This document shows positions 1 to 64,000 of a DNA stretch of 64,000 nucleotides, piece after piece; position 1 is the first letter of the stretch; each line of letters opens with the position of its first letter. A model generated the notes under the pieces. It was not told the DNA's origin. It worked only from the letters and a program-made list of their open reading frames with translations, and made no database searches. The position numbers and the translations under genes were made by a program. The stretch is from Corynebacterium mustelae (GTDB lineage: Bacteria > Actinomycetota > Actinomycetes > Mycobacteriales > Mycobacteriaceae): positions 1,116,001-1,180,000 of the forward strand of contig NZ_CP011542.1 of NCBI RefSeq assembly GCF_001020985.1. Direction: 5' to 3'.

Positions 1-666
1 CCAGAAGACGTGCTATTCGTGGTGGGGGACAACGCCAAACAAACCCTGCCAGAATCCGAAGACTTTGCATTCACCGGCGCGGCGCCAGGGGCATCGGTAT
101 GGGTTGTTCCGCAGGTGGAACAGGTTGGTGTGCCGTGGGTGGGGTGGAATACCCAATCGCCAGCTTTTGTGGAGGCGATCACCGGCGGGATAACCATGAG
201 CTTTATTGGGCATAGCGGGCCGGGGCAGTTCACGTTATTCCTGCAAAACGGTGGTTTTGAAAAGCCGCAACTGCTGTGGACTTCGGCTGATAAAACCGCC
301 CAAGACATCTATGTCGATGCCAACACACATACCCACGCAAACTGGGTGTTCACGGAGCCGGGAATTCACCAGGTAGCGGTGAAGATAACTGCCGAATTGA
401 AAGACGGTGGTGTGAAGGAGGACACAGAGATTTTAAGTTTCGCTGTGGGGGAAGAAGCGGACCTTCCTGCTGCCCAAGCGGTCACCTGGGATGGGGATTT
501 TTTGGCCAAGGGTGATGAAAGCGGCGTGGCTGCCGTAGGTACCGTCGATCGTGCGGGAGAAAACCAAGCTGTGTTGTGGGCAATCATCGCCATAGTGGCG
601 GTGCTAGTGATCGGCTCCATCATCGTGGTTATCAGGGCACTTGGTCGGCCGCGGGGTGAGAAGTGA
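1..666 (+). CDS. Surface-anchored protein of an anchored-repeat ABC transporter locus (5' partial)
   Basis: The reading frame is open from base 1, so the gene starts upstream and only about 221 C-terminal residues are visible. They contain an actinobacterial surface-anchored repeat: a VPWVGW element near the start and a HTHANWVFTEPG element about 60 residues later, which match VPWVGF and HVHTGYAFTKPG in the protein at 2333-4018. The C-terminus is a hydrophobic segment (about 25 residues of Ala/Ile/Val) followed by a short Arg/Lys tail, so the protein is probably anchored in the membrane and faces outward. Its stop overlaps the GTG start of the ABC ATPase by 4 bases, indicating one operon. The family is known to travel with metal-type ABC transporters; a role in metal or haem capture is inference. 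Confidence 0.8.
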   Translation, partial: PEDVLFVVGDNAKQTLPESEDFAFTGAAPGASVWVVPQVEQVGVPWVGWNTQSPAFVEAITGGITMSFIGHSGPGQFTLFLQNGGFEKPQLLWTSADKTAQDIYVDANTHTHANWVFTEPGIHQVAVKITAELKDGGVKEDTEILSFAVGEEADLPAAQAVTWDGDFLAKGDESGVAAVGTVDRAGENQAVLWAIIAIVAVLVIGSIIVVIRALGRPRGEK

Positions 667-1463
667 CGATCGACGTGCAATCACAACCCCAGTCACAACA
701 ACAGCCACGAACTGCGCTGTTAACCGCCACCGACGTATCGGTGACACTTTCGGGGCGTCGTATTTTTGACTCCCTTAGCTTTTCCATGTCGGCCGGGGAA
801 TTCGTCGGGCTTGTGGGGCCGAATGGTGCCGGAAAAACTACGTTTTTGCGAGCAATCTTAGGTCTAGTTCCAACGTCGTCTGGTGTGGTGGAAGTAGCAG
901 GCAACAAAGGGCGTAAGCTGCGATCGGCGGTGGGTTACGTGCCACAACGGCACGAATTCGCCTGGGATTTTCCGATTTCAATTCGTGAATGTGTCGCAAA
1001 CGGCCGCACCGGTGTACTCGGATGGGTGCGCCGTCCGGGCCGCAGTGACTACGATGCAGTCGACGAGGCTATTGCCCGGGTGGGGTTGGAATCCCTCGCA
1101 TATCGCCCTATCGGCCAACTTTCGGGTGGTCAACGGCAACGCGTGCTGGTGGCGCGGGCGCTATCGACCAAACCGCAGGTTTTGCTTTTCGACGAACCCT
1201 TCACCGGTTTGGACATGCCGACCGCCGAACAATTAACCCGCCTGTTTTCCGACCTGGCGGATGCTGGCACCGCCATTATCATGTCAACCCATGACATTGG
1301 CGAAGCGCTGCATTCCTGCCACCGGCTGGTGCTGTTTAAAAACGGCATTCGTGCCGACGGTTCCCCTTCGGAATTAACGGACAAAACCCTATGGTGTGAC
1401 ACATTTGAGGTCGGCGAAAATTCGCCGCTGATAACCCTGGTGAGGGCACATACCCATGCTTGA
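663..1463 (+). CDS. Anchored-repeat-type ABC transporter, ATP-binding subunit
   Basis: This 266-residue cytoplasmic ATPase would power the permease encoded immediately downstream. Walker A GPNGAGKT lies at residues 52-59, the LSGGQ signature at 153-157, the Walker B Asp-Glu at 177-178 and the switch His at 210. Overall it resembles ATPases of Mn/Zn (ZnuC/MntA-like) uptake systems. The GTG start overlaps the upstream stop by 4 bases and the stop overlaps the permease start by 8, so translation is coupled. No substrate-binding protein is visible in this part of the locus; in related loci it is encoded upstream, which lies outside the window. The substrate is therefore not settled. Confidence 0.9.
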   Translation: MTIDVQSQPQSQQQPRTALLTATDVSVTLSGRRIFDSLSFSMSAGEFVGLVGPNGAGKTTFLRAILGLVPTSSGVVEVAGNKGRKLRSAVGYVPQRHEFAWDFPISIRECVANGRTGVLGWVRRPGRSDYDAVDEAIARVGLESLAYRPIGQLSGGQRQRVLVARALSTKPQVLLFDEPFTGLDMPTAEQLTRLFSDLADAGTAIIMSTHDIGEALHSCHRLVLFKNGIRADGSPSELTDKTLWCDTFEVGENSPLITLVRAHTHA

Positions 1464-2349
1464 TATTTCTTTCATCGACTTCATCCACGATTTAACTAAC
1501 CCTGCCTTGGCCTTCTTACCTAAAGCCTTGCTGATGTCCGTCATGTCGGCGGTGGTCTGTGCCGTGGTGGGAACGTTTGTAGTGTTACGCGGCATGTCGT
1601 TTATCGGCGATGCCGTTGCCCATGCGGTTTTCCCGGGGCTGGCTATAGCATTCGCCCTCCAAATTTCGGTGCTGGTTGGTGGGGCGGTGGCCGGTGCGAC
1701 GGTTGCCCTGCTCATCGCGGTTTTCTCGCAGCGTCGACGCGTGAAGGAAGATGCCGTGATCGGTATTTTCTTCGCCGCGGCGTTCGCACTTGGTTTAGTG
1801 GTGATCTCCCGGATCCAGGGTTACACCGCCTCGTTAAATAACTTCCTCTTCGGTTCCATCACAGGTGTATCCACAACCGATTTGATCGTGGCTGGTGGGG
1901 TAGGGGTGCTGATTATCGGCGTGATCTTCCTGATCCTGCCGCAATTAACCGCCGTCGCTCTTGATCGGGAGACTGCCTTTGCCATGAACCTACCGGTTTT
2001 TATCCTTGATCTCATTATTTACCTTGCGGTAACTGCCGCTGTGGTGATGTCGGTGCGAACTATCGGCAATATTTTGGTTCTGGCGTTGCTTATCACCCCG
2101 GCTGCAACCGCCCGCTTGGTCACGGATTCGCTCAAGTCGACGATGATGATCGCCTCCCTAGTGGGGGTGATGGGGGCTATCGTGGGTATTTATTTTGCTT
2201 GGGCGATTGACTTGCCAGCCGGTGCTACTATCGTATTAGTTTTGACAATGATTTTCTTTATCGCATGGTTGCTATCTCCCAGACAAGGTTTTTTAGCAAC
2301 GCGGTTGCATAAACACAAGGTGGTTGACTCACATGACTGCACTGTATAG
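1456..2349 (+). CDS. Anchored-repeat-type ABC transporter, permease subunit (ABC-3 family)
   Basis: The 297-residue product is very hydrophobic with about eight or nine membrane segments and matches the ABC-3 family of Mn/Zn/Fe permeases (ZnuB/MntB-like). The short loop VLRGMSFIGDAVAHAVFPG near residues 34-52 is typical of these permeases and contacts the ATPase. It overlaps the ATPase gene by 8 bases and the next surface-protein gene starts inside its 3' end, so the locus is a tight operon. Import of a divalent metal is the family expectation; the exact metal cannot be read from the sequence. Confidence 0.88.
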   Translation: MLDISFIDFIHDLTNPALAFLPKALLMSVMSAVVCAVVGTFVVLRGMSFIGDAVAHAVFPGLAIAFALQISVLVGGAVAGATVALLIAVFSQRRRVKEDAVIGIFFAAAFALGLVVISRIQGYTASLNNFLFGSITGVSTTDLIVAGGVGVLIIGVIFLILPQLTAVALDRETAFAMNLPVFILDLIIYLAVTAAVVMSVRTIGNILVLALLITPAATARLVTDSLKSTMMIASLVGVMGAIVGIYFAWAIDLPAGATIVLVLTMIFFIAWLLSPRQGFLATRLHKHKVVDSHDCTV

Positions 2350-4018
2350 ACCACGCACGGTCATCGCACTCGGGTTTAGCCTCGGGCTCATCTTAAGCCC
2401 CACCGCAGCCGTATACGCCACCGATCACCCGGTCGGCGACGGCGAATCAGCCCCAGTAACTAACGAAGCTATCGGTGGAAACACACCAGCACAACCACTC
2501 GTATCCGACACGGTTACCGATGCGGAAAACCCAGCACCACAGCCCGAAACGCCAGAAACCAGTCCACAGGCACCTCACACCCATACCCCCAGTGTGCAAC
2601 TGGCTCCCACCGAAACCCCACTTCCCGATGCGGTTGCGATCCCTAACCCCACAACCGTTAACGAACCAAACCAGATTCTTCCCGTTGCCGTACCAACAGA
2701 GGAAGCATCAGACTCGTTCGTTATCAAAGAGTCCCACCAAGACATTCACCTTCAACTCATTAACGGCTATCCGCACATAAAAATGCGTGATGATGGTTCC
2801 CAATTATCAGGAAAAAGTGCCTATCGTCCCAGCGGCAGCGCCTACATTTTGGTGGATCACCAGAGTGAAAAAACACTCAAACGGGGTGAATTAGCAGCTG
2901 ACACAGACCTACCCGACTCCAGCTACGTTATGCCAGAAAACCAGATTGAGGGGGTGCCGTGGGTGGGGTTTAGTACCGTCGGCCTAACCCCTGGTGATGT
3001 TGCAGGTCCCGACAACGTGCTTTTAAGTATTGCCAAAGCAGAGACTCCGGACAGTGGTCGGATGCTGTTATGGACTGAAGGCGGATTGAAAGCCGAACCA
3101 CAGCTGAGACTTGACACCGAAGATCTAACCAAGGAATGGGAATTCGGGCTCAATAGTCACGTGCACACCGGATACGCATTTACCAAGCCGGGCCGCTACG
3201 ACATCACCTACCAATTCGCCGGTGAATACAACGGTGTGAATTGCCAGAAAACCACGCCAATAACCTACACGGTTACGTTCCTGGTGGGCGAAGAATCCTT
3301 CAACCAAGCACCAGCAGATGCCCGTGAGCAAGGAACTCCTGCCGATCACGAAACGGATTTCGGCCACGGTTTTACAAAACCACCGGCAACCAGCAGCTGC
3401 GATGGTAAGAGCCAACCGGGGCGGTCCCGGAAAACCGGCGCGGGTGATGGCCTTAGCGCCAAACCGATCGACGATGCACTCAAGAAAGTCGACCAAGAGC
3501 TGCAAAAGCTCGGCAAGACACCAGGTGGCGATAGCAAAACCACCACTAATGCTGGCGCCGGCGGGACGAGTACCAAGCCAACTCAGAAGCCATCGCAAGC
3601 CACCCCAACCACAACACCGTCTGGTTCCACAGCGACACCGACAACGGCAACCGCAACCACTGGTGGCACCAGTGGAGTGCAATTCACGTCCGCGCCGGGC
3701 CGTTCGGTGACGGCAGCTGGCTCGATCCCAAGTGCCGCGCCAGGAGCCGGCGCTAAAACAGCGACCGCCCCAGCACCTACAGCTGGAAAGCTCGCTGACA
3801 ATGCCCCGGTAGCCTCGAACGCGGAACCGGTGTTGGCTGCAGCCGAACCTAGTACTGCGGTTACTGCATCGGGTGATGAGACTGCGGCGGAAGCTGAAGT
3901 GAAAGCGACGGCTAATGTACTGGACAATATGGGAATGTCCCACGGTTTCGCGCTAGGGGTGGGGCTGACAGCCTTAATTGCAGGTTTCTTCAGCCTGCAT
4001 CTATCCCGTCGGATGTAA
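2333..4018 (+). CDS. Secreted surface-anchored protein with actinobacterial anchored-repeat domain
   Basis: I chose the ATG at 2333 over the TTG at 2324 because AAGGTGG at 2318-2324 gives normal spacing to the ATG. A signal peptide covers about residues 1-29. A Pro/Thr/Glu-rich linker to about 120 is followed by one repeat domain (about 130-330) carrying VPWVGF and HVHTGYAFTKPG, the same elements as the protein at the window start. Then comes a long low-complexity Ala/Thr/Pro/Gly linker (about 375-530) and a C-terminal membrane segment ending in RRM. No LPxTG motif is seen, so membrane rather than sortase anchoring is likely. The layout suggests a domain held out through the wall to deliver ligand to the adjacent ABC transporter (inference). 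Confidence 0.8.
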   Translation: MTALYRPRTVIALGFSLGLILSPTAAVYATDHPVGDGESAPVTNEAIGGNTPAQPLVSDTVTDAENPAPQPETPETSPQAPHTHTPSVQLAPTETPLPDAVAIPNPTTVNEPNQILPVAVPTEEASDSFVIKESHQDIHLQLINGYPHIKMRDDGSQLSGKSAYRPSGSAYILVDHQSEKTLKRGELAADTDLPDSSYVMPENQIEGVPWVGFSTVGLTPGDVAGPDNVLLSIAKAETPDSGRMLLWTEGGLKAEPQLRLDTEDLTKEWEFGLNSHVHTGYAFTKPGRYDITYQFAGEYNGVNCQKTTPITYTVTFLVGEESFNQAPADAREQGTPADHETDFGHGFTKPPATSSCDGKSQPGRSRKTGAGDGLSAKPIDDALKKVDQELQKLGKTPGGDSKTTTNAGAGGTSTKPTQKPSQATPTTTPSGSTATPTTATATTGGTSGVQFTSAPGRSVTAAGSIPSAAPGAGAKTATAPAPTAGKLADNAPVASNAEPVLAAAEPSTAVTASGDETAAEAEVKATANVLDNMGMSHGFALGVGLTALIAGFFSLHLSRRM

Positions 4019-4075
4019 CCCGGCTAATACTCGCCGTTTCCTGGCTAGCGCAAACTGTGCGTTGGCCGCAGCGCG

Positions 4076-4708
4076 CTACATGCGGTGAATGGCGTTTTGC
4101 GCTTTCGCTAAACCCTCGGTGCAGATCAGCCGCACCGCTTGAGTGGCGGCAGAAATCATCTGCGCAAGCTGCTCGTCGTGCGGGATGGTTGAAAGAACGT
4201 AATCGGGAACTGGTTGCCCTTTCGGTGGTCGGCCGATTCCCGTGCGCACCCTGATGTAGTCGCGGCTTGATAGCTCTGCGGTGGTGGATTTCAAACCATT
4301 GTGGCCGTTTTCGTTCCCGCCCTGTTTAATCCGCGCTTTTCCGTGCGGCAAATCTAATTCGTCGTGGACAACGATGACTCGTTCCGGTGGAATTCCAAGT
4401 GCGGAGCATAACGGCGCGACTGCGGTTCCGGAGACGTTCATAAACGTTGTGGAACGAGCCACCAGAACTGGGCAGCCGTCGATGGATACATTAGCGACGG
4501 TTGCCGGGATTCCTTTGACCGGGCGCAGGGATTGGCCTAATGAATCAAGCAACGAATCGATCACCATGTAACCGACATTATGCCTGGTATCGACGTATTT
4601 TTCGCCGGGATTGCCAAGTCCGATCACTAGCCACTGGGCAGGTTCGGGCGTAACGTAGCCGGGGGAACGGCGGGTAACCAATGATGTGAGACGCTGCCAA
4701 AGATTCAT
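4076..4708 (-). CDS. pth: Peptidyl-tRNA hydrolase (copy 1)
   Basis: Pth cleaves peptidyl-tRNA released from stalled ribosomes and recycles the tRNA in the cytoplasm. The 210-residue product has the family hallmarks: WLVIGLGNPGEKY near residue 27, the catalytic-His motif DTRHNVGY, SFMNVSG in the variant form TTFMNVSG, and the HDELDLPHGKAR segment. A second full-length homologue lies 1.6 kb away at 6278-6871. This copy has an N-terminal extension of about 25 residues and stands alone, convergent with the surface-protein gene and divergent from the nitronate monooxygenase. Both copies keep the active-site residues, so neither looks dead. Which copy is the main enzyme is unclear; copy 2, linked to rplY as in mycobacteria, is the better candidate. 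Confidence 0.93.
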   Translation of the reverse strand: MNLWQRLTSLVTRRSPGYVTPEPAQWLVIGLGNPGEKYVDTRHNVGYMVIDSLLDSLGQSLRPVKGIPATVANVSIDGCPVLVARSTTFMNVSGTAVAPLCSALGIPPERVIVVHDELDLPHGKARIKQGGNENGHNGLKSTTAELSSRDYIRVRTGIGRPPKGQPVPDYVLSTIPHDEQLAQMISAATQAVRLICTEGLAKAQNAIHRM

Positions 4709-4824
4709 GTTGTTTATGCTCTCATAGTTTCATCCGCGCACCTAGAATTTCTGTATCGAGCACTGTGCACCACCTACACAAGTATCGTCTACCACATTCC
4801 AAGCACCTGACCGAAGGGAAGTAT

Positions 4825-5889
4825 ATGTCGACGCGAGTGTCTGCCGTACTAGCTGAACTAAAACTGCCGATCATTGTTGCGCCAATGGCGGGTGGGCCGA
4901 CAACCCCGCAGTTGGTGGCGGCAGCACACGCTGCCGGTGGGTTGGGTTTTTTCGCTGCAGGTTCGGATACACCGGAAAAACTTATGCGTGATGTACGTGC
5001 TTTACAACAGCGTCCGCATGTCAGTTTTGGGGTAAATTTGTTTGCCCCGCAGGATCAGATACCTAGCCGGAACGATGTGGAAATCCTGCTACAGGCACTT
5101 CGTCCTGTGTATGCCACTACGGATCAATCAGTGCCCGATGCAGAACAAGTTATGTCTACTACGGATTTCACTAATGGCTGGGATGCGAAACTGGAGTTTC
5201 TTCTCAACGTGGGCGGCAAAGATTCTGGGTTGAAAGCCGTATCGGTGTCGTTTGGTTGCTTCAGTGACGAAGAGATAGCCGCTATCCACAACGCAGGTTT
5301 GGAGGCGTGGGTGAGCGTGACAACTGCGCACGAGGCGGGGATTGCCGCCGAGCGGGGTGCTGATGCCCTTATCGTTCAGGGGTACCACGCGGGCGGGCAT
5401 CGACTGTGCTGGGACGCAACCGTCACACCGAAAGAGCAGTGTACCTATCAACTGATCGCTGATATTCTTCCAGTAGTGCCAAACATGCCGCTGGTGGCGG
5501 CCGGTGGGGTGCGTACCCCACAGCAGACAACCGAACTATTAACACAGCCACAGGTGGCTGCGGTTCAGTGCGGCTCAGCGTTTTTGCTGTGCGATGAGGC
5601 TGGTACCAGCGATATTAACCGGGAAATGCTTACTCAGTGCGTCGAGGAGAATACCGGTGAGTCGGTGACCACCCGCGCATTTTCGGGCCGATTTGCCCGG
5701 GGACTAGCAACCGCATTTACGAAGTCCCACCCGGAACTGCCGCCAACATACCCGCTGGTGGCTAAGCTTCTTGCCGGTTTCCGAAACGATCCGCAGACCG
5801 CTTATTGCCTGGTGGGGAGCAATCCTGAGCTGCTACGCAGCGGTACTGCGGCGGAGATAATCGCCTTTCTTATGCGTGATTTCTTATAG
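4825..5889 (+). CDS. Nitronate monooxygenase (FMN-dependent 2-nitropropane dioxygenase family)
   Basis: The family oxidises alkyl nitronates such as propionate 3-nitronate using FMN and oxygen, a detoxifying reaction in the cytoplasm. The 354-residue product shows the phosphate/FMN-binding start IVAPMAGGPTTPQLV, the catalytic-His loop VQGYHAGGHR and the glycine-rich VAAGGVRTPQQ. I chose ATG 4825 because GAAGGGAAG at 4813-4821 is a good ribosome site; an upstream in-frame ATG at 4765 has none. A weak hairpin plus T-run at 5917-5940 may end the transcript. Related enoyl-ACP reductase (FabK-like) proteins share the fold, so substrate is by family only. Confidence 0.85.
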   Translation: MSTRVSAVLAELKLPIIVAPMAGGPTTPQLVAAAHAAGGLGFFAAGSDTPEKLMRDVRALQQRPHVSFGVNLFAPQDQIPSRNDVEILLQALRPVYATTDQSVPDAEQVMSTTDFTNGWDAKLEFLLNVGGKDSGLKAVSVSFGCFSDEEIAAIHNAGLEAWVSVTTAHEAGIAAERGADALIVQGYHAGGHRLCWDATVTPKEQCTYQLIADILPVVPNMPLVAAGGVRTPQQTTELLTQPQVAAVQCGSAFLLCDEAGTSDINREMLTQCVEENTGESVTTRAFSGRFARGLATAFTKSHPELPPTYPLVAKLLAGFRNDPQTAYCLVGSNPELLRSGTAAEIIAFLMRDFL

Positions 5890-5916
5890 ATAGCGGAAGT
5901 CTGGTTGCGAGAAAAT

Positions 5917-5940
5917 ATACGACTAAAACTTCGTATTTTT
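5917..5940 (+). terminator. Weak hairpin with T-run after the nitronate monooxygenase gene
   Basis: ATACGA at 5917-5922 pairs with TCGTAT at 5931-5936, followed by T-rich sequence. The stem is only six A/T-rich pairs, so termination may be inefficient and the small gene at 5956 could be partly co-transcribed. Confidence 0.4.
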
Positions 5941-5955
5941 AGCTAAGGCTGTGCT

Positions 5956-6297
5956 ATGTTGTTGGCTATGGGTGCGAAGACGAAGCGAAGCAAGCTGAAA
6001 GTCATTGACAGCTTTTTCGTCGATTCGTACCGAACATCTACTAAGCAACAAGCCGCTGAATTAGTGGGGGCGGCGTTTTCACAAGCGATGGGGCAGCTTG
6101 ACTCCCAGCACTGTGATACAGAAATGCGTAAGCTGCGGGCTCAAATCGAGCGGGGCAGTGCTAAGAACAAGTGTTGCCGCTCGAAACCGCGGTGTAAAAA
6201 ATGCCCAACAGTAATGCACCGGTTGCGCAAACAAGGGGCGCTCCAACTTGATGATACCGCATTGCGGGCAGCATTAGCTAAAGCGCGGAAGTGGTAA
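5956..6297 (+). CDS. Small basic Cys-rich protein of unknown function
   Basis: I do not recognise a named family. The 113-residue product is very basic, with a helical N-terminal half and a compact Cys cluster CCRSKPRCKKCP at about residues 73-84 (four Cys), which could bind zinc or an Fe-S cluster. The start is ATG 5956 with TAAGG at 5944-5948; a second in-frame ATG lies at 5968. Its 3' end overlaps the 3' end of the convergent pth copy 2 by 20 bases. It sits between two peptidyl-tRNA hydrolase genes, and its basic, Cys-containing character would fit nucleic acid or ribosome binding, but that is only inference. Confidence 0.7.
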   Translation: MLLAMGAKTKRSKLKVIDSFFVDSYRTSTKQQAAELVGAAFSQAMGQLDSQHCDTEMRKLRAQIERGSAKNKCCRSKPRCKKCPTVMHRLRKQGALQLDDTALRAALAKARKW

Positions 6298-6871
6298 GGA
6301 AACGTTCGACTTCGTCTGCGATATCGGCGCACATGATCGGAATGTCCGCTTGTTCTTGCTTGGAAAACGGCTTGAGCACAAAGCTGGACACATCCATTCG
6401 CCCCGGTGGTCGTCCGATTCCTATTCCGGCCCGAATGTAGTTTTTGCCCAAAACTTTCGTGATAGACCGTAGCCCATTGTGGCCGTGGTTGCCGGTTGCT
6501 TGCTTGTCGACGCCCGGCGCCCGCAGTTTCACCACGCCGAAGTCGAGCTCAAGGTCGTCGAAAAGCACAATGATATTGTCAGTCGGAATCTTGAAGAAAT
6601 CCGCTACCGCTTTGACCGGCCCGCCCGAGAGATTCATAAAACTACGCGGCGTGGCAAGAACAACCTTCCTGCCCGCAAGCGTGGTTTCAGCGATCATCGC
6701 ATTGGACTTTTTATGCACACTAAATGTGGCGGGCATACCACTCGCGCGGCTTGCGAGCTCCTCTAGGGCCCGCGCACCGATATTGTGCCGGGTGTTGGTG
6801 TATTTTTCGCCGGGGTTGCCAAGGCCTACGATTAAGACGGGGGATTGTGGGTTCATATTCACTGGAGACAT
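6278..6871 (-). CDS. pth: Peptidyl-tRNA hydrolase (copy 2, rplY-linked)
   Basis: This second Pth (about 197 residues) carries VLIVGLGNPGEKY, TNTRHNIGARALEEL, the SFMNLSGGPV motif and FDDLELDFGVVKLR, so all catalytic elements are present. ATG 6871 was chosen because GGGGCGGA lies about ten bases upstream; a TTG at 6904 and an ATG at 6856 are alternatives. It lies 71 bases after rplY on the same strand, the conserved actinobacterial rplY-pth pair, and is probably co-transcribed. Its 3' end overlaps the convergent small Cys-rich gene. Together with copy 1 it gives two diverged paralogues within 2.8 kb. Confidence 0.93.
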   Translation of the reverse strand: MSPVNMNPQSPVLIVGLGNPGEKYTNTRHNIGARALEELASRASGMPATFSVHKKSNAMIAETTLAGRKVVLATPRSFMNLSGGPVKAVADFFKIPTDNIIVLFDDLELDFGVVKLRAPGVDKQATGNHGHNGLRSITKVLGKNYIRAGIGIGRPPGRMDVSSFVLKPFSKQEQADIPIMCADIADEVERFLTTSAL

Positions 6872-6942
6872 AATAGCGCGATCCGCCCCCATACCGATAG
6901 ACAACCGGCATGGAGGCGGACAAGCGTTTTAGTTAAGCGAAA

Positions 6943-7572
6943 TTACTCAGCAGCTGGTGCTTCTTCTTCACCTTCAGCAGCTTCTTCGCCCTCAGCAGCG
7001 TCGTCTTCTGGGACGTCTGCAACTTCTTCATGGCTGACGGTTGCCAGGACGGTTTCTGGATCAGCAACCAGGGTGGTCTTTTCTGGCAGAGCAAGATCGG
7101 AAGCGTGGATCTTGGAATCTGCCTCAAGGCCCTCGATGGAGTGGGTGATCTCTTCTGGGATGGACAGTACGTCTGCTTCAACCAGGACGGTGTCGAGATC
7201 CTGTACCAACATGGTGCCTGGTGCTGGCTCTCCTTCGAATACCACGGGAACTTCAACCTCAACCTTTTCGCCACGCTTGATGGCGAGCAGGTCGATGTGG
7301 TCAGCGTTGAGGGTGATCACGTTCTGATCCACGTGCTTAACCATCACGAGGTGCTTGTCACCTTCGATGTCGAGCTCGAACACGGCGTTACCACCGTGGT
7401 GGCGCAGCAATGCGTGAACATCGAGACGGGAGGTAGCGAAGTGGATTGGGGTTTCCAGATCGGCGGAGTAGATCACACCTGGGATTTTGCCTTCGCGGCG
7501 CAGGCGGCGGGCAGCACCCTTACCGAATTCGTTGCGTGGTTCGGCGGCAATGATAATAGCTTCGTTGGACAT
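6943..7572 (-). CDS. rplY: 50S ribosomal protein L25 / general stress protein Ctc
   Basis: L25/Ctc binds 5S rRNA in the large ribosomal subunit. The 209-residue product has the L25 N-terminal domain (ARRLRREGKIPGVIY near residue 21) and the TL5/Ctc C-terminal domain, then an acidic Glu/Ala tail of about 30 residues, usual in actinobacterial versions. A strong AAGGAGA site precedes the ATG. Upstream, 7629-7685 can fold into a large hairpin followed on this strand by a U-rich tract, so the gene may have a leader attenuator. Downstream it is linked to pth copy 2. Confidence 0.96.
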   Translation of the reverse strand: MSNEAIIIAAEPRNEFGKGAARRLRREGKIPGVIYSADLETPIHFATSRLDVHALLRHHGGNAVFELDIEGDKHLVMVKHVDQNVITLNADHIDLLAIKRGEKVEVEVPVVFEGEPAPGTMLVQDLDTVLVEADVLSIPEEITHSIEGLEADSKIHASDLALPEKTTLVADPETVLATVSHEEVADVPEDDAAEGEEAAEGEEEAPAAE

Positions 7573-7628
7573 TGCAATCTCCTTACTTTTTAAACTTCAG
7601 TGCGGAGTGCGGTCCCAAAAACGGCAAA

Positions 7629-7685
7629 AGCCTTGCGAACCGCGACTCTACGGTGGACATGTCATCGGAGAGTCTTCGCAAGGCT
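7629..7685 (-). promoter_or_regulatory. Large leader hairpin upstream of rplY, attenuator-like
   Basis: Arms 7629-7639 and 7675-7685 are perfect 11-base complements, and an inner stem pairs 7644-7649 with 7669-7674; only CCGC (7640-7643) bulges. On the minus strand the hairpin is followed by a U-rich tract (TTTTGCCGTTTTT). It lies 57 bases before the rplY start and after a separate terminator for mctC, so it is probably within the rplY leader. Confidence 0.6.
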
Positions 7686-7764
7686 ACAAGTAGTTAGCTT
7701 TGGTGAAACACTATCGCGTCGATAACGGCTGTGCAGTTGATGCATTGGCCCTCGCCGAGACGTG

Positions 7765-7793
7765 AAAAACCATACCACATGGGTATGGTTTGA
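7765..7793 (-). terminator. Rho-independent terminator of mctC
   Basis: AACCATACC (7768-7776) pairs with GGTATGGTT (7782-7790) around a 5-base loop. On the minus strand the stem is followed by TTTTT. It begins about 20 bases after the mctC stop. Confidence 0.8.
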
Positions 7794-7808
7794 CCAAGTC
7801 AAGCGATA

Positions 7809-9434
7809 TTAGTGTGAAATAGCTTTTGCCATTCCCACACCGGTAAGTGAGCGCACTTCCATCTCAGCAGCCAGCTTATCCAGATCGTCCGGTTTGCCCA
7901 GTTTGGAACCAATGATGCCTAACAGGAAACCAGCCGGAACCGAAATGATAGCCGGATTGGTCAACGGGAACCAGGCGAAGTTCACACCTGCGCCCAGCAT
8001 GGAAGTTTCTGCGCCAGAAACCGCAGGGGAAAAGATAATGAGAGTCACTGCGGTAATCAGGCCACCATACATGGAGAATAATGCACCGGTGGTGTTAAAG
8101 CCGCGCCAGTACAGGGAATACAAGATGGTGGGCAGGTTAGCAGAGGCCGCAATAGCCAGTGCCAAGGTGACCAAGAATGCGATGTTCTGGCCCATCGCGC
8201 CGATCCCTAAGATGATGGAGAGGATTCCGATGACCACCACAGTGATGCGAGAGACGCGGACTTGTTCTTCTTCGGTGGCTTCACCATTGCGTAGCACTGA
8301 GTTATAGAGGTCGTGTGCCACGGAAGCCGATGCGGAGATTGTAAGGCCAGCTACCACGGCGAGGATCGTCGCAAAGCCAATGGCCGAAACGACTGCCATG
8401 AAGAAGGAGCCGCCGACCCGAGCCGCCAGCAGTAGCACTGCGGAATTGCCGCCGCCGGGGGCGTTTTGGATGGTTTCGGTGCCGACTAGGGCCGCCGCGC
8501 CGAATCCCATGACTACGGTGAGTAAGAAGAACAATGCCACTATTGCAATGGTCCAGGTCATTGAACGGCGTGCTACCCGGGCGGAGGGCACAGTGTAGAA
8601 CCGCATGAGCACGTGCGGTAGTCCGGCGGTGCCCATGACGCAGGCAATGGCGAGGGAAATAAAGTCAATCTTTGTCAGGGTTGATTTGCCATAGCGTAGG
8701 CCGGGGCCGAGCACGTCGGTTCCCTGCGGGTGGGTGGTTGCGGCGGATTCCAACACCGCGTTGAAACCACCTTTAATGGCAACGAAGGTAAGTATTGAGA
8801 TGATGACTGAACCGCCAACCAGAAGAACAGCCTTAATCATTTGGACGTAGGTGGTGCCTTTCATGCCGCCGACCAGGACGTAGATGATCATCAAAACACC
8901 CACCACGGCCACTACTGCCGCCTGTGCTGCTTTGCCAGAGACTCCGAGCAGTAGCGCGACCAAGCCGCCTGCGCCTGCCATTTGGGCGATGAGGTAGAAC
9001 AGGGAAACGCTTAGCGTGGTCACAGCTGCGGCGGTGCGGACTGGACGCTGTTGTAACCTAAAAGACAATACGTCGGCCATGGTGAAGCGGCCAGTATTGC
9101 GCAGCGGTTCGGCCACTAGTACGAGCGCTACCAGTAAAGCGATGAGGAAGCCGATGGAGTAGACGAAGCCGTCGTAACCGTAGAGTGCGATGGCACCAGT
9201 TACACCCAGGAATGCTGCGGCAGAGAGGTAGTCGCCGGAAATAGCGAGACCGTTTTGCCAGCCTGAGAACGCGCCGCCGCCGGTGTAAAAGTCGGAGCCT
9301 TTTTGCGAGGTTGTCTTCGATGTGCGGATGACGATGGTGAGGGTGACCGCGATGAAGATCGCGAAAATGGAGATGTTGAGGATCGGATTGCCGGTATCTA
9401 CCGTGTCTTGGGCAAGAATAACGTGATTTATCAT
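7809..9434 (-). CDS. mctC: Sodium/solute symporter, MctC/ActP-like monocarboxylate transporter
   Basis: Members import acetate, propionate or pyruvate with sodium or protons across the membrane. The 541-residue product has about 13 membrane segments; the start of the SSS core is marked by FYTGGGAFSGWQNGLAISGD near residue 48, and GTTYVQMIKA and the following hydrophobic blocks match cation/acetate symporters. The DUF485 gene 35 bases upstream on the same strand is the usual partner (the yjcH-actP arrangement and its C. glutamicum counterpart), which supports MctC over proline or pantothenate symporters. A hairpin terminator follows. Substrate assignment is from family and context. Confidence 0.85.
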   Translation of the reverse strand: MINHVILAQDTVDTGNPILNISIFAIFIAVTLTIVIRTSKTTSQKGSDFYTGGGAFSGWQNGLAISGDYLSAAAFLGVTGAIALYGYDGFVYSIGFLIALLVALVLVAEPLRNTGRFTMADVLSFRLQQRPVRTAAAVTTLSVSLFYLIAQMAGAGGLVALLLGVSGKAAQAAVVAVVGVLMIIYVLVGGMKGTTYVQMIKAVLLVGGSVIISILTFVAIKGGFNAVLESAATTHPQGTDVLGPGLRYGKSTLTKIDFISLAIACVMGTAGLPHVLMRFYTVPSARVARRSMTWTIAIVALFFLLTVVMGFGAAALVGTETIQNAPGGGNSAVLLLAARVGGSFFMAVVSAIGFATILAVVAGLTISASASVAHDLYNSVLRNGEATEEEQVRVSRITVVVIGILSIILGIGAMGQNIAFLVTLALAIAASANLPTILYSLYWRGFNTTGALFSMYGGLITAVTLIIFSPAVSGAETSMLGAGVNFAWFPLTNPAIISVPAGFLLGIIGSKLGKPDDLDKLAAEMEVRSLTGVGMAKAISH

Positions 9435-9469
9435 GATGGTGTTTTATGTTTCCTTACACACTCGTGGGA

Positions 9470-9853
9470 TTAGCCGCTAGCTGGGGATTCGGGGTTTGTT
9501 GGGTAGTTGCCCTGCGAAATGGCGGGTTGTTCCATTCGGTGGCGGATTTGCTCGGTGGCTGGGTCGATTTTGTTATCGGCGAAGCGGACATAAGCCCACG
9601 TGACCAGGCCTGCGGTTGCAAATTGCGCGAGCCCTAGAACCATTCCGATATTGATCGCGCCAAACACGGGGGTTTTGACGAAGTCGGTGGCAAAGGTTGC
9701 TGTGACTATGTAGAAGACGTACCAGGCAAGAAAAGCTACGGTGACAGGGAAAGCAAAACCACGGAAAGTTTTGCGTAGGGAGGAAAATTCGGGGCTTTGG
9801 GAAACCGCAACGAATTCCTCCGGGGTGGGAACATGTTTGGTTGGTTGGGTCAT
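9470..9853 (-). CDS. DUF485 small membrane protein, partner of MctC
   Basis: This 127-residue protein has two membrane helices in its central part, preceded by a soluble N-terminal stretch and followed by a hydrophilic tail, as in DUF485 (YjcH) proteins. These are encoded directly before acetate/monocarboxylate symporters and probably assist them. ATG 9853 was chosen; AAGGAAG lies about 12 bases upstream, whereas the upstream TTG at 9883 has no clear site. It is the first gene of a two-gene operon with mctC, so the operon promoter should lie in the 466-base gap to alkD. Confidence 0.85.
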   Translation of the reverse strand: MTQPTKHVPTPEEFVAVSQSPEFSSLRKTFRGFAFPVTVAFLAWYVFYIVTATFATDFVKTPVFGAINIGMVLGLAQFATAGLVTWAYVRFADNKIDPATEQIRHRMEQPAISQGNYPTNPESPASG

Positions 9854-10319
9854 TGGGACGGGAAACTTCCTTGTGTGGGGCAAGAAATCCGAACCGATTG
9901 CGATGTGACCTAGGATTCCCTGCCGGAATAAATGTGTCTTGGGTCACCATCTAGGGTGATATGTTTATTAGACATGAAAAAGGTGGCCAGGGCACGCAAA
10001 TTGTGGGAATTGTGGATTTTCTAAGGCTTTGCGACGGATTATGTGTGGTTAGTGACGGTGGATATGGTTATGTGGCTAGCGTATAAATCTGTACGATTTT
10101 GATTGAAAACGTACTGCTCAAAATGTGTTATGTGACACATTATTGGATGGGGTGGATTATGATGATTTTGCAAATTGATAGGTTTAATCCAAATAATTCG
10201 ACTTGATCGTACTACCCACATTCAGGGGTGCTAAGTGGTAAACGGCAGAAGTGAAAATAATGGATGGTGCGTAGGGGGTGTCGGCTAACCGAAAGGCGAC
10301 AGGGTTGCGTTGAAAAGCG
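9854..10319. other. 466-base intergenic region between the mctC operon and the AlkD gene
   Basis: This A/T-rich gap must hold the mctC-operon promoter. I see a dyad TGTGT-N6-ACACA at 10124-10139 resembling a degenerate GlxR/CRP-type half-site pair, and a TCACC/GGTGA inverted repeat near 9934-9949. No convincing gene or RNA was found. Confidence 0.5.
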
Positions 10320-10982
10320 TTAAAGGTGTTTGAGTGCCTCCCGGCGCGATAACGGCGAAAGCTCGTGTTCGGCGACAAATGCTCGCACCCATTCCGGGTC
10401 GGTTTTCGCGTAATCCCGCAGCGCCCATCCGATAGCCTTATTGATGAAAAACTCCGTGCTGCCTAGATTTGCGCAGATCACATCGGTGAGCAGCTGCGTA
10501 TCGGTGGCATCCTTGCGTAGTAATTGATGGTTGATGGCGATTCGGCGCAGCCACATGTTGTTGTGGCGTGCCCAGGCGCGCATGTGGGCTGGGGTGCAGA
10601 TCGCACCCACGCTTAGATCGAGTGAATCGACGGTGTCCCACCAGGACTTGGTCATGGCGAGGGTCCCTAGCCACTCCACATCGGCGCTGGTTAGGGTATT
10701 CGTCGGTGCTGATATGTGGGCGCGGATGCTATCGGCGGCCACGTATTGAAATTCCCGCTCCGGCTGCGCCCACAGCAGCTCGACGACCGCGATGAGCTCG
10801 GCTCTGCTGGCGGTTATCAGGTATTTTATGATGCTTTTCGACGCCCGCCTGCGGGCTGGGGTTTTAACCCCTAGGTATTCAAATTGCTCCCGCATGTATT
10901 TCTTTTGCCCTGCCGCAACTTCCGTGTCGCTTACTGCGACAAGCGCGGCCCTTAAATCGTCGACCAGGTGCTGGGGATCCAT
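10320..10982 (-). CDS. AlkD-like DNA alkylation repair protein (HEAT-repeat DNA glycosylase)
   Basis: AlkD-type glycosylases remove N3- and N7-alkylated purines using a HEAT-like helical superfold. The 220-residue product has the family pattern: KKYMREQFEYLGVKTPARR near residue 27, REFQYVAAD near 75, WWDTVDSLD near 112 and NMWLRRIAINHQL near 141, with the key Trp and Asp residues present. The ATG at 10982 is directly preceded by sequence without a strong ribosome site. It is monocistronic as far as visible. Function is by family; no truncation is evident. Confidence 0.88.
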   Translation of the reverse strand: MDPQHLVDDLRAALVAVSDTEVAAGQKKYMREQFEYLGVKTPARRRASKSIIKYLITASRAELIAVVELLWAQPEREFQYVAADSIRAHISAPTNTLTSADVEWLGTLAMTKSWWDTVDSLDLSVGAICTPAHMRAWARHNNMWLRRIAINHQLLRKDATDTQLLTDVICANLGSTEFFINKAIGWALRDYAKTDPEWVRAFVAEHELSPLSRREALKHL

Positions 10983-11018
10983 GTGAGTTATCTGCTTTCG
11001 TGCGGGAATTTTTGGGCA

Positions 11019-11459
11019 TTATTGGACGCTAAACGCTCTGAGCTGGTTTGTCTTGGCGTCGAAGGTTAATGTCACTGCGTTGTCTAATGTTACCCGGCGG
11101 CAGTCGGCGATAGTTTCCTCGCGAAAATGCATGGCTCGCTTTGCTAGCTGGTTAGATACGTTGTCCCACCCTAGGTCGGACGGGGTGGAGAATATCCACG
11201 GGTTGATTTCTATGCCCCATCCGGCCAGGGCGGGCGGGAAGTGGTCGGAGAAGATTTGATAGACCACATGATTTTCGATGTGCAGTTCGATGGATCCGCA
11301 TTTCCAGATGTTAAAACCGGGCTTTTCATAAAGCTTGGTTGCAACCTCCGGAAACAGCTGCTTGATGGACGCCGTGGTCTGTCCGATGAAAAACGGCCCG
11401 CAGTCCCCGGAACAGACCAGTGCTTCTAAGTCAATGAAGTGTCGTTGGTCGTCGGTCAT
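11019..11459 (-). CDS. Immunity-like hypothetical protein (paralogue 2 of a tandem pair)
   Basis: No named family is certain. The 146-residue soluble product shares with the gene just upstream (11470-11934) the pattern GxxGP near the N-terminus, then IWxxGxIELH, VxxxFxDHF, a PWxF and a VSxxL segment. Such GPxxxG...IWxYGxxELHF proteins are common orphan or immunity-type proteins in polymorphic toxin loci, but no toxin gene is visible here. ATG 11459 was chosen (MTDDQRHF), leaving a 9-base gap to the upstream paralogue. The two are diverged, implying an old duplication. Confidence 0.65.
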   Translation of the reverse strand: MTDDQRHFIDLEALVCSGDCGPFFIGQTTASIKQLFPEVATKLYEKPGFNIWKCGSIELHIENHVVYQIFSDHFPPALAGWGIEINPWIFSTPSDLGWDNVSNQLAKRAMHFREETIADCRRVTLDNAVTLTFDAKTNQLRAFSVQ

Positions 11460-11469
11460 AACGGTGATT

Positions 11470-11934
11470 TTAGGGGCGGTAGTCTTTGCTGAAAGCACTG
11501 CAGGTGTGCAGACTATCGGGGAGGTTGGGGATATCATCTGGATTTTCAAAGATGAGGGACACCCCGCTTTCAAGGGTCATGGTGATATTGAGGCTTGTGT
11601 GTTGTATCTCGTATTCGATGGTGGCGCGGTCAAGGTGCTCGGAAACCTCGGCGAGGCTAAGCGCGGTGATGTCGGTGAAAAACCACGGATCAAGGGAAAT
11701 GTGGTCGCCTGCCGATAATGGGGTGAAGGCGAAGTGATCGGTGAACACACAGGTTACTGTGTCATCGAAGAAGTGCAGCTCGATGTTTCCATATGTCCAA
11801 ATGGACCCGCCGTAGTCGTTATCCCATTCCTCGTCCGGATTGTTAAGGAGCTTGGTCACCTCAGTCTTATTAAGCGGGGCATTAATTGGTCCGAATTGTC
11901 CGGTTCGGAAGAATTCTTTGATGTCGATATGCAT
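11470..11934 (-). CDS. Immunity-like hypothetical protein (paralogue 1 of a tandem pair)
   Basis: The 154-residue product begins with FFRTGQFGPI and continues with IWTYGNIELHFFDD, VFTDHF, DPWFF and SEHLDRA, aligning with the downstream neighbour throughout. There is no signal peptide or membrane segment, so it is cytoplasmic. No good ribosome site precedes the ATG at 11934. The pair is probably co-transcribed. A role as toxin-immunity or decoy protein is inferred from resemblance to proteins in toxin clusters; nothing in the window confirms it. Confidence 0.65.
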   Translation of the reverse strand: MHIDIKEFFRTGQFGPINAPLNKTEVTKLLNNPDEEWDNDYGGSIWTYGNIELHFFDDTVTCVFTDHFAFTPLSAGDHISLDPWFFTDITALSLAEVSEHLDRATIEYEIQHTSLNITMTLESGVSLIFENPDDIPNLPDSLHTCSAFSKDYRP

Positions 11935-12271
11935 GGGTTGGGTTTCTATTGTTGGTGCGGAGCCTGGTTTCGTCGAAAAGTGAAAACCGATGATGAATAG
12001 CTGTCCACGTGATAGGAGAGAAGCATGGACGCCATCTAGCGATTGTGAATGAACATATAACCAACTAGTCGGATCTGCTATCCGCTACACGTCGTCATGC
12101 AAAATTTCTTATATGTCTTGTCTGTGCGGAAACCGGATGGGCGAAATGCGCGAACACGAACAACTTAAGCAGGCGAAGCCAAGCGGGTTGCCTGGTGATA
12201 AACGCAAAACCGGAAGCATAAGGAAAACCTCATGCTTCCGGACATGGTGTCAACACTAAAACCGTGCGTGC
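11935..12271. other. Intergenic region between the immunity-like pair and prs
   Basis: It contains the prs terminator at 12202-12241 and presumably the promoter of the immunity-like pair on the minus strand near 11950-12100. No other gene is supported. Confidence 0.5.
12202..12241 (-). terminator. Rho-independent terminator of prs
   Basis: CCGGAAGCAT (12210-12219) pairs with ATGCTTCCGG (12232-12241) around a 12-base loop. On the minus strand the stem is followed by TTTTGCG. It lies 30 bases after the prs stop. Confidence 0.85.
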
Positions 12272-13252
12272 TTAGGCTTGGCCCTCAAACAGGTCAGTAA
12301 CCGAGCCGTTTTCAAAAATCTCATGGATGGTCTTGGCCAGCAGCGGCGCGATAGACAGCACGGTGAGATTCTCCCAACCTTCAGTGGATTGCGGCAAGGT
12401 GTCCGTGGTGATGACTTCCTTGGCACCACACTGGGACAACCGCTCCCGCGCGGGATCGGAGAACACTCCGTGGGTGCAGGCAATAATGACATCTTCGGCA
12501 CCTGCGTCGCGCAGAACACCGACCGCACCAGCAATGGTGCCACCCGTGTCGATCATGTCGTCCAGCAATACAGCAGTCTTGCCTTTAACGTCACCAACCA
12601 CGCGGTTAGCAACAACTTGGTTCGCAACCTCAGTCGAGCGGGTTTTATGGACGAAAGCCAGCGGGGCATCACCAAGGGTGTTGGCCCATTTTTCAGCGAC
12701 CTTAACCCGGCCTGCGTCGGGGGAGACTACAACAATATTGTCCAATGTGTAGTTCTTTTTGATGTAGTCGGTCAGGATCGGCATGGCGTGCATGTGATCG
12801 ACCGGACCGTCAAAGAAGCCCTGGATCTGGTCGGTGTGCAGGTCCACAGACACGATGCGATCTGCGCCTGCTGCTTTCAGCAGGTCGGCAACTAGCCGAG
12901 CAGAGATTGGTTCCCGGCCCCGGTGCTTTTTATCCTGTCGGGCGTACGGGTAGAACGGCAGGATGGCGGTGATGCGCTTGGCCGATCCGCGTTTGAGCGC
13001 GTCGATCATGATGAGCTGTTCCATGATCCACTTGTTCAGCGGCTGGGTGTGGGATTGGATGACAAACGCATCTGAACCACGCACGGATTCTTCGAAGCGG
13101 ACGAAGATTTCGCCGTTGGCAAAGTCGCGGGCGGTCATGGGGGTAAGTTCAATGCCGAGCTCTTTGGCGACGGCTTCTCCGAGCTCAGTGTGCGCGCGAC
13201 CGGAAAACAGCATCAGGTTTTTCTTCGGTTCGCTCCACTTGGTTGCGGTCAT
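12272..13252 (-). CDS. prs: Ribose-phosphate pyrophosphokinase
   Basis: Prs makes 5-phosphoribosyl-1-diphosphate from ribose 5-phosphate and ATP for nucleotide, His, Trp and arabinogalactan precursor synthesis. The 326-residue product has the ATP-binding start LMLFSGRAHTELGEAVA, the DLHTDQIQGFF segment of the metal/ribose site and the PRPP loop LLDDMIDTGGTI near residue 220. Length is standard. It follows glmU on the same strand after 175 bases, the conserved glmU-prs pair, and ends in a clear terminator. Confidence 0.97.
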   Translation of the reverse strand: MTATKWSEPKKNLMLFSGRAHTELGEAVAKELGIELTPMTARDFANGEIFVRFEESVRGSDAFVIQSHTQPLNKWIMEQLIMIDALKRGSAKRITAILPFYPYARQDKKHRGREPISARLVADLLKAAGADRIVSVDLHTDQIQGFFDGPVDHMHAMPILTDYIKKNYTLDNIVVVSPDAGRVKVAEKWANTLGDAPLAFVHKTRSTEVANQVVANRVVGDVKGKTAVLLDDMIDTGGTIAGAVGVLRDAGAEDVIIACTHGVFSDPARERLSQCGAKEVITTDTLPQSTEGWENLTVLSIAPLLAKTIHEIFENGSVTDLFEGQA

Positions 13253-13336
13253 TGTGAGGGTTAACCTTCCTTAGGAAAAGTTGGGCCGGTTGGCGCGGTG
13301 GGGCAGGTTAAAAACCGCGCCCAAAGTTAAAGTGTA

Positions 13337-13352
13337 GTGGGTTAAGACCCAC
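13337..13352 (-). other. Short hairpin in the glmU-prs spacer
   Basis: GTGGGT (13337-13342) pairs with ACCCAC (13347-13352) around TAAG. No U-tract follows on the minus strand, so it may be an RNA-processing or weak attenuation element rather than a terminator. Confidence 0.35.
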
Positions 13353-13427
13353 AATTGTTAGTGCAACTGCACCCACCTATGTGGTGCCAGCTGGTTGGTG
13401 CTGTCCGCACTTGCCCCAACATAGGTA

Positions 13428-14873
13428 TCAATCTTGTTCCAAGGCCTTGGTTGCGGCTTCGGCAGCAGGCGTACCGGGGCGTTTTTTTACTACCCAGCCT
13501 TCGATGTTGCGTTGCTTACCAGCCGATATCGCAAGTGCTCCAGGTGGCACATCCTCCCGGATGACGGTGCCTGCGCCGGAGTACGCGCCGTCGCCGACGG
13601 TTACCGGGGCGATAAACATGGTGTCCGAGCCGGTGCGCACGTGGGAACCGATGGTGGTGCGGTGCTTATTCACACCGTCGTAATTGACAAAAACGCTGGA
13701 AGCACCGATATTCGACTGCTCACCCACGGTAGCATCGCCGATATAGGTCAGGTGCGGCACTTTAGACCCGGCACCGATCTGGGCGTTTTTAGCCTCCACA
13801 AATCCGCCGAGTTTGCCCTTTGCCCCCAACACGGTGCCCGGGCGGATGAAGGTAAACGGACCCACTGTCGCGGCGGGGCCGATCTCGGAATCGGAGCCGT
13901 GGGTGCGGATCACGGAAGCGCCGTCGCCAACGACCATATTGCTTAGGGTGGTATCCGGGCCGATGATGGCGTCGTTGCCGATAGTGGTGGTGCCCAGCAA
14001 TTGGGTTCCTGGATAAATGGTGACATCGGTTCCGATGGTGACCTCAACGTCGATCCAGGTGGTATCTGGATCAATGATGGTGGCACCGCCGCGCATGGCT
14101 TCTTCTACTTTTCGACGATTAAGCTCCCGGCCTGCCTCAGCTAATTGCACTCGGTCGTTCACTCCCGCCAATTCACGATGGTCGGCTGCGGTGAAGGCAC
14201 GAACCAGGTGGCCGTCGTGGCGTGCAATCGACAGTACGTCAGTCAGATATAACTCGCCCTGTGCGTTATCGGCTGTCAACCTTCCTAGTGCTGAGCGCAG
14301 CACTTCGGTATCAAAGGCAAATACCCCGGAATTGACCTCCGTGATTTTGAGGGTTTTTTCATCGGCGTCTTTTTGCTCGACGATCTCGGTGACTTCACCA
14401 GCGTCGTTACGCACGATTCGGCCGTAGCCGGTGGGATCGTCAAGGTTCATAGTCAATACTGTGACAGCCGTGGGGGTGGCGGTGTGCGACTTAATCAGAC
14501 CCAAGATAGTCTCGCCGGTTAAAAGCGGCACATCGCCATTGGTGACAACCACAGTGCCGTTGAAATCCGAAAGCTTATCCAACGCGCTCTTCATGGCATC
14601 GCCAGTGCCATTTTGTTCCTCTTGGATAGCGACATAAACAGGACTTGATAGTGTTTCCGCTATCTGTTCCACCGCAGGACCTACCTGGTCGCGTTGGTGA
14701 CCGATGACAGTGACAATCCGCTCCGGGGCCACGGTGGCTGCAGCGTGGAGTGCGTGTGAGAGCAAACTGCGGCCGCCGATTGTGTGGAGGGTTTTTTGCA
14801 GATGTGATTTCATGCGGGTGCCCGCCCCGGCGGCGAGAACAACAACGGCAGTGGGGGAGGTGGAAGTTGTCAC
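13428..14873 (-). CDS. glmU: Bifunctional GlmU: N-acetylglucosamine-1-phosphate uridyltransferase / glucosamine-1-phosphate acetyltransferase
   Basis: GlmU acetylates GlcN-1-P and then couples it to UTP, giving UDP-GlcNAc for peptidoglycan. The 481-residue product has the nucleotidyltransferase start [13 protein letters not shown] at residues 10-22, the TNGDVPLL metal site near 111, and a left-handed beta-helix C-terminal half (hexapeptide repeats from about 255) with the acetyltransferase His region [12 protein letters not shown] and [14 protein letters not shown]. Length is standard. It heads the glmU-prs operon. Confidence 0.97.
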
Positions 14874-15141
14874 AGTGTGAGTGCTCCTTGTAGTGGGAGT
14901 AGCGGGAAAGTGTGCCCGGTTACATGTACGTCATCAAGTGTACGACGCTGAAGAAAAATTGGTGGGAAATGTGCCGGGAGTTTTCGCAGCCTTAGAACAC
15001 CAAGTTTTTAGCGAATCTGCTGGTGGCTGGGCTGGGGTGTGGTTGTGGTGGCAACCGGGTTCAACGCGCTAGTGTTGTCCTAAAACCCGGTTAGTCACAT
15101 CGAAAGTGATCGTGATTCCGGGATGACGAGTGGGAGAAAAA

Positions 15142-16755
15142 ATGTCCAAGGCCGATGGCCAGTTGCAGTCCAATACGCGGTTTAACCGACGCCAATTTTT
15201 AGCAGCCGGGTTAGTAACAACCGCTTCCGCTGGTCTAGCTTTAAGCGGTTGCGCGATTGGGAAAAACAATGCCGGGTCTGCGACAACGGCGGAATCTTTC
15301 GCCCCCACCTCTGCCCGAGTGCCGCGCGGCTGGGACGGAAAACCGCGACCGCTACCAATCCCACCGTTAGCGGAATTTTCTATGGTGGAGGGGCGGAAGG
15401 TATTTTCGCTTACCGCTAAACAAGGACAATCCGAGATCCTGCCTGGTGTCAGCACCACCACCTGGGGCTTTAATGGATCCATGCTTGGGCCGACCATCCG
15501 GATGTCCCGGGGCGATAATGTTGACTTGCGGTTTGAAAACACTCTGCCCGATGTCACCGCAGTGCATTGTCATGGGATGTTGCTCCCAGCGGAGATGGAT
15601 GGTGGGCCGCATTCGGCTATTCCATCAGGGAAGGTGTGGACTAGCTCGTTTACGGTGGAGCAACCTGCTGCCACCTTGTGGTACCACCCGCATCCGCATG
15701 GTGAAACTGGGGTGCAAGCTTACCGCGGGCTAGCGGGGATGATTGTGCTTGACGACGATATTTCCTCAAGCCTTGATCTACCCAATGATTATGGTGTGGA
15801 CGACATTCCAGTCGTCATCATGGACGCCAATTTCACCGATACTGGGCAATTGGATGAAACTTTCGACAATGATCTGGGGTTGCAGGGCGATGTGCCGCAT
15901 ATAAACGGGATCACTAACCCAGTGTTTCAGGCCACAACTCGAAGGCTTAGGCTGCGGCTTCTTAACGGCTCTAACATGAGGTTTTATAATATTTCCACCT
16001 CGGATTCCCGGCAGTTTTACGTTATAGCCTCCGATTCTGGGTTATTGGAAGCGCCGCAACCTGCTTCTGCCGTCACTCTAGGGCCAGGTGAGCGCACCGA
16101 GATTGTGATCGATGTGGATCCAGGTGAGGAGTTTTCCCTCATGAGTATTGGTTTTGCTGATAACTTAGGGGTGCCAGAGGACGAATACTCCTTGGATTTC
16201 AAACTCAAAGATGTTCTTAACCTCCTGTTAATTAAGGGGCCGAAAGAGGGGGCGGCGAAGAAAGTGCCGGAACTTCCGAAAGTCTTAGACCCCAGCGCAG
16301 CCGCCCCAGTTGCCGTCGCTGATGCTATTGAACGCAACTTCGAGCTCAATACCTTTGAAATCAACGGCCAGTCCATGGACATGAACCGGGTTGACGTAGT
16401 TATCGACCATTCCGAGCCAGAGGTGTGGGTGGTTACCAATGGCAATTCCGATTGGATTCATAATTTCCATATCCATAACTGTGCGTTTAAGGTGCTGGAA
16501 GCGTCGGAAACGACCGTCAATTTCGACACCTACGGTTGGAAAGACACCGTTACCATTCCTCCTGGAGTGACCTTAAAACTTGGGGTGATCTTCGGCCAAT
16601 ACCGCGATAACCATTACCCGTACATGTATCACTGCCACATGCTTTTCCATGAAGATCAAGGAATGATGGGGCAATTCATGTTGGTCAATAAAGGCCAACT
16701 GCCCGAACTCGATACCGACTTCACCCGAGGGATTAGTGGTATTCATAATCACTAG
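15142..16755 (+). CDS. Multicopper oxidase, Tat-exported lipoprotein
   Basis: Multicopper oxidases couple oxidation of Cu(I), Fe(II) or phenolics to reduction of oxygen; outside the membrane they often detoxify copper. The 537-residue product has a twin-arginine motif RRQFL at residues 16-20 and a lipobox LSGC with Cys 37, so it is likely exported folded and lipid-anchored. The copper ligands are intact: HCHG, YHPHPHG, HIHNC and the C-terminal YHCHMLFHEDQGMMGQF. ATG 15142 follows GGGAG at 15132-15136; the upstream GTG at 15130 lacks a site. It stands alone, with a GC hairpin downstream at 16805-16827. Confidence 0.9.
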   Translation: MSKADGQLQSNTRFNRRQFLAAGLVTTASAGLALSGCAIGKNNAGSATTAESFAPTSARVPRGWDGKPRPLPIPPLAEFSMVEGRKVFSLTAKQGQSEILPGVSTTTWGFNGSMLGPTIRMSRGDNVDLRFENTLPDVTAVHCHGMLLPAEMDGGPHSAIPSGKVWTSSFTVEQPAATLWYHPHPHGETGVQAYRGLAGMIVLDDDISSSLDLPNDYGVDDIPVVIMDANFTDTGQLDETFDNDLGLQGDVPHINGITNPVFQATTRRLRLRLLNGSNMRFYNISTSDSRQFYVIASDSGLLEAPQPASAVTLGPGERTEIVIDVDPGEEFSLMSIGFADNLGVPEDEYSLDFKLKDVLNLLLIKGPKEGAAKKVPELPKVLDPSAAAPVAVADAIERNFELNTFEINGQSMDMNRVDVVIDHSEPEVWVVTNGNSDWIHNFHIHNCAFKVLEASETTVNFDTYGWKDTVTIPPGVTLKLGVIFGQYRDNHYPYMYHCHMLFHEDQGMMGQFMLVNKGQLPELDTDFTRGISGIHNH

Positions 16756-16804
16756 TGTCTTTTTCCGCCTTAGCCCCACACACCTAAGGTAGGGGATAGG
16801 TTCC

Positions 16805-16827
16805 ACCTACCCACCGTGTGGGTAGGT
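16805..16827 (+). terminator. GC-rich hairpin after the multicopper oxidase gene
   Basis: ACCTACCCAC (16805-16814) pairs with GTGGGTAGGT (16818-16827) around a 3-base loop. It lacks a T-run on either strand, so intrinsic termination is uncertain. Confidence 0.5.
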
Positions 16828-16846
16828 CTGCAAAAAAACAAAATAA

Positions 16847-16871
16847 AAATCCGCACATTATGTGCGGATTT
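16847..16871 (-). terminator. Terminator of tRNA-Gln
   Basis: A 12-base dyad (16847-16858 with 16860-16871) is followed on the minus strand by a T-rich run (ATTTTTATTTTG). It lies just after the tRNA 3' end. Confidence 0.8.
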
Positions 16872-16877
16872 AAGTGC

Positions 16878-16947
16878 TTCCCTGCAAGGACTCGAACCTT
16901 GAATGACGGTACCAAAAACCGTAGTGTTGCCAATTACACCACAGGGA
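16878..16947 (-). tRNA. tRNA-Gln (anticodon TTG)
   Basis: On the minus strand the acceptor TCCCTGT pairs with GCAGGGA, the anticodon stem ACGGT/ACCGT encloses the loop TTTTGGT with anticodon TTG, and the T-arm contains GGTTCGAGTCC. The 3' CCA is not encoded (GCA follows the discriminator). A terminator follows directly. Confidence 0.95.
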
Positions 16948-17152
16948 AAGGTGTTGAAGTGAGAGAAGAATTTCAATCACTTTGACCTAAGAGATCATAC
17001 ATGAAACCAGGGGATAAAGGCCAAACTTGCACGTCGTCACACTAAACGAGCCCCCACAACCGACACTAGCTGGTGTGATGCTGTGCGGGGAATGGGGATC
17101 GCCCTTGTGTTGAAACTTTAGGCTCCAAGCACAACCAGATAGGCTGTAACAC

Positions 17153-17836
17153 ATGGTTCGGCAGCGCATGACAGGAAAACAACGCCGCGAGCAATTAATC
17201 GCCATCGGCAGGAGTATTTTCGCCGAACGCGGCTATGAAGGCACCAGTGTGGAAGAAATCGCCATGCGGGCAGGAGTATCCAAACCAGTAGTCTACGAAC
17301 ACTTCGGCGGCAAAGAAGGCCTCTATGCTGTGGTGATTGACCGTGAAATGACGAAATTGGAATCCACGATTACCCAGTCGTTGCTCACCGGGCGTTCCCG
17401 GGCGCGGATTGAACAGGCAGTTATCGCACTGCTTACTTATGTGGAAGAAGACACTGACGGCTTCCAAATCCTTGTCCGTGATACCCAACCTGGAATAGGT
17501 CGCAGTTATTCCACCCTACTGAACGACATTGTCGCCCAGGTGTCCCACATTCTTGGAAACGCGTTTACCCGAAGCGGACTCAACCCCGACACCGCAATTC
17601 TGTATGGGCAAGCACTGGTAGGGATGGTTTCCATGACTGCCCAATGGTGGTTGGATCAACGCGAAACCGAAGACAGCTTGCCCAAAGAAGTTGTCGCGGC
17701 CCATATCGTTAACCTCTGCTGGAACGGGCTCGGCGGAATGGAAGCGGAACCACAGCTATCGAACGTTGATGCGCCACCCGCTCAGCTTGGAACCCGACCG
17801 CCACAAGCAGACAGCAGCCAAGCTGATACACAGTGA
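17153..17836 (+). CDS. TetR-family transcriptional regulator upstream of mfd
   Basis: The 227-residue product has a TetR N-terminal helix-turn-helix: [20 protein letters not shown] followed by [20 protein letters not shown] (about residues 19-60). The C-terminal half is a variable ligand domain, then a Gln/Ala/Pro-rich tail. The same gene lies before mfd in mycobacteria (Rv1019-type), suggesting a conserved local regulator that may be autoregulatory. The ATG at 17153 has no strong ribosome site, so the message may be leaderless (inference). The stop is 79 bases before the mfd start. Confidence 0.9.
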
Positions 17837-17915
17837 CACCCTCATAACCGCACACCAGTCATCGGCACTACCATACTTTCAAACACCCAGCAGACTAAGG
17901 AAAACGCGCACTACC

Positions 17916-20900
17916 GTGAGCACCACAACCGCCAGCAACCAACCAGCTATGCTCGCCGGATTGCTGAAAACAGCAGCTAAAGACCCCAAGCTTAGCGGCC
18001 TTTTCACCCATCTAGGCGACCAACAGCTTCGCATCACCGCCATCGACCAAGCACGCCCTTGGACGATTGGTGCTTTAGCAAACCATGCACCAGTGTTGGT
18101 GGTAACCGCCACCGGGCGGGAAGCCGAAGATTTAACCGCCGAACTCAAAGCTATGTGGGGTAATAAGGTCGCTTGGTTTCCTGCTTGGGAGACCCTGCCA
18201 CATGAACGCCTGTCGCCTGCAGCCGACATCGCTGGTCAGCGTGCGAAAATCATCGAGTCGCTACCTCAGTTAAAAATCGTGGTCACCGCAGCCAGGGGAG
18301 TATGCCAACCGATTCTCACACACGTTATTGGCCGGAAACCACTTATGCTTTCGGTCGGAACCGATTACGACATGGCGTCGATAAGCAATGAACTCGTCTT
18401 TCGTGCCTACAAGCACGTCGACCTCGTTGCCCGACGCGGTGAATTCGCCATTCGTGGCGGTATCCTCGATATTTTCCCCACCACCAGCGACACCCCGATA
18501 CGGCTGGAATTTTGGGGCGACGAACTCACCGAAATCCGCGCTTTCAGCGTAGCCGACCAGCGTGCCCTTCCTGATTCTGAACTTCAAACTGCCGAATTAT
18601 ATACCGCCCGCGAACTACCCATCACCGACGAGATCGCACAAACCGCTCAGACTCTTGCCGCCCAACACGACGGCAATCCCACGCTCCAGGAACTTTTGAG
18701 CAAAATCGGCGATAAAATCCCCACCGACGGCATGGAAGCACTCATTCCGGTGTTGGTGGATACCCCGCTGGTCACCCTGCCGGAACTCATGCCACCTGGT
18801 ACACACGTTGTGGCGCTGCACCCAGAAAAAATCCGCACCCGGATCACCGATCTTCAGGCAACCGACGCGGAATTTTTGGCAGCAGGTTGGGAAGCCGCCG
18901 CCCTTGGTGCCGAAGGGCCAGTAGATTCGGCTCAGCTGGATCTCACTGCCTCCTCCTATCGGTCATACGAGTCGCTGATAAAAAGCGCCGACAACGCCGG
19001 GAACCCGTGGTGGACTATCACCCCGCCCGGTATGTCCGGTGACTTTGACGCTGATATTTTGCCGCTCGAATTTAACACCCCACCCACCCCTCGCGGCGAC
19101 CAGTCGGAGATCGCCGCCATGATGACCATGCTGCGCGCCCATGTCGCCGCAGGTGGAAAAGCCGCCTACATTGCCCCCGCCCACGGCGCAATAAAGCGCA
19201 TGGTTGAGCGATTCACCGAAAACGGAATCCCCACCAAGGTAGCAACACCGGGCTTAGAACCCAATGCCGGGGAAATTACCCTCTACCAGGCGCTTAGCCA
19301 CGCCGGGCTGGTATTTAACCCCAGTGGCAGTAACCAAGCAAAAACCACCAGCGCACCTTTGGTCGTCATCACCGAAACCGATCTCACCGGCAACCGGGTC
19401 GGGGATATCGCCGGTGCGAAACGTCGACAAGCAAAACGCCGCCACCGGGTGGACCCGCTAGCGCTGAAAACCGGCGACTTCGTGGTGCACGAAACCCACG
19501 GAATCGGACGGTTCCTCAAAATGACCGAACGCACCATCACCACCGGTGACGAAACTTCACGCCGCGAATACATCGTCTTGGAATACGCCCCAAGCAAACG
19601 CGGCCAACCCGCCGACCAACTCTATGTCCCCATGGACAGCCTCGACCTGTTATCGCGCTACGTTGGCGGCGAAAAACCCACCCTGTCCAAGATGGGCGGC
19701 TCTGATTGGAAAAACACCAAAAAGAAAGCCCGCGCCGCAGTCCGCGAAATCGCGAGCGAACTGGTCGAACTCTACGCCAAACGCGCCGCCGCGCCGGGGC
19801 ACGCCTTCGCACCGGACTCACCGTGGCAGCGGGAGATGGAAGACAACTTCCCTTATGTGGAAACCGAGGACCAACTGTTAGCCATTGAGGCGGTCAAAGC
19901 CGACATGGAGAAACCGACCCCCATGGACCGCGTGGTGGTGGGTGATGTTGGCTACGGCAAAACCGAAGTCGCCGTGCGCGCCGCCTTTAAAGCCGTCCAG
20001 GACGGCAAACAAGTGGCTGTTTTAGTACCCACCACCTTGCTAGCACAGCAACACCTCGCCACCTTTATCGACCGGATGGCTGGATTTCCGGTAACGATAA
20101 AAGGACTGTCCCGCTTCACCAGCACCGCGGAAGCTAAAGAAATCATTGCCGGGCTTGCCGACGGCAGCGTCGACGTGGTCATCGGCACCCACCGATTGCT
20201 GCAAACTGGAGTGCAGTGGAAAAACCTCGGCTTGGTCATCGTCGACGAGGAACAACGCTTCGGCGTGGAACATAAAGAACACATCAAAGCGATGCGCACC
20301 CACGTCGATGTGCTTACCATGTCGGCGACCCCCATTCCGCGCACCTTGGAAATGTCCATGGCGGGCATCCGGGAAATGTCGACCATCCTCACCCCACCGG
20401 AAGACCGCCACCCGATCCTCACCTTCGTTGGCGCGCAGGAAGATAAACAAATTGCAGCCGCTATTCGACGTGAGTTACTGCGTGACGGCCAAGTGTTTTT
20501 CGTACACAATAAAGTCGCCGACATAGAAAAGAAAGCCCGCCACCTTCGGGAATTGGTGCCCGAAGCGCGGATTGTTGTGGCCCACGGCCAAATGAGCGAA
20601 GAACTACTCGAACGTACCGTTCAAGGATTCTGGGACCGGGAATACGACGTATTGGTGTGCACCACAATCGTCGAAACCGGGCTCGACATCGCCAACGCCA
20701 ACACACTTATTGTGGAAAACGCCCACCACATGGGACTTTCCCAGCTGCACCAATTACGCGGCCGGGTGGGCCGGTCACGGGAACGCGGCTACGCCTACTT
20801 CCTGTACCCCAAAGACACCACGCTGACCGAAACCTCCTACGACCGGCTTGCTACCATCGCACAAAACAACGACCTCGGCGCGGGCATGGCGGTGGCCATG

Positions 20901-21587
20901 AAAGACCTCGAAATGCGTGGTGCTGGCAACGTCCTTGGCGCTGAGCAATCCGGGCATATTGCAGGTGTTGGCTTCGACCTGTATATCCGACTCGTCGGGG
21001 AAGCCGTGGAAGCATTCCGGGCGTTAGCAACCGGCCAACCTATCGACGGCACCGACAAAGGCCCCAAAGAAATCCGCATCGATTTGCCTGTCGACGCCCA
21101 CATTCCTGATACCTACATCAACGCCGAACGGCTCCGACTTGAGGTCTACCGCAAACTCGCGGCCAGCACCTCTGAAACCGATCTGCGGCTAGCCGTTGAA
21201 GAGATGGAAGACCGCTACGGGCCACTACCGGACGAAGTGCGGCGCCTGCTGTCTGTTGCGCGTCTGCGCCACCTGGCTCGCCAAGCTGGAATAAGCGACA
21301 TTGGTGTGCAAGGAACCCGGATCAAGATACACCCAGTGGAATTAGCAGACTCCAAACAAGTCCGACTCAAGCGGCTCTATCCTGGGGCGACCTACCGGGC
21401 TGCCGCCAAAGCAATCCAAGTCTCTATTCCGCGATCCGGGCGTAATGTCACCGACCCAAAACTCCGCGACGTTGCACTGGTGCAGTGGGTTGCTGATTTC
21501 CTTAGCGCCATGTTCGATGTGCCAAAAATCGATGTGCATGACGGGACACATTCAGCCGAGTCCACCGTCATCAGCGTTAGTGAATAA
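17916..21587 (+). CDS. mfd: Transcription-repair coupling factor Mfd
   Basis: Mfd is the ATP-driven translocase that removes RNA polymerase stalled at lesions and recruits UvrA. The frame stays open far upstream into the TetR gene, but the GTG at 17916 with AAGGAAA at 17898-17904 gives a normal 1223-residue protein. It has a UvrB-like N-terminal part, a CarD-like RNA polymerase-binding domain ([14 protein letters not shown], about residue 520), Walker [12 protein letters not shown] near 675, [13 protein letters not shown] near 774 and the TRG segment [15 protein letters not shown] near 1005. No frameshift is seen. Convergent with the endoglycosidase gene. Confidence 0.97.
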
Positions 21588-21723
21588 TGTCGGCAGGCTT
21601 ACTGTTACTGATGGTCGTACTCGGGAGTTGGTGGATTCACCTGAATCAGCAACCGCGTTGATCCAAACGGCTGATTGGGCAGATGTGGTGAAGAGCCTTC
21701 TTGTAACGGTGAAATTTTCTTGA
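21580..21723 (+). CDS. Possible 47-codon ORF overlapping the mfd stop
   Basis: A GTG at 21580 overlaps the mfd stop codon and opens 47 codons ending at 21723. The composition is protein-like ([12 protein letters not shown]), but there is no ribosome site beyond translational coupling and I recognise no family. It could be chance or a remnant. Confidence 0.2.
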
Positions 21724-21732
21724 ACCCACCGG

Positions 21733-23136
21733 TCACAAACGCCCAAAAAACTGAAACACGAGTGCGGCTATACCACCAAGTACCGCGGCGACGATAGCGG
21801 CGATGGCTGCATAGAGCCCGGTGAGAGACGAGCTGGGACGATCACGTGGTTCCGGTTGAGGTGGGGTAGGGGCCGAGGTGGTTTCGTTAGTGGAGCTACT
21901 GATAGTCGGGGTGGTGCTGGTTGTTGAAGTAGCCGTTGGTGTGGTTGTAGCTGTGGGCGCGGCGGGGTGTTCGCGTGCAGCTTTGACCAGTGCTTCGACG
22001 TCCTCAAATGTTAAGGCGGCATTGATGTTTTGAATGTAGGTTTGTCGTTGAGTCTCTGTGAGATTGGTCAGGTTAGTGACGGTCTGAGCGGCGGTTTCTT
22101 TCGCTGCTGCGAATTTCTTCGCTTTTAACACAGCGGTTACCCGTTTGATTACGGGGAATGTGGTCACCCGTAGGGTGGAAATATCAGGTTGGTCATAAGT
22201 CATTCCATCCCGGTCAATAGCGTAGGTCATAATTCCGCCTTTGACACCCCCTTGGAATGGCTGCCAGCCAGCGATTTTTACGGCCGCTGTTTCTTCCACC
22301 GGCCCGATTGCGCCTAAGAATCGGTTTCGATCAAATTCTTCCGGGTTTGCGTAGCTGGGGAGAAATTGGCAGCTAGAAAGATAGAAACGGTAGGTGTTCC
22401 AATAAGAATATTGGATTTCGTTTGGGTCTGTCACGCTATATGTCTGCACAAAGACATAGTTGACATACTGGGCGACTTCGTCGATGTATGCTTTCTGCGC
22501 GTTTCTATTGGTGTTGTATGTAAGTAGTGTGTTGGTGTTGGAAAACGGTCCAACCAGTTGGGTTAGGGCACGCATTGTGTTTCGAAGCACAATGCGCTGG
22601 TCGAAACTAAGGTCGCGTTCCATGTCAATATCCAACCCATCAAGCTTGTGGGGGCGCACATACTTGTCGACGAGACGTTGTGCATGGGCAGCATATTCTT
22701 CCGGGCTACTGGTGGGTTTAAGGGACGGGTCGAGGACAGCGGAGATGTCCAATGTGTAAAGAACTTTTGTTCCCCGCCGGTGGAGTTCTGGCAGATAGGT
22801 GGAAGCAAACGTTGCCCAAAATTGTTGGTCGCTTTGTTGATGATCCGGAACATGGATGAGGGATAACACGTCAATATTGTGGGGAATATCGGTCATGGCT
22901 ATCACGTTAGGGCCGACCCGGTCGTCGGGAAGCTGTTGAATTTCTTTGTCTCGCCAGGTTCGATAGTATGCCGTGACTATAGGTTCACAATCTGATCGCT
23001 CCCCGGCATCCGGGTGGAATCCCTTGTGTTCAGGCAACGGAAGTGAAGTTGGGGATGCATCAGCAGGAGCGGCTACGGCACTAAGGGCGAGGCCAGTTGC
23101 TGTGATGAGGGAACCGAGTGCGTGATGCAACCGCAT
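21733..23136 (-). CDS. Secreted GH18 endo-beta-N-acetylglucosaminidase of the EndoS/CP40 type, membrane-anchored
   Basis: The nearest known relatives, streptococcal EndoS and C. pseudotuberculosis CP40, remove N-glycans from antibodies. The 467-residue product has a signal peptide (about 1-27), then VTAYYRTWRDKEIQQ, and the GH18 motif DGLDIDME at 166-173 with catalytic Glu 173 and its partner Asp 171. Residues 343-388 form a predicted three-helix GA/FIVAR-like module, 391-435 a Thr/Pro/Ser linker and 440-464 a membrane anchor. The anchor and helical module differ from the short secreted CP40. Monocistronic. Activity on IgG is inference from family. Confidence 0.8.
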   Translation of the reverse strand: MRLHHALGSLITATGLALSAVAAPADASPTSLPLPEHKGFHPDAGERSDCEPIVTAYYRTWRDKEIQQLPDDRVGPNVIAMTDIPHNIDVLSLIHVPDHQQSDQQFWATFASTYLPELHRRGTKVLYTLDISAVLDPSLKPTSSPEEYAAHAQRLVDKYVRPHKLDGLDIDMERDLSFDQRIVLRNTMRALTQLVGPFSNTNTLLTYNTNRNAQKAYIDEVAQYVNYVFVQTYSVTDPNEIQYSYWNTYRFYLSSCQFLPSYANPEEFDRNRFLGAIGPVEETAAVKIAGWQPFQGGVKGGIMTYAIDRDGMTYDQPDISTLRVTTFPVIKRVTAVLKAKKFAAAKETAAQTVTNLTNLTETQRQTYIQNINAALTFEDVEALVKAAREHPAAPTATTTPTATSTTSTTPTISSSTNETTSAPTPPQPEPRDRPSSSLTGLYAAIAAIVAAVLGGIAALVFQFFGRL

Positions 23137-23251
23137 GACAAGACTTCCTTACCTGAGTTTTACGTTATGTTCAGGTAGTAATGTAAATGCGATTGCACGT
23201 GTTTTCAACCTGCCGCACGCAATTTAATTGCTACAGTGCGTGGCACATGGG

Positions 23252-23263
23252 GCGTCGAAAAGC
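23252..23263 (+). repeat. Copy of the recurrent 12-mer GCGTCGAMAAGC (intergenic)
   Basis: Exact copy of GCGTCGAAAAGC in the gap between the endoglycosidase gene and the amino acid permease. One of ten copies found in the window; see findings. Confidence 0.6.
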
Positions 23264-23276
23264 AACAAACAAAAGG

Positions 23277-24773
23277 TTAGAGAGTAACACTGCCGTTTTG
23301 GAGCCCGAGTACCGCGTAGCCTGCGGCAAGGACGATGATAACCACCACGCACCATTCAAACGTATTGAATATTTTTTCCTTTCGGCTTAGTCGGGTCCAC
23401 ACATATGGCACCAGACCTGGTACTACCGCCAGTGCCCCCAAAAGCACATATTTGGGGTCAGCTGCGTAAATCAGCCACAGCGAGTAGACAAAGGCGATCA
23501 ACCCCACCGCCAAGTGGCGGCGATTATCAGGTGCGGAAATCTCAGGGCCAGAATCATTGAACGCTTTTCCAGCGTGTGGGTGGGTAATTCCACGACCACG
23601 GGTGGCTAACAGAATCAGATAGAACGCTGAGAAAATATACGGCAATAGGTATAAAACCGTTGCCAACTGCACCATAGACACATAGGTAGTTTCGTTAATG
23701 TAGAAAATCACCACGCAGATTTGGATCACAATGGTAGAAATCAATTGCGCCAACCACGGAGCACCAGCAGAACTTATCGCACCGATTTTCCTGGGCAGTA
23801 ACCCATCAAATGCCATCATTGCGATCGGTTCGGCACAAAGCATCTGCCAGGATACATAAGCGCCCAGGACTGATAAACATAACCCGATGGAAATCAATGC
23901 GCCACCCCACGGTCCGACAACCGCTTCTAAGACACCCGCCATTGAATTATCCGGTAGTGCCGCGAGTTCTTCTTGGCTTAACACGCCGAAGGACAAGGTA
24001 GCGACGGTGACTAAAAGTACAAGCACGGTGGCGAAACCTACAACAGTGGCACGGCCGACATCGGAACGGGTTTCGGCCTGCTTGGAATACACCGACGCAC
24101 CTTCCACGCCAATGAATACCCACACTGTGAAAAGCATGATGCCTTGTACTTGCTCCATCACGCTAAGACCAGAACCTTCACCCCAAAAATCAAAAGTAAA
24201 GGTATTCCAACTGAAACCTAAAAACAGTACCAGGACAATAAACGCCATGATTGGCACTAATTTCGCGATCGTGGTCACCGCATTCATCACCTTGGCTTGC
24301 TTAATTCCTTTAGCCAAAACCGCGAAAATCACCCAGGTAAGCACAGAAACTGCGGCGGCCTGCTGCCACCGGTGTTCGGAATTGAAAATGGGCAAGTAGA
24401 AACCCAGCGTTGAGAAAAATAGGGTCGCGTAGCCGACTTGAGCGATAACAGAACCTAACCAATACCCCCAACCTGCGGTGAATCCAATGTAATCACCCAA
24501 GCCAGCCCGAACATAGGAATAAACGCCAGAATCTAAAAACGGCTTGCGATGCGCCAGAATCTGGAACACGAAAGCAACTGATAACATGCCAACACCGGCG
24601 ATTATCCAGCCGATAAGCATGGCACCAGGGCCAGCCACCGATGCGATGTTTTGTGGCAGGGCGAAGATTCCCGACCCAATGGTTGAGCCGATAATGATAC
24701 CTACCAGTGTCCACATCCGAACGGTGTGGCTTTTTGCCGGTGTTACTGCTATTTCAGGTGATGGTGCGTTCAC
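23277..24773 (-). CDS. lysI: APC-superfamily basic amino acid permease (LysI/ArcD-like)
   Basis: The 498-residue membrane protein has about 13 hydrophobic segments and starts the transport core with GIIIGSTIGSGIFALPQN (about residues 25-42), the unwound-helix Gly motif of basic amino acid/polyamine antiporters. It resembles C. glutamicum LysI (lysine permease) and ArcD (arginine/ornithine antiporter); the exact substrate cannot be told apart here. No arginine deiminase genes are nearby, which favours a LysI-like role. It is divergent from mazG. Confidence 0.8.
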   Translation of the reverse strand: MNAPSPEIAVTPAKSHTVRMWTLVGIIIGSTIGSGIFALPQNIASVAGPGAMLIGWIIAGVGMLSVAFVFQILAHRKPFLDSGVYSYVRAGLGDYIGFTAGWGYWLGSVIAQVGYATLFFSTLGFYLPIFNSEHRWQQAAAVSVLTWVIFAVLAKGIKQAKVMNAVTTIAKLVPIMAFIVLVLFLGFSWNTFTFDFWGEGSGLSVMEQVQGIMLFTVWVFIGVEGASVYSKQAETRSDVGRATVVGFATVLVLLVTVATLSFGVLSQEELAALPDNSMAGVLEAVVGPWGGALISIGLCLSVLGAYVSWQMLCAEPIAMMAFDGLLPRKIGAISSAGAPWLAQLISTIVIQICVVIFYINETTYVSMVQLATVLYLLPYIFSAFYLILLATRGRGITHPHAGKAFNDSGPEISAPDNRRHLAVGLIAFVYSLWLIYAADPKYVLLGALAVVPGLVPYVWTRLSRKEKIFNTFEWCVVVIIVLAAGYAVLGLQNGSVTL

Positions 24774-24953
24774 CGAACTAAGACTAGTACATATTTCATT
24801 TTCTACCCAATATTATGCGGGATTATGGTGTGGTTTTACTGGGACCTATTGCGCATAATTCGACGGGGATTAGTGGTTATGTGTATCAGTAATCGCAAAA
24901 ACTGCGTGGAGTGGTGTAGCCGACGCAAACCATAGCTTTTTAGAATAAGAACA

Positions 24954-25664
24954 ATGACTGCGACCAATACTGACACAATCACCCAGATACTCGTAATAGA
25001 TTCCCGGTGGCCAGGCTGGCTGGCACCGCACGAAATGACGATGGTAGTCCACGCACACCGCGCCGAGGTTTTGTATTTCGCCGCAGCGGTATCCGCCGAT
25101 GTTCAAGGGGATTTACTTGCGGCAGTTACAAAAGCTGCCGATTCAGGACTGCTGCCAGGGCACACCGAACCGGCAGCACCGGGCGGCTTGCTCGTCGCCA
25201 CCACTATCTCTGATCCGGAGGTGCATGCAGCCTTGTCGCTTAATATTCCTATGGCGATCGTCCCCAGTGTGTGTGATGCGACTGCCCAAGCGGTCGCCAC
25301 AATGCAGCGGGCGTTGGACATTGGGGAATGGGAACGAAAACAAACCCATGAAAGTCTCATTCCACACCTTATAGAGGAAACTGCGGAATTAGTCGACGCT
25401 ATCAACACGTTTAGCCAGACGGAAGGTGCAGATCGCCAACAAGCAGCCGAAGAGCTTCGGGCGGAACTCGGCGACGTGTTACTCCAAGTGCTTTTTCACG
25501 CTGAAATTGCCTCCCGACGCGGCGACTTCGATTTTTCTGATGTTGCCGGAAGTTTCGTCGAAAAGCTGCGTGCAAGGTCGCCCTACCTTTTCGACGGCAC
25601 CGCGTCGATTGTGCCGGCAAAAGAACAAGAACGACTCTGGTACTTAGGCAAGGCCAAGAAGTAA
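24954..25664 (+). CDS. mazG: Nucleoside triphosphate pyrophosphohydrolase MazG
   Basis: MazG hydrolyses NTPs and dNTPs, including damaged ones, to NMP and pyrophosphate. The 236-residue product has one MazG domain in its C-terminal half with the metal-binding motif EETAELVD followed by AEELRAELGDVLLQVLFHAEIA (Glu-x-x-Asp). The N-terminal about 110 residues form a separate domain, as in mycobacterial MazG. It follows mfd in the conserved order mfd, mazG, transglycosylase, eno, though here the endoglycosidase and permease genes are inserted between mfd and mazG. Confidence 0.9.
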   Translation: MTATNTDTITQILVIDSRWPGWLAPHEMTMVVHAHRAEVLYFAAAVSADVQGDLLAAVTKAADSGLLPGHTEPAAPGGLLVATTISDPEVHAALSLNIPMAIVPSVCDATAQAVATMQRALDIGEWERKQTHESLIPHLIEETAELVDAINTFSQTEGADRQQAAEELRAELGDVLLQVLFHAEIASRRGDFDFSDVAGSFVEKLRARSPYLFDGTASIVPAKEQERLWYLGKAKK

Positions 25665-25899
25665 CCTAGCTTGTTGGTGGGTGCAGGAGTTATGGTAAAA
25701 AACACAATCACGTGAGAACGTGCTTAAGGGATGGATTGGCCACACGCCACAATCTGCACGTCGGCTGAGAATTTTTTATATAAGAAGCCATCAGGTTTCT
25801 ACCAGTGAACTGCAATTACTTTGATGGCCGTAAATATGAATCCCAAACTGCCGGTTCGTGACAGTCAATTCACAGAAAAGTTGGGTAGTATGACTCGGC

Positions 25900-26688
25900 A
25901 TGAGTTCAGGCGGAGTACGGCGAGTGGCCGGATGTGGCGCGGGGATAGTCCTGTCCCTCATTTTGGTGGTGTCCTTTGTGGGCTGGAGCCTGTCATTTTT
26001 AGAAACTAAGGCCCCTTTCCGACAGCTGCAGCCGGTATCAAGCGATGTGCCGCCAGCTCCGGCGGCTGAGGTGCCGCTTATCGACGTTCACGCGCCGGGA
26101 CGGACCTCTGATAAATTAACGTTCTGGTCGGATCCGATAGCACCCGAGGTGGGGGTCAGTTCCGCAGCACTACGTGCGTATGCCAACGCTGAATTGATTG
26201 CAGCTGAGGCGTGGCCAAATTGTCATCTTTCCTGGGGCACGTTGGCGGGAATTGGATATGTTGAGACCCGGCACGGAACTTATTCCAACTCGTTATTTGG
26301 TTCCCGAACTATTGACGATAATGGCTACGTTCTTCCGGCGATTGTCGGAATTCCGTTGGATGGTTCGCCCGGTTTTGCTGAGATTAGAGATACCGATGGT
26401 GGGAAATACGATGGTGATACTGAATTTGATCGCGCGGTCGGCCCTATGCAGTTTATTCCTACGTCGTGGCAGCGGTTTGGGTTAGATGCCAATGGGGATG
26501 GGGAAGCGGACCCAAATCAGATAGACGATGCCGCATTGTCGGCGGCAAACCTCTTGTGTTCCAGTGGTGATCTCAGCACTGCTGAGGGGTGGACAGCGGC
26601 TATCCGAAGCTATAACAATTCTGAAAAATATTTGGCGGATGTTCGTAATGCGGCAGCGTCCTACGCTTTGCAGCAACCTGCTTTCTAG
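25900..26688 (+). CDS. Lytic murein transglycosylase, LpqU-like
   Basis: The 262-residue product has an N-terminal signal anchor (about residues 15-34), a Pro/Ala linker, and an SLT_2/MltB-like domain: WGTLAGIGYVETRHGTYS with the catalytic Glu, then FDRAVGPMQFIPTSWQRFG and the C-terminal SYNNSEKYLADV. It would cleave glycan strands of peptidoglycan at the outer membrane face. It occupies the position of mycobacterial lpqU between mazG and eno. A Cys at residue 12 lies before the hydrophobic core, so classical lipoprotein processing is doubtful. A terminator follows at 26707. Confidence 0.85.
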   Translation: MSSGGVRRVAGCGAGIVLSLILVVSFVGWSLSFLETKAPFRQLQPVSSDVPPAPAAEVPLIDVHAPGRTSDKLTFWSDPIAPEVGVSSAALRAYANAELIAAEAWPNCHLSWGTLAGIGYVETRHGTYSNSLFGSRTIDDNGYVLPAIVGIPLDGSPGFAEIRDTDGGKYDGDTEFDRAVGPMQFIPTSWQRFGLDANGDGEADPNQIDDAALSAANLLCSSGDLSTAEGWTAAIRSYNNSEKYLADVRNAAASYALQQPAF

Positions 26689-28306
<1,618 letters not shown>

Positions 28307-28326
28307 TCTGGCGTAACTAAAATATT

Positions 28327-28371
28327 CGCTGGGTGGTAGTGCAACTTATGGCATTACCACCCAGCGTTTTT
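28327..28371 (+). terminator. Rho-independent terminator of eno
   Basis: CGCTGGGTGGTA (28327-28338) pairs with TACCACCCAGCG (28355-28366), followed by TTTTT. Confidence 0.92.
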
Positions 28372-28419
28372 GTGTTGCGGTGTAAGCGCATCGTTAATTG
28401 GGGTTAAGATTGAAAGCCT

Positions 28420-29028
28420 ATGGCACAGAAATTCTTGCGAAACGTTCCCATCGAAAGTAGGGAGAATCGGGCAGAGGGCACCGAACGTTCTATTCGGCTG
28501 CCGCGTATCCGATTAGGTTATGGCCCGCTCGCGATCGTCATCTTCGTCATAATCATCGTCTTGGTGATGATAACTGTGCCGTTGCGTAACTATATGGAAC
28601 AACGTGCGGAAATTGCTCGCCTTAATGCGTCGATAAGCCATTTGACGGAGCAGAAACAAACCATTGAGGCTGAGATTGATAAATTCCAATCTAAAGAATA
28701 CGTCCGGGAGCAAGCGCGCATGAGATTGGGCGTGATCGAACCTGGCGAGATCGCTTTCCGTATCATTGATCCAGCGCTTGAGAACAATCGGCAAACCGGT
28801 GAATCGCTGCATGCCAATGATGGTTCCGGTGACGCATGGTTCAATATCTTGTGGGACTCCATCACCACGCCAGAAGCACTGGAAACTGAAGAAACCCAAG
28901 CGGAGCCAGCCGGAAACTTACCGCTGGCGCCAGACCCTAACGCGCCGGTGGAACCGGAAACGCCACGTGAAGCCTCTGGCTCAGAAGTTCCAGCTGTAGA
29001 ACCACCTGTCGGGGCACCTGCGCAATAA
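28420..29028 (+). CDS. Septum formation initiator family protein (FtsB/DivIC-like)
   Basis: FtsB/DivIC proteins bridge FtsQ and FtsL in the divisome. The 202-residue product has a basic cytoplasmic N-terminus, one membrane helix (about residues 35-55), a coiled coil (about 60-95, heptads in RAEIARLNASISHLTEQ), the conserved YVREQARMRLGVIEPGE motif near 92 and a long Pro/Glu-rich tail. Its place after eno matches mycobacteria (Rv1024-type). The tail is longer than in E. coli FtsB but normal in actinobacteria. Confidence 0.88.
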   Translation: MAQKFLRNVPIESRENRAEGTERSIRLPRIRLGYGPLAIVIFVIIIVLVMITVPLRNYMEQRAEIARLNASISHLTEQKQTIEAEIDKFQSKEYVREQARMRLGVIEPGEIAFRIIDPALENNRQTGESLHANDGSGDAWFNILWDSITTPEALETEETQAEPAGNLPLAPDPNAPVEPETPREASGSEVPAVEPPVGAPAQ

Positions 29029-29047
29029 CTGTCGGCCTGCGCTTGCG

Positions 29048-29059
29048 GCGTCGACAAGC
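29048..29059 (+). repeat. Copy of the recurrent 12-mer GCGTCGAMAAGC (intergenic)
   Basis: Exact copy of GCGTCGACAAGC between the FtsB-like gene and the DUF501 gene. See findings for the full list. Confidence 0.6.
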
Positions 29060-29102
29060 GCCCAATCTGCTAAACATCTACGTTTATGCGACAATACTTC
29101 GC

Positions 29103-29675
29103 ATGGATGTAACGCAAGCAGATTTAGAAGCCGTCGCACGCCAGCTCGGCCGCAGCCCTCGCGGTGTGCTGGAAATTTCTTACCGCTGCCCGGACGGCGA
29201 ACCTGGGGTAGTGATGACCGCCCCGAAGCTTGACGACGGCACCCCGTTTCCCACTCTCTACTACTTGACTGACCCTAGACTCACGGCCGAAGCATCCCGG
29301 TTAGAGGTAGCTCACGTGATGAAGTGGATGACCAATCGGTTAGAAACCGATGAAGAACTGCGGGAGGACTACCGTAAGGCACATCAACACTTCCTGGATA
29401 AACGAAACGCCATTGAAGATCTTGGTACTGATTTCTCCGGTGGCGGTATGCCTGATCGGGTGAAATGCCTGCATGTCCTCATCGCCTACGCGTTGGCCGA
29501 AGGGCCAGGCCATTTCCGGCTAGGCACCGAAGCGGTGGCGATGGCCGCAGATCATGCTGGGTTGCGTGGCACCGCAATAGATGCGGATTGGCCCAGCTGC
29601 GAAGAACTCGGAATTAACTTGAGCGATTTCGATTTCAGTAACGCTGAAGCGCCCGGAAACCAAGGAGGAAACTAA
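29103..29675 (+). CDS. DUF501 domain protein
   Basis: The 190-residue soluble product carries the DUF501 pattern: RSPRGVLEISYRCPDGEPGV, PFPTLYYLTDPRL, HVMKWMTNRL and GMPDRVKCLHVLIAYALAEG, with conserved Cys and His residues in the last. Function is unknown. ATG 29103 was chosen because similarity begins there; upstream in-frame starts add an unlikely Arg-rich stretch. It lies next to ppx without any gap (the ppx ATG follows the TAA directly), so they are co-translated. The eno, FtsB, DUF501, ppx order is conserved across actinobacteria. Confidence 0.88.
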   Translation: MDVTQADLEAVARQLGRSPRGVLEISYRCPDGEPGVVMTAPKLDDGTPFPTLYYLTDPRLTAEASRLEVAHVMKWMTNRLETDEELREDYRKAHQHFLDKRNAIEDLGTDFSGGGMPDRVKCLHVLIAYALAEGPGHFRLGTEAVAMAADHAGLRGTAIDADWPSCEELGINLSDFDFSNAEAPGNQGGN

Positions 29676-30677
29676 ATGGCCCGGTTTGCTGCCATCGACT
29701 GCGGCACCAACTCCCTTCGGTTGCTCATCTGTGAATACAAGAATGGCGTGACCAAGGAAATTCTTAGGCTTATGGAAATCGTTCGACTTGGCCAAGGGGT
29801 TGATGCCACCGGTGAACTGGATCCCGCGGCAATCGAGCGCACCCGCGAGGTGTTAAAGAAATATGTCGAACTTATGCGGCAGGAACGCGTCACCGATGTG
29901 CGCATGGTGGCTACCTCCGCGACCCGGGATGCGTCTAACAAAGATGAATTCTTTCGTATGACCGCTCAACTACTCGGAACTATTCGGCCTGGTGCGGTGG
30001 CAGAAGTCATCACGGGTGAAGAAGAAGCCACATTGTCTTTTATCGGTGCGGTTGCGGATCTGGCGGACGAACCTGGCCCTTACTGCGTGATCGACTTAGG
30101 CGGCGGCTCCACCGAATTTGTGGTGGGAAATGCCGACGGCGAAATCCTTGGGTCGCATTCCGCACAAATGGGCTGCGTTCGGATGACTGAACGGATCATG
30201 CGCTCTGACCCACCAACCGACATTGAGCTAGAGATCGCCCGCGATCACGTCGCCGAACGCATTGAGCAGACCCAGTTGATTGTGCCTATCGCGCAGGCTA
30301 AGACGTTTGTCGGCTGCGCTGGCACCTTCACTACGATTGCTGCACTAGCGTTGGGATTGGAAGAATATGATCCGAAAGCCATCCACGATTCCCAGTTGCG
30401 GTTTGATGCCCTACGAGTTTTAACCAATCAACTCATCGGTATCACTTCCGCCGAGCGGCGGATGAATCCGGTGGTACATCCGGGGCGTGCCGACGTGATT
30501 GCTGGTGGGGCAGTGGTGGTGCAGGGGATTCTCGACATGATTGAGAACCAAACCGGAATAACGAGCATGGTTATATCCGAAAAAGACATTCTGGATGGCA
30601 TTATCGCTGACCTTGTTGCCGATTCGGAAGCCGCTGCGGCAATTCGGGCGGCGGCGATCACCGGTGAAGTTATGTGA
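29676..30677 (+). CDS. ppx: Ppx/GppA family exopolyphosphatase
   Basis: The family hydrolyses polyphosphate or pppGpp. The 333-residue product has the actin-like ATPase-fold motifs AAIDCGTNSLRLLI (residues 4-17), MVATSATRDASN near 85, ITGEEEATLSFIGAV near 110, VIDLGGGSTEFVVG near 137 and GCAGTFTTIAALALG near 208. This is the short two-domain form typical of actinobacteria (Rv1026-type). GGAGGAAAC before the start is within the end of the DUF501 gene. tRNA-Leu follows 65 bases downstream. Confidence 0.93.
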   Translation: MARFAAIDCGTNSLRLLICEYKNGVTKEILRLMEIVRLGQGVDATGELDPAAIERTREVLKKYVELMRQERVTDVRMVATSATRDASNKDEFFRMTAQLLGTIRPGAVAEVITGEEEATLSFIGAVADLADEPGPYCVIDLGGGSTEFVVGNADGEILGSHSAQMGCVRMTERIMRSDPPTDIELEIARDHVAERIEQTQLIVPIAQAKTFVGCAGTFTTIAALALGLEEYDPKAIHDSQLRFDALRVLTNQLIGITSAERRMNPVVHPGRADVIAGGAVVVQGILDMIENQTGITSMVISEKDILDGIIADLVADSEAAAAIRAAAITGEVM

Positions 30678-30742
30678 AAATAGCCACTTGACGGGCAACA
30701 TTTCACCTTTTGCGCCGAAGTGGTTTAAACTTGGTACTCGTT

Positions 30743-30816
30743 GCCCCCATAGCCCAATCGGCAGAGGCAGTTGACTTAAAATCAATCCAGTGTGAGTTCG
30801 AGTCTCACTGGGGGCA
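30743..30816 (+). tRNA. tRNA with anticodon TAA (Leu), class I architecture
   Basis: Acceptor GCCCCCA pairs perfectly with TGGGGGC (30809-30815); D-stem GCC/GGC; anticodon stem GTTGA/TCAAT with loop CTTAAAA gives anticodon TAA; the variable region is only 5 bases (CCAGT); T-stem GTGAG/CTCAC with loop TTCGAGT; discriminator A, and CCA is encoded at 30817-30819. The short variable region is unusual, because leucine tRNAs normally have a long variable arm. Confidence 0.88.
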
Positions 30817-31091
30817 CCACCAACGTAACCAACAACTTCATAGCATCCAGCAGGACATACCGCAAAATTATCCCACAACCACGGTGTGCCTGCTGTTTTT
30901 TCATTTCTAACATTTATATTGTGGGATCCTGGCATCGAGAAAACCTCAGATGGTTGTTACTTCTGTGCTCAACTAGTACTTCATGTTCTTAAAACTTGCA
31001 GTGAAACGTTGCACAATTTTCTCACCCAAACAACTCATAATGCGTGGTTACAGCCCCTAAAATTACTCAGTGGTGCATCAATGGTTTTTAA

Positions 31092-32225
31092 TTGGAGGTG
31101 GTCACGCTGGGGATTTTCTCACGGATTTTTGCCAAACCGCGCCAGCTAGATCCGCACGATTGCAGTGACCGGGTGCGGGCTGGTGCTATCAGCAACGCTG
31201 AGGTCGCGGCCCGGTGGGCGGAATTGGAGCGGCGGTTTTTAAGCGGTCAACTATTGGCGGGCAACCGGGAAGAGATTGAAACGATAGCCGCTATTTTTGA
31301 CGTATCAACCCACATGTTTGCTAAGGCGGTGGTCGAGGATTCGTGGCCGGAGTTCTTTTTAAAAGATGTACCTGAAACGGTGCAAGAAAAGTGGATTGCT
31401 GGGCTTTCTAAGCCGCTCACCGAAGCCGATGCATCCACGCTGGAATACTTGGGGTGGTGCGGTAATGATAAAGCGCGGCGGGTGGTGAGCTCCTATGCAG
31501 GTGAAATGCTGCCGCCGGATTTTCACCCCGATTATATTCAGCTCTGTGCCCATGCGGCAGGTTGGCAGCCGCACAGCGATGGTTCGGTTACTACCTTGGT
31601 GTATCCACGATTGGTTCCGTTTCGTCGGTTAGCTGCAACCGATACTGTCTCGGCGGATACAGTGGTTATCGGTGGGTTACTGGCAGATCACTGTCCTCGG
31701 TGTGGCGGGGTGTTGCTCAACGGCCTTTCAATTCCGGCAGGGGAGCCGCATCACGATTTTTTGGCGCTAGACCATGACATCTGTATTCCTATCTGCCTGA
31801 ATTGTCATTTCTATGATTTGGATGAGGGCGCAGAACACCGCGCATGGATTCGGTTGGCACCAGACGGTATGTGGCAGATTGATGATGTAAAAGAACCACG
31901 CGATGTTCTGGTGGGCGACGAAGAATCTGAAAAAGACGATGCGGTGTCATGGATTGCTATCTCAGATTCGACAGGTGGTGGTGTGGAAACAACCTCCGTG
32001 TGGCGAAATTACGCGACCGGTTGGGATGAACCGAGCATTGGCGGACATCCGAAATGGCTTCAGGAAGCGCAATATCTGACCTGCCCCGATTGCGAAAAAA
32101 CAATGAAACACTTGGCGCAGATTCCCGTCGACGCGCTTTTTGCGTCTGGCGGCTATGAACCGGTATTTTATGTCCAATTGTGTCGTGACTGCATGATCGC
32201 TGGGGTGGTACCCCAGACAACATAG
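31092..32225 (+). CDS. Hypothetical zinc-ribbon protein, toxin-immunity-associated type
   Basis: I do not recognise the N-terminal 190 residues. The remainder has two apparent zinc ribbons: CPRC (201-204) with CLNC (235-238), and CPDC (331-334) with CRDC (364-367). The segment SIGGHPKWLQEAQYLTCPDC (316-334) resembles the end of DUF1963/YwqG-type proteins. The start is uncertain: GGAGG at 31094-31098 lies at the TTG 31092 itself, so a CTG at 31107 or the GTG at 31098 could be used. It is followed 17 bases later by a SUKH-CbrC fusion, probably in one operon, suggesting a shared role in toxin tolerance (inference). Confidence 0.65.
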   Translation: MEVVTLGIFSRIFAKPRQLDPHDCSDRVRAGAISNAEVAARWAELERRFLSGQLLAGNREEIETIAAIFDVSTHMFAKAVVEDSWPEFFLKDVPETVQEKWIAGLSKPLTEADASTLEYLGWCGNDKARRVVSSYAGEMLPPDFHPDYIQLCAHAAGWQPHSDGSVTTLVYPRLVPFRRLAATDTVSADTVVIGGLLADHCPRCGGVLLNGLSIPAGEPHHDFLALDHDICIPICLNCHFYDLDEGAEHRAWIRLAPDGMWQIDDVKEPRDVLVGDEESEKDDAVSWIAISDSTGGGVETTSVWRNYATGWDEPSIGGHPKWLQEAQYLTCPDCEKTMKHLAQIPVDALFASGGYEPVFYVQLCRDCMIAGVVPQTT

Positions 32226-32242
32226 AAGGATAAAGAAAAATA

Positions 32243-33196
32243 ATGATGAATAATGCGGCACCAGCTGCTACAGAATCAGATATTCGCGCGTGCGAAGCGG
32301 CCATAGGAGCGGTTTTCCCTGATTGGCTGCGGTCGCGGCTTGCGCAGGAAAATGGTTGGCTTTTCGACGACACTCGGGGGCCAACTGGTAAAACGTGGAG
32401 GTTCCTTCCTGTCGTGGACCGCGCGGACAGGAAGCGTCGAAAAGCAACGGCGGAAGATATCGCATACCACACGCGGAAATTAAAAGAAACGACAACGGCA
32501 CCAGAGGTCTGCGCCGTGGTAGCCATCTGCGGGACGCATCGACTTGTCTTGCTTGGCGACGCCGCCACCGGCACCTTCGACCCTACGTTATGGCGGCAAT
32601 CCGGCCATGGCGGCATCGAGGAGGATGCGCCGATCGATTCGGAAATTTGGTTGGTGGGTCCGCACAAACCCGATGGTCTGCGACCGAAATCTGAACTGCC
32701 GCACTTTAACTACCACCCAGATCCGGTGGCGACCGGCTCCATTCAAGAAAACTACGAGTCGGTGTGCCCCTGCTGTAACAAACGAACCGGGTGGCGCTAC
32801 TGTACCAGGCCGTATTCCCGCCACGATGGGCTTGATGATATCTGCCCGTGGTGCATCGCCGACGGCAGCGCCGCCGAAAAATTCGCTGCTTCCTTCAGCG
32901 ATTATGACGATCCCGACGTCCCGGTGGATGTCGTTGCCGAAGTAGCTTTGCGGACACCCGGTTTTATATCGTGGCAGCAGGAGATATGGCTGAGCCATTG
33001 CTCAGATGCGGCGATGTATCTAGGCACACCAACATGGGAGGAGCTAAAAGATAAACCGAGCGCATGTGACGCGATAGTTGAAAACGGCTTTGACCGGGAT
33101 TATCTAGAGTACATCGACCCTGACGGCGCACTCGTCGCATACCTGTTTCAATGCCGCCACTGTGGCGAGTATGTAGCCTACGTCGATTACACCTAA
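32243..33196 (+). CDS. SUKH (SMI1/KNR4-like) domain fused to a CbrC/UPF0167 domain
   Basis: SUKH domains are common immunity modules against polymorphic toxins; CbrC is linked to colicin E2 tolerance in E. coli. In this 317-residue protein residues 10-135 fit SUKH (ACEAAIGAVFPDWLRSRLAQ, ENGW, then a Trp-containing core). Residues 155-317 fit CbrC: HPDPVATGSIQ, CPCC (175-178), GLDDICPWCIADGSAAEKF (201-204 Cys pair), TPGFISWQQEIWL and CRHC (304-307). Paired ATGs at 32243/32246 follow AAGGATAAAG. The four Cys pairs suggest zinc binding. No toxin gene is seen adjacent, so it may act against toxins of competitors. Confidence 0.75.
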   Translation: MMNNAAPAATESDIRACEAAIGAVFPDWLRSRLAQENGWLFDDTRGPTGKTWRFLPVVDRADRKRRKATAEDIAYHTRKLKETTTAPEVCAVVAICGTHRLVLLGDAATGTFDPTLWRQSGHGGIEEDAPIDSEIWLVGPHKPDGLRPKSELPHFNYHPDPVATGSIQENYESVCPCCNKRTGWRYCTRPYSRHDGLDDICPWCIADGSAAEKFAASFSDYDDPDVPVDVVAEVALRTPGFISWQQEIWLSHCSDAAMYLGTPTWEELKDKPSACDAIVENGFDRDYLEYIDPDGALVAYLFQCRHCGEYVAYVDYT

Positions 33197-33459
33197 AAAT
33201 GGTGCCAGAGAGCTGGCGCTGGGGATGCTGGTGGCGGCAGTGGCCGGAATTTTTCTGTGACGGAAAAGCTGCTGTGACCTGGCAAATATCGATGTACATG
33301 AAAAATACTGACAATTCACAGCGACTTGCCAGCGCGAGGGGATGTCGTATCCAGAATGGATCTTTAGATTATGTAACTAGTTCCGGTTGATACAGATTCC
33401 AACCGAAACTGATGAGTAAAACAGATAAAACTAATTTGATCCAGAAAAAGGAGCGCACT

Positions 33460-33736
33460 ATGCACGCAGTGACCGCGACCGCAATTTTTAACGAACGAGA
33501 CCTTTCCGCAGCCGATGTCTACTACATTTCGGATATGAATCCTTATGACAATCGTTCTTCGTACTACGTGAAAGAGCGGAAAGGCACCGAGATTGGGGCG
33601 GGGGTGAGGACGCTACGAAGCCTTACGCGAACAACGCCGCGACATATTACGCGGGTGCGGCACCGCTAAGAACCATTCGTTTCACCCAACCACCACTACG
33701 TATAAGGAGATCGATATAAGGACTCACGTGAACTAG
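33460..33736 (+). pseudogene. Small ORF with apparent frameshift
   Basis: ATG 33460 follows a strong AAGGAG site (33449-33454) and opens 69 codons to 33669. The encoded text changes character at a G-rich run (33595-33605). If the frame shifts by one there, a second open stretch reads on as GRYEALREQRRDIL and further to TAG at 33734-33736, which looks more protein-like than the in-frame tail rich in Arg/Thr. This suggests a broken gene or a sequencing error in the G-run. I recognise no family. It belongs to the accessory stretch after the SUKH-CbrC gene. Confidence 0.45.
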
Positions 33737-33772
33737 CTAAGCGAAAACTTCATGATTTTCCAGATGCCGACC

Positions 33773-33823
33773 AAACCCCCTAACCTGCAGACACAGAGTA
33801 GAACAAATAAGGTTAGGGGGTTT
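33773..33823 (+). terminator. Strong hairpin before the RipA-like gene
   Basis: Perfect 14-base arms (33773-33786 and 33810-33823) enclose a 23-base loop. TTTGC follows, so it may end the upstream transcript and isolate the ripA promoter. No coding sequence or target duplication suggests it is not a transposon remnant. Confidence 0.55.
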
Positions 33824-33863
33824 GCTCATGGATAAATTTGTATCATTACTATTCCCAAAACTA

Positions 33864-33882
33864 TTAGGTTAGGGTATGCTAA
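33864..33882 (+). promoter_or_regulatory. Candidate DtxR box upstream of the RipA-like gene
   Basis: The 19-base segment starting TTAGGTTAGG and ending GCTAA matches the DtxR consensus TTAGGTTAGGCTAACCTAA at 16 of 19 positions, with the left half perfect. It lies 40 bases before the ATG of the AraC-type regulator, where it would overlap the promoter. Confidence 0.75.
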
Positions 33883-33922
33883 ACGCGATCTGAATTGAGT
33901 CGGCGTCGTGGAAGGTTAAACA

Positions 33923-34951
33923 ATGGAAACTGCCCCCTCAATGTCACCAGTGTTGCTGTGGTGCCACAGCGGTACCGCGACTATTAACGCGCCAGATAAA
34001 GTCATGTCGGTGTTGGCGGGCGACCTAATAGTTGCTCCGCATGGTGCGTTCGTTACTCCCACTACAGGGGTTGCGGGGCTGTCCCAAGCCACCGGGATTG
34101 TCATTCCCATCAGGTTTCCACAGCTTTCGCTTGAAGGTGCCACTCGGCGTATTCACTTGGGCTCAGATTGGTCCGCCCGCATGATCGCGGAATATTCACG
34201 CAGTCTCCTGGGAGAGTCGGTGCTTAGCGATGATATTGAAAAGCTCTTCAATATCCACCGCCTGCAATCACCGAAGTTGCCGATTGCTACGCAAGCGCGG
34301 GCGGTGGCCAAGCAACTGCACGCCAACCCCGCCGATCAACGATCACTCCAAGACTTTGCCCAGCAACAGCATGTCAGCACTCGTACCCTGCAGCGGCAAT
34401 TCCAGGCAAGCACAGATTACAGCTTCAGCGAATGGCGTGCCGCGCACCGGGTGGCGGTGGCTGCCGAATTGCTCAGCCATAATTTCACCATAACCAACGT
34501 GGCTTCCATGGTCGGTTTTGATGCAACGAGTAGTCTTACCCGCGCATTCAAGCGTCACACCGGCGCTACGCCTGCCGCTTTTACCGCCGGAACAATTGGA
34601 ATGGGGGCAGCTGGTGATGCGCCAGAACCGCCAGCGCTTACCACTTTCGCCCGCGCCGAAGACGACTTGGTGCTGTGGATTTATCAGGGTGCGGCTACGG
34701 TAACCACGCCCGGTTATTGTCGCTTTTTAGCGGGTGGTGAAACCGTTACGATCCCGGCGGGAACCAATACCCGGCTTGATATAGCTGCGGGGGCAATAGC
34801 ACTACCCGTTCCAGTTGATTTCAATGACTCCAATGCCACTATTGACCGGGTGTTGATGGCCGGAATGTGTGCAGTTCCAGAAGCTGCATTCATGCCGTTG
34901 AGCCAGCAGGCACGGCGCGCGGCGGAAGACGTATTAATCCCAACTGTATAA
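33923..34951 (+). CDS. ripA: AraC-family regulator, RipA-like repressor of iron proteins
   Basis: In C. glutamicum RipA is an AraC-type repressor of iron-containing proteins that is itself repressed by DtxR with iron. The 342-residue product has an N-terminal cupin-like sensing domain (about 10-80), a central AraC DNA-binding domain (about 130-225: RSLQDFAQQQHVSTRTLQRQF and ITNVASMVGFDATSSLTRAF) and a second small beta domain at the C-terminus. This N-cupin, central HTH, C-cupin order and the DtxR box support RipA. No siderophore genes are adjacent, so targets are elsewhere. Confidence 0.78.
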   Translation: METAPSMSPVLLWCHSGTATINAPDKVMSVLAGDLIVAPHGAFVTPTTGVAGLSQATGIVIPIRFPQLSLEGATRRIHLGSDWSARMIAEYSRSLLGESVLSDDIEKLFNIHRLQSPKLPIATQARAVAKQLHANPADQRSLQDFAQQQHVSTRTLQRQFQASTDYSFSEWRAAHRVAVAAELLSHNFTITNVASMVGFDATSSLTRAFKRHTGATPAAFTAGTIGMGAAGDAPEPPALTTFARAEDDLVLWIYQGAATVTTPGYCRFLAGGETVTIPAGTNTRLDIAAGAIALPVPVDFNDSNATIDRVLMAGMCAVPEAAFMPLSQQARRAAEDVLIPTV

Positions 34952-35046
34952 GCATTTGGTTACAAAATCGTATCAACCTGCAATTGTTCAATATTAATCG
35001 GGGAACTAAAGTAAATTCGTCAACGTTATTTAATATGTACAATAAA

Positions 35047-35069
35047 GTGCTCGTGAATTGCACGAGCAC
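35047..35069. other. Hairpin in the ripA to BI-1 gap
   Basis: GTGCTCGTG (35047-35055) pairs with CACGAGCAC (35061-35069) around AATTG. Only a weak T-rich stretch follows, so it may be a ripA terminator or a leader hairpin of the BI-1 gene. Confidence 0.5.
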
Positions 35070-35106
35070 CATTAATCTTTACGTGAAAGGACAGTGACCT
35101 GAAACC

Positions 35107-35919
35107 ATGCGTAGCAGCAATCCGGTTTTGAATTCACTCTCTGGGGCAAAAGCAGCCGCAAACTACTATGGCGGCTACAACAACGCCCAGGACCCATACG
35201 GCGCTTACACCGCGCCGGTTCAGTCCGAGCGCCCAATGACCGTGGATGATGTGGTCACCAGTACCGGAATCACACTCGGTGTCATCATCGTCGGCGCGCT
35301 CGTTAACTTCGGCATCGCCGCTTTCGTGAGTGCACCACTGGCAATGATCCTCACCGCTGTGGGCGCCATCGGTGGTCTCATCATGGTGCTGGTCTCCACC
35401 TTCGGCAAGAAATACGGCTCCAAGGTAGTTACCCTGGCGTATGCCGCTTTTGAGGGTCTATTCGTGGGCGGTATCTCCCTTATCCTCTCCGGTTTCCTGG
35501 TGGGCAACCAGAATGCTGGTAGCTTGATCGGCCAGGCGATCTTAGGCACCATTGGTGTGTTCGTCGGCATGTTGTTCGTGTACAAGTCGGGCGCAATCCG
35601 GGTGACCCCACGCTTTACTCGTATCCTGACCGGTGCCATTATTGGTGTGCTGGTTCTGGCACTGGGCAATATGTTGCTGTACTTCCTCGGCTTCGGCGCG
35701 CCACTGCGTGACGGCGGCCCAATCGCAATCATCTTCTCCCTTGTTTGCATCGTCTTGGCTGCATTGAGCTTCCTGCAGGACTTTGACATTGCAGACCGTC
35801 TCATCCGCGAGGGTGCTCCTGCGAAGTACTCCTGGGGTGTTGCTCTTGGTTTGGCTGTCACCCTCGTGTGGCTCTACACCGAGATTCTCCGCCTGCTCAG
35901 CTACTTCCAGCAGCGCTAA
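35107..35919 (+). CDS. Bax inhibitor-1/YccA family membrane protein
   Basis: The 270-residue product has a hydrophilic Asn/Tyr/Gly-rich N-terminus (about 45 residues) and seven membrane helices, as in the actinobacterial BI-1/YccA-like group. The last helix pair carries FLQDFDIADRLIREGAP, the conserved Asp-containing loop of this group, and TEILRLLSYFQQR at the end. Bacterial relatives are proposed calcium-leak channels or protease modulators; a specific role is unknown. Codon use is strongly biased, indicating high expression. Two strong hairpins follow. Confidence 0.88.
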   Translation: MRSSNPVLNSLSGAKAAANYYGGYNNAQDPYGAYTAPVQSERPMTVDDVVTSTGITLGVIIVGALVNFGIAAFVSAPLAMILTAVGAIGGLIMVLVSTFGKKYGSKVVTLAYAAFEGLFVGGISLILSGFLVGNQNAGSLIGQAILGTIGVFVGMLFVYKSGAIRVTPRFTRILTGAIIGVLVLALGNMLLYFLGFGAPLRDGGPIAIIFSLVCIVLAALSFLQDFDIADRLIREGAPAKYSWGVALGLAVTLVWLYTEILRLLSYFQQR

Positions 35920-35932
35920 GGCATAACATTTT

Positions 35933-35963
35933 TGCGGTGATTATCGATTATCGCCGCATTTTT
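35933..35963 (+). terminator. Terminator after the BI-1 gene
   Basis: A dyad from 35933 to 35958 (TGCGGTGATTATCG paired with CGATTATCGCCGCA) is followed by TTTTT and preceded by a T-run, so it may act on the plus strand mainly. Confidence 0.8.
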
Positions 35964-35964
35964 A

Positions 35965-36014
35965 AACTGGCCCGCCACCGTTGTGTATTTACACAGGTGG
36001 CGGGCCAGTTTTGT
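35965..36014 (+). terminator. Second, strong bidirectional terminator
   Basis: Perfect 15-base arms (35965-35979 and 35996-36010) enclose 16 bases, followed by TTTTG on the plus strand and by AAA-complement (TTTAAAAAT) on the minus strand. It separates the BI-1 gene from the convergent lipoprotein gene. Confidence 0.9.
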
Positions 36015-36038
36015 TATCAAAAAACGTGTTCGATCGGA

Positions 36039-36563
36039 CTATGACTTTGGTGCGGCCAGATCCGGTACGCCAGTTATAGGTTCGTCATCGACTTCTATCG
36101 TGGTGAAGACAACGCCGCTTGGGGTTTCTGTAGGATCCGCAAGGGTAATCTTCACAGCACTGTATGTCGTGACTTTCTTTTTCTTTTTCGTCGTCTGGCT
36201 AACCCGAAGGCCGGAGGCCGCTGCTTCTTTTTTATCCCACTTCTCCCAGACCAAATGGGTAACAAAGTCGGCGTCGTCAAGGCATGTGATATGCAATGCT
36301 GTTGGTTTGACCTGCGCAGGTCCTATGCAGTCGATCACCCCTGGTTCGTTTTTCATCGGTGGGGTGGTGGCTATCGCGGCCTTAGCCAAATTCTTAAGGT
36401 AGGAATCGGGCTTCATGGGTGATTCGGTAGCGGTATCCACCTTCTTGGTGGAATCTTGATGGCTGGGTGGGGTACAGCTTGCTACTAGGGTTGCGGAAAG
36501 GAAAAGGGTCATCGCGCCAGCTACATGTCGCCGAAGCGATGACCCACTAACTGAAGTAGTCAC
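36039..36563 (-). CDS. Secreted lipoprotein of unknown function
   Basis: The 174-residue product has a signal peptide with lipobox LVASC (Cys about residue 30), so it is exported and lipid-anchored. Mature features are CIGPAQVKPTALHITCLDDA (two Cys, probably a disulfide) and a Lys-rich KKKKK segment. No family is recognised beyond general corynebacterial lipoproteins. It lies 33 bases after greA on the same strand, which suggests co-transcription. Confidence 0.8.
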   Translation of the reverse strand: MTTSVSGSSLRRHVAGAMTLFLSATLVASCTPPSHQDSTKKVDTATESPMKPDSYLKNLAKAAIATTPPMKNEPGVIDCIGPAQVKPTALHITCLDDADFVTHLVWEKWDKKEAAASGLRVSQTTKKKKKVTTYSAVKITLADPTETPSGVVFTTIEVDDEPITGVPDLAAPKS

Positions 36564-36596
36564 CGGAGTAAAAATCCTTAGAAGATTTAAATACGG

Positions 36597-37118
36597 TTAG
36601 TTATTGCGCAAGGTTGCGGCCTTGAGGGAATCATAAGGCTCCGCAGAGACGATCGTCACGGTAATCACCTTGCCGCTTGGGGCGGTGTATTCCCGAGTTT
36701 CGCCTTCACTTGCGCCCAAAATGGCGGCACCGAGTGGCGACTGCTCAGAATAGGTTTCCAGATCCTTGTTATCGGATGCTGCGGCGCGGGTACCGATGAG
36801 GAAGGTTTCTTTATCGGACTCATCACCGTTGTAGTACACATGCACCACCGAACCAACATGAGCTACACCTTCCACGATGCCAGCGCGTTCAGTGGTGGAA
36901 TTAGCAAGAATCTCAGAAATTTGCTTAATGCGGGCTTCTTCCTGATCCTGCATCTCGCGGGCGGCATCGTAGCCGGCGTTTTCCTTAAGGTCGCCTTCTT
37001 CGCGGCGCTCGTTGATTTCTGCTGCGACGACCGGGCGGTGTGCGATCAGGGCGTTAAGCTCTTCTTCCAGCTTTGCTTTGGTTTCTGGGGTGATGTACTG
37101 CTTTTGGTTTTCAGCCAT
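36597..37118 (-). CDS. greA: Transcription elongation factor GreA
   Basis: GreA enters the RNA polymerase secondary channel and stimulates cleavage of backtracked RNA. The 173-residue product has the N-terminal coiled coil with the acidic tip (ERREEGDLKENAGYDAAREM near residue 40), the RIKQISEIL turn and the C-terminal FKBP-like domain (YSEQSPLGAAILGASEGETR). Length is normal for actinobacteria. It precedes the lipoprotein gene and follows the DUF4307 gene, all minus strand, as in mycobacterial greA-Rv1081c-mca order. Confidence 0.96.
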   Translation of the reverse strand: MAENQKQYITPETKAKLEEELNALIAHRPVVAAEINERREEGDLKENAGYDAAREMQDQEEARIKQISEILANSTTERAGIVEGVAHVGSVVHVYYNGDESDKETFLIGTRAAASDNKDLETYSEQSPLGAAILGASEGETREYTAPSGKVITVTIVSAEPYDSLKAATLRNN

Positions 37119-37257
37119 GATAAGTTTCGTGCCTTTTCTTCACTTCTTTGATAGTCATTGTGAAACCCCTGACAGGAAAACAACCGTTGTTGTCATGCAG
37201 GGGTCATAAAATTTGTGTATTGACGTGGAATCTTACCACACCCACCAATGGTGGTGT

Positions 37258-37683
37258 TTAGCCGCTGGTGTCCAAATAGAACGGAATATCCTCACTGCAC
37301 CCATAAGCGCCACCGGCGACAGCCAATTCCCGGGTAGCAATATCGGTTTCAATGCGTTGCTGCGTCGGTCCGCCCGGTGGAATGTAGACCTCTCGGCGTC
37401 CGACCTCTGCCATGTCGTAATTGAGTGCTGTGACGATGCAATACGCAGGCACGGAGACGTCTTTGCGACTGATGTCAGCCCACACCCGCAATGTGGAGTC
37501 GTCGATACGCTCGGAACTGGCAAAGGAGATATTGGTCGACTGGTTTTCAACCGTACGCAGGTATTTGGCAAAAGCGACCCCAAATGAGGTAACTAAAACG
37601 AGTGTGAAAATAGCCACGAGCTTGCCAGTCCAGCCAGTGCCCGACTGATGCGGTGTTGCGTGATACCTCGAACGATTGGACAT
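37258..37683 (-). CDS. DUF4307 single-pass membrane protein
   Basis: The 141-residue product has one N-terminal membrane helix (about residues 20-42) and an extracytoplasmic beta-rich domain matching DUF4307 (VWADISRKDVSVPAYCIVTALNYDMAEVG split over about residues 65-95, then VYIPPGG). Function is unknown. ATG 37683 was taken; a TTG at 37695 lies closer to AAGGAG, so the start could be four codons earlier. Its place between greA and mca is conserved in actinobacteria (Rv1081c-type), hinting at a link to the envelope or mycothiol system, unproven. Confidence 0.85.
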   Translation of the reverse strand: MSNRSRYHATPHQSGTGWTGKLVAIFTLVLVTSFGVAFAKYLRTVENQSTNISFASSERIDDSTLRVWADISRKDVSVPAYCIVTALNYDMAEVGRREVYIPPGGPTQQRIETDIATRELAVAGGAYGCSEDIPFYLDTSG

Positions 37684-37924
37684 AGTGCGGGTCAAAACTC
37701 CTTGTACTGGGCCTTAAGCATGACATACCGGGTACAAACTTAAAGCCGAAGTGGCTGTCGTTATGGGCAATTAACCATGCTTATCTTACCTAATAATTCT
37801 CAGTTACTATCTGAGGTTGTTAAGACAGTACAGTTAAGAGAAGTTTTTACGCGGAGACTGCCGCCAAACAAATACATCTGGGCGGGCAGTTGCATATTTT
37901 CACCAGAAAGAAGGAACGAGATCC

Positions 37925-38788
37925 GTGACCGGTTTGCGTATTCTTGCTATTCACGCCCACCCCGACGATGAATCGAGCAAAGGCGCAGCCACTATGGCGC
38001 GCTATGTTGCTGAGGGGCATCGCGTCATGGTGCTTACGTGTACTGGTGGGGAACGAGGCGACATTCTCAATCCAGCGATGGATAAACCGGGTGTTTTAGA
38101 AAACATCAAAGCCGTGCGCGAGCAGGAAATGGCAAACGCTGTTGCAGCCCTTGGGGTGGAGCACAAGTGGTTGGGTTACGTCGATTCTGGTCTACCGGAG
38201 GGGGATCCACTACCGCCGCTGCCGGAGGGTAGTTTCGCATTGGCGGATACTGACGAGGTGACCGCGAAAGTGGTGGAAACCATTCGCGAGTTTCAGCCGC
38301 ATGTCATTATCACTTACGACGAAAATGGTGGTTATCCACATCCTGATCATCTTAAAGTCCATGAAGTCTCAATGCGTGCTTGGGAGGACGCGGGGAATCC
38401 CGACTACCACCCGGAGCTGGGTGCCGCCTGGGAGCCTAAGAAACTGTATTATTCGCATGGGTTTATCCGGCAGCGGTTGGGGCTTTTCCACAATTTGCTT
38501 ATCGACGAAGGAAAGCCCAGCCCTTACACAGAGATCTTGGATCGATGGAAAGCACATAAAGGCGACATCATGCTGCGGGTGACCACACAGGTGGAATGTT
38601 CCGAATACTTCCCGCAACGCGATGATGCTTTGCGGGCGCACGCAACCCAGATTGATCCGGCCGGTACGTTCTTCGGTACACCGATTGAGGTTCAGCAGCG
38701 GTTGTGGCCCACGGAAGAATTTGAATTAGCTAAAACCAGAGTGCGTACTTCGTTGCCTGAGGATAGCCTGCTGGCTGGATTGGAATAA
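37925..38788 (+). CDS. mca: Mycothiol S-conjugate amidase
   Basis: Mca cleaves mycothiol conjugates to a mercapturic acid and GlcN-inositol, clearing electrophiles and antibiotics. The 287-residue product has the zinc motif HPDDE at residues 12-16, GGERGDILNPAMD near 41, and the second zinc/His motif YPHPDHLKVHEV near 138. Mca rather than MshB is supported by length, by GFIRQRL and by synteny with greA. The GTG at 37925 follows GAAAGAAGGAACGAG. Its presence implies the cell makes mycothiol, as corynebacteria do. Confidence 0.94.
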   Translation: MTGLRILAIHAHPDDESSKGAATMARYVAEGHRVMVLTCTGGERGDILNPAMDKPGVLENIKAVREQEMANAVAALGVEHKWLGYVDSGLPEGDPLPPLPEGSFALADTDEVTAKVVETIREFQPHVIITYDENGGYPHPDHLKVHEVSMRAWEDAGNPDYHPELGAAWEPKKLYYSHGFIRQRLGLFHNLLIDEGKPSPYTEILDRWKAHKGDIMLRVTTQVECSEYFPQRDDALRAHATQIDPAGTFFGTPIEVQQRLWPTEEFELAKTRVRTSLPEDSLLAGLE

Positions 38789-38990
38789 TCGGTTCCTAAG
38801 TTCAGATTCTGTGCTTCTAAAGGTGTAGCGGTTTGGGTTGGTTTTCCGACAAATATTATGGGTAGTGTGTGCGGCGATTTTTCTCGCGGTGTTAGCTACT
38901 GAAGTTAGCTGTCGGCATGGGCTGCGGACTACACTGATAACGGGTGAGAGCGCGAAATAGTGCTCTCGAGTGAATCAATTTATGGAGGTC

Positions 38991-39299
38991 ATGGTGATTG
39001 TTCCATCACTGGCACTTAAGGCATCGGCTGTACAAACGGTAGTTTTTCTGGCTCAGCAGGGACCTGGTCCGGTGGGTAGTGAATTTGGCAAGGCCTCTCC
39101 GGTAGGTTGGTTCGTCTTGATCGCCCTTGTGGTGGCGGTGTTGTTTATCGGATGGGCGTTTCACCGCCGTTATAGCCGCATGAACCGGCGGCGCATGTTT
39201 GCCGAGGCTCATGGAATAGACCCATTCGATCAGGAAAAACTTGACGCAGCAATGGCGGAGGCTGGTGTCTTGGATCAGCGGAAAAAGAGCTGGTTCTAG
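38991..39299 (+). CDS. Small membrane protein between mca and uppS
   Basis: The roughly 102-residue product has an N-terminal hydrophobic stretch, one clear membrane helix (GWFVLIALVVAVLFIGWAF) and a basic cytoplasmic tail with RRYSRMNRRRMFAEAHGIDP. Starts are ambiguous: ATG 38982, ATG 38991 and GTG 38994 surround GGAGG at 38984-38988, and the last two are compatible with it. A homologue sits at the same place in mycobacteria. Function is unknown. Confidence 0.75.
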   Translation: MVIVPSLALKASAVQTVVFLAQQGPGPVGSEFGKASPVGWFVLIALVVAVLFIGWAFHRRYSRMNRRRMFAEAHGIDPFDQEKLDAAMAEAGVLDQRKKSWF

Positions 39300-39342
39300 C
39301 CGCTTAGGATGGCAAAAAGTTTTGGTTATTAGGTAGAGGAGA

Positions 39343-40134
39343 GTGCGGTTCGTGAAGAAACCGAATGTCGTGATACCAACATTGCTCTACCCCCTTTATG
39401 AACGCCGATTATTGCGGGAAATTTCCGGGGCAAAACAACCAAATCACGTGGCGATAATGTGCGACGGCAATCGCAGGTGGGCCAGGGAAGCTGGTTTTAT
39501 TGACGTAAGTCATGGACACCGGGTGGGGGCGAAGAAGATTGGTGAAATGGTTTCTTGGTGTGCAGACACCGATGTGGAACTGGTGACAATTTACTTGCTA
39601 TCCACAGAAAATCTTGGCCGGGAACACGACGAATTACAACTTCTTCTTGACATCATTTGCGATGTTGTTGACGAGATTTCCTCCCCAGAAAGTAATTGTC
39701 GGGTGCGCTTGGTGGGGCATTTAGATCTGCTACCGGAACACATCGCGCACCGCCTGGTCGCCTCGGCGGAATTAACCGCGAATAACACTGGGGTGGCGGT
39801 GAATGTTGCGGTTGGATATGGGGGACGACAGGAGATTGTCGACGCGGTGCGGGAATTGATCGCCACCGAGGCAGCCAGCGGTACGAGTGCTGAGGAGATG
39901 GTGGACAAAATCAGTGTCGAGTCCATCTCCTCACATTTATATACTTCCGGCCAACCCGATCCGGATTTGGTTATCCGTACCTCCGGTGAACAGCGGTTAT
40001 CAGGCTTTTTATTGTGGCAGGCGGCTTATTCAGAGATTTGGTTTACCGACACGTACTGGCCTGCTTTTCGACGCCTCGACTTCCTGCGTGCCTTGCGGGA
40101 ATATTCAAAGCGATCAAGACGTTTTGGTAAGTGA
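39343..40134 (+). CDS. uppS: Isoprenyl transferase (cis-prenyl diphosphate synthase, UppS family)
   Basis: The family adds isoprene units to an allylic diphosphate to make Z-prenyl carriers for wall synthesis. The 263-residue product has HVAIMCDGNRRWA (catalytic Asp, about residues 35-47), TIYLLSTENLGR near 88, VAVGYGGRQEIVDA near 160 and PDLVIRTSGEQRLSGFLLWQ near 207. It corresponds to the short-chain mycobacterial Rv1086 position rather than the long-chain enzyme, but chain length cannot be read. Start GTG 39343 follows GAGGAG closely; GTG 39352 is an alternative. Confidence 0.92.
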   Translation: MRFVKKPNVVIPTLLYPLYERRLLREISGAKQPNHVAIMCDGNRRWAREAGFIDVSHGHRVGAKKIGEMVSWCADTDVELVTIYLLSTENLGREHDELQLLLDIICDVVDEISSPESNCRVRLVGHLDLLPEHIAHRLVASAELTANNTGVAVNVAVGYGGRQEIVDAVRELIATEAASGTSAEEMVDKISVESISSHLYTSGQPDPDLVIRTSGEQRLSGFLLWQAAYSEIWFTDTYWPAFRRLDFLRALREYSKRSRRFGK

Positions 40135-40166
40135 TGCGTATTTGTTTATGGAAGGCTAACTGATAA

Positions 40167-40676
40167 ATGGCCACTGTGTACATCAGATATAAGTCGGCAT
40201 ACTCTTCCACCCGCCACTATGCCGAACGCCTAGCGGAATTGCTAGGCACAGAGGCGTATGATCTTTCTATCCCAGTACCTGACGACGGTGAACCAGTTGT
40301 GGTTCTAAGCTACGTGCACGGACCAAAAATACCAGCGGCAACTTGCGTCTCGGAATTGCATGCACGTGCATCGGCGCCACGTCCACTGGCAGCGGTGGCG
40401 GTGGGGATGACTCCCATCGACGTGGCTGAAGAGAAAGATCAACTGCTAGAACTGGTTCCCGCAGAATGCGCCCGTTTTTATCTCAGTGGGGATCTCATTT
40501 ACTCAACTATGCAGGCGAAGCATAAAGCGATTATGACCTCGATTGTGACTGCACTTCGGTTTAAGCCAAAGCGCAACCAGGGCGAACAAAATATCGTCGA
40601 TAGCTACAACGTTGACACCAGAACCATGGATTTCGCGCAGTTAGCGCCAATTGTTGAGTGGGCTACCCGACGCTAG
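40167..40676 (+). CDS. Flavodoxin-domain protein
   Basis: The 169-residue cytoplasmic product has the flavodoxin-like start VYIRYKSAYSSTRHYAERLA (phosphate-binding loop region, residues 4-23) and VVVLSYVHGPKIPA near 48, then a typical alpha/beta order. It resembles the Flavodoxin_5/HemG-like group that binds FMN. A role in quinone- or haem-related redox chemistry is possible but not shown. It follows uppS after 32 bases and GGAAGG (40150-40155) is the likely ribosome site, so the two may be co-transcribed. Confidence 0.75.
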   Translation: MATVYIRYKSAYSSTRHYAERLAELLGTEAYDLSIPVPDDGEPVVVLSYVHGPKIPAATCVSELHARASAPRPLAAVAVGMTPIDVAEEKDQLLELVPAECARFYLSGDLIYSTMQAKHKAIMTSIVTALRFKPKRNQGEQNIVDSYNVDTRTMDFAQLAPIVEWATRR

Positions 40677-40818
40677 CCGTGGGGTAGGGGGTAGTGCGAG
40701 TTGGTGTGGACGCAGGTGTCGTATTAAAAAACATAAGAACTTTCCGCTGAAGGTGGGCGGATTTTTCTTGATACACATACATATTTTCCAGCGACCAAAA
40801 TTTCTAAGGAAAACCACG

Positions 40819-41283
40819 ATGAAACTCGCAAAAACAATAGTGACTTTGGCACTGAGTGTCACGCTCATTCAAGGCGTACCGACCGCTAAAGCTGCAGAGC
40901 AGCCAGCCTCCGAGGCAACTGCCACTGGTTCCTCGCAACTTGGAAGCTCGGCTGTGCTTGGTAATCTACTGACAGATTTCGACCGAGAGCAGGGAGTATT
41001 TTCCTACCATACGGTGTTTCGTATCTTGTCGAAGTTTGTTCCGGGGTTAACAGACCGCCAGCGTGACGCATTCCGCTATGGTCCGACTACTGCGGAACAG
41101 GCACAGGCATGCAAGGACCGGCACGCAGATGCCATTGCGGCAGGAACGGATGCAGCAACTTTGCCCTGTTCAATCTCAGAGATCTCCTATGAAGAATACT
41201 CCGATGCACAGCGTGCCATCGGTGCTGCGCTATCGCTTTCCAGCGATGCGTTTAACAAACCGGAGAAGCCACACGCGGATTAA
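40819..41283 (+). CDS. Secreted protein of unknown function
   Basis: The 154-residue product has a clear signal peptide (about residues 1-24, cleavage after AKA) and a helical mature part with two Cys (CKDRHADAI and LPCSISEI), probably a disulfide. The ATG at 40819 follows TAAGGAAA (40804-40811); frames open further upstream overlap the flavodoxin gene and look spurious. No family recognised. Its stop overlaps the 3' end of convergent coaA by 4 bases. Confidence 0.75.
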
Positions 41284-42206
41284 ATTTTTCGCATCCTCAC
41301 CCGGTGGATACTGTGATCACCGCGCTTTGTTAGCACAAGTGATGCACGTACTCGGGTGGGTAAAATATTTTCCACCAGGTTTGGAAGATTAATCGTTTGC
41401 CAGATATCGCGAGCCTCACGGATTGCTGCGCTATCTGGCAATTCCGCGTAGTGGGAAAAGTGCGCGTCAGGAGCGCGGAACACGGTGGAGCGCAGTTGTA
41501 GGAAGCGTTCAATATACCATCGTTCAATATCGTCGGTTTTTGCGTCGACATAAACGGAGAAATCGAATAAATCGGAAACCACCAGGGTAGGGCCGGTTTG
41601 TAAGACATTGAGGCCTTCGACGATGAGGATGTCGGGCCGGTTGACGGTGATAAATTCCCCCGGCACCCGATCATAAAGGGTGTGGGAATACACCGGTGCT
41701 TTCACATCCGGTTTGCCAGATTTCACGTCGGTGACAAACCGAAGCAGCGCCCGCTGATCGTAGCTTTCTGGATACCCTTTGCGCTTCATGATTCCTCGGC
41801 GATGTAATTCCGCTGCCGGGTAGAGGAATCCGTCGGTAGTAATCAGATCAACATGCGGATGGCTGGGCCACCGCTGTAGTAGTACCTGCAATAGGCGTGC
41901 GGTGGTGGATTTGCCAACGGCTACGGAACCCGCGACCCCAATGACAAAGGGGACATGTTGGGCGCGTTCGCCTAAGAATGTTTCGGTGGCGGCGGTTAGT
42001 TCCTGGCGCGCCTGAACCTGAAGATGGATCAGACGGCTGAGTGGCAAATATACTTCTGCGACCTCTTCAAGGTCAATGTTTTCGCCAATGCCCCGGAGTT
42101 TTTCCAAGTCTTCTTCGGTGAGCACCTGGGGAAAGGACTTACGGAGTTCTCGCCAGGCGGAGCGGTCGAAATCCAGGTAGGGGCTGGAGTCATTGGGGCG
42201 GGCCAT
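41280..42206 (-). CDS. coaA: Pantothenate kinase, type I
   Basis: CoaA phosphorylates pantothenate in the first committed step of CoA synthesis. The 308-residue product has the family start [18 protein letters not shown], the P-loop [13 protein letters not shown] near residue 95, [20 protein letters not shown] near 128 and [10 protein letters not shown] near 195. ATG 42206 ([11 protein letters not shown]) is the family start; upstream in-frame ATGs lie at 42215 and 42242. It is divergent from glyA across about 256 bases, as in mycobacterial coaA-glyA order. Confidence 0.94.
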
Positions 42207-42292
42207 GTTCACCATTGTGCCAAGAACACCTACCTTGACCAAAGTTCAGTGGGGCATACGGCAGCTGTATATTTGCTGATAGGTTGCGGCGG

Positions 42293-42304
42293 GCGTCGAA
42301 AAGC
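42293..42304 (+). repeat. Copy of the recurrent 12-mer GCGTCGAMAAGC (intergenic)
   Basis: Exact copy of GCGTCGAAAAGC in the coaA-glyA divergent spacer. See findings. Confidence 0.6.
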
Positions 42305-42462
42305 TAACGGTGCAACGCCGCAGCATTAACCCGTATTGAATGTGGGATTGTTTTAGCGGCGATACTGTAAAAATCATCTTGTGGGTTAGACTACCTGTTG
42401 GGTACAACTCTGGTGGTGGACCAGGGGCTCAACAGTGATGAAAGGTTTGCGGGCCATAAAGA

Positions 42463-43746
42463 ATGACGAATGACATCAGGTATCAGCCACTTGCGCAGCT
42501 TGATCCAGAAGTCGCAGGTGCAATCGCGGGCGAGCTTTCCCGCCAGCGCAATACTTTGGAAATGATCGCTTCGGAAAACTTCGTGCCTCGTGCTGTGTTG
42601 CAGGCACAGGGATCGGTTTTCACCAATAAATACGCCGAAGGCTACCCCGGACGCCGCTACTACGGTGGCTGCGAGCACGCCGACGTTGTAGAAGATTTGG
42701 CACGTAACCGGGCAAAAGAACTTTTCGGCGCGGAATTTGCTAACGTTCAGCCGCATGCTGGTGCGCAGGCAAACGCTGCGGTTCTCATGGCACTGGCTAA
42801 CCCAGGCGATAAAATCATGGGATTGTCGCTTGCACATGGTGGTCACCTCACTCACGGCATGCACTTGAATTTCTCCGGGAAATTGTATGAAGTTGCAGCT
42901 TACGAGGTTGATCCCACTACATTCCGGGTGGATATGGATAAGGTGCGCGAACAGGCCTTGGCGCAACGCCCGCAGGTGCTGATCGCCGGTTGGTCAGCCT
43001 ACCCACGCCACCAGGATTTCGAGGCGTTTCGCGCCATCGCCGATGAGGTGGGTGCGAAGTTGTGGGTCGATATGGCTCACTTCGCTGGTCTGGTGGCAGC
43101 TGGTCTGCACCCAAGCCCAGTGCCATATGCTGATGTTGTCTCCACCACGGTTCACAAGACCTTGGGTGGTCCGCGTTCCGGCATGATTTTGGCGAAGCAG
43201 GAGTATGCTAAGCCACTCAACTCGGCGGTCTTCCCAGGTCAGCAGGGTGGTCCGCTGATGCACGCGGTTGCGGCTAAAGCCGTGGCCATGAAGATTGCGG
43301 GCACTGAAGAATTCAAGGAGCGCCAGGCGCGCACCATTGAAGGTGCGAAGATTATCGCCGAGCGGTTGACTGCGGCTGATTGCGCCGCAGCGGGCGTCGA
43401 TGTGTTGACCGGCGGCACCGATGTGCACTTGGTTTTGGTGGATCTGCGCAACTCCAAGCTGGATGGGCAGCAGGCAGAAGACCTCATGCACGAGGTAGGT
43501 ATCACCGTTAACCGCAATTCGGTTCCGTTTGATCCTCGTCCGCCAATGGTCACCTCGGGCCTGCGTATCGGAACCCCAGCGTTGGCTACCCGCGGTTTCG
43601 ACGCGGAAGCGTTCAGCCAGGTTGCCGATATCATTGCTGAGGCGCTCACCGGTAAGACTGATGTGGCAACGCTACGTGATCGGGTAACCGCATTGGCGGA
43701 GCAATTCCCGCTTTACGACGGTTTAGAGGACTGGAAGCTTTCTTAA
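42463..43746 (+). CDS. glyA: Serine hydroxymethyltransferase
   Basis: GlyA interconverts serine and glycine with tetrahydrofolate, the main C1 source. The 427-residue PLP enzyme has [37 protein letters not shown], the PLP-lysine motif [13 protein letters not shown] near residue 225, and [19 protein letters not shown]. Length is normal. No riboswitch fold was recognised in the leader. A clear terminator follows at 43755. Confidence 0.97.
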
Positions 43747-43754
43747 TGTAAATA

Positions 43755-43806
43755 AAATCCACCCTCATACCAGCAGTTAGCGCAAAAGACATGAGGGTGG
43801 ATTTTT
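43755..43806 (+). terminator. Terminator of glyA (shared with the convergent MFS gene)
   Basis: Arms 43755-43768 and 43791-43804 are perfect 14-base complements; TTTTT follows on the plus strand and T-rich sequence on the minus strand, so it can serve both convergent transcripts. Confidence 0.9.
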
Positions 43807-43813
43807 GGGTTTT

Positions 43814-46077
<2,264 letters not shown>

Positions 46078-46097
46078 TAACGTGAGTATAGTTCTGA

Positions 46098-46133
46098 AAT
46101 TTCACTAAGTGCAAAATTGCACCCTGTGAAATT
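46098..46133. promoter_or_regulatory. Candidate TetR operator: long composite dyad
   Basis: The order is AATTTCAC, three bases, GTGCAA, AA, TTGCAC, three bases, GTGAAATT. All 14 specified bases of each half are complementary to the other half. It sits between the tetR and pabAB genes, 21 bases before the tetR ATG and 73 before pabAB. Confidence 0.75.
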
Positions 46134-46205
46134 AGGGCATTGTGTCGTCCTGCGTGTAACCGGTCACATGGCGCGGGTGGTGGAACCTGGATTAACCTCT
46201 AAAAG

Positions 46206-48287
46206 GTGCGTGTCCTCGTTATCGATCATCGTGATTCATTTACCTACAACCTGGTCTCCTACATTGAAGACATCATCGGCGCCCGCCCTGTTGTCTTAAG
46301 CTACGATGCGGACTACGACATTGCGGACGTCGAAAAGTTCGATGCCATCGTGCTGTCACCGGGGCCCGGTCGGGTCGATAACCCCAGTGACATCGGAAAA
46401 ACCCTTGACGTTATCCGGGAAACCACCGTTCCCATTTTGGGCGTTTGCCTGGGACACCAAGCCATCAATTACGCCTGGGGCGGCGGCACCACCCGGGCAC
46501 CGGAACCCGTGCACGGGCGAACCTCGCTGGTAGAACACGACGGCACCGGATTATTCGCAGGGATAGAAAACCCGGTGACCGTCGTCCGGTACCACTCGCT
46601 TATTGCCGATCCCATCGCGAACGACATTACAATCACCGCACGTTCTACCGACGGCATCACCATGGCGATCGCCCATGCGAGCAAGCCTCAGTGGGGCGTA
46701 CAATTCCACCCCGAATCCATCGGCGGTTTCGACGGGCATAGGCTACTGGAAAACTTCCTGCGGCTCGCAGCTAAGCATACAGGCAAAGATTTCGTCACCA
46801 ATGCTGCTGGTGCTGGCGGCGAACTAGCTGAAGACCCAACTGACGACAAACCCGGATCAAGCGAATCGTGCCAGTGGAAAGTCGAAGCCCGAACCCTCGA
46901 TTTTGCGGTCGATGCCGCTGCGGCCTTTCACCACCTATACCGCGAAAAGACGGCTACCTTTTGGTTCGATGCTGGCGATAACAACCACCCCGATGGCAAA
47001 GTAAGCTACTTCGGCGATAATTCCGGCCCGCATTCTGGCGGCGAACACATCGACGGTAGTGATAGTGGGGCGTTGTATGTCGCCGAGAAGGAACTGTTTA
47101 GCGCCTGCACCCGCGACGTCGACCATCTCGACCTTGATTTCACCCTCGGCTGGGTCGGATTCGTCTCCTATGAAGTCAAAAATATCTGCGGTCATTCCGC
47201 CTCAGCAGTGCAGCACTATCCCACCACGTCGTTTATCTTCACCGATCGGGTCATCGCGGTCGATCATCGCCGTAATAAAACCCACATCCTGTTTTTACTG
47301 GAAACCGAAAGCGGGCAGGAAGACGGAACCATGTCGCAGCCAGCACGCGATACCGCAGCCAACGCCGCACAATATGAGTGGGCGCAGGCAATATGTGACC
47401 AGCTTCGCACGCTGCAACCGGTTCCCATCCCGGCCGATCCGATCACGATCGGACCGCTTTACGCCCGGCATAACAAACAGGAGTACCTAGCCAAGATAGC
47501 CGCCTGCCAGGAGTACATCCGCGCCGGGGACAGCTACGAGATTTGTTTAACAAACCAGCTCACTGCCAATGTTGTTTCGTGTGATCCACTGGGAACGTAC
47601 CTTAAATTCCGGGACCTTAACCCCGCCCCTTTCGGTGCATTCCTCAATTTCGGCGACCAGATTATTCTTTCCAGCTCGCCGGAACGGTTTATTAAAGTCA
47701 CGCCCGAGCGGGTTATCGAATCCCGCCCTATCAAGGGAACCCGGAAACGCAGCGAAAATCCTGTGGTCGATAACCAGCTAAAGGCAGACCTTGCGACCAA
47801 CCCCAAAGACCGGTCGGAAAACCTCATGATCGTCGATCTGGTGCGCAACGATTTAGCCCGGATCGCACGGCCTGGAACGGTCATGGTCCCAGCACCGTTT
47901 GTCGTGGAATCCTTTGCCACCGTGCATCAATTGGTCAGCACCGTCACCGCCGAATTGGCCCCGGAAAACACCCTGGCGGACGTATTTTTCGCCACCTTCC
48001 CCGGCGGCTCCATGACTGGCGCGCCGAAGTACCGGTCGATGGACATCATTGAGGAATTAGAAGGCGGGCCGCGCGGAATCTATTCCGGCGCGGTTGGCTA
48101 TTTCAGCTTGAACGGTGCCATGGATTTCTCCATGGTCATTCGAACCATCGTGATCCGCGATGGCCTGCTGGAATACGGGGTGGGCGGAGCCATTTTGGCT
48201 TTAAGCGACCCGGAAGAAGAATACCAGGAGACCATCACCAAAGCCGCACCGTTATTGAAATTGGTCGGTCAGGAATTCCCACAATGA
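46206..48287 (+). CDS. pabAB: Aminodeoxychorismate synthase, fused PabA-PabB
   Basis: The enzyme uses glutamine to aminate chorismate to 4-amino-4-deoxychorismate for folate synthesis. Of 693 residues, about 1-195 are a glutamine amidotransferase with GVCLGHQ (Cys 81) and a WGVQFHPES His-Glu pair, and about 225-693 are the chorismate-binding component. The motif PIKGTRKRSENP (about 507) carries the PabB-type Lys instead of the Ala of anthranilate synthase, and the adjacent pabC gene confirms p-aminobenzoate. Start GTG 46206 follows AAAAGG weakly. Overlaps pabC by 4 bases (ATGA). Confidence 0.94.
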   Translation: MRVLVIDHRDSFTYNLVSYIEDIIGARPVVLSYDADYDIADVEKFDAIVLSPGPGRVDNPSDIGKTLDVIRETTVPILGVCLGHQAINYAWGGGTTRAPEPVHGRTSLVEHDGTGLFAGIENPVTVVRYHSLIADPIANDITITARSTDGITMAIAHASKPQWGVQFHPESIGGFDGHRLLENFLRLAAKHTGKDFVTNAAGAGGELAEDPTDDKPGSSESCQWKVEARTLDFAVDAAAAFHHLYREKTATFWFDAGDNNHPDGKVSYFGDNSGPHSGGEHIDGSDSGALYVAEKELFSACTRDVDHLDLDFTLGWVGFVSYEVKNICGHSASAVQHYPTTSFIFTDRVIAVDHRRNKTHILFLLETESGQEDGTMSQPARDTAANAAQYEWAQAICDQLRTLQPVPIPADPITIGPLYARHNKQEYLAKIAACQEYIRAGDSYEICLTNQLTANVVSCDPLGTYLKFRDLNPAPFGAFLNFGDQIILSSSPERFIKVTPERVIESRPIKGTRKRSENPVVDNQLKADLATNPKDRSENLMIVDLVRNDLARIARPGTVMVPAPFVVESFATVHQLVSTVTAELAPENTLADVFFATFPGGSMTGAPKYRSMDIIEELEGGPRGIYSGAVGYFSLNGAMDFSMVIRTIVIRDGLLEYGVGGAILALSDPEEEYQETITKAAPLLKLVGQEFPQ

Positions 48288-49075
48288 GTTTCAATCTAGA
48301 CCCAGGTAGCGAGCAGTTTGTTCCAGCTAAGAATCCACCAGCCGTAACTCCCCGGATCATTGATTCTTTCCTGGTGGATGATGGGCGAATCCGTAGCGTG
48401 GAAAGCCACTGCCACCGATTCGGTCGCAGCATCTACGCGGAATTTCCTGCTACTCGTTATCTGCTGAACACCGGCGACGTCGAAAGTTTTACTGTATCGC
48501 TCCTCGCAGCGCTTGCAACCATCATGCCGGTAGCAGGGCAGTGGTTTCCCAGATTGGAATACTATCCAGAAACCGACGACATTCGGTTTCTACTCCGCAC
48601 GGCCCCCAATCAGCGCAGCCACACCGCACTATGGGTGCCCGAAACCCCAGACCCACGGCTCAAACCCCGGATCAAAGGGTGGGATTTAGACGAACTAACA
48701 GCGTTGAATGCTACCGCTCGCAGAAACGGTTGTGACGACGCCTTATTAGTCAACCCGGCGGGTGCTGCGATCGAAACGGCCTTTGGGGCGTTAGCGGTTA
48801 TCGTCGATGGCACCATCTGTGCAGCCGAAACCGGCGTTTTAGAATCGGTCACGTGGAAGCTGACACAGAACTTACTCCCCACAACCGAGGCTTGCCTTAG
48901 CCCACAAGAGCTTATCCACTACCCGGTGATCGTCGGAAACGCGCTCCACGGTTGGACTGAAGTGCCCGAAATACTCATCGGCTCCACCCGACATCGGTTA
49001 CCCACCGCACCGGAATTAGTACGGCGACTCAATGCCGCATTGTCGAACCACGCCGTCGATATTCGAACCTTTTAG
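48284..49075 (+). CDS. pabC: Aminodeoxychorismate lyase
   Basis: PabC splits aminodeoxychorismate to p-aminobenzoate and pyruvate; it is a class IV PLP enzyme. The 263-residue product shows the fold-type pattern: FLVDDGRIRSVESHCHRFGR near residue 24, a Lys in PRIKGWDLDEL near 127 that should bind PLP, and DDALLVNPAGAAIETAFGAL near 150 with the conserved Glu. The ATG overlaps the pabAB stop, so translation is coupled. Sequence is rather diverged from E. coli PabC, as common in actinobacteria. Confidence 0.85.
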   Translation: MSFNLDPGSEQFVPAKNPPAVTPRIIDSFLVDDGRIRSVESHCHRFGRSIYAEFPATRYLLNTGDVESFTVSLLAALATIMPVAGQWFPRLEYYPETDDIRFLLRTAPNQRSHTALWVPETPDPRLKPRIKGWDLDELTALNATARRNGCDDALLVNPAGAAIETAFGALAVIVDGTICAAETGVLESVTWKLTQNLLPTTEACLSPQELIHYPVIVGNALHGWTEVPEILIGSTRHRLPTAPELVRRLNAALSNHAVDIRTF

Positions 49076-49086
49076 AAACTAAAAAG

Positions 49087-49112
49087 CGCACGGCGTTAAA
49101 AATAGCCGTGCG
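49087..49112 (-). terminator. Terminator of the DUF5997 gene
   Basis: CGCACGGC (49087-49094) pairs with GCCGTGCG (49105-49112). On the minus strand GCTTTTTAG follows. It lies about 75 bases after the DUF5997 stop and just after pabC. Confidence 0.75.
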
Positions 49113-49188
49113 ACCTACTAGATATCTATTACAGTCAGTTGCGCCCTTTGTGGTGGGCAAGTGCTCACATTACTGGTACAACCAGGCG

Positions 49189-49530
49189 TTACTCTTCCAC
49201 TGTCTCATCCGAATCCCCGGTCCGACTTTCGGCCAACGCGGTGCGGGCGGCACGCAACCAATCGGGTTGGTTTTCCAGTAGTTCCTTGATCTCAGCGGTG
49301 GTCAGTGCCTTATCCATACCATTGCGCTTGAGTGCGGCAATTGTGATACCAAGTTTTTGGGCAACCACCGGGCGCGGATGCGGCCCAGTACGGCGCAACT
49401 GAACCAACCACTCCGGTGGATTCTTCTGCAATGCCACAAATTCCTCGTGGGTCAACGCGTTAGCTTGGAACTCCTCTGGCGTGGCTGGCAAAAATATCCC
49501 CAGCTTCTTTGCCGCAGTTTGGGGCTTCAT
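49189..49530 (-). CDS. DUF5997 family protein
   Basis: The 113-residue soluble product begins MKPQTAAKKLGIFLPATPEE and continues with two similar helical blocks around FVALQKNPPEWLVQLRRTGPHPR and IKELLENQPDWLRAARTAL. Both have the pattern of a Leu-x-x-x-Pro-x-Trp-Leu motif, so it is likely an internal duplication. Start is uncertain: GTG 49569 and ATG 49596 are in frame and the latter overlaps the divergent gene start. The pairing with the LysR-like effector gene is conserved in actinobacteria; function is unknown. Confidence 0.75.
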   Translation of the reverse strand: MKPQTAAKKLGIFLPATPEEFQANALTHEEFVALQKNPPEWLVQLRRTGPHPRPVVAQKLGITIAALKRNGMDKALTTAEIKELLENQPDWLRAARTALAESRTGDSDETVEE

Positions 49531-49594
49531 TGCGGTGCCGGATGGCTTGCGTACAGATTCTTCATTCACACAAACAACGGTAGCATTAACTTCC

Positions 49595-50329
49595 ATGTTG
49601 AGCTTAAGCTTCGTAACCGGCACCGAACCCGACAAGTGGTGCGGTCGCTTCACCGAACGCACCCGCCACGGCGGATTAACCCCGACAAGCAGCGACGATC
49701 CGCTCGCGTCGGTCATCGCCGGTACCGCCGACCTGGGACTAGTACGACTACCCGACGCTCGCGTCGACGACAGCATGTACGTGGTAACGCTTTACGACGA
49801 ACAACTGGGCGTGGCTGTTAACAAAGACCACACCCTCACCCTGTTGGAAACCCTCACCGAATCTGATATCACCGACGAAATCATTCACTACCGGCTACCA
49901 GCGACCGCTATTCTCACCGGCGAAACCATAGCCGAGATTCGCACCCACCTCCAGGTGGTTGCCGCCGGGGTTGGAGCAGTGATCGCCCCACGACCACTGT
50001 TGAAAAACTTAAGCGGAAATCTCGTGGAGCATCGTGAACTTTCCGACCCCCATGTAACCGCCACCACCATTGCATTGGTATGGCGAAAAGAAAAAGACAA
50101 CGACGCAATTCAAGATTTCGTCGGAATCGCCAAAGGCCGAACCGCTAATTCCTCCCGCCAGGCACAACCGAAGAAAACTGCGCGGGAAAAAGCACTGGCC
50201 AAAAAAGCCCGTACTGCTTCGGCCCGCTCCGGAAAATCCGGCAAAGACACAACTAAGACCGCGTCAAACAAGGCGCGCCGGGGTGGCGTCGACAAGCAAA
50301 AACCTAGAAAACGCCGCACCAAAAAATAA
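49595..50329 (+). CDS. LysR-type effector-domain protein lacking a helix-turn-helix, with basic tail
   Basis: The 244-residue product starts MLSLSFVTGTEPDKW and resembles only the periplasmic-binding-like effector domain of LysR regulators (LASVIAGTADLGLVRLPDARV, LYDEQLGVAVNKDH, and GVGAVIAPRPLLKNL). No N-terminal HTH is present. The last about 60 residues are Lys/Arg/Ala-rich, like a histone H1-type tail, and might contact nucleic acid. ATG 49595 matches the start of similarity; upstream in-frame codons overlap the divergent gene. It shares its start region with the DUF5997 gene on the opposite strand. Confidence 0.8.
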   Translation: MLSLSFVTGTEPDKWCGRFTERTRHGGLTPTSSDDPLASVIAGTADLGLVRLPDARVDDSMYVVTLYDEQLGVAVNKDHTLTLLETLTESDITDEIIHYRLPATAILTGETIAEIRTHLQVVAAGVGAVIAPRPLLKNLSGNLVEHRELSDPHVTATTIALVWRKEKDNDAIQDFVGIAKGRTANSSRQAQPKKTAREKALAKKARTASARSGKSGKDTTKTASNKARRGGVDKQKPRKRRTKK

Positions 50330-50330
50330 A

Positions 50331-51275
50331 TCATAATTTAAACCGCACAGTTTGCCCCGGTGCCAACTGAGCGCAGCGGTCACAAGCCCGAGACGTTAAC
50401 ACCGCGATAACCGGATAGCCACCTGTTACTGGATGATCCGGGCCAAAAACCACAGGATGCCCATTAGGCGGAACCTGAATCGCACCCCGCACCATGCCCT
50501 CACTCGCCAATTCGCCAGCCCGGGAACGCGCAAGCGGGGCAGTGGGAATCATTCGTACCCCCACCCGATTGGAATCGGCGCTGACCGTGAAAACTTGGCT
50601 CAAGAAACTGTCGATCGTCTCAGCACTGAACCAGTCATGGCGCGGTCCTAGAATAACGTGTAACTCCTCCTGCGGCACCCTGCGCCACAACGTCGGAATC
50701 TGCCGCAACCTGGGCCACCACTGAAGCTCCTCGATAAACCCCCGCGACGACCACAAAACATCACCAGCCATAATTGGGGCAGGCCCGATACCACTGAGTT
50801 GATCCCTGGCAGCCGACCCCAATTCTTGCGCGACATCGAAACCGCCGCGTACCGCCAGATAAGCACGCAAACCATAGTCAGGTGTAAGTACCTGTAACCG
50901 GTCAGAAGCCACCACGTCAATGATGACATTTGTATAGCTGCGTTGAACCCGGCCATCAACGGACTCGATTATGATCTGGGCATCGGTGCCGGTAATAATC
51001 ACACTGGTGGACACCAAGAATTCCACCACAAAACCACCCATAAGTAATTCAATCACCGGCGCGGTAGCAGCATTACCTACAGCATGGTTAGCCCGCGCCG
51101 CCGACAACCGGTCGAAACTACCGGAAGCGCTGACCCCCATCGCAGCGAATCCCGGTCGACCTCGATCTTGGAACAACGCCAACGGGCCAGCCTGTACCAC
51201 CCGCGCAATCGGTAGGGAATCGTGCCGGGGTGGTGCCAATATCGCCGATGATTGTCCATCATGCATGTCAGTCAT
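50331..51275 (-). CDS. pxpC: 5-oxoprolinase subunit C (biotin-dependent carboxyltransferase family, KipA-like)
   Basis: PxpC is part of the ATP-dependent 5-oxoprolinase that opens 5-oxoproline to glutamate. The 314-residue product carries the KipA/UreA-amidolyase-like pattern: VQAGPLALFQDRGRPGFAAMG, SGSFDRLSAARANHAVGNA, VRGGFDVAQELGSAARD and GMVRGAIQVPPNGHPVVFGP. It overlaps pxpB by 4 bases (ATGA) and GGAGG precedes its start. The order is pxpA-pxpB-pxpC, as in the E. coli and Bacillus systems. Confidence 0.9.
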   Translation of the reverse strand: MTDMHDGQSSAILAPPRHDSLPIARVVQAGPLALFQDRGRPGFAAMGVSASGSFDRLSAARANHAVGNAATAPVIELLMGGFVVEFLVSTSVIITGTDAQIIIESVDGRVQRSYTNVIIDVVASDRLQVLTPDYGLRAYLAVRGGFDVAQELGSAARDQLSGIGPAPIMAGDVLWSSRGFIEELQWWPRLRQIPTLWRRVPQEELHVILGPRHDWFSAETIDSFLSQVFTVSADSNRVGVRMIPTAPLARSRAGELASEGMVRGAIQVPPNGHPVVFGPDHPVTGGYPVIAVLTSRACDRCAQLAPGQTVRFKL

Positions 51276-51931
51276 GATTCCTCCACAAATCGCACCGCAT
51301 CGCCTGGCTGAATAAGCGATGGGCGCTCACGATAACTATCCCACAGTATCTCGCGGGTAGTGCCAATAATCTGCCACCCGCCCGGTGATTGCTGCGGATA
51401 CACCGCACTATAACTACCTGCTAACCCAACTGAGCCAGCTGGAATGGCAGTACGCGGACTGGACCGTCTAGGCACCTGAAACGGGTAATTCGCCGCAGTG
51501 AGGTACATAAAACCCGGTGCAAAACCGCCGAACGCAGCAATCCACCGGGTTGACGTATGGATAGCGATGAGTTCCTTTGTAGTCACATCTAAAGCACGCG
51601 CTGTGTCAGTCAGATCTAATCCGTCATACCTGACCGGGATCTCAATGGTTACCATCGGGTCCAACGCTGAAGCAGAGGCCGAAACCGGAAGAGCCTTAAT
51701 CACCTTCGCTGCCTGGGTGGGCGTTAACTGGGCCGGGTCTACCGTTACCACGATTGTTTCGGCAGCTGGGACGATATCAACAATACCTACCAGTTGCTCA
51801 TTGCGGATTGCTTCCATAATGGCGGAATGAAGCTCCATGACAGTGTCGAGTATCTTAGTCGCATCGATCGGGGTGGCCGTGACATCAACGATGAGGGCGG
51901 CGTCGCCGAGTGGTCTAATTGCCAGAGCCAA
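51272..51931 (-). CDS. pxpB: 5-oxoprolinase subunit B (KipI-like allophanate hydrolase domain)
   Basis: The 219-residue product has the KipI/PxpB pattern, with IRPLGDAALIVDV at residues 5-17, FGGFAPGFMYLTAANYPFQVPRR in two halves (about 135-157) and GSVGLAGSYSAVYPQQSPGG (about 167-186). PxpB binds PxpC to form the catalytic complex acting with PxpA. In Bacillus KipI also inhibits a sporulation kinase, but no such kinase applies here. Start overlaps pxpA by 17 bases; the stop overlaps pxpC by 4. Confidence 0.9.
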   Translation of the reverse strand: MALAIRPLGDAALIVDVTATPIDATKILDTVMELHSAIMEAIRNEQLVGIVDIVPAAETIVVTVDPAQLTPTQAAKVIKALPVSASASALDPMVTIEIPVRYDGLDLTDTARALDVTTKELIAIHTSTRWIAAFGGFAPGFMYLTAANYPFQVPRRSSPRTAIPAGSVGLAGSYSAVYPQQSPGGWQIIGTTREILWDSYRERPSLIQPGDAVRFVEES

Positions 51932-52673
51932 TGCTCACACCTTCCGCCGTCAATTCGGTGCGGATACGATCAATCAAAGCCAAAGCCTGCGGGTTATCCC
52001 CATGCACACACAAGGAATCAGCTGGCAGCGTGATCGTGGTGCCGTCAATTGTGGAAATCGGTTGCCTTGTGGCAAACGCCACCGCCTGCGCGGCAGCCAC
52101 CTCCGGGTCATGATGCACCGCGCCGGCAAGAGAACGAGAAACTAAGGACCCGTCGGGATTATAAGCGCGATCAGCGAATACTTCTTCAATCACGCTCAGA
52201 CCAGCCGACCTCGCCCAATCCACGATAGGACTGGCGGCTAACACCATCAACGACAGTGACTGATCAAGTGCTGCGATAGCTTCGATTACGGCCATCGCTT
52301 GGGTTTTATCACTGGCGATGGTGTTATAGAGCGCCCCATGGGGCTTGACGTATTCAACCGTTCCACCACTTGCAGTTGCCGCAGCTTGGAGCGCCCCAAT
52401 CTGATAAATAATTTCGGCAGTGAGTTCTCGCGGCGAATATATCATGGTGCGGCGCCCGAAGCCGCTTAAATCACGGTATCCCGGGTGGGCTCCGATCCGA
52501 ACCCCGCCAGCGATAGCTTGAGCGGTGGTGTCAAGCATCACCTGGGGGTCTCCGGCGTGGAAACCGCAAGCGATATTCGCGCTGGTAATCAGCTTTAACA
52601 CCTCGGTGTCGTTTCCGATGGTATACGCGCCGAAGCTTTCTCCTAAATCGGCGTTAAGGTCAATCTGCGCCAT
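51915..52673 (-). CDS. pxpA: 5-oxoprolinase subunit A (LamB/YcsF family)
   Basis: The 252-residue product starts with MAQIDLNADLGESFGAYTIG, a diagnostic YcsF/PxpA motif, followed by ITSANIACGFHAGDPQVM near residue 30, RIGAHPGYRDLSGFGRR near 60 and PHGALYN near 98, all containing conserved Asp/His residues of the TIM-barrel. ATG 52673 has AAGGAG seven bases upstream; an in-frame GTG at 52679 is too close to that site. It heads the pxpA-B-C gene block. Confidence 0.93.
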   Translation of the reverse strand: MAQIDLNADLGESFGAYTIGNDTEVLKLITSANIACGFHAGDPQVMLDTTAQAIAGGVRIGAHPGYRDLSGFGRRTMIYSPRELTAEIIYQIGALQAAATASGGTVEYVKPHGALYNTIASDKTQAMAVIEAIAALDQSLSLMVLAASPIVDWARSAGLSVIEEVFADRAYNPDGSLVSRSLAGAVHHDPEVAAAQAVAFATRQPISTIDGTTITLPADSLCVHGDNPQALALIDRIRTELTAEGVSIGSGN

Positions 52674-52794
52674 GGGCACGCTCCTTGAATTTTTTAAGGG
52701 TGAGCGAATGATGGGATTCGGTGCTTTGTCACACGGTGCCGTTATTACTGTGTAAAAAAACTACGGCAAAAAGAGGCACGCGTGTGGTTTCGGA

Positions 52795-54048
52795 TCAGCT
52801 GCCAAGCAATGCGAATACTTTTTCAAAGGACTGCCACGCCAACCACCATGCAACGATAGCCGCGATTGCCCCCACAACAATAAGCCAGCGGGGATAGCGG
52901 TAACCGTGTAGAAGATCTGTCGAGCGAAACGCCGCAATATAGACGATTAGGGTGAAACCTATTGGTAGAACCAAACCGTTAAATGCACCCGCAAAGACTA
53001 GGAGCAACGCTGGTGCAGTGCCGACTGCTACGAAAGCGGTGCAGGAGATAACGATGAAGATGATGGTGATGATGGATTGCAGGCGTTTCTTCTCCGGTGT
53101 ATTGGGTACCAGGAAGGTCGCTGAGGTGTAACTTGCGCCAATGACGGAACTTAGGGCTGCTGCCCATAGAACAATGCCGAACAGCCGTAGTCCTATTTCG
53201 CCAGCGGCGGCTTCGAATGCTTGGGCTGCTGGATTTCCAGCCGGGTCGAGCATGACTCCACCAACAACCACCCCCAACACCGCAAGGAACAAAACAACCC
53301 GCATTATTCCGGTTAGTAAAATACCGGTGATTGAAGAAGTAGTGACGCTCTTGACGTGTTCGATTCCAGTTTTGCCAGAATCTAGCATTCGGTGTGCACC
53401 GGCGTAAGTGATATAGCCGCCAACGGTTCCTCCGACCAGCGTGGTGATCACCACCCAATCAATATCGTCTGGTAGCACCGAATTGCGTAATGCCTCGCCT
53501 ATTGGCGGTTGTGATACTACGGCAACATAAAGAGTAAGCGCCATCATTGCGATACCAAGCACGACAAGGATCTTGTCTAAGGCAGCACCCAATTGTTTAA
53601 ACAAGAAAATAGCGATGGCGATTAATGCGGTGATAACGCCGCCAATCTTGGCATCCAAGCCCATGAGCGCATTGAGCCCCAAACCGCCACCTGCGATGTT
53701 TCCGATATTAAAGACCAAGCCGCCGATCGCGATCAAGGCCGCAAGGAAATACCCAAGACCAGGAATTACTCGGTTGCCCAGCTGCTGTGCTCGCATGCCA
53801 GAAATTCCGATCACTCGCCAGACATTCATTTGAATGGCAATATCAAGCACGATGGATACCACGATCGCGAAGGCGAACGCGGCACCCATTTTGCTGGTGA
53901 AAGTCGCGGTCTGAGTGAGGAAACCCGGGCCAATGGCGCTGGTTGCCATGAGGAAGATCGCGCCGATGAGAGCGCTGCGGGTGGAGGCTTTGGCGGTTGC
54001 TTCCGCTAAAGATGGGTTGGTGGTTGGCGGCGGGGAAGTATCTGCCAT
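52795..54048 (-). CDS. Nramp-fold transporter of the 5-oxoprolinase locus (YcsG-like), metal motif absent
   Basis: The 417-residue membrane protein has about 11 helices and the Nramp overall pattern. In helix 1 the metal-binding Asp-Pro-Gly-Asn is replaced by GPGF (residues 40-43) and the helix 6 Met-Pro-His is replaced by YAGAH, so the normal divalent-metal ligands are missing. B. subtilis ycsG, an Nramp homologue, also sits with ycsF-kipIA, so an organic substrate such as 5-oxoproline is more likely than Mn or Fe (inference). It lies 120 bases upstream of pxpA in the same direction. Confidence 0.8.
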   Translation of the reverse strand: MADTSPPPTTNPSLAEATAKASTRSALIGAIFLMATSAIGPGFLTQTATFTSKMGAAFAFAIVVSIVLDIAIQMNVWRVIGISGMRAQQLGNRVIPGLGYFLAALIAIGGLVFNIGNIAGGGLGLNALMGLDAKIGGVITALIAIAIFLFKQLGAALDKILVVLGIAMMALTLYVAVVSQPPIGEALRNSVLPDDIDWVVITTLVGGTVGGYITYAGAHRMLDSGKTGIEHVKSVTTSSITGILLTGIMRVVLFLAVLGVVVGGVMLDPAGNPAAQAFEAAAGEIGLRLFGIVLWAAALSSVIGASYTSATFLVPNTPEKKRLQSIITIIFIVISCTAFVAVGTAPALLLVFAGAFNGLVLPIGFTLIVYIAAFRSTDLLHGYRYPRWLIVVGAIAAIVAWWLAWQSFEKVFALLGS

Positions 54049-54069
54049 ACGGAGCTCTTTCCTTGACGA

Positions 54070-54086
54070 AGATTGTTTAACAATCT
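54070..54086. promoter_or_regulatory. Candidate GntR/FCD operator of the 5-oxoprolinase operon
   Basis: A perfect 8-1-8 dyad AGATTGTT-T-AACAATCT. Its core TTGTTTAACAA fits the FadR-subfamily pattern TNGTNNNACNA. It lies 21 bases before the transporter start and in the shared divergent spacer with the GntR gene. Confidence 0.65.
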
Positions 54087-54259
54087 GTGGTTTTTGGGAT
54101 CAACGGAAATCTATACCATAAGTGGCGGTTGGCACAATACTCCCATAAAGTGATCGGGCTTACATGAAGGTGGGGGCTGGTGTAGGGGGCGAACGGGGGT
54201 GTGGCGTACACTGGAAAACCAAAGCCATATCAGCATTGCCCCACCATTCTTTGCACACA

Positions 54260-54934
54260 ATGATCATGAATCACTTTCCGCATAAAATCCGTTCCGCAGC
54301 CGACCAGCTTTATCGCCACATCAGTAAAGAGATCCTGGAAGGGGTGTATCGGCCTGATCAACAATTATCGGAAATGGCGGCAAGTGAAAAATATGGAGTT
54401 TCCCGTAATACTCTCCGCGAGGCATTTCGACTGCTTATACAAGAAGGATTACTGATTCACCGCCCGAATCGAGGGGTGTTCGTGCGAGCATTCACTGTTG
54501 CAGATTTGGAGGACCTCTACACTTTTCGACGCATGTGCGAGGCTGCTTGTCTGCGCCACATCGGATCCGACCCTGATGCCACCGCGAGTTGCATCGCCGC
54601 GATGCGGCAATCCTGCCTTGATGCTGACCAAGCAATGGCCAACCAGGATTGGAATGCGTTGGCTATAGCCAATAACCACTTCCACATGGCTATTTTCAGT
54701 TCCGGTGGCAATAGCCGCATGACTAGACTAGGGCGAACCATTCTGGCTCAATCCCGATTAGTGTTCATGACATCCGGCCAAGAAGACAAAGTCCATGTGC
54801 CGTTCATTCGCGATAATAAACGAATGTTGGAGCAGATCGAACGCGGAAGTTTATCAGCTGCGGTCATCTCGTTAGAGCAATACCTCAACCGTTCTCAAGC
54901 TAATATGGCGAAACTTCTTGCGGAAAAACAATAA
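54260..54934 (+). CDS. GntR-family regulator, FadR/FCD subfamily
   Basis: The 224-residue product has an N-terminal winged helix (ISKEILEGVYRPDQQLSEMA followed by SEKYGVSRNTLREAFRLLIQ) and an all-helical FCD ligand domain with the metal-binding residues in NNHFHMAIF (about 135-143) and FIRDNKRML. It is divergent from the transporter-pxpABC genes and probably controls them through the dyad at 54070. ATG 54260 or 54266 fits the family start; earlier in-frame codons add non-conserved sequence. Ligand could be 5-oxoproline or a dicarboxylate. Confidence 0.88.
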   Translation: MIMNHFPHKIRSAADQLYRHISKEILEGVYRPDQQLSEMAASEKYGVSRNTLREAFRLLIQEGLLIHRPNRGVFVRAFTVADLEDLYTFRRMCEAACLRHIGSDPDATASCIAAMRQSCLDADQAMANQDWNALAIANNHFHMAIFSSGGNSRMTRLGRTILAQSRLVFMTSGQEDKVHVPFIRDNKRMLEQIERGSLSAAVISLEQYLNRSQANMAKLLAEKQ

Positions 54935-54961
54935 CGAAATCCACACATATTCGTGGTGTTA

Positions 54962-55003
54962 CCAAAAACAAATGGAGGATGGTTAAACCATCCTCCATTT
55001 GTT
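54962..55003 (-). terminator. Terminator of fumC
   Basis: Perfect 18-base arms (54967-54984 and 54986-55003) separated by one base. On the minus strand TTTTTGGT follows. It lies 11 bases beyond the fumC stop and may also stop GntR transcription. Confidence 0.88.
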
Positions 55004-55014
55004 AAACGACTAGA

Positions 55015-56409
55015 TTAGTCACGGTCAGTATTGGCCATCGCCAAAACGTCAAGGCGCTTATCAAGCTCTTCTTCGGTGAGTTTTTCACCATCAACGAAGC
55101 CCATATCGATAACCGTCTGGCGGATGGTCTTGCCTTCCTTCAGCGCGGTCTTAGCAACCTTTGCTGCGTTTTCATAGCCGATTGCGGAATTCAGCGGGGT
55201 AACAATCGATGGGGAGGACTCAGCCAAGGTCTTCATCCGTTCGACGTTAGGCTCGATGCCGTCGACAAGCTTTTCAGCAAAGACCCGAGCGGTGTTGGCC
55301 AGAAGTGTTGCGGACTCCAACACGTTACGAGCCATAACTGGAATGAAAACATTGAGTTCAAAGTGGCCCTGGGAACCAGCGAAAGCAACCGCGGCGTCGT
55401 TGCCGATAACCTGGGCTGCGACCTGGGTGGCGGTCTCGCACAGAACTGGGTTGACCTTACCCGGCATGATGGAAGAACCTGGCTGTAGATCAGGCAAGTG
55501 GATCTCCGCCAAACCAGTTAGCGGGCCGGAACCCATCCAGCGGATGTCGTTGGCGATCTTATTCAAGGAAACAGCTACGGTACGCATAGCACCGGAGAAT
55601 TCCACCAAGCCGTCGCGGTTAGCCTGAGCCTCGAAGTGGTTGACACATTCCTTCAGCTCCTCAACACCGGTGAGCTTAACCAATTCAGCGGTGACCTTGG
55701 CGCCGAAATCAGCAGGGGTGTTAAGGCCAGTACCCACTGCAGTACCACCGATAGGCAGCTCGCCAAGACGAGGCAGGCATGCCTCAATGCGCTCAATGCC
55801 AGCGGCGATTTGGCGAGCATAGCCACCAAACTCTTGGCCAAGGGTTACCGGGACAGCATCCATCAAGTGGGTGCGGCCGGACTTTACTACTTCTTTCCAC
55901 TCTTGCGCCTTCTTTTCCAAAGATGCATGCAGCACCTTCAAACCGGGGATGAGATCCTTAATGGCGGCCTCGGTGGCGGCAACGTGGGTGGCGGTTGGGA
56001 AAGTATCGTTTGAAGACTGTCCCATGTTTACATGGTCATTCGGGTGAACCTCAACACCATTTGCCTTGGCGATAGAGGCGATAACCTCGTTGGTGTTCAT
56101 ATTGGAGGAAGTGCCCGAGCCAGTCTGGAAAACATCAATGGGGAATTCGGCGTTATGCTTACCATCGGCAATCTCTTTAGCTGCGGCGATGATGGCATCA
56201 GCCTGCTCAGCGGGGAGCAAACCACGATCCTTGTTTACCTGTGCACAGGCAGCCTTGAGCAGACCCATTGCACGGATCTGAGCGGCTTCGAGACCACGGC
56301 CAGAAATCGGGAAGTTTTCAACAGCTCGTTGGGTTTGCGCACGCCATAGCGCGTTCACCGGAACTTTTACTTCGCCCATGGTGTCGTGTTCAATGCGGTA
56401 CTCAGTCAT
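55015..56409 (-). CDS. fumC: Fumarate hydratase, class II
   Basis: FumC interconverts fumarate and malate in the TCA cycle. The 464-residue product has [16 protein letters not shown] near residue 98, [19 protein letters not shown] near 185, and the superfamily signature [11 protein letters not shown] near 318. ATG 56409 ([12 protein letters not shown]) is the family start; an upstream ATG would add an unlikely hydrophobic stretch. Codon use suggests good expression. It is followed by a very strong terminator. Confidence 0.96.
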
Positions 56410-56556
56410 AAACGTTGTCCAACCTTTAGGTGTGAAAGAGGTGTACAAAACAAGGTGCCAGAAAAGCACTACCCCTTAGTATGTACCAAAAACTCGCCGC
56501 AATGTGGCAAAGGGGGTAACAATCTTTCACACGTGCGCTGAATCACTTTTATGGCA

Positions 56557-56600
56557 TAAGCCCGCTCTTTATCTTTTTAAAAGAGCGGGCTTAGTATTTT
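56557..56600 (-). terminator. Hairpin after glpX
   Basis: TAAGCCCGCTCTTT (56557-56570) pairs with AAAGAGCGGGCTTA (56580-56593). It lies 28 bases beyond the glpX stop on the minus strand. T-rich sequence follows better on the plus strand, but no plus-strand gene ends here, so it most likely ends glpX. Confidence 0.7.
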
Positions 56601-56620
56601 CTACTCGGATGACACACCGA

Positions 56621-57628
56621 TTAACCCTTCGGGGAATAATCCACCACGGCGTATTCCTGTAATTTAGCCAGCTTGTGCACCGATTCAATGAACCGAACTG
56701 TGCCGGACTTTGACCGCATCACTAGCGACCGGGTGGTGGCGCCGTTCTTGCGATAGGAAACACCGCGCAACATATCACCATTGGTCACACCAGTGGCTAC
56801 GAAATAACAGTTATCGGAACTTACAAGATCGTTGGTCGAAAGTACCCGCCCGAGATCATGGCCAGCTGCCCGCGCTTTTTCTGCCTCTGCCTCGTCTTTT
56901 GGTGCCAAAACACCCTGTATCTCACCGCCCATGCACTTCATGGCACAAGCGGTAATAATTCCCTCCGGGGTGCCACCAATACCCATCATGATGTCTACCG
57001 AGTTATTGTCCTGGGCTGTGGCTACAGCGCCAGCCACGTCACCGTCACGAATGAGCCGAACTTTGGCGCCAGCCGTGCGGATATCAGAAATCAACTCCGC
57101 GTGACGTGGCCGATCCAGCACCACCACGGTTACGTCGGAATGTGAAATGCCTTTCGCCTTAGCAACCGCCCGAATATTGTGTTCAACGGGGGCATTGATG
57201 TCGATACAGCCAACAGCCTCCGGACCGACGGCGATCTTATTCATATAAAACACAGCAGAGGGGTCAAACATAGTGCCGCGTTCGGCTGCCGCGAGAACGG
57301 AAATAGCGTTGGGGCGGCCTTCAGCCATGAGTGATGTTCCATCAATAGGGTCAACCGCGATGTCTACTTCCGCACCGTCACCGGTGCCTACGTGTTCACC
57401 ATTGAACAGCATCGGGGCTTCGTCTTTTTCACCTTCACCAATAACGACGACACCGTTCATGTGAACCGAGTTGATGAGTTTGCGCATGGCGTCCACAGCT
57501 GCGCCGTCGCCTTCATTTTTCTGTCCTCGGCCTACCCACCGGCCGCTCGCTAATGCGGCAGCTTCGGTGACGCGGACAAGTTCAAGGGCGAGGTTGCGGT
57601 CGGGAACATCATAGTGCAAGTCAGACAT
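56621..57628 (-). CDS. glpX: Fructose-1,6-bisphosphatase class II
   Basis: GlpX dephosphorylates fructose 1,6-bisphosphate in gluconeogenesis and is the sole FBPase in many actinobacteria. The 335-residue product has [14 protein letters not shown] near residue 60, [17 protein letters not shown] near 88 (metal-binding Asp residues), [20 protein letters not shown] (about 210) and [14 protein letters not shown] near 305. AAGGAGG precedes the ATG. It lies about 210 bases upstream of fumC, in the mycobacterial glpX-fum order. Confidence 0.96.
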
Positions 57629-57983
57629 GGGGCGTTAAGCCTCCTTATAGCAAACGCGGGCAGATTGTAAAAACACAGAAATTGGAAAAAGAAACCAAAA
57701 TCCGTCTATCATTCTTCCACTTTAGGCACAGCCCGTGTGGGAAATAGTCACCCAAATTGGGGCAGCTGGGGTGTTTTATACCACTATTTGCTGTGTATTT
57801 TTATCCGAATGTAATTATTCCGTGTCCGGATTCGGTGTGATTCGCCACCAGGATCTCCAGGCGGTGTACCACTGCTATACAACCCCAAACCGTTTTTATA
57901 CCATGACGCAAAAAACTCAGATGGGCACAACACAATGCCATGCGACTCCCCGTTGCAGCGCGATTCGTGCGATACTGGTCGCC
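57629..57983. other. 355-base gap between glpX and the DUF4245 gene
   Basis: This divergent spacer must hold both promoters. I noted two copies of a TTTTATACCA element (57774-57783 and 57894-57903) that might include a -10-like TATACC, but no gene, RNA or clear operator. The frame of the DUF4245 gene is open back to 57735 but the extra residues are not protein-like. Confidence 0.45.
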
Positions 57984-58556
57984 GTGGCTGAAGAAAAACC
58001 AAGGATCTTTCAAAGCGGACGCGACATCGCATTATCGTTGGCGGCGGTGTTGGCGGTAATGATCGTCTCGGTGGCTTTTACCGGAATGTGCAGTTATGGT
58101 CGGGATACAGCGGAAAACGTTCAGATAAACAAAGTCGACGCGGCGGCGTTTTTCGATCTTGAAGCCCGCGCCATGAATTTCCCGCTGCGGTTGCCGGAGG
58201 TGCCAGCCGGGTGGGTAGCCAACTCCGCGCGTCGTGGCGCGGTTGATGGACAACCCGCACCGATCGTGGGGTGGGTGATTGGCAAAGACGGCTACGTACA
58301 ATTAACTCAAACCGATGTTCCGGCAGATAAAGCTGTGACCGGGGCTGATAATAATTTCCGGGAACTAGTGGAAACTTACGACGTTGATGGGGTGGCGGTC
58401 TCCCGCTATGCATCCGAGGACGCCGATGTGCGCGACATAAGGGTGGCTGATTTAGGCGATGTGCGCCTGCTAGTAACCGGTGCTGCTACCAAAGAGCAAT
58501 TCGACGATCTGATCAGTCGCACGATTGCTTCTGAACCAATCAAAAAACAACTTTAA
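57984..58556 (+). CDS. DUF4245 domain membrane-anchored protein
   Basis: The 190-residue product has a short cytoplasmic N-terminus, one membrane helix (about residues 16-38) and an extracytoplasmic domain with the DUF4245 pattern (ARAMNFPLRLPEVPAGWVAN, APIVGWVIGKDGYVQLTQTD and LLVTGAATKEQFDDLI). The GTG at 57984 matches the family start (VAEEKPRIF); earlier starts add unrelated residues. It corresponds to mycobacterial Rv1100, always near glpX; function unknown. Confidence 0.82.
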   Translation: MAEEKPRIFQSGRDIALSLAAVLAVMIVSVAFTGMCSYGRDTAENVQINKVDAAAFFDLEARAMNFPLRLPEVPAGWVANSARRGAVDGQPAPIVGWVIGKDGYVQLTQTDVPADKAVTGADNNFRELVETYDVDGVAVSRYASEDADVRDIRVADLGDVRLLVTGAATKEQFDDLISRTIASEPIKKQL

Positions 58557-59119
58557 CGTTTCCACTGCCGCTACCCGTTGCACCATTGCTTACGCTCTAT
58601 TGTGGCGTAACAAGTTTCACATGGGCCCAAAACGTTTTTACTTCATGAATTCGGGGGTTTAGCTGGGGCGGGAGTCAGGTTTGTAGAAGTGTGTGGGTGC
58701 TTGTCGACGCCGCCAGCGTGGCGTGTGGGGTGGGGTTGTTGTGCCGGTTTCTTGGAAGTCGGGGATTGTGGGCGGCAGTTGGTTCGTTCCTGGGGTTGAT
58801 GCCGGGTTGTGGGTAAATCTCCGACTTGTATAAGTGCGTGGGTGCTTGTCGACGCTACCAGCGTGGCGTGTGGGTTGGGGTTGTTGTGCTGGTTTTTGGA
58901 AGTCGGGGATTTGGATTAATGCTTGGTTGTTTCTTGGGTTTTTGGGGTGTGGTGGGTGGATTCTCCGACTTGAAGAATTGGTGGGGGTTTACCTGTTTGG
59001 GGGTGGCGGTGTTTTTTATGGAACCGGTTGGGGTGGTGGGTGAGTCTAACTCTATAGAGCAGGTTGTCTATTTGGTTTTACACTGGTTGTCAGTGGCGTT
59101 GAAAGGCGGTTTTGAGGAA
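58557..59119. other. 563-base gap with degenerate 144-bp tandem repeats
   Basis: The sequence is very G/T-rich on the plus strand. Two full repeat units (58681-58825 and 58826-58969) and the start of a third are described separately. Frames open across it are biased Gly/Val/Trp/Leu stretches and not convincing genes. Confidence 0.6.
58681..58969 (+). repeat. Degenerate tandem repeat, period about 144-145 bp
   Basis: 58681-58767 and 58826-58911 are near-identical over about 86 bases; the rest of each unit is more diverged. A third start is recognisable at 58970 (TTGAAGAATTGG). Each unit carries the minus-strand 12-mer GCGTCGACAAGC (58699-58710 and 58844-58855). Confidence 0.75.
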
Positions 59120-59806
59120 ATGGTCGAGAAAATGTCAATGTGTGCCAGGACTCTGCCTGATCAGATAACGGCTCGTTCAGCACGCTGTACCGTGTCTGCG
59201 GTTGTGGTGTGTTGTGTCTTTCTGCTTTCTGGCTGCGGGTTATCTACGCCTTTGGCTCAGTACTTGGCTGTTAAAAACCAGCCGCAATCCCAACAACTAC
59301 CAGCGTCATCGCAGGTGGCTGAACCGAAAACGCTTGGTGAGGTGTTGGAAGCTGGTACTGGAACGTTTGACCCGACCGATCCTAATTTAACGGTTTTTGA
59401 TCCCTGCGGGGAAGTAACCAAAGAACAATATGAGCAATTCGGACTAACTATTTGGGATGTTTCCCACACGGCGCGCAAAGATTTTGCAGTCTGCGCGGTA
59501 AATCCGATAGACGTGTCCAAAAGTGATTTTGGTTTTACGATTTCAACTGATGTCGTTACTTATGAGCATATTGAGTCATTGGATCTAATTGTCGATCGAC
59601 CGTTAGTAGCACTCCCGGAGCATTGGTATCAGCATAGGCTTTCCGACAAAGATGATGAGTTGGATTGCACTATAGCTGTGTCGACGAACCGAGGACGGAT
59701 AAGTCTCACGGCATCAGGATCAAACTTGGTCCACGGGATAACACCCGAAATGTCCTGTCAGGAAGCAGTAGATATGTTGCAAAAAATCTTTGCTCTGAAA
59801 GGATAA
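59120..59806 (+). CDS. DUF3558-like lipoprotein
   Basis: The 228-residue product has a basic N-terminus, a hydrophobic core and the lipobox LLSGC (Cys 39), so it is a surface lipoprotein. The mature part contains a DPCGEVTKEQYEQFG segment typical of DUF3558-type actinobacterial lipoproteins, with two further Cys. Start is uncertain among ATG 59120, 59132 and 59138; upstream frames are in low-complexity repeat DNA. It ends 3 bases before the Gly-rich protein gene, so the two are clearly an operon and probably act together at the surface. Confidence 0.75.
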   Translation: MVEKMSMCARTLPDQITARSARCTVSAVVVCCVFLLSGCGLSTPLAQYLAVKNQPQSQQLPASSQVAEPKTLGEVLEAGTGTFDPTDPNLTVFDPCGEVTKEQYEQFGLTIWDVSHTARKDFAVCAVNPIDVSKSDFGFTISTDVVTYEHIESLDLIVDRPLVALPEHWYQHRLSDKDDELDCTIAVSTNRGRISLTASGSNLVHGITPEMSCQEAVDMLQKIFALKG

Positions 59807-59809
59807 TCA

Positions 59810-61456
59810 ATGTCTATGTTGATAAATTCAGCATCATTTGAAAGTGCATTTAACGGCATCAAAAATGCTCAACTTAATGCCAAAGAAACTTACGGTATTG
59901 CGCTTCGAGCCACGTTGAGTGGTGCGTTTTCATCATTGTCCGGGTTGCACGAATTAGGACTTAATCATGCGCAGGTGATTCAAGGTGGTGCGGGTAGTGC
60001 CCGGGATGTGTTGGCGAGTTTCCGGGATTTGGTGGAGTGGTTGGGGATGAACCTGCGGTTGAATCATGTGGCGTTTACTGGCCATGATCTTGCGTTATCG
60101 CGTGGGTTGGATACCGCTGATTCGGGTGGGACGTTTGAGCAGGATGTTGCGGAGTTCGCGTCGAAACCGGCGGCGTCGTTTGCGGATTTCCCATTCCTCC
60201 CACCTGCGCCGGTTCCGTCGGTGTCGTTGGAAACATTGGTGGCGCAGTTGGGTGCAACGCAGTCGGGTCAGGCTGCTCAAGCCGCGACAGATTGGCAGTC
60301 GATGGCGACGCAAGCAACAAGTATCGCGACACAGTTAGAAGGTATTGCGTCCCAGTTATCAGCGCAGAATCAGGGGGTTGCGGTGTTGCGGGCGACTGCT
60401 GGGATGAAGGCTACTGCGGCGAAAGCTATGTATTTCGCCGCGAACGCCACAGAGATGGCGAGGTCGGTGGGGGTGTTGTCGACGATTGCTCCGCATTTTC
60501 ACACTCAAGCATCCCAAGCGTTGTCTGCGTTGCAGGCTATTGCGAATCCTGCGGAGAAAGAAGCCGCAGAGAAGTTGTATCTGGCGGCATTTCATGGGGT
60601 ATATAGTGGTGCGTTATCTCAAGCGGTACCGGTAATTAGAAACCTCATGATTGATAACAGTGCTGGTGTTGGTGGTGGTAGTGCCACGATCGGGTCGGAT
60701 TCTACTGGTGCACCATCTGCACCGACTACGAATACGCTGAGTCCGGCGGGTATGGGCACGCAGGCAGCATCAACTGCAACACTGCCTGTTGCTGGTGGTG
60801 GGGTGGGTGCACCGGCAGCACCGGTATCGGGTATGCCACCGGTCACCGGGCTTCCTACTGGAGCAGGACCGGGTGGTTCCGGTGTGTCGGCACATGCGCC
60901 GGTGTTTAGTGGACTCACCCCAGGTATGTCTGGTGGTATCAGTGGTGGGAGTGTTCCTGCGTCTGGTGGGTTCCGCCACGGGCACTCCGCTACCAGTGGT
61001 GGTCGTAGTACCACTGGTACCAGTATGGGTGCCGGTATGAACGGACTCGGTGGTTACGGTATGGCCGGTGGGGTTGGTTCGTCTGGCATGCGAGGCGGAA
61101 CCGGTGGTGCTGGTGGCCGTGGATTCGGCACCGGTGGCAGTGGTGGCCATGGCTTCGGTGCTGGTAGTGGGGTTGGTGCAGCACCAAAAACCCCAAACGC
61201 AACCGGCAGCGGTGGCACCGGGGCAGGTGGTGTGAAGCCAACCACCGGAACGACCAACAGTGGCGGGCGTACTGGTACCCCGATGATAGGTGCACCGATC
61301 GGTGGGCAAAACACTAATAATGACAATCAGCGTAAACGTAAAAAGCCGATACGGGGTATTACTGCGAGTGTTGAACGAGACACCAACCTTAAAGCGTTGT
61401 TGGGCGACCAACCCAAAGTAATCCCAGGCGTCATCGGAAACTGGGTACGCGAATAA
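59810..61456 (+). CDS. Large helical, Gly-rich PPE/PGRS-like protein, possible type VII substrate
   Basis: The 548-residue product has an Ala-rich, helical N-terminal region (about 1-275) with no signal peptide, resembling ESX/PPE-type secreted proteins, then a long Gly/Ser/Thr low-complexity region (about 283-505) with GGxGG stretches like mycobacterial PE_PGRS, and a conserved-looking basic C-terminus (about 512-548) containing KPIRGITASVERDTNLKALL and ending PGVIGNWVRE. AAAGGA precedes the ATG. No ESX secretion genes lie in the window. Role is unknown; surface or secreted antigen is inference. Confidence 0.7.
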   Translation: MSMLINSASFESAFNGIKNAQLNAKETYGIALRATLSGAFSSLSGLHELGLNHAQVIQGGAGSARDVLASFRDLVEWLGMNLRLNHVAFTGHDLALSRGLDTADSGGTFEQDVAEFASKPAASFADFPFLPPAPVPSVSLETLVAQLGATQSGQAAQAATDWQSMATQATSIATQLEGIASQLSAQNQGVAVLRATAGMKATAAKAMYFAANATEMARSVGVLSTIAPHFHTQASQALSALQAIANPAEKEAAEKLYLAAFHGVYSGALSQAVPVIRNLMIDNSAGVGGGSATIGSDSTGAPSAPTTNTLSPAGMGTQAASTATLPVAGGGVGAPAAPVSGMPPVTGLPTGAGPGGSGVSAHAPVFSGLTPGMSGGISGGSVPASGGFRHGHSATSGGRSTTGTSMGAGMNGLGGYGMAGGVGSSGMRGGTGGAGGRGFGTGGSGGHGFGAGSGVGAAPKTPNATGSGGTGAGGVKPTTGTTNSGGRTGTPMIGAPIGGQNTNNDNQRKRKKPIRGITASVERDTNLKALLGDQPKVIPGVIGNWVRE

Positions 61457-61699
61457 TCAATTGGTTGAGTCGAGTGCATCATCAATGCGCTTCGACGCTC
61501 CTGCCAGGTACTCTTCACAGCGCTTGGCCAGCGCTTCGCCGCGTTCCCAGTATTTTAGTGATTCGTCTAACCCCATCTGGCCTAGTTCCAAGATACGGAC
61601 AATCTCTGCTAATTCATCTCTGGCCTGTTCGTAGCTTAATTCTGAAATGGGGGAGAAGGCGTTTTCTCCGGTGCCTTGTCCAAAAACATCAGTGCTCAT
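61457..61699 (-). CDS. xseB: Exodeoxyribonuclease VII small subunit
   Basis: XseB is the helical small subunit that coats the XseA coiled coil. The 80-residue product has the family pattern [20 protein letters not shown] followed by [22 protein letters not shown]. It lies 38 bases after xseA on the same strand; the stop is immediately before the convergent Gly-rich protein gene. Confidence 0.93.
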
Positions 61700-61737
61700 G
61701 ATCGTGTTTTTCCTTCAAACGTTGGAGAGTATTCGGG

Positions 61738-62970
61738 TTAATCCGCAGGGTGGGTTTGCATGGCAGCAGCAGTGATGGAGCCATCGGCCACGCGGATTCG
61801 TAATTGGCTTCCAGGTGGTGATTGTTCGATGGTGGTCACTACCTCCGGGGGGCGGCCATCCCGAGGGATTACCTGAACCACCGCATAACCTCGTGCCAGG
61901 GTGGCGGCTGGACCAAGCGCTGCTACTTGGCTACGAAGCCCGGAAATATGGTGGGTTTCTGTTGCAATGAGGTGGCGAACCTCACGTCGAATAGCGGTGA
62001 TAGTGCGCAGAATTTCCTCCCGCCGCACACTAAGCGTCGTATGGGGGTCTGCCAGCACTGGGCGGGATCTGATTGCCGCCAGTTGTTGTTGCTCGCGTTG
62101 GAGCCAGCTGCGTAATGCTACCTGGCAGCGTGAGCGAAGCTCTGCGATTACATTTCGTTCCGCCACCACATCCGGAACGACTCGTTTGGCAGCGTCGGTT
62201 GGGGTGGCGGCACGTAGATCTGCCACGTTATCCAGAATCGGATTATCGGGTTCGTGCCCAATAGCCGAAACCACCGGTGTGCGTGTCTGCGCCACAGCCC
62301 GCTGGAGAGCTTCCTCCGAAAACGGCAGTAGATCCTCCACGGAACCGCCACCACGGGCGATGATAATTACATCTACCGCTGGATCGGCATCTAATTTTTC
62401 AAGTGCGGCGATAACCTCGGGCACCGCCTTTGCACCTTGAACTGCGGTGTTAATTACTCGAAACTTGACTTCCGGCCATCTGGATTCGGCAACTGATAGC
62501 ACGTCTCGTTCTGCTGCGGAACCTCGGCCGGTAATCAACCCGATTGTGTGCGGTAGAAACGGCAGAGGTTGCTTACGGTCGGCGTCGAAAAGTCCTTCCG
62601 AAGCAAGTTGCTGCCGCAACTGTTCAATCTTGGCCAACATAGCTCCGATTCCCACCGGCCGTATTTCTGTCACCCACAGCGAAAACGCGCCACGCCCCTC
62701 GTAGAAAGCTGGTTTGCCCAGCATGACCACCCGGTCGCCCTCGCGGATTGGCGTGGCTGGATTACTAAGTAATGTTTGGGGGCAAGTGACTTGAACGCTT
62801 GCTTCTACTTCGGTGTCCCGGAGGGTGAGATAGGCGAATTTCCAGCGGGGATTGACTTTAAATTGTGTGACTTGGCCCTCAACCCACACTTGGCCTAGCC
62901 GTTCAATCCAACCCTTAACTTTGGCGTTGAGTTCGCTCACGCACCACGCTTCGTCGGGGGAAGTCTGCAT
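61738..62970 (-). CDS. xseA: Exodeoxyribonuclease VII large subunit
   Basis: XseA degrades single-stranded DNA from both ends in repair. The 410-residue product has an OB fold at the N-terminus ([21 protein letters not shown]), the catalytic region [23 protein letters not shown] near residue 142, [22 protein letters not shown] near 200 and [23 protein letters not shown] near 240, and a C-terminal helical part. ATG 62970 is close to the divergent ispH, with 67 bases between. Confidence 0.96.
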
Positions 62971-63037
62971 AGAAACCCATGTCCCATCTGATCTTTAAGT
63001 ATTTGGCTTGTCTACAAAGTAGTTTAAGCTTGAACCC

Positions 63038-64000
63038 ATGACTTCCCCTGTAGAGACCAACAAAAAGGTGCTCCTCGCTGCGCCCCGCGGCTACTGTGCT
63101 GGTGTAGACCGAGCTGTCGAAACCGTGGAACGGGCGTTAGAAAAGTATGGCACCCCAGTGTATGTGCGCAAAGAGATTGTTCACAACCGCCACGTGGTCG
63201 ATAGCTTAGCGCGACGTGGTGCCATTTTTGTTGAAGAAACTGATGAAGTGCCAGAAGGTGCCCACCTGGTGTTCTCTGCTCACGGCGTTAGCCCAGCTGT
63301 GCATGCAGAAGCCAAACGGCTCAAGCTCAATACGTTAGATGCAACGTGTCCATTGGTAACCAAGGTGCATAATGAAGCCAAGCGGTTTGCTAGAGATGGC
63401 TACCATATTTTGCTGGTAGGACACGAAGGCCACGAAGAAGTTGAAGGCACCGCAGGAGAAGCGCCCGACGTCACTCATCTGGTTGATGGGGTCGAAGGGG
63501 TGGAAAGTCTTCCAGAATTTCTACAGCACGAAGAAAAACTAGTCTGGTTATCTCAAACCACGCTGTCAGTAGACGAAACGATGGAGATCGTGGACCTATT
63601 GCACGCGAAGTATCCGCAATTAGAAAACCCGCCGAGCGATGACATTTGTTATGCCACCCAAAACCGCCAGGTGGCGGTGAAGGCGATTAGCGAGAATGCC
63701 GATCTGGTGATCGTTGTTGGCTCGCAGAATTCCTCCAACTCTAAGCGGCTTGTCGAGGTGGCACTTCAGGCAGGAGCTAAAGCGAGTTACCTTGTTGATT
63801 TCGCGCACGAAATTGACGAAAAATGGCTAGAAGGAGTATCCACCATCGGCATAAGTTCCGGTGCTTCCGTACCTGAAATCTTGGTACAGGATGTATTGGA
63901 ATTTTTAAGAAATCGCGGATTCTCAGATGTGGAAGAAGTGAGGACAGCGGCGGAAAAAATTACCTTCGCTTTACCACGCGATCTACGGCCACCACGAACC
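63038..64000 (+). CDS. ispH: 4-hydroxy-3-methylbut-2-enyl diphosphate reductase (3' end beyond window)
   Basis: IspH is the last MEP-pathway enzyme, a [4Fe-4S] reductase giving IPP and DMAPP. The 321 visible codons contain [20 protein letters not shown] (first cluster Cys), [31 protein letters not shown] (second Cys) and [14 protein letters not shown] (third Cys), and the [15 protein letters not shown] loop. The frame is open at base 64000, so the C-terminus is missing. It is divergent from xseA, as in mycobacteria (lytB2). Confidence 0.95.

What the first reader, a model, noticed from the sequence alone, without database searches (positions are those of the whole stretch)
21733..23136. Membrane-anchored EndoS/CP40-like endoglycosidase with a GA/FIVAR-like helical module
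The catalytic domain has the intact GH18 motif and the AYYRTWRDKE segment shared with antibody-deglycosylating enzymes. Unlike short secreted forms it adds a three-helix module of a type found in albumin- or matrix-binding proteins, a Thr/Pro linker and a membrane anchor. It interrupts the conserved mfd-mazG order together with the permease gene, so it may be a lineage-specific virulence factor.
Basis: partly seen in the sequence, partly recalled or inferred. Interest (0 to 1): 0.7.

Follow-up and report, generated by a model that had tools for sequence, protein, structure and literature searches.

The report
Surface-anchored antibody-deglycosylating enzyme in Corynebacterium
A bacterium first found in a ferret that died of sepsis carries a gene, already named ndoS in its genome paper, for an enzyme that probably strips sugars from antibodies; unlike its best-studied short relatives, this one looks tied to the cell surface and carries an extra three-helix module of unproven purpose.

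The parts
21733..23136 (-). ndoS-like gene, 467 aa: whole endo-beta-N-acetylglucosaminidase
   Evidence: ORF; the only PF23916 and only PF00704 match in its genome, hence taken as the ndoS of PMC4566179
23053..23136 (-). N-terminal signal peptide, about residues 1-28 (cleavage site not predicted by a tool)
   Evidence: Sequence read by eye; pLDDT under 50 for residues 1-30
22153..22983 (-). GH18 catalytic barrel, residues 52-328; D171 and E173
21970..22119 (-). GA-type three-helix module, about residues 340-389, directly after the barrel
21826..21969 (-). Thr/Pro/Ser-rich linker, residues 390-437, ending in SSS
   Evidence: 15 T, 10 P, 9 S of 48; residues 397-438 under pLDDT 50
21736..21825 (-). 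Hydrophobic C-terminal helix, residues 438-467: presumed mycomembrane anchor
   Evidence: Helix 439-466; hydropathy; a similar tail on one other ORF of this genome (L073); PS2 precedent
23180..23208 (-). Promoter-like TTGAAA-17-TACATT upstream of the gene (weak)
   Evidence: (3 sites found, mean 1.4 in shuffles): not evidence of function
23277..24773 (-). Context, not part of the system: basic amino acid/polyamine antiporter (the permease)
   Evidence: TIGR00905 570.8 bits against cut-off 409; beside mazG in 15 of 36 sampled congeners

Best explanation
An endo-beta-N-acetylglucosaminidase of the corynebacterial CP40/CU43 branch of EndoS-like GH18 enzymes, displayed on the cell surface. Proposed working: the signal peptide exports it; the C-terminal helix lodges in the outer mycomembrane, as in the PS2 S-layer protein, and the Thr/Pro linker holds the enzyme just above it; the GA module forms a rigid collar directly behind the barrel; [quoted passage not shown] Shown by computation: fold, active site, module, linker, tail, clade. 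Inferred: export, mycomembrane location, IgG as substrate, protection of the cell.
Against: [quoted passage not shown] The genome paper calls the product 'secreted'; the papers I read do not locate it. A C-terminal helix can also sit in the plasma membrane or be cut off; its model confidence is moderate. Only one other ORF of the genome matched the tail, weakly (E 0.04). P0005, in the same clade, is a long branch whose place the tree program flags as unsure.
Confidence: 0.6

Rival explanations
1. Same enzyme, but a nutrient-scavenging or broad endoglycosidase acting on mucosal glycoproteins rather than on IgG; the surface anchor keeps released sugars close to the cell.
For: 46 of the 47 loci found in named genomes lie outside Corynebacterium, in Enterococcus, Paenibacillus, Listeria, Bifidobacterium, Lactobacillaceae, Brachybacterium and others; 9 of 45 listed end in LPXTG by eye, and 2 of 10 scanned carry the MucBP domain above cut-off. 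EndoE acts on high-mannose and complex glycans.
Against: The nearest characterised relatives act on IgG (CP40) or were crystallised with IgG1 Fc (CU43); the immediate neighbours are mfd, an antiporter and mazG, no glycan-uptake genes.
Confidence: 0.25
2. The anchor sits in the plasma membrane, or is cut off, and the enzyme works as a freely secreted protein like CP40.
For: The genome paper calls it secreted; the tail could be processed; there is no LPXTG.
Against: PS2 precedent; a plasma-membrane anchor would leave the enzyme beneath the mycomembrane.
Confidence: 0.3
3. The GA module is a ligand-binding domain (albumin, fibronectin or IgG Fc) that docks the enzyme on host plasma proteins.
For: Pfam GA above cut-off; best structural match is the Embp FG-repeat, and recombinant FG-repeats bind fibronectin FN12 (PMC7587433, passages). 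In the ten-sequence GA profile search, single protein A domains score as high as Embp (27.8 against 26.4 bits), though over positions 1-32 only.
Against: In albumin-binding domains position 21 is Tyr or Phe (PMC3962080, passages); by my alignment by eye it is Thr here. Among the 60 of 122 matches shown, the one albumin-binding chain (9bb1) matches over positions 28-46, 23.5 bits, against 36.2 for the best EbhA domain. The protein A B-domain model scores 14.1 bits, cut-off 27. One copy only; each FG-repeat has two bundles.
Confidence: 0.15
4. The module is the counterpart of EndoE's 3HB-1, a structural collar inherited with the barrel, that has drifted to look like GA.
For: Same position directly after the barrel; the full model aligns with EndoE over 51..388, past the barrel; EndoE 3HB-1 packs on GH18 over about 972 A2 (PMC8894350 section 7).
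Against: The profile of P0001 and P0003 against 13 relatives' stretches scores 91% with the barrel tail (0 of 200 shuffles), but 1.7-2.2% once the tail is trimmed, where 12 or 3 of 200 shuffles do as well. None of the 9 such relatives scanned lists Pfam GA at E up to 1.
Confidence: 0.35

Closest known systems
CU43 (C. ulcerans) and CP40 (C. pseudotuberculosis) endoglycosidases
   Same: Same barrel, active site and clade; CP40 is active on IgG
   Different: The two CP40-like sequences I read to the end (L002, L003) have no helical module, T/P linker or hydrophobic tail; 39-43% identity; different locus
EndoE (Enterococcus faecalis)
   Same: GH18 barrel followed directly by a three-helix bundle
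   Different: EndoE has two bundles and a GH20 domain; 29% identity; homology of the bundles not shown
EndoS and EndoS2 (Streptococcus pyogenes)
   Different: Their PDB chains are 802-960 residues, a 1191-residue fusion aside, against 467 here; only the barrel aligns
Metagenomic protein P0003 (GH18 + GA + LPKTG)
   Same: 48% identity in the barrel; module homologous on its own (94.7%, 0 of 150 shuffles); surface-anchored
   Different: Sortase-type LPXTG anchor and, by eye, a second GA-like stretch
Ebh/Embp GA-type modules
PS2 S-layer protein of C. glutamicum
   Same: Hydrophobic C-terminal helix as anchor
   Different: PS2 has a coiled coil and forms a lattice; no relation of the outer parts was tested

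Membership tests
EndoS-type GH18 endoglycosidases (PF23916) | HMM score above curated cut-off | tested here: met
   221 bits against 27
EndoS-type GH18 endoglycosidases (PF23916) | GH18 motif with catalytic D-x-E | tested here: met
   LDGLDIDME, D171 and E173; aligned with CU43 D187/E189
EndoS-type GH18 endoglycosidases (PF23916) | Structure nearer to ENGases than to chitinases | tested here: met
EndoS-type GH18 endoglycosidases (PF23916) | Cleaves N-glycans of IgG | not testable with these tools
   No assay; precedent only in CP40
CP40/CU43 branch | Groups with CP40-like enzymes of Corynebacterium | tested here: met
   Clade of 6 rows, 99/98, in a tree of 47 rows
CP40/CU43 branch | Short form without C-terminal module and anchor | tested here: not met
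   Module, linker and helix present
NCBIfam NF049901 EndglycodaseB1 (equivalog) | Score above 900 bits | tested here: not met
   149.7 bits
GA module (PF01468) | HMM above cut-off and three-helix bundle | tested here: met
   35.3 against 24; model helices
Albumin-binding GA domains | Tyr/Phe at position 21 in helix 2 | tested here: inconclusive
   Thr by an alignment made by eye; position named in PMC3962080
FIVAR (PF07554) | HMM score above cut-off (29.2 bits) | tested here: not met
   No FIVAR match listed at E up to 1; cut-off
Protein A B domain (PF02216) | HMM score above cut-off | tested here: not met
   14.1 bits against 27
EndoE 3HB-1 | Homologous bundle directly after GH18 | tested here: inconclusive
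   Position shared; trimmed profile match not clearly above shuffles
LPXTG sortase substrates | LPXTG near the C-terminus | tested here: not met
   Absent from the 467-aa sequence
PS2-type mycomembrane anchoring | C-terminal hydrophobic helix as last element | tested here: met
   Helix 439-466 of 467
PS2-type mycomembrane anchoring | Protein found in the mycomembrane | not testable with these tools
   Needs fractionation

The most novel reading that the evidence does not exclude
A self-cleaning surface: an antibody-deglycosylating enzyme fixed in the mycomembrane of a corynebacterium, whose GA module grips a host plasma or matrix protein (fibronectin rather than albumin) or orients the barrel, so that antibodies bound to the cell itself are stripped first. 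The free CP40/CU43 forms would then be derived by loss of module and anchor.
Probability: 0.15. Interest if true: 0.6.

Novelty: new variant of a known kind. Interest (0 to 1): 0.35.

Why it matters
IgG endoglycosidases are known to me mostly as freely secreted enzymes and as drugs or tools. If a corynebacterium displays one on the outer mycomembrane, deglycosylation would act mainly on antibodies already at the cell, a different mode of antibody evasion, and CP40/CU43 could be truncated descendants of a surface enzyme. The gene itself and its likely IgG activity were already proposed in 2015, which limits the novelty to architecture, location and evolution.

Tried and rejected
Chitinase: rejected by structure. 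FIVAR: no match. Protein A-like Fc binding: tempting, because module helices 1-2 align with protein A domains and, in the ten-sequence GA profile search, protein A entries head the list. The lowest E-values there come from chains with several repeats, but single domains also reach E 1.6e-5, 27.8 bits, as high as Embp (26.4); with the C. mustelae module alone, natural single domains had E 0.39-1.2. Against it: these matches cover only the first two helices, the Pfam B model is under its cut-off, and of twelve Fc contacts of domain B as I recall them four are kept by eye, of those in helix 1 only the one at its start. Not excluded. Albumin binding: not supported. Homology of the module to EndoE 3HB-1: looked strong (91%) until the barrel tail was trimmed; withdrawn. 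P0005's helical stretch as GA: not shown. Joint insertion with the permease: rejected. Foreign composition: ndoS 52.1% GC against 50.4% permease, 57.7% mfd and 52.2% chromosome as published; not an outlier. A search with the module region alone found only itself and P0002. The pattern search was made after seeing the site and has no weight. A paper search for CU43 gave nothing, so the CU43 structure papers were not read; CU43 facts are PDB titles only.

Dropped rows and limits: the script stopped with an error at L052, so 45 of 47 loci were listed. One search found no usable ORF in L006, L042, L043, L049, L050, L052 and L071; of 79 domain sequences two duplicates (L004, L005) were taken out by name (three more names on that list were not among the 79 by the length rule) and the rest thinned at 90% identity to 47 rows. 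Protein searches scored only the candidates sharing most words and listed no protein that I recognised as CP40, so absence there means little. The fold search of the full model barely tests the module; of the module alone no Foldseek match had E under 0.001.

Full report
Identity of the window. The window lies at 1116001-1180000 of contig C1 of an assembly of 3,474,226 bases in three contigs; C1 is 3,391,554 bases. [quoted passage not shown] The assembly has one match to PF23916 and one to PF00704, both this ORF, so I take this as that gene. The paper mentions neither helical module nor anchor. Of 70 papers holding both 'mustelae' and 'EndoS' ten were listed, two of them on this subject by title; the other 60 were not seen. 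The CP40 paper cites the C. mustelae genome among those that question CP40's annotation as a protease.

The observation. The ORF is 467 aa. Pfam gives the EndoS barrel at 56-303 (2.4e-65) and the GA module at 340-388 (35.3 bits, cut-off 24). The AlphaFold model (20 sequences, mean pLDDT 81) has the barrel, four helices at 328-389, of which the last three are the module, a disordered stretch 397-438 and a final helix 439-466. Linker 390-437: 15 T, 10 P and 9 S of 48.

The anchor. The protein ends in a hydrophobic helix after SSS, without LPXTG. Corynebacteria are diderm; PS2 is held in the outer mycomembrane by its C-terminal ~27 residues, without which it is mainly released (PMC12337289, passages). 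The C. glutamicum envelope is about 42 nm thick (PMC12021427, passages); 48 residues span at most about 17 nm (my arithmetic), so an enzyme held in the plasma membrane would stay under the mycomembrane. I therefore infer mycomembrane anchoring. Another C. mustelae ORF (L073) ends in a Pro-rich repeat and a similar tail (E 0.04).

Evolution of the architecture. P0005 ends in a similar SSSS-hydrophobic tail, P0003 in LPKTG, and P0004 carries PF04122 repeats, recalled as a cell-wall-binding family. Nine of 45 listed loci end in LPXTG by eye (six Listeria, three Lacticaseibacillus). Surface attachment is thus not rare, and the short CP40 forms (two read to the end) may have lost it; this is parsimony by eye, not a formal reconstruction.

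Context. The gene before it is mfd (TIGR00580), the one beyond the permease mazG. From the places: in 11 of 36 sampled congeners mfd and mazG matches lie under 1 kb apart, with the permease elsewhere or not found; in 12 of 24 genomes of other genera of the order they lie within 3 kb. In 15 of 36 congeners the permease lies beside mazG, and none of these 15 is among the six genomes with PF23916. I fetched 14 of the 15: 13 show mfd, slot, permease, mazG, and in one the contig ends before mfd; in the fifteenth, mfd is 5.7 kb from the permease. The remaining 10 of 36 have other or split arrangements. The slot between mfd and permease is 6 to 3,676 bases between match ends and holds different genes, nadA-, feoB- and dehydrogenase-like by my reading of translations. 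So the permease is an older insertion, and ndoS a later one in a variable slot, found there in C. mustelae and L007; the four other genomes with the family keep it elsewhere (no gene of this block within at least 8.5 kb on each side).

Verdict. A real, intact-looking, already named gene. The new points are the GA class of the module, the likely mycomembrane display and the possible direction of evolution.

Noticed in passing
window 21588-23276, and L054-L067: The slot between the convergent ends of mfd and the permease is variable in the genus: 6 to 3,676 bases between match ends in 13 loci, with different genes.
   Followed up: partly
L071 8594-9751 (genome G039): A relative of the gene, with an in-frame TAG, in another Corynebacterium genome; 37% identical to P0005, which is intact.
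   Followed up: no
L073 (G000:C1 about 2098740): A second C. mustelae open frame of 286 residues with a signal-peptide-like stretch, PNDPAP-type repeats and a similar SSS-hydrophobic tail: perhaps a common surface anchor.
   Followed up: partly
window 17691-21587: The listed mfd ORF starts at TTG inside the TetR gene; matches in relatives mostly start around residue 85 of it, and L007's ORF is 1223 aa, so the true start is probably downstream.
   Followed up: no
L074, L075, L082, L083 (genomes G191, G192): Two other Corynebacterium genomes carry long GA-repeat frames (26 matches each, the number scored), resembling Ebh-type adhesins.
   Followed up: no
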